This document shows positions 1-15,355 of a DNA stretch of 15,355 nucleotides, piece by piece; position 1 is the stretch's first letter; every line of letters begins with the position of its first letter. The position numbers and the translations under genes were made by a program. Origin of the DNA: Thermoplasmata archaeon. Its GTDB lineage: Archaea; Thermoplasmatota; Thermoplasmata; Thermoplasmatales; Thermoplasmataceae. The DNA lies in the NCBI GenBank assembly GCA_021793945.1, contig JAJYRT010000033.1:1-15355 (forward strand). The letters are read 5' to 3'. The notes beneath the pieces are model-generated. The model was given only the letters and a program-made list of their open reading frames with translations. It was not told the DNA's origin and did no database searches.

Positions 1-262
1 TGAAACTAACTAGTGCATCGATCTTGTCCGCAGGCACATTGAAGTCGATAAGAGCCCTGCACCCATAGCCAAGTTTTGAGTAATCCACATCAGCCCTGCA
101 CCCTCTTATGATCTCTCTCTTCTTTAGTAATATCATCCTGTCCCTCACAGTCCACAGATTCTTCCCAGTTTTCTCGGCAATTTCATTGTAAGTTAAGGAA
201 CAGTCTTTTTCAAGCATTTCTACGATTGTGAGGTCCAGTGCATCGATTTTGAAAGGCTTCAA
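1..262 (-). CDS. Lrp/AsnC-family transcriptional regulator, N-terminal part (cut by window edge)
   Basis: Reading the minus strand from TTG at 262 gives 87 residues before the window ends. They begin KIDALDLTIVEMLEKD, followed by SLTYNEIAEKTG and KNLWTVRDRMILLKKREII, the usual Lrp/AsnC winged-helix layout: the 'D.lD..Il..L..d' opening, a helix-turn-helix near residues 22-48, then the 'G.I.g..a.vd..klG' link into the ligand-binding RAM domain, whose first strand is visible (CRALIDFNVP). An in-frame stop lies just upstream of codon 1 and the only upstream ATG is out of frame. A TATA box centred about 25 nt upstream supports a leaderless mRNA starting at this TTG. Proteins of this family are DNA-binding oligomers that sense amino acids or related metabolites; effector and targets cannot be told here. 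The C-terminal half is outside the window. Confidence 0.85.
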   Translation of the reverse strand, partial: MKPFKIDALDLTIVEMLEKDCSLTYNEIAEKTGKNLWTVRDRMILLKKREIIRGCRADVDYSKLGYGCRALIDFNVPADKIDALVSF

Positions 263-283
263 CCTTTTGCCATGTTCTCAATT

Positions 284-290
284 TATATAA
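284..290 (-). promoter_or_regulatory. TATA box of the Lrp/AsnC gene
   Basis: The sequence TTATATA on the minus strand is centred about 25 nt upstream of the TTG at 262. This is the normal archaeal TATA-to-start-site distance and supports both the TTG start and a leaderless transcript. Confidence 0.6.
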
Positions 291-393
291 TTTATCGCGC
301 CAATTTTCCCCAGTAACCGATGGGACAAGCGAGCCAGGCGAAAGCCGCTTATATGCCTCTCGGCTGAAGTATAAGAGCGAAATATTCTGCAAA

Positions 394-413
394 TGCCGAA
401 ACACATTACGGCA
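394..413. repeat. Inverted repeat TGCCG-N10-CGGCA next to a TATA box
   Basis: Two 5-bp perfect arms (394-398 and 409-413) are separated by 10 bases and end just before the TATA box of the small zinc-ribbon gene. The spacing is about one and a half helical turns centre to centre, as for a dimeric regulator. It lies between two divergent promoters, so the Lrp/AsnC protein encoded here is a possible binder, but that is inference. Confidence 0.3.
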
Positions 414-416
414 AAA

Positions 417-424
417 TTTATATT
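417..424 (+). promoter_or_regulatory. TATA box of the small zinc-ribbon gene
   Basis: TTTATATT is centred about 25 nt before the ATG at 445. This supports the 445 start and a leaderless mRNA rather than the internal ATG at 466. Confidence 0.55.
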
Positions 425-444
425 CCACCTGTTACTCTAAATTT

Positions 445-549
445 ATGGAGGTGCCTGATCTGGAGATGACGGAATACGTCTGCAGGAAATGCGGAACTGA
501 ACACGAGTCCGAAATAGAGGTTATACAGTGTGGATGTGGATACGACTAA
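445..549 (+). CDS. 34-residue zinc-ribbon protein, possibly RNA polymerase subunit Rpo12 (RpoP)
   Basis: The peptide has a CxxC pair (C13, C16, in YVCRKCG) and a second pair C29-x-C31 followed by GYD. Archaeal RNA polymerase subunit Rpo12 (eukaryotic Rpb12) has the same plan: 'Y.C..CG', about a dozen residues, then 'vi.CP.CGYri'. In RNA polymerase this subunit binds one zinc ion and bridges the large subunits. Two features differ: the second pair is CxC rather than CxxC, and the protein stops right after GYD, giving 34 residues where Rpo12 is usually in the forties. A leaderless start at 445 is supported by the TATA box, and a T7 run follows the stop. It may be a reduced Rpo12 or another small zinc ribbon; I am confident it is a real gene but only moderately confident of its role. 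Confidence 0.6.
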   Translation: MEVPDLEMTEYVCRKCGTEHESEIEVIQCGCGYD

Positions 550-554
550 ATCCA

Positions 555-561
555 TTTTTTT
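555..561 (+). terminator. Oligo-T terminator after the zinc-ribbon gene
   Basis: Seven consecutive T residues lie 6 nt past the TAA. Archaeal RNA polymerase terminates at such T runs without needing a hairpin. Confidence 0.5.
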
Positions 562-632
562 AATATTTGCATATGCTTTCACATTCTAGCAATTTAAAAG
601 CTTGATTTTGTACAGAAACTCATTGTTTCCAG

Positions 633-1487
633 TTAATGTTGTGTCTCATTGTTACGAAGCTTAATGAAGGATATCCCGCCCTTTAGTCTTGAAAGAACTA
701 TCCCTGTGAACATAACCGACACACCGATAAGGGAGAAAAGGTCAGGTATGGCCATTGCCATTACTGCCCCAAGTGCCATGGTAAAAATAGGCACTGAAAA
801 TGCCAGCACAGTTATCCTGTTGACCCTGCTTCTGCGTATCATGAAATTCCAGAGAAGGAACTGGGCTGCTCCTCCGAGGGTTGCCATCCAGAGCAGATCA
901 ATAGCGAAGGATGCAGTGAGGTCCGCCCTGAAACCCAACGGGGACAGAGCTAGCATTATTGCGGCCCCAATGAGGAACTGCGATGCATTCACGCTCACAG
1001 GATCCTCCTCTCTCAATTTTCTGTAGAACACCGTGAACATTGCCCAGAAGAATGCATTGATTACCGTCAGAGCCACGCCCAGAGCAGTGAACCCGTGAAT
1101 CAGGGGAAAGCCGTATATCAGTATCCCTGAAAATCCTATAATTATGCCAGCCAGCTCCAGGGCCGACGGTTTTTCACTGACCATGAAGAACGCAATTGGA
1201 AGCGAGAAAAGGGGCATTGAGTAGCTGAGGACAGCCGATTCGGAAGGCGAGACGTAAAGCAGGCCAAAAGCCCAGAACATTGTACTGGTGGCAGTCATTA
1301 TGGAAAGATAGATCAGGTTTCTTGTAACCACCAGTTTCCTGGCAACTGTCAGGAGTATCAGGCCTGCGATAAGATACCTGAGTCCCATGAAAAGAAATGG
1401 TGATGCATAGAAAAGTCCATCCTTTGCGAAATAATATGAAAGGGATGTGAAGACCACGTATGGGATCAATAGCCAGATCGCTTTCAT
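633..1487 (-). CDS. EamA/DMT-superfamily transporter (RhaT-like)
   Basis: The 284-residue protein has about ten hydrophobic segments arranged as two EamA repeats, roughly residues 3-135 and 140-275. Family hallmarks include an early 'FAKDGL...SPFLFMGLRYLIAGLIL' stretch and 'TMFWAFGLLYVSPSESAVLSYSMPLF' in repeat one, with 'INAFFWAMFTVFYRKL' opening repeat two. Family members sit in the cytoplasmic membrane and usually export amino acids, sugars or other metabolites; the substrate cannot be read from sequence. ATG at 1487 is preceded by GGGTGA (minus strand, 1491-1496), a good match to the 16S anti-Shine-Dalgarno sequence, so this gene probably has a short leader. It is divergent from the MarR gene, with 164 bp between them. 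A second EamA gene lies at 12964-13884. Confidence 0.88.
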   Translation of the reverse strand: MKAIWLLIPYVVFTSLSYYFAKDGLFYASPFLFMGLRYLIAGLILLTVARKLVVTRNLIYLSIMTATSTMFWAFGLLYVSPSESAVLSYSMPLFSLPIAFFMVSEKPSALELAGIIIGFSGILIYGFPLIHGFTALGVALTVINAFFWAMFTVFYRKLREEDPVSVNASQFLIGAAIMLALSPLGFRADLTASFAIDLLWMATLGGAAQFLLWNFMIRRSRVNRITVLAFSVPIFTMALGAVMAMAIPDLFSLIGVSVMFTGIVLSRLKGGISFIKLRNNETQH

Positions 1488-1582
1488 TTCTCACCCGATG
1501 CACACCTTGGTAATTAATTTAGAGTCCGTCATTTTATCTAAACTGGAGCAACATTGATCATTCTTTAACGAAAGATACTACA

Positions 1583-1618
1583 ATTTGTTTTACTTGTAAA
1601 TAGTTAGCTATTACAAAT
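1583..1618. promoter_or_regulatory. Cluster of inverted repeats, candidate MarR operator
   Basis: Three overlapping inverted repeats lie just upstream of the marR TATA box: TTTAC-TT-GTAAA (1589-1600, perfect), TTGTAA (1594-1599) with TTACAA (1611-1616), and ATTTGT (1583-1588) with ACAAAT (1613-1618). A TAGCTA palindrome lies between the second pair. AT-rich dyads like these are typical MarR-family sites. A position against the TATA/BRE element would let a bound dimer block TBP/TFB, giving autoregulation of the marR-exporter pair. The EamA promoter, about 40 bp further left, might also be affected. The binder is inferred. Confidence 0.5.
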
Positions 1619-1619
1619 C

Positions 1620-1628
1620 TTTAAGTAT
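1620..1628 (+). promoter_or_regulatory. TATA-like box of the marR-exporter operon
   Basis: TTTAAGTAT is centred about 28 nt before the ATG at 1652, consistent with a leaderless mRNA, and it directly abuts the inverted-repeat cluster. Confidence 0.45.
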
Positions 1629-1651
1629 GCCTAAATAATTAGCCTGAACCC

Positions 1652-2161
1652 ATGTCTGCTACAAATTCAATGGATGACAGGAAGTCAATTTCAAGCGGTA
1701 AAAACGCATTGGCTTTCTTGGAAGGGTTGAAGGCACTTCATCAGGAGATAATGTTTCTCCAGATGGAGATTGTCAGGGGAGAAAACCTCGTGATGCCACA
1801 GTATTTCCTGTTGAAATACATCAGCATGCATGGTCCGCAGCATCTCTCAACAATGGCAAGTTTCCTGAAAGTCAGCAATCCCACAGTAACGGGTCTCACA
1901 GATACGCTTGAATCCCAGGGTTGGGTAAGGCGGCAGCCAGATCCAGATGACCGGAGGGGAACATTGATCATGCTTACGGAGAAGAGCCTGGAATTATTCT
2001 CCAGAATGGAGAAATACCAGGAGAAGTTGATGGACAGTATGCTGGAAGGCACCGACGAGTTGAGGCTCAATGAACTCGGGCAGATACTTTCCGGGCTTGC
2101 CCTGAAAGTCAGGAAAGTAGTCATGGAAAACACGCAAAGGAAAGGGAAGGATATATTATGA
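1652..2161 (+). CDS. MarR-family transcriptional regulator
   Basis: The 169-residue protein has the MarR winged-helix core: LVMPQYFLLKYISMHGP (helices before the HTH), LSTMASFLKVSNPTVTGLTDTLESQGWV (helix-turn-helix, about residues 65-92), and the diagnostic wing DPDDRRGTLIMLTE at 97-110. Helices at both ends form the dimer interface. MarR proteins are usually repressors released by small lipophilic or phenolic ligands. The gene ends in an ATGA overlap with the 14-TM exporter, the classic MarR-exporter pair in which the regulator controls its own operon and so induces efflux of its ligand. Its start at 1652 is supported by the TATA-like box. The first ~20 residues are polar and look disordered. 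The ligand is unknown. Confidence 0.9.
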   Translation: MSATNSMDDRKSISSGKNALAFLEGLKALHQEIMFLQMEIVRGENLVMPQYFLLKYISMHGPQHLSTMASFLKVSNPTVTGLTDTLESQGWVRRQPDPDDRRGTLIMLTEKSLELFSRMEKYQEKLMDSMLEGTDELRLNELGQILSGLALKVRKVVMENTQRKGKDIL

Positions 2162-3663
2162 CCGAATCGCAACCAGCTGATTACAAAAGCATGTCGGAAT
2201 ACGACAGCAAATACGCTACCAGAGTAATGCTCATTCTAGCAGGGCTTGTTCTTATTGTCATGTACATAGAGGGTATGCTGACGCCTTCTCTCCCCACAAT
2301 AGCACATGACTTCAGGGTAACATCCGCGCAAGTCAGCCTGCTGCTCTCAGCATATCTTGTGGGAGGAGTAGCACTGACTCCCGTAGTCGGGAAACTCGGA
2401 GATATATACGGTAAAAAGAGGATGCTCACCATAGTCCTGATAATTTACGCGGTCGCGGTTTCAGTTACTGGATTTTCCCCCAATTTTACCTTCATGGTCG
2501 TATCAAGGACCATACAGGGTATAGGGCTTACGATCATGCCTCTTGGAATGAGCCTTGCAAGAGAGGAATTCCCCAAGGAAATTGTACCAAGGGCACAGGC
2601 CATCATAAGCGCAATGTTCGGTGCAGGATTCGCCATCAGCCTGCCACTTGGATCGTGGGTATCAAACGACTTTGGATGGAGAATGACCTATCACACCGCC
2701 ATCCCATTTGTCGCAGCACTTGCTCTCGTCACAATAATTGTGATAAAGGAATCACGGTTCAGGCGCCCGAGTGCTAAGATTGACTATTATGGTGCCGCAA
2801 TGCTAGGTTCGGCCCTGGCATTCTTTGTCTTTGCTCTCTCAGAGGCACCGACATGGGGCTGGTACTCATTTGACACAATTGCTCTCTTCATGGCAGGAGT
2901 CATACTGCTTTTCCCGTTGACAATGTATGAACTTGGCTATTCGAGGCGGGTAGGAGAGGCAATACTGAATTTCAAGCTACTGTCAGAGAGAAACGTGATG
3001 GTTGCAAACGTTGTCCTGTCAATATCCGGAATGGGGATGTTTCTTGCCATGCAGGCTCTCACGTACCGGTTCGATCTTCCAGAGCCTTCTGGCTTTGGAA
3101 AGAACATCCTTGAGACAGGAATTGCTCTTGTTCCCTTTGCACTGGGGATGCTCGTGTTGGCCCCTATCACAGGCGCCTATGTCTCAAGGGTTGGGGTAAA
3201 GCCATTCGCCATACTTGGATCAGTGCTCTCAGCTGTCGGGTTCCTGCTGGAAGCGATCTCGCAGAGCTTCACGCAGATGCTGGTATATGAGTTCATCACT
3301 GGGGGTGGCCTTGCCATGCTGAATGCATCGCTGATAAACCTGATTGTCCTTACCGTGAATCCAAAGGATATGGGACTGGCCACCGCTATGAATGGAACTT
3401 TCAGGAGTGTTGGAAGCAGTGTGGGCGCTCCGGTTGCAGGGTCAATCATGACAACAATCACGGCATCCTATGTTGTTGGAAGATCCATAACAATCATGCC
3501 AGCCCATTTGGCTTACTCATATATCTTTATTATCGCCGCAGTCTCATTCATCGTTGCTGCCATGATGACGCTACTGGCCAGAGAAGTACTTGGGAAGAAT
3601 AAATATTCCGGAAAAGCTGCACAGAGCGTTGTTAATGAGGAGAAAGCCGTGCCGGAATCCTGA
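2158..3663 (+). CDS. MFS multidrug exporter, DHA2 (EmrB/QacA) family, 14 TM
   Basis: The 501-residue length and about 14 hydrophobic segments fit the DHA2 drug:proton antiporter family. Motif A is GKLGDIYGKKR (residues 78-88) between TM2 and TM3. The motif B region SRTIQGIGLTIMPLG (116-130) carries the conserved Arg of proton coupling. An antiporter motif C-like stretch with 'PLGSWVSNDFGWRMTY' follows at about 163-178. N- and C-terminal tails (about 20 and 30 residues) are hydrophilic and cytoplasmic. The gene overlaps marR by ATGA and has a GGGAAGGA ribosome-binding sequence inside the marR end, so the two are co-translated. Predicted role: proton-driven efflux of hydrophobic toxic compounds. 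The substrate is not predictable. Confidence 0.9.
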   Translation: MTESQPADYKSMSEYDSKYATRVMLILAGLVLIVMYIEGMLTPSLPTIAHDFRVTSAQVSLLLSAYLVGGVALTPVVGKLGDIYGKKRMLTIVLIIYAVAVSVTGFSPNFTFMVVSRTIQGIGLTIMPLGMSLAREEFPKEIVPRAQAIISAMFGAGFAISLPLGSWVSNDFGWRMTYHTAIPFVAALALVTIIVIKESRFRRPSAKIDYYGAAMLGSALAFFVFALSEAPTWGWYSFDTIALFMAGVILLFPLTMYELGYSRRVGEAILNFKLLSERNVMVANVVLSISGMGMFLAMQALTYRFDLPEPSGFGKNILETGIALVPFALGMLVLAPITGAYVSRVGVKPFAILGSVLSAVGFLLEAISQSFTQMLVYEFITGGGLAMLNASLINLIVLTVNPKDMGLATAMNGTFRSVGSSVGAPVAGSIMTTITASYVVGRSITIMPAHLAYSYIFIIAAVSFIVAAMMTLLAREVLGKNKYSGKAAQSVVNEEKAVPES

Positions 3664-3693
3664 CCAGTTCCAGCATCGGTAAAATTTTATGTC

Positions 3694-3698
3694 TTTTT
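3694..3698 (+). terminator. T-run terminator after the MFS exporter
   Basis: A T5 run lies about 30 nt past the TGA, in the 47-bp gap between convergent genes. An AAAATTTT motif on each side could serve both strands. Short, so only moderately supported. Confidence 0.35.
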
Positions 3699-3710
3699 CA
3701 GCAAAATTTT

Positions 3711-3860
3711 TCAGAGTTTATTCAGTTTCTTCTTTTCCTCTGCCAGTTCAACCTGCAACTCCTTGTTAAGGGGGTTTTTATGTATCTTCGCCTCAATCTC
3801 CTGTATCTTCATCTCTATGCTCTTCCTCTTCCGTCCCAAATCTCTCTTTCCAAGTCCCAT
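3711..3860 (-). CDS. 49-residue highly charged helical protein, unknown function
   Basis: An uninterrupted ATG-to-TGA frame on the minus strand encodes 49 residues: a basic start (GKRDLGRKRKS), then a long Lys/Glu-rich stretch with Ile/Leu spaced as in an amphipathic or coiled-coil helix (about 15-29), an NPLNKE turn, and a second helix to the C-terminus. The pattern looks like a small helical hairpin. The frame is too regular to be chance non-coding sequence. A TATA-like element (AATATATG, about 3887-3894) lies about 30 nt upstream. It is convergent with the MFS exporter and upstream of nothing on its own strand. I do not recognise the family; a nucleic-acid-binding or ribosome-associated role would fit the charge pattern but is speculation. 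Confidence 0.6.
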   Translation of the reverse strand: MGLGKRDLGRKRKSIEMKIQEIEAKIHKNPLNKELQVELAEEKKKLNKL

Positions 3861-3973
3861 AATCAGCGCTTAAGAATTACATGAACAATATATGAGCATT
3901 TGCATCAGAGGAGGAGCAGGGAAATTGTCAGTCAATTAACTACCTATTAAGCAATGAGCGAACGGTGGAAATC

Positions 3974-5404
3974 CTATTCCATGCAGCAACTCATTTTAGA
4001 TATGTCTCTCGTGAACGACTGTGCGGTGAGCTTTATACCTTCCGCCACGGTGGGAAAAACGTGGCTGTTCTCAATGAGTTTCTCGTATGTCAGCCCGAAT
4101 TTAATTGCATAAACCCCCTCAATAATAAACTCTGCGGCATAGGGAGAAACTGCGTGCACTCCAACTATTTTGCCAGTATGTGCATCCGCGACAATCTTGA
4201 AGGCACCCCTGGTGTCCCGCAAAATCCTGGCCTTCGGTACGGACTCCAATCTCACGGTACTTGTTAACGGGTTTCCAGATTTCGCGGAATATTCAGCTTC
4301 CGTGAAGCCGACAGACGCGAATTGCGGTTCTGTGAAAACTGCCCAAGGCACCTGGTCCATTGGGATGGATGTATCCTCGTGGTTATAGATGTTGGACGCA
4401 ACCGTAGCACCTTCACGTGCAGCCAGGGTTTCCAGTTTGTATTTCTGGCTAACCACATCTCCGGCCGCATAGATATTTGGGTTTGATGTCGCCAGCTGGT
4501 CATTCACGTAGATGCCGTTTCCGGAATACTTTACTCCTGCTTTTTCAAGGCTCAGGGAAGAAACGTTAGGATATCTGCCCGATGCAAGAAGAATCTCGTC
4601 GGTCTCTACCTCCTCTACACCTGAAGCAGATTCCGTGACCAAAACCTTCTTTCCGCTTCGGGACAAGACCCGTGTTACCTTTCGTTCCATCAGGAATTGA
4701 ATTCCTTCTTCAGCAAGGGAGGAAAGCAGTGCTTCCCCAAGCTCCGGCTCAATTCCCGCTGTCACGGTCTTGTGCTCCTTGACAATCTTTACTGTCGACC
4801 CCAGACGGCTCATGGCCTGTCCCAGTTCAAGCCCTATAAATCCCCCTCCGATTATTGCAAGGGTCTGTGGCAGCACGTCTGTGTTCCAGACAGTTTCGCT
4901 CGTAAGAAAGCCGGTTTCGGCCAGTCCCTTGATCTCCTTGATTGTTGGACTGGACCCTGTTGCTACGATGAAGTTGAACCCTGATATTGTCTCCTCTCCA
5001 TCATTACCCTTCACCAGAACAGTGGTTTTGTCCACGAATGAGGCCTTTCCGTCAATAACGGTTATGTTGCCATAGGACTGCACAACTTCGGAATACCTGG
5101 TTCTTCTTTCCTCGCTGACGGCTTCCCTCAACGATCCCATAAGGGTTCGAAAATTGAATTCTGATTTCGCTATGCCTATGCCAGGGTACCTCGGATTTGA
5201 CTGGGTGTGCATAACCTTTGCTGCTTCTATCATGTACTTGGATGGCACACAGCCAACATTGACGCATGTACCGCCAATGGGGCCATAACCTATCATGGCA
5301 ATGGACACCTGCCCCGAGGTGAGTTCGCTTGCCTTTATTGCCGCTGAAAAAGCGGCGGCTCCGCGACCTAGGATAACGAGATCGAAGTCCTTTCCCAAAT
5401 TCAT
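3974..5404 (-). CDS. merA: Mercuric reductase MerA (lacking the fused N-terminal HMA domain)
   Basis: The protein is a 476-residue flavin-dependent disulfide oxidoreductase. It has an FAD dinucleotide fold at the N-terminus (LVILGRGAAA), the redox-active disulfide GGTCVNVGCVPSK (C47, C52), an NAD(P)H-binding fold (IIGGGFIGLELGQ, about residue 185 on), a second FAD contact (NIYAAGDV) and the C-terminal dimer domain ending HVFPTVAEG...KMSCCME. The vicinal C473-C474 pair near the C-terminus is the mercury-binding hallmark separating MerA from lipoamide and glutathione reductases. It reduces Hg(II) to volatile Hg(0) in the cytoplasm with NAD(P)H. Many bacterial MerA proteins carry one or two N-terminal HMA domains; here that domain is a separate gene directly upstream, sharing an ATGA overlap, with AGGTGG as ribosome-binding sequence. 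Confidence 0.95.
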   Translation of the reverse strand: MNLGKDFDLVILGRGAAAFSAAIKASELTSGQVSIAMIGYGPIGGTCVNVGCVPSKYMIEAAKVMHTQSNPRYPGIGIAKSEFNFRTLMGSLREAVSEERRTRYSEVVQSYGNITVIDGKASFVDKTTVLVKGNDGEETISGFNFIVATGSSPTIKEIKGLAETGFLTSETVWNTDVLPQTLAIIGGGFIGLELGQAMSRLGSTVKIVKEHKTVTAGIEPELGEALLSSLAEEGIQFLMERKVTRVLSRSGKKVLVTESASGVEEVETDEILLASGRYPNVSSLSLEKAGVKYSGNGIYVNDQLATSNPNIYAAGDVVSQKYKLETLAAREGATVASNIYNHEDTSIPMDQVPWAVFTEPQFASVGFTEAEYSAKSGNPLTSTVRLESVPKARILRDTRGAFKIVADAHTGKIVGVHAVSPYAAEFIIEGVYAIKFGLTYEKLIENSHVFPTVAEGIKLTAQSFTRDISKMSCCME

Positions 5405-5634
5405 TCCACCTTCCTGATCTGTGCTTTGTAATGCGATGCCTTCCCGAAGACTGGTGCCTTCACAAGGTCTCCTGGTTTTATCATGGAATCATCCATAACA
5501 ACTGTGGCAGTGCCGTCCCCGAGCGATACCTGTACATCGGAGGCACCTGCATTCCTCAGGCCATCACTTACAGTTGCTACGCAGTCTTCGCATGTCATGC
5601 CATAAACTTTCATTGTCACTTTCTTCTGTGCCAT
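5401..5634 (-). CDS. Small cytoplasmic HMA heavy-metal-binding protein (MerP/NmerA-like)
   Basis: The 77-residue protein has the HMA fold signature KVYGMTCEDCVATVSDGL, with metal ligands C15 and C18, and the later strand 'GTATVVMDD' typical of beta-alpha-beta-beta-alpha-beta HMA domains. There is no signal peptide, so unlike periplasmic bacterial MerP it should act in the cytosol. It is the first gene of the mer operon, its stop overlaps the merA start (ATGA), and merA lacks its own HMA domain. The simplest reading is a separate NmerA: it captures Hg(II) and passes it to the C-terminal cysteine pair of MerA. A copper chaperone is the main alternative, but the linkage argues for mercury. The last ~25 residues (PVFGKASHYKAQI) extend slightly past the core fold. 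Confidence 0.85.
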   Translation of the reverse strand: MAQKKVTMKVYGMTCEDCVATVSDGLRNAGASDVQVSLGDGTATVVMDDSMIKPGDLVKAPVFGKASHYKAQIRKVE

Positions 5635-5652
5635 GAAGCTTTATCATGTCAC

Positions 5653-5662
5653 TGAATAAAAG
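5653..5662 (-). promoter_or_regulatory. Probable TATA element of the mer operon
   Basis: Minus-strand GCTTTTATTC is centred about 24 nt upstream of the ATG at 5634, consistent with a leaderless mRNA. The palindrome at 5670-5685 starts just beyond the expected BRE. Confidence 0.4.
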
Positions 5663-5669
5663 CAGGAAA

Positions 5670-5685
5670 GTAAAGAAATCTTTAC
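5670..5685. promoter_or_regulatory. Perfect palindrome GTAAAGA-AA-TCTTTAC, candidate mer operator
   Basis: Two perfect 7-bp arms with a 2-bp centre lie in the 150-bp divergent region between the mer operon and the HxlR-type regulator. Size and symmetry suit a homodimeric winged-helix protein. It lies immediately upstream of the BRE/TATA of the HMA-merA operon and about 100 bp from the regulator start. In archaea, activators often bind upstream of BRE and repressors usually overlap BRE/TATA or the start site, so either sign is possible. Binding by the neighbouring HxlR protein is inferred. Confidence 0.5.
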
Positions 5686-5752
5686 CTTTGTGGCGGGAGG
5701 AGGAACGATATTGAGCACCGAGTTGCATTACATGGAAATGAATAGCATGAAA

Positions 5753-5762
5753 AGAATTAATC
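5753..5762 (+). promoter_or_regulatory. TATA-like element of the HxlR-family gene
   Basis: AAGAATTAAT is centred about 27 nt before the ATG at 5785 and supports that start as leaderless. The match is moderate. Confidence 0.35.
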
Positions 5763-5784
5763 CCAGTTTCAGTGTTACTGGCCC

Positions 5785-6162
5785 ATGGTAGCTGGCGGGG
5801 CCGCAAGGCCTGATCTAGGACGCAGAGAGAGGAAGGAACTCTCCTGCATGGTTTCAGTTGGGGAACGGAAGGTGTGCATCGACCCCTCAATTCCGATACT
5901 TCACCTGCTGGGCAAGAAACATACTGCTGCCATACTAGTCGTAATCGGCAACACTGCCGGGAAAAGGAATTTCAACGAGATACTGAATGACATACCTTTT
6001 TCCAGTTCTACCATCATAGCCGGAAGGCTCAAGGAGCTGGTGCGCAGTGGAATAGTATTGAGAAATGAGACGGCTGAAGGCATTTCATATTTCCTCACTC
6101 CGATGGGAAGTGAACTCAGAAAAATAATGATAGAGCTCTTCAGTTATCTTGATCGGAAATAA
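5785..6162 (+). CDS. HxlR-family winged-helix regulator, probable thiol/mercury-responsive regulator of the mer operon
   Basis: The 125-residue protein has the HxlR (DUF24) pattern: ILHLLGKKHTAAILVVIG (helix 1, usually 'llgGKWt..IL..L'), RNFNEILNDIPFSSSTIIAGRLKELVRSGIVLR (HTH, about 61-93) and the wing SYFLTPMGSELRKIM. C31 lies about ten residues before the LLGKK motif, close to the conserved redox-sensing cysteine of YodB and HypR in this family; a second cysteine, C21, is nearby. Divergent placement next to the HMA-merA operon suggests it controls that operon, with Hg(II) or thiol stress sensed through cysteine. Well-known mer regulators are MerR- or ArsR-type, so an HxlR protein would be unusual. 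A start at ATG 5848 (M22) is possible and keeps C31; the TATA spacing favours 5785. Confidence 0.8.
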   Translation: MVAGGAARPDLGRRERKELSCMVSVGERKVCIDPSIPILHLLGKKHTAAILVVIGNTAGKRNFNEILNDIPFSSSTIIAGRLKELVRSGIVLRNETAEGISYFLTPMGSELRKIMIELFSYLDRK

Positions 6163-6199
6163 AATTGGTTACTGGATAACTTCCCTAAAACGGAAATCA

Positions 6200-6204
6200 T
6201 TTTT
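6200..6204 (+). terminator. T-run after the HxlR gene
   Basis: A T5 run about 38 nt past the TAA and before the riboswitch promoter could end the regulator transcript. Weak. Confidence 0.3.
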
Positions 6205-6228
6205 ATTCTGCGGCAAGTACTAATGAGG

Positions 6229-6238
6229 TTTTAAATAA
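6229..6238 (+). promoter_or_regulatory. TATA box of the riboswitch-thiT transcript
   Basis: TTTTAAATAA is centred about 25 nt upstream of position 6258-6260, exactly where the TPP aptamer begins, so the RNA likely starts at the riboswitch. Confidence 0.6.
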
Positions 6239-6257
6239 ACGGAAGCAATTTTCTTTC

Positions 6258-6342
6258 GATAAGGGGAGCTTCATTGGAGGCTGAGAGGATCAACGGTCGA
6301 CCCTTGGAACCTGATCCGGGTAATGCCGGCGGAGGGACTATT
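6258..6342 (+). ncRNA. TPP (thi-box) riboswitch
   Basis: The conserved blocks of the thiamine pyrophosphate aptamer appear in order: GGGGAGC (6263-6269), GCTGAGA (6280-6286), ACCC (6300-6303), ACCTGATC (6309-6316), GGGTAATGCC (6318-6327) and GGCGGAGGGA (6328-6337; usual consensus GGCGUAGGGA). A small stem GCTTC/GAGGC with an ATTG loop (6268-6281) and a short closing P1 (about 6258-6261 with 6339-6342) are visible. The aptamer is compact at about 85 nt. The conserved 3' strand contains GGAGGG (6331-6336), a strong Shine-Dalgarno match, which in the ligand-bound fold would be paired in P4. TPP binding should therefore mask a ribosome-binding site. TPP riboswitches are rare in archaea but were described in Thermoplasma upstream of MFS transporter genes. 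Confidence 0.95.
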
Positions 6343-6343
6343 T

Positions 6344-6472
6344 GTGAAATACGCGGACTTAAATAAAAAAGTGAGAAACGAAATAAAAACGCCAGGAACA
6401 ACTTCTGAGCGCGCACGCAATATTGCTTCTATTGGGACAGCAGCAGTGAGGGACCATGGCCGATCCCGCTGA
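6344..6472 (+). CDS. Possible 42-codon leader ORF between riboswitch and transporter
   Basis: GTG at 6344 lies 7 nt after the GGAGGG inside the riboswitch 3' strand, the best-placed start codon for that ribosome-binding sequence. It opens 42 codons (MKYADLNKKVRNEIK at the start, basic and polar) ending at TGA 6470-6472, overlapping the transporter ATG at 6456 in another frame by 17 nt. If translated, it would couple riboswitch control to the transporter: ribosomes finishing the leader could re-initiate at 6456. I recognise no homologue. It may instead be a chance frame, with the transporter initiating from its own weak GAGGG sequence (6448-6452). A real N-terminal extension disrupted by a frameshift is a third option. 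Confidence 0.35.
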   Translation: MKYADLNKKVRNEIKTPGTTSERARNIASIGTAAVRDHGRSR

Positions 6473-7709
6473 TCTTTACAGCTCTATTTCCATGGGCGGC
6501 GAGAAATACCTCACCCTGAGGAAAGAGATCGACAATTCAGGCTGGGGCAGGTATCATTCACTCTTGCTGGCAACAATGATGTCAAGCTTTTTTGTGTGGG
6601 GAATGCTCCTTGTCATTGGACCCCTGATCACAAACTGGCCTGTGATCCCCTCTTCATATTTCACCGTCTTGCTGGTATCATCGCCCGCAGGCTTGCTTTC
6701 AGGCAACCTGCTGATGGGGTACCTCTCCGATCGCTATGGCAGGCGGAGGATATTCATCCTGACACTACTCTTAGGCATAATAGGTATTTTCGGAATCTTG
6801 ATCTCACTGAGCCCACTGGAAATTGTTGTTGCCATCTTTCTCGCCGAGATGGGATTCGGTGGTGATGAGACGGTGTCGCTTGCGTTCATGGCGGAACAGT
6901 TTCCCATAAGGTATCGCGGAAAGGCGATCATAGCGGCATCAAATTCAGCGAACATAGGAGTTGCAGCAATTTCTGCGGTCTTCCTTTTCATACCCACCTC
7001 CATTCTTGACCAGAAGGCAATATTTGCGATCATGATAGTCGTTGCGCTTGCAGTCGCGCTACTGACAAGATCCAGACTCCCAGAGAGCCTCAGGTGGGCT
7101 TTCGTTTCGAAGACAGCATCCGGTACAAAACGTAAAAGACTCACAAGTTACGATTATTTCAAGTTTCTTGTGCTGCTGTCCTTTGCCATAACCATTGTGC
7201 TCACGTTTGCACTTGTGGGATACGTGATTGGCCCCTATGAGTTTCCGCAACTGACCAGCATGATAGCTTTTGCTTATGGAGCTGCGGAAGCCATTGCAGG
7301 CGTCGCTCTTCTGTTCTTCATAAACATGATTGGAAGAAGGAAACTGTCAGTTATAGCATATGCTGGTGGGTTTGTGTCAATGGCACTTTTCATACCATAC
7401 GCAATATATTCCAGATCCATAGTAATACTGGCTTTTTTGCTTGCACTGAACGCAATATTTGGAGAGATGGGATGGGCAGTCAGGGAACTTCTCCAGCCGG
7501 AGCTGTTCATAACGACAAACAGGGGAAAAGGCATAGCCGGTGTCCGTGGGATCGCCTACGTTCTCTATATAATCACGCTCTTCGCCATCACCGGATTTTC
7601 CCTGACAGATTACATCATTTATGCCGTTATCATATGGGCTATTGGTATGGTTGCATCTGTTGCCTGGTACGTGAGAGGAAGAGAAACCATGGACGCCAGC
7701 CTAATCTAG
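6456..7709 (+). CDS. thiT: MFS transporter under TPP riboswitch control, probable thiamine or precursor transporter
   Basis: The 417-residue protein has about 12 TM segments. Motif A is GYLSDRYGRRR (88-98) in the TM2-TM3 loop. The TM4-TM5 stretch 'GGDETVSLAFMAEQFPIRYRGKA' resembles the metabolite/sugar-porter branch of the MFS, and the second-half counterpart of motif A is 'MIGRRK'. The first ~30 residues are hydrophilic. The substrate is assigned from context: a TPP riboswitch controls the transcript, and Thermoplasma MFS genes behind such riboswitches have been predicted as thiamine-related transporters (named thiT1/thiT2). It likely imports thiamine or a precursor when TPP is low. An in-frame TGA at 6447 rules out a start further upstream. 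It is convergent with the thermopsin gene, 17 bp away. Confidence 0.85.
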   Translation: MADPADLYSSISMGGEKYLTLRKEIDNSGWGRYHSLLLATMMSSFFVWGMLLVIGPLITNWPVIPSSYFTVLLVSSPAGLLSGNLLMGYLSDRYGRRRIFILTLLLGIIGIFGILISLSPLEIVVAIFLAEMGFGGDETVSLAFMAEQFPIRYRGKAIIAASNSANIGVAAISAVFLFIPTSILDQKAIFAIMIVVALAVALLTRSRLPESLRWAFVSKTASGTKRKRLTSYDYFKFLVLLSFAITIVLTFALVGYVIGPYEFPQLTSMIAFAYGAAEAIAGVALLFFINMIGRRKLSVIAYAGGFVSMALFIPYAIYSRSIVILAFLLALNAIFGEMGWAVRELLQPELFITTNRGKGIAGVRGIAYVLYIITLFAITGFSLTDYIIYAVIIWAIGMVASVAWYVRGRETMDASLI

Positions 7710-7726
7710 GTGCGCAAGGCCCACGA

Positions 7727-10700
7727 TCACTTTTTCCTCATTTTTCTGTACACGAGGAAAGCGGAGACGACGCCTCCAGCTATCACACCAAGTATGGCAT
7801 AACCTACCAGTAATATCGGGCTGGCAGCCTGGATGAATGTTATACCTATGGAGCTGTCATTGAAGCCCATGGTGAACCTTCCTCCGGAACTGGAAACGTA
7901 GCCAGCTACCTGGCCTATTGTGTAACTGTAGGTTCCAGGAGACAGTCCCGGCACAATGATGGTGCTGTTTGTAGAGTTATACTGCGTCCCATTTATTGTG
8001 ATGGACCACTGCGTACCGATCCCGAGTCCATTCTCGCTCACTGAAAGTGAATACTCATCCGGGGTGAAGTTAAGGTGAATGTGTACATTCCGTCCCGACA
8101 CTACAACTGTCTCATTGGAGGATACCAGAGTATATCCATAGGCTGATACAGAGTAATTGTATGTTCCGTTTGTGGCTCCGAATAATATGAGGGAAACGCC
8201 TGGAGCACTGTACGCCGTTGTGGGAACGATGCCGTTACCGGATATGGTGATATTCCAGAACGATCCTGCAGACAGTCCGATAGGGGTGAACGCTATTTCA
8301 TAAGTTTCGATGGAAATGAATTTGAGTGACACGGTGCTGTCCATTCCACTGACGGTGAAATTCCCCGTTACGGTTGTATACAGCCCATTTGCCTCGCCGT
8401 AATATTCATAAGTCCCATTTGGGAGCGAAAACGTCGTCTTGCCACTGGTTATTACTCCACCGAACAGGATCGTCGGTACTTTGTCGGGAGTAAGGAAATT
8501 TGACTGGATTTCCAAAAGGTATTCAGTTCCCGGGTTAAGCGTGGAAGGGCTGAATGTTACGGACTGCGGGTATTGAAGTGGGCTTTTGTCGCTGCCATAA
8601 GCTATCAGCCCTCCGTCATTATGCGGCTGGCTGCTGTTTTCGTTGTAGTTCATCCAGTAGTTCCCGCTTATGCCTTTTCCGCCTATGATGTTCTTGCCGG
8701 GGATTATGGAAATATTCCACTTATTGGAGTAAGTGAATGTACCTCCACTGTATATGTCGTTTCCCTTCCCACCCGGGCTGACTGCGGGAGCAGTTCCGGA
8801 GAAAAAGTTGTTATAGATTGTATTGTTTGAACTGTAAAGCTCCAGACCCACCGGTGAATTGCTGTTCAGGAAATACTGGTCCAGGGCATTGGTGACAGTA
8901 GCATCGATGGAAAAGACGTTTCCTGTAACAGTATTGTTCGAATGAGTGCTGTTGGGATTGTAAATGATCATTGAACTTCCCTGGCTGGCGAAATAATTTC
9001 CCGTTATGTTGATGTCAGTTGAATTCCACAGCAAGATGTTTGCAGCGGGGAATCCAGTTAATGCCTCAGAGAACCATCCAGAGACATAGGAAGAGTTCTC
9101 TATGCTTATATTGGACGACCCGTATACCAGCATGCTCAGGTAATTGACCTCCGGAAGGCCGGCAGTCGTGAGCTGGAGAAGATCAGAAACGGGGTAGCTC
9201 ACCCGGAATGATGGCGGGTCTATTATTGCATGATCCGACACATTTGAAATCATCAGCCCTCCGAAGACAGGGAAAGTGAAGTCATTCATCTCTGTGAACA
9301 ACTGGTTCAGACTGCTGCTTTCATTGGATCCGAACAGGACATAGGGTGAAGCTGCAGTGCCGGACCCGTTATAGCTGATATTTTTCAGCTGGCTGTTTCC
9401 ATCTGCAAACAGTGGGGTGTATATGCCGGTGGCATAGTTCAATGAAAGGGTTATATCATTTTGACCGGAAGAAGCCAGTTTCATCTGAAAAGGATCATGG
9501 TTGCTCATAAGAGCTTCCGCTGAATAGTTACCTGGAGGCAGGATGTACTCGAAAGATCCGTTCTGATCAGTTGGCGCCCATTCCGCTGAACTGGCGTTGA
9601 AGCTGTTTCCAGCATTAATAAACATGAACCCGTTTGACGGCGAAAGTTTGCCGCTATAGTCAGCGAATCCGCTTTTGACCGAGCTTATTCCGCTTGTGTT
9701 TCCCGTGTTCCACAAACCATATAGCAGCGAAGGCCCTTCATTCAGGTGCACTGTATGGCCTGTGGAATAATACGCTGATGTCCCTTCAGACGTTTCTCCT
9801 GTATCTGTACCGAAGTCATAGGCGGAGGGGACGCTCTTGTAGGCTGAATGTGATATGTACTTCAGGCTCATGCTTGCGCTGATGTTGTATATTGAGGTGG
9901 TGCTTCCGCCACCCGGCCCTCCGATCATGAATTCCGCATCATAGAGAAGGCCATTGGGAGCAAGCTCATTGCCATTCACCGAGAAGTTGGCAGGCTTTGC
10001 CGTATACCCCGCAGGTTGGCCGCCAGCGGAATTGAAAGTCACTTGGTCGAATGTTCCAGATTTTGTTTTCTGGGACCCATTTATATTTCCTGTCAGGCTA
10101 TAATTGAAGAACACGGTGTTGTTGGCAGTCCCATTATTAGTGGAGTTAAGGTAAAGGCTGATCGTGAAGGGCATGGTAACGGTGAAACTTGGGCCAAGCG
10201 CTATGTGAACGCCAGGGTAACTGATAACGTTACCGGTGCTATGTAGTATCGTTCCAGGTTCCATAACGGAGGTCGGGCTGGAAAAGTTCCACACGTTGTC
10301 CTCAAGGGAGAGGTTGTGAGTTCTAGTGGAGTAAACCATGACATTTTGTGTCCAGTATGAATAACTATCATTTCCCTTTACGGTGGCGTTTCCGAGAACT
10401 GCGTTGAGCTGTACAGATACCGTATTTGGTGCATCGTTCAGGAGATAGAAATCACTCAGGTTATTGACCATGAGGGTGCCTTTGAAGCTTGAAGTATTAT
10501 AGCTCTCGCCCGTCCCATTTACGACGCCGAAGTCACCAATGCCCATCGGAGCGGGTGCCGAAGAGTAAAGCGGCGAGACATGTCCGTTAGCAATGCCTAC
10601 ATTGGCATTTATGTTTGGAAGAAACAGAAACCTGTTCATCGCACCAGACGCATTAGCGATGCCCGTTACGGTTGAAGCCAGAGCCTTTACTGTGGAAATT

Positions 10701-10879
10701 GGTTGCGAGATGTTGCTGCCGGCAGCAGTTGCTGATGGCTGGAGAACTCCGTTATGCAATGATGTCTGTGATGCGTTACTATTGCCATGAATCAGGGGAA
10801 CATAAAGGCCAGAGAGTATGGTGATTGAAACAATGACGATCACGCCTGCCAATATCAAGCTTCTTCCGTGGAATTTCAT
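7727..10879 (-). CDS. Membrane-anchored thermopsin-family (peptidase A5) surface protein with beta-helix and C-terminal repeats
   Basis: The 1050-residue exported protein starts with a signal/anchor segment (residues 7-30). The thermopsin domain spans about 100-390; hallmarks are APAPMGIGDFG, SFKGTLMVNNL, YWTQNV, SLEDNVWNFSS, NGLLYDAEFMIGGPGGGSTT and YDFGTDTGETS. Thermopsins are acid proteases acting outside the cell at low pH. Residues about 585-770 have Asn-rich 'NITGNYF', 'NNTVTGNVF', 'NNTIYNNFF' turns, typical of a right-handed parallel beta-helix (NosD-like). Three Ig-like repeats follow (about 775-855, 858-938, 942-1016; 'F...GL..G..W.ItI.G', 'NGTY.Y'), then one TM helix (1021-1043) and a basic tail. 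N-x-S/T glycosylation sequons are abundant. ATG 10879 is preferred over TTG 10894 because a TATA box (10901-10910) lies 26 nt upstream. The protein should sit outside the membrane, degrading proteins or binding glycans. Confidence 0.9.
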   Translation of the reverse strand: MKFHGRSLILAGVIVIVSITILSGLYVPLIHGNSNASQTSLHNGVLQPSATAAGSNISQPISTVKALASTVTGIANASGAMNRFLFLPNINANVGIANGHVSPLYSSAPAPMGIGDFGVVNGTGESYNTSSFKGTLMVNNLSDFYLLNDAPNTVSVQLNAVLGNATVKGNDSYSYWTQNVMVYSTRTHNLSLEDNVWNFSSPTSVMEPGTILHSTGNVISYPGVHIALGPSFTVTMPFTISLYLNSTNNGTANNTVFFNYSLTGNINGSQKTKSGTFDQVTFNSAGGQPAGYTAKPANFSVNGNELAPNGLLYDAEFMIGGPGGGSTTSIYNISASMSLKYISHSAYKSVPSAYDFGTDTGETSEGTSAYYSTGHTVHLNEGPSLLYGLWNTGNTSGISSVKSGFADYSGKLSPSNGFMFINAGNSFNASSAEWAPTDQNGSFEYILPPGNYSAEALMSNHDPFQMKLASSGQNDITLSLNYATGIYTPLFADGNSQLKNISYNGSGTAASPYVLFGSNESSSLNQLFTEMNDFTFPVFGGLMISNVSDHAIIDPPSFRVSYPVSDLLQLTTAGLPEVNYLSMLVYGSSNISIENSSYVSGWFSEALTGFPAANILLWNSTDINITGNYFASQGSSMIIYNPNSTHSNNTVTGNVFSIDATVTNALDQYFLNSNSPVGLELYSSNNTIYNNFFSGTAPAVSPGGKGNDIYSGGTFTYSNKWNISIIPGKNIIGGKGISGNYWMNYNENSSQPHNDGGLIAYGSDKSPLQYPQSVTFSPSTLNPGTEYLLEIQSNFLTPDKVPTILFGGVITSGKTTFSLPNGTYEYYGEANGLYTTVTGNFTVSGMDSTVSLKFISIETYEIAFTPIGLSAGSFWNITISGNGIVPTTAYSAPGVSLILFGATNGTYNYSVSAYGYTLVSSNETVVVSGRNVHIHLNFTPDEYSLSVSENGLGIGTQWSITINGTQYNSTNSTIIVPGLSPGTYSYTIGQVAGYVSSSGGRFTMGFNDSSIGITFIQAASPILLVGYAILGVIAGGVVSAFLVYRKMRKK

Positions 10880-10900
10880 AGTGGGCTGATGCAAATCCGC

Positions 10901-10910
10901 TCTTAAAAAG
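10901..10910 (-). promoter_or_regulatory. TATA box of the thermopsin gene
   Basis: Minus-strand CTTTTTAAGA is centred about 26 nt upstream of the ATG at 10879. It gives this gene its own promoter in the short gap after the methyltransferase and argues for the ATG over an upstream TTG. Confidence 0.5.
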
Positions 10911-10949
10911 ATTAGCTAACCTGGGGCTTTGAGGAGGTAAGACCTAAAA

Positions 10950-12404
10950 TCACTTGCTTGCGAGCGGATCAGGTAATTTTGTGGGATAAAACATGCGGTC
11001 GCGGAAGAGCCTATCCATCGTTTCATTGTCAGCTTGAACGAGGGCTTCATGGAAGTCCGCTTTCTTCTCCTTCTCCTGAAATATAGGATAAGTCGTCAAT
11101 ATTGACCTTGCCTGGTTGAGCCCCAGATACTTCCTCGTGTAGCTCGAGGACGAGTACTTGTAGGTTGTCAAGAATTCGCTGTTAAACCTGTACCTCGCAT
11201 ATTCAAGTGTTTTGTTGAAATAGATTCTAAGGTATTCCTGTTCCTCTGCAGGAAGGCTGGCGAACAGAATCTGTATGGGGTGTGTCCTGTACTTCTTTCC
11301 GGATACTACAATGGCATCAGCATTGAACTCCTCTCTTATATTGTAGAGCCCGCATCTTCCTTTCCAGCTGCCGGAGTCGAGGGTTCTTAGAAAAAGTATG
11401 TTACTCCTGATAATCGAAATGGTATCATCGTTTATCATGTATTCTCGTTTGGCATACGTGCGGTTGGAAAAACAGCTCACGTCAACCACATGTGTCTTGT
11501 AGTTCCCTGGCCTGGCCAATAGTTCCTCTTCCGATAGGTAAAACCTGAATTTCAGGTCATTTTTTGGAAGGTCGGAGAGAAAGTCATCGAAAAAGAGGCC
11601 GGCGCGATAATCATTTCTCCTATCAAGGGTGATATTGGAGCTAGAGGTCGTGTCTCCCACAGTGGTGACTGGAAGAGTAAAGTTTTGAGCTTTCCCGGAG
11701 GATTTCTCGAAAAAGCATATCACAACATTTGTACCTGTATACTGGAAAATTCTCTTCTCAATCACTGTTGCCTTTTCCAGCCTGTATTTTGAAAATAGCA
11801 ATTTCCTGATTTCGTTTGAGACTGAATTGCCGTAAAGGAAATTTGAGGGTATTATATACACCATTTTATCCAGTCCCTCCTCAAAATCCCGCAGCAGCGC
11901 GATTTGGTAAAGATCCTGCAATCCGCTTGCACTGCCGGTGAAATAGCTGAGGTATGGTCTGACGGACGGGGTCTTTGCAATATATCCTAGGTATAGATAT
12001 GGTGGGTTTGTAATATGGAAAACCCTGAATTTTGTATTCAACCTCGGGAATGCCTTCATGCCATCGTTTGTTAAGATGTTCTTCTCGGCTATATCAAGCG
12101 GAATGCCGTATCCAGCGGCTTTTTCCCGTGATCGTAACACCGCATCCTCGCTGACATCAGAAAGGAAGACATGATCTTCGAAGAACTGGATGCGATGAGC
12201 TTCATCTACATGTTCAAGCATTGGCAAGATGAGGTTGCCCTCACCGCAGAAATTGTCTGTCCAAGCATAATCAAACAACCTGTCACTTATGTTCGGGTAA
12301 ATGTAATCCTCAAAAATATCGACTGGGGTAAGGTGACTGCCAAAATTCCTCCTTCTTTCCCTTTCCATTCCATTATTCATGGTTTTGCATTCCTTGGGTT
12401 CCAT
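10950..12404 (-). CDS. N6-adenine DNA methyltransferase (TaqI-like class), no restriction partner seen
   Basis: The 484-residue protein has the motif order of N6-adenine methylases: FGSHLTP (motif X region, 21-27), DNFCGEGNLILP (motif I, S-adenosylmethionine binding, 50-61), LSDVS (motif II, D83), catalytic NPPY (motif IV, 133-136), then MVYIIPSNFLYG and TNVVICFFEK. The C-terminal ~250 residues should carry the DNA target recognition domain and resemble type II/IIG-like enzymes with 'hltP..i...i.p' starts. It adds a methyl group to adenine in a specific DNA site; the site cannot be read from sequence. No neighbouring endonuclease was found, so it is solitary or its partner is elsewhere. ATG 12404 is preferred over GTG 12425 because the TATA element at 12431-12443 would place the RNA start near 12414. 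Confidence 0.85.
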   Translation of the reverse strand: MEPKECKTMNNGMERERRRNFGSHLTPVDIFEDYIYPNISDRLFDYAWTDNFCGEGNLILPMLEHVDEAHRIQFFEDHVFLSDVSEDAVLRSREKAAGYGIPLDIAEKNILTNDGMKAFPRLNTKFRVFHITNPPYLYLGYIAKTPSVRPYLSYFTGSASGLQDLYQIALLRDFEEGLDKMVYIIPSNFLYGNSVSNEIRKLLFSKYRLEKATVIEKRIFQYTGTNVVICFFEKSSGKAQNFTLPVTTVGDTTSSSNITLDRRNDYRAGLFFDDFLSDLPKNDLKFRFYLSEEELLARPGNYKTHVVDVSCFSNRTYAKREYMINDDTISIIRSNILFLRTLDSGSWKGRCGLYNIREEFNADAIVVSGKKYRTHPIQILFASLPAEEQEYLRIYFNKTLEYARYRFNSEFLTTYKYSSSSYTRKYLGLNQARSILTTYPIFQEKEKKADFHEALVQADNETMDRLFRDRMFYPTKLPDPLASK

Positions 12405-12430
12405 TTCTCCATCCTTCAATTGCACCAGAC

Positions 12431-12443
12431 CAATTAATTTTTA
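12431..12443 (-). promoter_or_regulatory. TATA element of the methyltransferase gene
   Basis: Minus-strand CTAAAAATTAATTG is centred about 33 nt from ATG 12404 and only ~12 nt from GTG 12425. It therefore predicts a roughly 10-nt leader with GGATGGAG before ATG 12404. Confidence 0.45.
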
Positions 12444-12497
12444 GCCCAGTGGATGGATCTGGTTCCCTTGTTGGAGCACCCATGTTCTAAGGATAAA

Positions 12498-12507
12498 CTC
12501 TTTATCA
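12498..12507 (+). promoter_or_regulatory. TATA box of the small membrane-protein gene
   Basis: CTCTTTATCA is centred about 25 nt before ATG 12528, giving a leaderless start there and arguing against the earlier in-frame ATG at 12453. Confidence 0.45.
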
Positions 12508-12527
12508 CATTCAATATACTTACCATA

Positions 12528-12902
12528 ATGAAATACAATCAACCCCCTGACTTCTGGAACTCAATCCTGGCCAGGGCACTGATTGATGGAGAGTTGACTG
12601 TCAGAAAGTCTGACGATTTTGGAAATCGCGTTCCTGAACCTTCCTCAAGCGGACTTTTCAGAAGGTCCGTGGGGGAGCCGAAGGGCCAGATTGCGGACTG
12701 GCGTGCTTCAATAGAAGGATCGGTACGCGGAGTGCATGTGCTTGAATACAGTGACAGGTATGAGATACACGTCGATAGTTTTGACCCATATAAGAGGCCG
12801 TTTCAGCATATATTGTTTGATAGCCCTAAAACAGGCATGGCGTTGTTGATGGGCGGAATCGGTGCCGCACTGTTTATTAGAAACCTCATAAGAAAAAAAT
12901 GA
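12528..12902 (+). CDS. Small tail-anchored hypothetical protein
   Basis: The 124-residue protein is mostly soluble and mixed-charge, with a Pro/Ser linker (PEPSSSG, 36-42), a tryptophan-containing segment (IADWRASIEG), a beta-rich stretch (VHVLEYSDRYEIHVDSFDPY) and one hydrophobic C-terminal helix (about 102-118) followed by a basic end IRNLIRKK. This is the layout of a tail-anchored protein facing the cytoplasm. I do not recognise the family. It begins an apparent two-gene unit with the EamA transporter 61 bp downstream, so it might be an accessory or regulatory partner of that transporter; this is inference. The divergent methyltransferase lies 123 bp upstream. The start is chosen from the TATA spacing. 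Confidence 0.65.
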   Translation: MKYNQPPDFWNSILARALIDGELTVRKSDDFGNRVPEPSSSGLFRRSVGEPKGQIADWRASIEGSVRGVHVLEYSDRYEIHVDSFDPYKRPFQHILFDSPKTGMALLMGGIGAALFIRNLIRKK

Positions 12903-12963
12903 GGCAAAACATGATGCTTTCCAGGCAGGCTGACTTTCCAATGTCATCCAGAGGTAGTTGAAC

Positions 12964-13884
12964 ATGCCGTCCCAGACAAGGGGCTATCTCATGGTCATTG
13001 TAGCGGCCTCGCTCTGGGGGCTCTCGGGCACCGCTGCCCAGGACCTTTTCCACAGCTATGGCTTCCAACCGATCTGGCTGGTGGAAATTCGCATGCTTTT
13101 TTCTGGGGTTCTGCTGCTTATCATTTACCGTCTTCTTCTGCCAGATAACCCGGCGATAGGAAAGATGGGTTGGAAGGACGTACTGTCCATGGTTATCTTC
13201 GGAATAGCCGGACTGCTCGCCGTCCAGCTGGCGTATTTCGTGACAATAGATTACAGCAACGCCGGTACAGCCACTCTCCTGCAGTATGTCGCCCCATTTT
13301 TTATAATGGTATGGCTTGTGTTGACTGGATCGAAACGGGTCTATGCATTCGAACTAGTCTCGGTGCTGGTAGCAATGAGTGGACTCTTTCTACTGCTTAC
13401 CGATGGAAGCCTTACTGGCATCAAGGTCTCTTATCTGGCGATATACTGGGGAATTGGATCAGCGCTTGCGGCCGCTTTCTATACGGTATATCCATACAGG
13501 CTCATAGACAGGTTCAACACGCTCCTCGTAACCGGTCTGGGAATGATCTTCGGATCGCTGGTGCTGATGCCCATATATTTCCCGTGGAACCTTTCCCGCT
13601 TCAGCATCAATGCTGTTTCTGTCTCACTGGTTATTTTCGTCGTCTTGCTGGGCACCGCATTGCCTTTCATGCTATATATTGGAAGCCTGAGGCATATCAG
13701 TCCGTCAAGTGCAAGCATCCTCTCTGTTTTTGAACCGCTCAGCGCAGTTGCAGCCACAGTTCTTCTGCTTGGAACAAGGCTGGGCGGATTCCAGATAGTC
13801 GGTGGTGTTCTCATAGTTGCGTCAACGGTCATAATCAGCGTGAAAGGTGGCATTTCAAGACCGAATTCCAGATCGGCGCGATGA
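12964..13884 (+). CDS. EamA/DMT-superfamily transporter (second in window)
   Basis: The 306-residue protein has about ten TM segments in two EamA repeats. Repeat one carries 'AASLWGLSGTAAQDL', 'IWLVEIRMLFSGVLLL' and 'YSNAGTATLLQYVAPFFIM', the latter a strong family signature. Repeat two has 'IYWGIGSALAAAFYTVYPYRLI' and 'ISPSSASILSVFEPLSAVAATVLLLG', equivalent to the conserved 'ia.i....P......'. It is an inner-membrane metabolite or amino-acid exporter of unknown substrate, closer to typical bacterial EamA proteins than the copy at 633-1487. ATG 12964 is chosen because GAGGT (12951-12955) lies 8 nt upstream, better placed than for the in-frame TTG at 12958. This Shine-Dalgarno fits a downstream operon gene. 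It is convergent with the next gene, 18 bp away. Confidence 0.9.
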   Translation: MPSQTRGYLMVIVAASLWGLSGTAAQDLFHSYGFQPIWLVEIRMLFSGVLLLIIYRLLLPDNPAIGKMGWKDVLSMVIFGIAGLLAVQLAYFVTIDYSNAGTATLLQYVAPFFIMVWLVLTGSKRVYAFELVSVLVAMSGLFLLLTDGSLTGIKVSYLAIYWGIGSALAAAFYTVYPYRLIDRFNTLLVTGLGMIFGSLVLMPIYFPWNLSRFSINAVSVSLVIFVVLLGTALPFMLYIGSLRHISPSSASILSVFEPLSAVAATVLLLGTRLGGFQIVGGVLIVASTVIISVKGGISRPNSRSAR

Positions 13885-13902
13885 TTCAATCCCACTTCGT
13901 TC

Positions 13903-14262
13903 TCAACTGTTCATTTCCCTGAAAATCTCATCGTATATATTCTGCTCCGGCTCTTCCTCGTGTACCGCCTCTGCGGCTTTGTAGATATTTCCTTTCTTGT
14001 AGGTCCACTGGTTTATTCTCCATGGCTTACCCCTGACTATGTTGACCTCTTCCCTGTGTGTCTCAAGGAATCCATATTCCTCAAGGTTATAGAAAACGTC
14101 CCTTTCAGGGGCAGAGAGAACATTGTCCAGCACGTAGTCTTCGTAGCCGAAGAATGAAAGAACAAAATCACAGAGTTCTTCCACGTCGCTGTGAATCATC
14201 CCCTTTTTACCGTATGTATTTTCGAGAGCCTTTATCAGGGTCTCCCTAGTCATTACGGACAT
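13903..14262 (-). CDS. Small acidic protein, possible winged-helix-like (DUF6015-type), unknown function
   Basis: The 119-residue protein starts with a helical TRETLIKALENTYG, then DVEELCDFVLSFFGYEDYVLDNVLSAPERDVFYNLEEYGFLETHREEVNI, followed by a basic KPWRINQWTYKK segment and a very acidic tail (HEEEPEQNIYDEIF). The pattern 'ERDVFYNLEEYGFLET.RE' followed by 'G..WRIN.W' looks like a winged-helix reader (helix-turn-helix then strand-wing), and resembles the conserved archaeal DUF6015 group as I recall it; that match is not certain. It might be a small DNA-binding regulator. Two ATGs compete: 14262 and 14253. A TATA-like TATTATAAC (14279-14287) gives no clear preference. No operon partner: the next minus-strand gene ends 116 bp upstream. 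Confidence 0.7.
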   Translation of the reverse strand: MSVMTRETLIKALENTYGKKGMIHSDVEELCDFVLSFFGYEDYVLDNVLSAPERDVFYNLEEYGFLETHREEVNIVRGKPWRINQWTYKKGNIYKAAEAVHEEEPEQNIYDEIFREMNS

Positions 14263-14378
14263 TGATGATCTCGTGCTCTATTATAACATGCATATTAAAT
14301 TTTTGTAACTTTATGGCACCTGATTACAGCCGCTCCGTAAAGAAATATTGGCATAAATAAATTCAGATCCCTCGTGTC

Positions 14379-15317
14379 CTATGTAGCTGTAACATCAATA
14401 ATGGTGTTTTCAAATGCCCGGAACTCAAGCTCGCTGTTTAGGGGTATAATCTGGTTTTCCTTGTACTTGGAGCTTGATCCGGAAACCATGAGTCCGTTTC
14501 CGCGAAGCACCCTTGCCACCGAATTCTTCCCAGATGGTATCTTCTGTGATTTTCCGGACTTGATAAAGTATTCCACAATGCTGCTCTTTCCATGCGAATA
14601 GAGGTTCTTGATATATCCTGATGGAGTATCGGTCCTGTTGGAATACTCCTCCCTCACCGTTTCAAGGTCCTTTTCACTGTCAATCCCCATCCACATTGTA
14701 TCTTCCCTGTAGACGCATACTTCCTTCGCGGCCACAAGTTTTGGAAATACCGTTGTCTCGACATCCTTGTCGAAATAATCATCAAAGAAATACTTGAATG
14801 CTGGTCTTCTCAGGAAATAGAAGCCGGCATTTATATAATAGTCCAGATAGGGCTTCTCCTTAAAAGAGAGAACCTCATCGCCGAAGGTCTCAACAATACC
14901 ATAGGGGCTCTTCATCCTGGTTACAAACATTGTCATTCCGTATTTTGAATTCTGTGCAAATTCGACGAATCTGTCAATATTCAGGTCAGTTACGGTGTCG
15001 CCATTCCTCAGTATTATGTCCTCGTCAGATCTGTGTTCAAGCAGGTTCCGGATCGAAAATAGAGTACCCAGGGGTTTTTCCTCGCGGAAGTAGTGGAACC
15101 TGACCTCTCCATCTGTCTCGCCATACCGCTCCTCTATCTTGTGGCCGAGATATCCTGAAAGTATGTAGATTTCCTCTACTCCTATGTTCTTGAAATCGTA
15201 GATCTGACGATCCATGATTGTATAGTTTTCCTTGATGTTTATCAATGTCTTGGGAATCTCGTCTGTAATCGGCTTAAGCCTTTTTCCGTATCCTCCGGCC
15301 AGTATTACCCCAATCAT
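14379..15317 (-). CDS. Sugar-phosphate nucleotidyltransferase with C-terminal cupin-like domain
   Basis: The 312-residue protein has a GT-A nucleotidyltransferase fold in about residues 1-230: LAGGYGKRLKPIT...PK (6-23, nucleotide-binding loop with the catalytic Arg and Lys), NGDTVTDLN (105-113, metal-binding Asp), PYGIVETFG, EKP (154-156), YYINAGFYFLRR and TMWMGIDSEKDLETV. This matches the NDP-sugar pyrophosphorylases, which join a sugar-1-phosphate and an NTP to make an NDP-sugar plus pyrophosphate. The closest look is to the mannose/glucose/heptose group, but the exact sugar is not decidable. Residues about 240-312 form a short beta-rich segment ('SSIVEYFIKSGKSQKIPSGKNSVARVLRGNGLMVSG') like a single cupin. 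Likely use: glycans, glycolipids or glycosylation of surface proteins. A TATA box (15335-15345) supports ATG 15317. Confidence 0.85.
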   Translation of the reverse strand: MIGVILAGGYGKRLKPITDEIPKTLINIKENYTIMDRQIYDFKNIGVEEIYILSGYLGHKIEERYGETDGEVRFHYFREEKPLGTLFSIRNLLEHRSDEDIILRNGDTVTDLNIDRFVEFAQNSKYGMTMFVTRMKSPYGIVETFGDEVLSFKEKPYLDYYINAGFYFLRRPAFKYFFDDYFDKDVETTVFPKLVAAKEVCVYREDTMWMGIDSEKDLETVREEYSNRTDTPSGYIKNLYSHGKSSIVEYFIKSGKSQKIPSGKNSVARVLRGNGLMVSGSSSKYKENQIIPLNSELEFRAFENTIIDVTAT

Positions 15318-15334
15318 TGTTGGCTATGATCACC

Positions 15335-15345
15335 TTATATATTTT
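15335..15345 (-). promoter_or_regulatory. TATA box of the nucleotidyltransferase gene
   Basis: The minus strand reads AAAATATATAA here, centred about 23 nt upstream of ATG 15317. A GGTGAT sequence (15329-15334) resembles a Shine-Dalgarno but would lie upstream of the expected RNA start, so the mRNA is probably leaderless. Confidence 0.55.
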
Positions 15346-15355
15346 TTATTTGCTC

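Follow-up and report, generated by a model that had tools for sequence, protein, structure and literature searches.

How can a riboswitch whose Shine-Dalgarno (SD) sequence is welded into its ligand-binding pocket control a gene whose start codon is not adjacent to it? A TPP riboswitch in a 15,355-nucleotide stretch of Thermoplasmata archaeon DNA (contig JAJYRT010000033.1 of assembly GCA_021793945.1) raises this question. We call this whole stretch the window. Between its aptamer and the transporter gene lies a short reading frame, the leader ORF, and a preliminary description of the locus proposed that ligand binding blocks ribosome entry at this frame, which then relays the effect to the transporter by re-initiation.

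A Shine-Dalgarno sequence within the TPP aptamer

The sole Rfam match in the window is a TPP riboswitch aptamer (RF00059) at positions 6252..6355 of the forward strand. The match is full-length (model positions 1-105 of 105), and its score of 71.9 bits (E 8.1e-13) is above the curated cut-off of 54.3 bits. The aptamer carries the motifs CUGAGA and CCUGAUCCGG...GCGGAGG, and its 3' block reads GGCGGAGGGA. It also contains the sequence GGAGGG (SD1, 6331..6336, forward strand), which extends over a joining stretch and the 3' strand of P4 and is complementary to GGATCACCTCCT. Because the 16S rRNA of two relatives (G001 and G046) ends in GGATCACCTCCT, GGAGG is a proper SD sequence in those organisms. 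The anti-SD pattern was present in four of the five relatives' genomes searched, and two of the three matches tested correspond to the 16S end.

GGAGGG had been placed inside helix P4. In the family structure this is true of its middle part, where A6333, G6334 and G6335 pair with U6312, C6311 and C6310, respectively. However, G6331 belongs to the stretch that joins P5 to P4, G6332 is opposite G6313 as a non-standard G.G pair, and G6336 is unpaired. The 3' strand of P1 (6339-6343) directly abuts a GTG codon at 6344, so that GGAGGG resides in the aptamer core with the GTG 7 nt past its last G. Because the SD sequence is inside the core, a separate expression platform is not needed. Binding of TPP and ligand-dependent masking of SD1 are predicted for the window RNA.

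A TATA-box-like sequence, TTTTAAATAA, is located at 6229..6238 (forward strand), 28 nt upstream of where P1 begins; thus, the transcript should begin approximately at the aptamer. Using an 8-nt sequence that we take to be the TATA box consensus, we found a match of at least 7/8 within 80 nt around P1 in 76 of 105 loci that likewise read GGAGG, and the box starts at -36..-22 in 57 of these 76. The corresponding count for control stretches of equal length further upstream is 22 of 103.

A leader ORF overlapping the transporter start

The GTG at 6344-6346 opens a leader ORF (6344..6472, forward strand) of 42 codons that ends with TGA at 6470-6472. The other two frames across this region contain 5 and 2 stops. 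The last 17 nt of the leader (6456..6472, forward strand) overlap the start of a gene encoding an MFS permease (6456..7709, forward strand; ATG at 6456; Pfam MFS_1), a putative transporter of thiamin or a thiamin precursor, whose substrate is suggested by the riboswitch only. The GTG 7 nt past GGAGGG, the 42-codon frame and the 17-nt overlap were therefore all described with correct coordinates. The gene had also been called thiT. This name is a functional guess, and an NCBIfam profile search with the protein found no family above its cut-off.

A second SD sequence, GAGGGA (SD2, 6448..6453, forward strand), precedes the transporter start. Its duplex energy (-6.7 kcal/mol) is weaker than that of the equivalent elements in two close relatives, L003 (-10.9 kcal/mol) and L004 (-9.9 kcal/mol). 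The energy needed to open SD2 is 2.0 kcal/mol, compared with a mean of 3.3 kcal/mol for shuffled sequences, and the element is not predicted to be hidden. Thus, unaided initiation at 6456 is possible and would blunt control by TPP.

Close relatives of the window locus

Scanning a single genome of each species produced two close loci (L003 and L004), and a search of the order added L066 (genome G046) and L029 (genome G041). The transporters of L003 and L004 are 90-92% identical to that of the window, and the L066 protein is 77% identical. In the window, L003, L004 and L066, a start codon is found 8 nt after GGAGG (ATG in L066), the leaders have 42, 42, 42 and 40 codons, and the overlaps are 17, 17, 17 and 14 nt, respectively. 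Start, frame and overlap are therefore kept in all four uncut members of the window clade. L029, a fifth close copy, has the same GTG, after which its contig ends. Relatives lacking the start codon or having stops in the frame had been named as observations that would speak against the leader, and neither was seen in L003, L004 or L066.

Within the window clade, leader codons 2-10 differ at 0-3 of 27 sites and the codons further on at 13-25 of 68, as is expected of an initiation region. This conserved beginning is not general, because in 16 pooled pairs of leaders, codons 2-10 differ at 115 of 432 sites and the remainder at 186 of 576. The idea that the leader start (KYADLNKKVRNEI) is a fossil of the transporter N-terminus (KYLTLRKEID) was dropped; by eye, L066 has a different leader at this place.

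TPP loci across the order

RF00059 matches were detected in 86 of the 117 genomes of the window's order, and the matches in 84 genomes score over the cut-off. Thus, TPP riboswitches, which had been described as rare in archaea, are not rare in this order, the only one that the figure covers. We classified 124 TPP loci, consisting of the window and 123 loci fetched from the order of its relatives. The sequence at the place of the embedded SD is GGAGG in 104 loci, GAAGG in 17 and GTAGG in 3. An embedded SD is therefore the norm in the order, and the U-to-G change that had been singled out in the window is its usual state.

A locus was termed direct if a gene starts within 10 nt of GGAGG. By this definition the 104 GGAGG loci comprise 53 direct loci, 41 leader loci, 9 others and 1 cut at a contig end. 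Among the 17 GAAGG loci, 13 are other, 3 were flagged as leader and 1 as direct, and the GTAGG loci include 2 others and 1 flagged as leader. We take the flagged leaders at order loci without GGAGG (L044, L055, L059 and L116) to be the result of chance. Transporter starts were chosen by SD energy, a procedure that fails in some GC-rich loci, which were classed as other.

When L155, from outside the order, is included, the leader loci number 42. A gene or leader start then lies 5-10 nt downstream of the embedded SD in 95 loci (53 direct, 42 leader) out of 104, of which 103 are the uncut GGAGG loci of the order. This regularity and the position of the SD in the aptamer core agree with the earlier proposal that these RNAs need no separate expression platform. 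Leaders start 5-10 nt after GGAGG and direct genes 5-9 nt after it, with a mode of 7 for both. In the MFS family, GGAGG is found in 88 of 90 loci, which divide into 42 leader loci (including L155), 39 direct loci and 7 others.

In order loci without GGAGG, the gene starts 38-61 nt further on, mostly with its own SD, and a GGAAAGC...GCTTTTC hairpin can be seen by eye in several of them. The hairpin and the gene's SD suggest that a separate expression platform is used there. A separate class of TPP switches (L044, L048, L085, L086, L096, L097 and similar loci) has, by eye, ends resembling GGCGAAGGAAAGC...GCTTTTCTGGCAGGAG-ATG. The aptamer 3' end of the L044 type could, also by eye, take part in a hairpin ahead of the SD that belongs to the gene, and the associated proteins cluster with the solute-binding-protein group.

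Six loci (L099, L113, L118, L119, L122 and L123) carry ACG both at the leader start (+9 after GGAGG) and at the transporter start, where relatives have ATG, and L076 carries ACG at the leader start only. In five of the six, the overlap is the 7-nt sequence ACGTTAA or a one-base variant, corresponding to ATGTTAA in relatives. An upstream ATG or GTG is present in most of the ACG loci, and none is in frame for the leaders of L099 and L076. ACG is a possible start codon at these loci (for L076, of the leader).

Frequency of leader ORFs relative to chance

Chance expectation was estimated from dinucleotide-preserving shuffles of the region from aptamer to SD2 at every non-direct GGAGG locus. A leader was scored if ATG or GTG occurs 5-10 nt after GGAGG and opens a frame whose stop lies from -6 to +25 relative to the transporter start. 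This start was set by hand for the six loci with ACG at both starts. P values are Poisson-binomial. The test set of 52 loci (50 in the order and 2 outside) contains 42 leaders, whereas 2.6 are expected (P 7e-52). Reducing the set to one locus per group of similar transporters leaves 20 of 26 loci with a leader versus 1.13 expected (80% identity groups), 12 of 16 versus 0.58 (60% identity, P 2e-16) and 7 of 10 versus 0.34 (50% identity). By this comparison, the leader ORF recurs as an element of these loci, at a frequency far beyond what shuffled sequences permit.

As a control, order loci without GGAGG show the layout in 2 of 19 cases versus 0.60 expected (P 0.12). With representatives at 60% identity the control gives 2 of 10 versus 0.36 (P 0.045), and so it is not perfectly flat. 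Unselected loci without GGAGG from outside the order have 13 leaders in 37 loci versus 1.05 expected. A leader by the above definition is absent from 10 of the 52 non-direct GGAGG loci, namely seven MFS loci with ACG or an unusual start spacing, and L035, L111 and L138.

The overlaps at the 42 leader loci are 0 nt (1 locus), 1 nt (8), 4 nt (8), 7 nt (8), 8 nt (2), 10 nt (1), 11 nt (6), 14 nt (5) and 17 nt (3), such that 27 of the 42 lie in the range of 0-8 nt. Comparison between loci shows the position of the SD, the spacing of the start codon, the frame and the overlap, in addition to the recurrence of the arrangement.

Sequence change in leaders and history of the arrangement

The leaders of the window and L003 differ at 9 of 22.0 synonymous sites and 18 of 71.0 non-synonymous sites. 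For a second pair, L023 and L026, the values are 4 of 11.0 and 30 of 40.0. By eye, the L066 leader is unlike that of the window despite its 77% identical transporter. In further pairs, two of which are given here, the spacing between the leader and transporter start codons has changed by a number not divisible by 3. The overlap is 14 versus 1 nt in L030 and L046, whose transporters are 90% identical, and 11 versus 0 nt in L061 and L062. In both pairs the phase has shifted and the leader stop is still on the transporter start. Leader peptides therefore appear to evolve nearly neutrally, with the position of the stop kept. A near-neutral peptide combined with a kept frame and stop position would be expected if selection acted on coupling and not on a product.

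A tree built from 77 MFS proteins requires at least 6 changes of the leader or direct label, at least 3 of which are forced by starred branches. The tree omits L010, L039, partial proteins and rows more than 96% identical, and the changes are counted without regard to direction. In the window's subtree, leader loci (the window clade, L018, L022 and L024) stand beside direct loci that are presumed to be from Thermoplasma.

Loci outside the order

TPP matches occur in 192 of 400 genomes of the class (167 over the cut-off), a draw that includes genomes of the order. From among the matches listed, 46 loci outside the order were fetched, and 22 of them were chosen by eye as leader-like (L129 and 21 of L132-L171). 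These loci read GAAGG or GCAGG. The 21 leaders that were parsed start exactly 7 nt after AGG and have 12-21 codons, and L163 has the same +7 leader start. The leader stops are located -2 to +26 relative to the transporter ATG, with L167, whose transporter is cut by a contig end, judged by eye. The gene product of L147, the only one tested there, is a solute-binding protein (SBP_bac_1). By eye, the genes that follow TPP switches in the class also include those for a ThiL-like kinase (L131), an NCS1-like permease (L164) and a Thi4-like protein (L035). The fetched outside-order loci that were not chosen as leader-like are arranged differently.

In 21 loci picked by eye (a near copy, L136, was left out of this test), the longest perfect stem ending at most 6 nt from the transporter ATG has 5-10 bp. 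This stem beats 95% of shuffles in 9 of the 21 loci, versus 2 of the 42 GGAGG leader loci. Many of the stems are GC-rich, and their arm sequences differ between loci. The ribosome that translates the leader may therefore open a structural lid at loci outside the order. An ungapped alignment of the 21 sequences placed the hairpins out of register and was not used.

Proposed mechanism and alternative explanations

We consider it probable that the window RNA is a translational OFF switch whose effect is relayed through the leader ORF to the transporter. When TPP is scarce, the GGAGGG of the aptamer's 3' strand would be free, and ribosomes would start at the GTG at 6344, translate 42 codons and finish 14 nt past the transporter ATG. 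Termination of the leader would then deliver or admit a ribosome to the ATG at 6456. When TPP is bound, the aptamer is expected to close over GGAGGG, leaving the leader untranslated and the transporter start poorly used. The leader peptide itself would be irrelevant; all that is kept is where the leader starts, that its frame is open and where it stops. We infer TPP-dependent masking, translation of the leader, dependence of the transporter on it, and a hand-over either by re-initiation with a short step back or by local unfolding of the RNA.

The arrangement has the layout of the relay at the Mycobacterium tuberculosis ppe2 gene, in which a short ORF behind a switch-controlled SD has a stop overlapping the main start. 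Distances of about -8 to +6 nt are given as indicative of termination-reinitiation in an account of Haloferax volcanii (Huber et al. 2023, PMC10666635), and the overlaps of the window (17 nt) and L066 (14 nt) are outside this range. Thus, the part of the preliminary description that made the leader a relay gains from its recurrence (42 of 52 loci versus 2.6 expected), but re-initiation as its mode fits the 17-nt overlap less readily.

If the transporter starts alone from SD2, the leader would be an idle by-product of an SD-like aptamer, and TPP would act otherwise, for example on mRNA stability or transcription. SD2 is a fair match for which no masking is predicted in the window, and the 3' part of TPP aptamers is described as purine-rich by nature (PMC2258182). 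Nevertheless, a start, an open frame and a suitable stop position occur jointly at 42 of 52 loci, phase changes between related loci are compensated, and order loci without GGAGG show the layout in 2 of 19 cases versus 0.60 expected. We therefore regard independent initiation as unlikely. The relay could also proceed without re-initiation, if the leader ribosome unfolds the RNA that covers SD2, giving access to a new ribosome. Long overlaps suit this mode according to a review (PMC12548453). The stems near the transporter ATG in the loci picked by eye outside the order also speak for it. However, the same stem test singles out only 2 of the 42 GGAGG leader loci, and SD2 is not hidden in the window. 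Pairing between the leader interior and SD2 also gave little sign, with a mean z of 0.39 for 50 leader loci and 0.29 for the 42 GGAGG loci. The unfolding version is therefore possible but somewhat doubtful for the locus as a whole, although, given a relay, re-initiation and unfolding appear about equally probable.

If the leader encoded a small protein with a function of its own, regulated together with the transporter, this would account for the kept frame, and some leaders are hydrophobic by eye. This explanation is very improbable given the similar synonymous and non-synonymous rates in both pairs of leaders and the dissimilar leader of L066. A protein search with the window's leader peptide also returned no candidate homologue, and we rejected a functional peptide on the substitution pattern and this missing homologue. 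Overlapping frames might alternatively reflect a programmed frameshift that fuses leader and transporter into one longer protein, and a minor fusion product is reported for the ppe2 switch (PMC11260477). The overlap phases are mixed, because 25 of the 42 loci would need one frame change, 16 the other and 1 neither, and we therefore reject such a fusion as barely conceivable.

It is thus most likely that TPP control passes through a leader ORF that is indifferent in sequence. On balance, we favor the broader proposal that TPP riboswitches of Thermoplasmata commonly act in this manner. A fixed module of aptamer, SD and start codon would precede different genes, encoding MFS permeases or solute-binding proteins, and would have been gained or lost several times with the position of the stop held by selection.

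Relationship to known systems

TPP riboswitches with a ribosome-binding site buried in the aptamer have been described (Barrick and Breaker 2007, PMC2258182). As is proposed for the window, the purine-rich 3' part of the aptamer serves as the SD, no further platform is used, and the ligand lowers translation. In that description the SD belongs to the regulated gene, whereas in the window it belongs to the leader ORF, and the gene has a second, overlapping start.

The ppe2 B12 riboswitch of M. tuberculosis, with its leader uPPE2, likewise controls a short ORF, the stop of which overlaps the start of the following gene, and its report states that main gene expression depends on leader translation, with re-initiation (Kipkorir et al. 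2024, PMC11260477). That system, as reported, is a single locus in a bacterium, senses B12, uses a separate anti-TIR stem to mask the SD and has an AUGA overlap. In contrast, the window group is archaeal, belongs to the TPP class, has its SD in the aptamer core and comprises 42 GGAGG leader loci. Leaders also precede solute-binding-protein genes. Overlapping stop/start pairs couple translation in H. volcanii (Huber et al. 2019, PMC6728339; Huber et al. 2023, PMC10666635). The predominant overlaps in that archaeon are 4, 1 and 8 nt, compared with 17 nt in the window, and the parts of that account considered here feature no riboswitch.

Four direct TPP switches (L009, L037, L040 and L041, presumed to be from Thermoplasma) resemble the window in having GGAGG in the aptamer and a related transporter (53-54% identical). 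However, the transporter's own start is found 5-7 nt after GGAGG without a leader, whereas a leader stands between the two in the window. THI elements in Thermoplasma were reportedly noted by Rodionov et al. in 2002. They are also mentioned in a published referee comment (PMC2974657).

A literature search, which covered few subscription journals, produced no description of leader ORFs for TPP switches in archaea and no report of a translated-leader riboswitch with re-initiation for TPP or for archaea. A ribosome-binding site inside a TPP aptamer and riboswitch-leader coupling at a B12 switch are known already. Because these parts are known separately and no TPP or archaeal report was found, the recurrent archaeal TPP version looks new, as a variation on a known theme.

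If our proposal is correct, these RNAs would constitute the first widespread relay from riboswitch to leader ORF, as far as the literature search shows, and would offer a mechanistic handle on archaeal riboswitches. The arrangement would also answer the question raised above, in that a switch with its SD welded into the binding pocket could control a non-adjacent gene start by insertion of a disposable reading frame. Because a single protein family contains both direct and leader loci and has switched between the two repeatedly, the question of whether leader translation carries the signal is directly testable. Short overlapping leaders may well escape ordinary annotation.

Neighboring genes in the window

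A gene for an HxlR-type regulator (5785-6162, forward strand) is directly upstream of the riboswitch, and the end of this gene is also found upstream in L001 and L002. Further upstream, the reverse strand at 3974-5634 encodes the mercuric reductase MerA (over the NCBIfam cut-off), adjoined by a gene for a small heavy-metal-associated (HMA) protein. On the other side of the transporter, a large protein with thermopsin and NosD-like regions is encoded at 7727-10894 (reverse strand), and beside its gene lies that of an Eco57I-like methylase (10950-12425).
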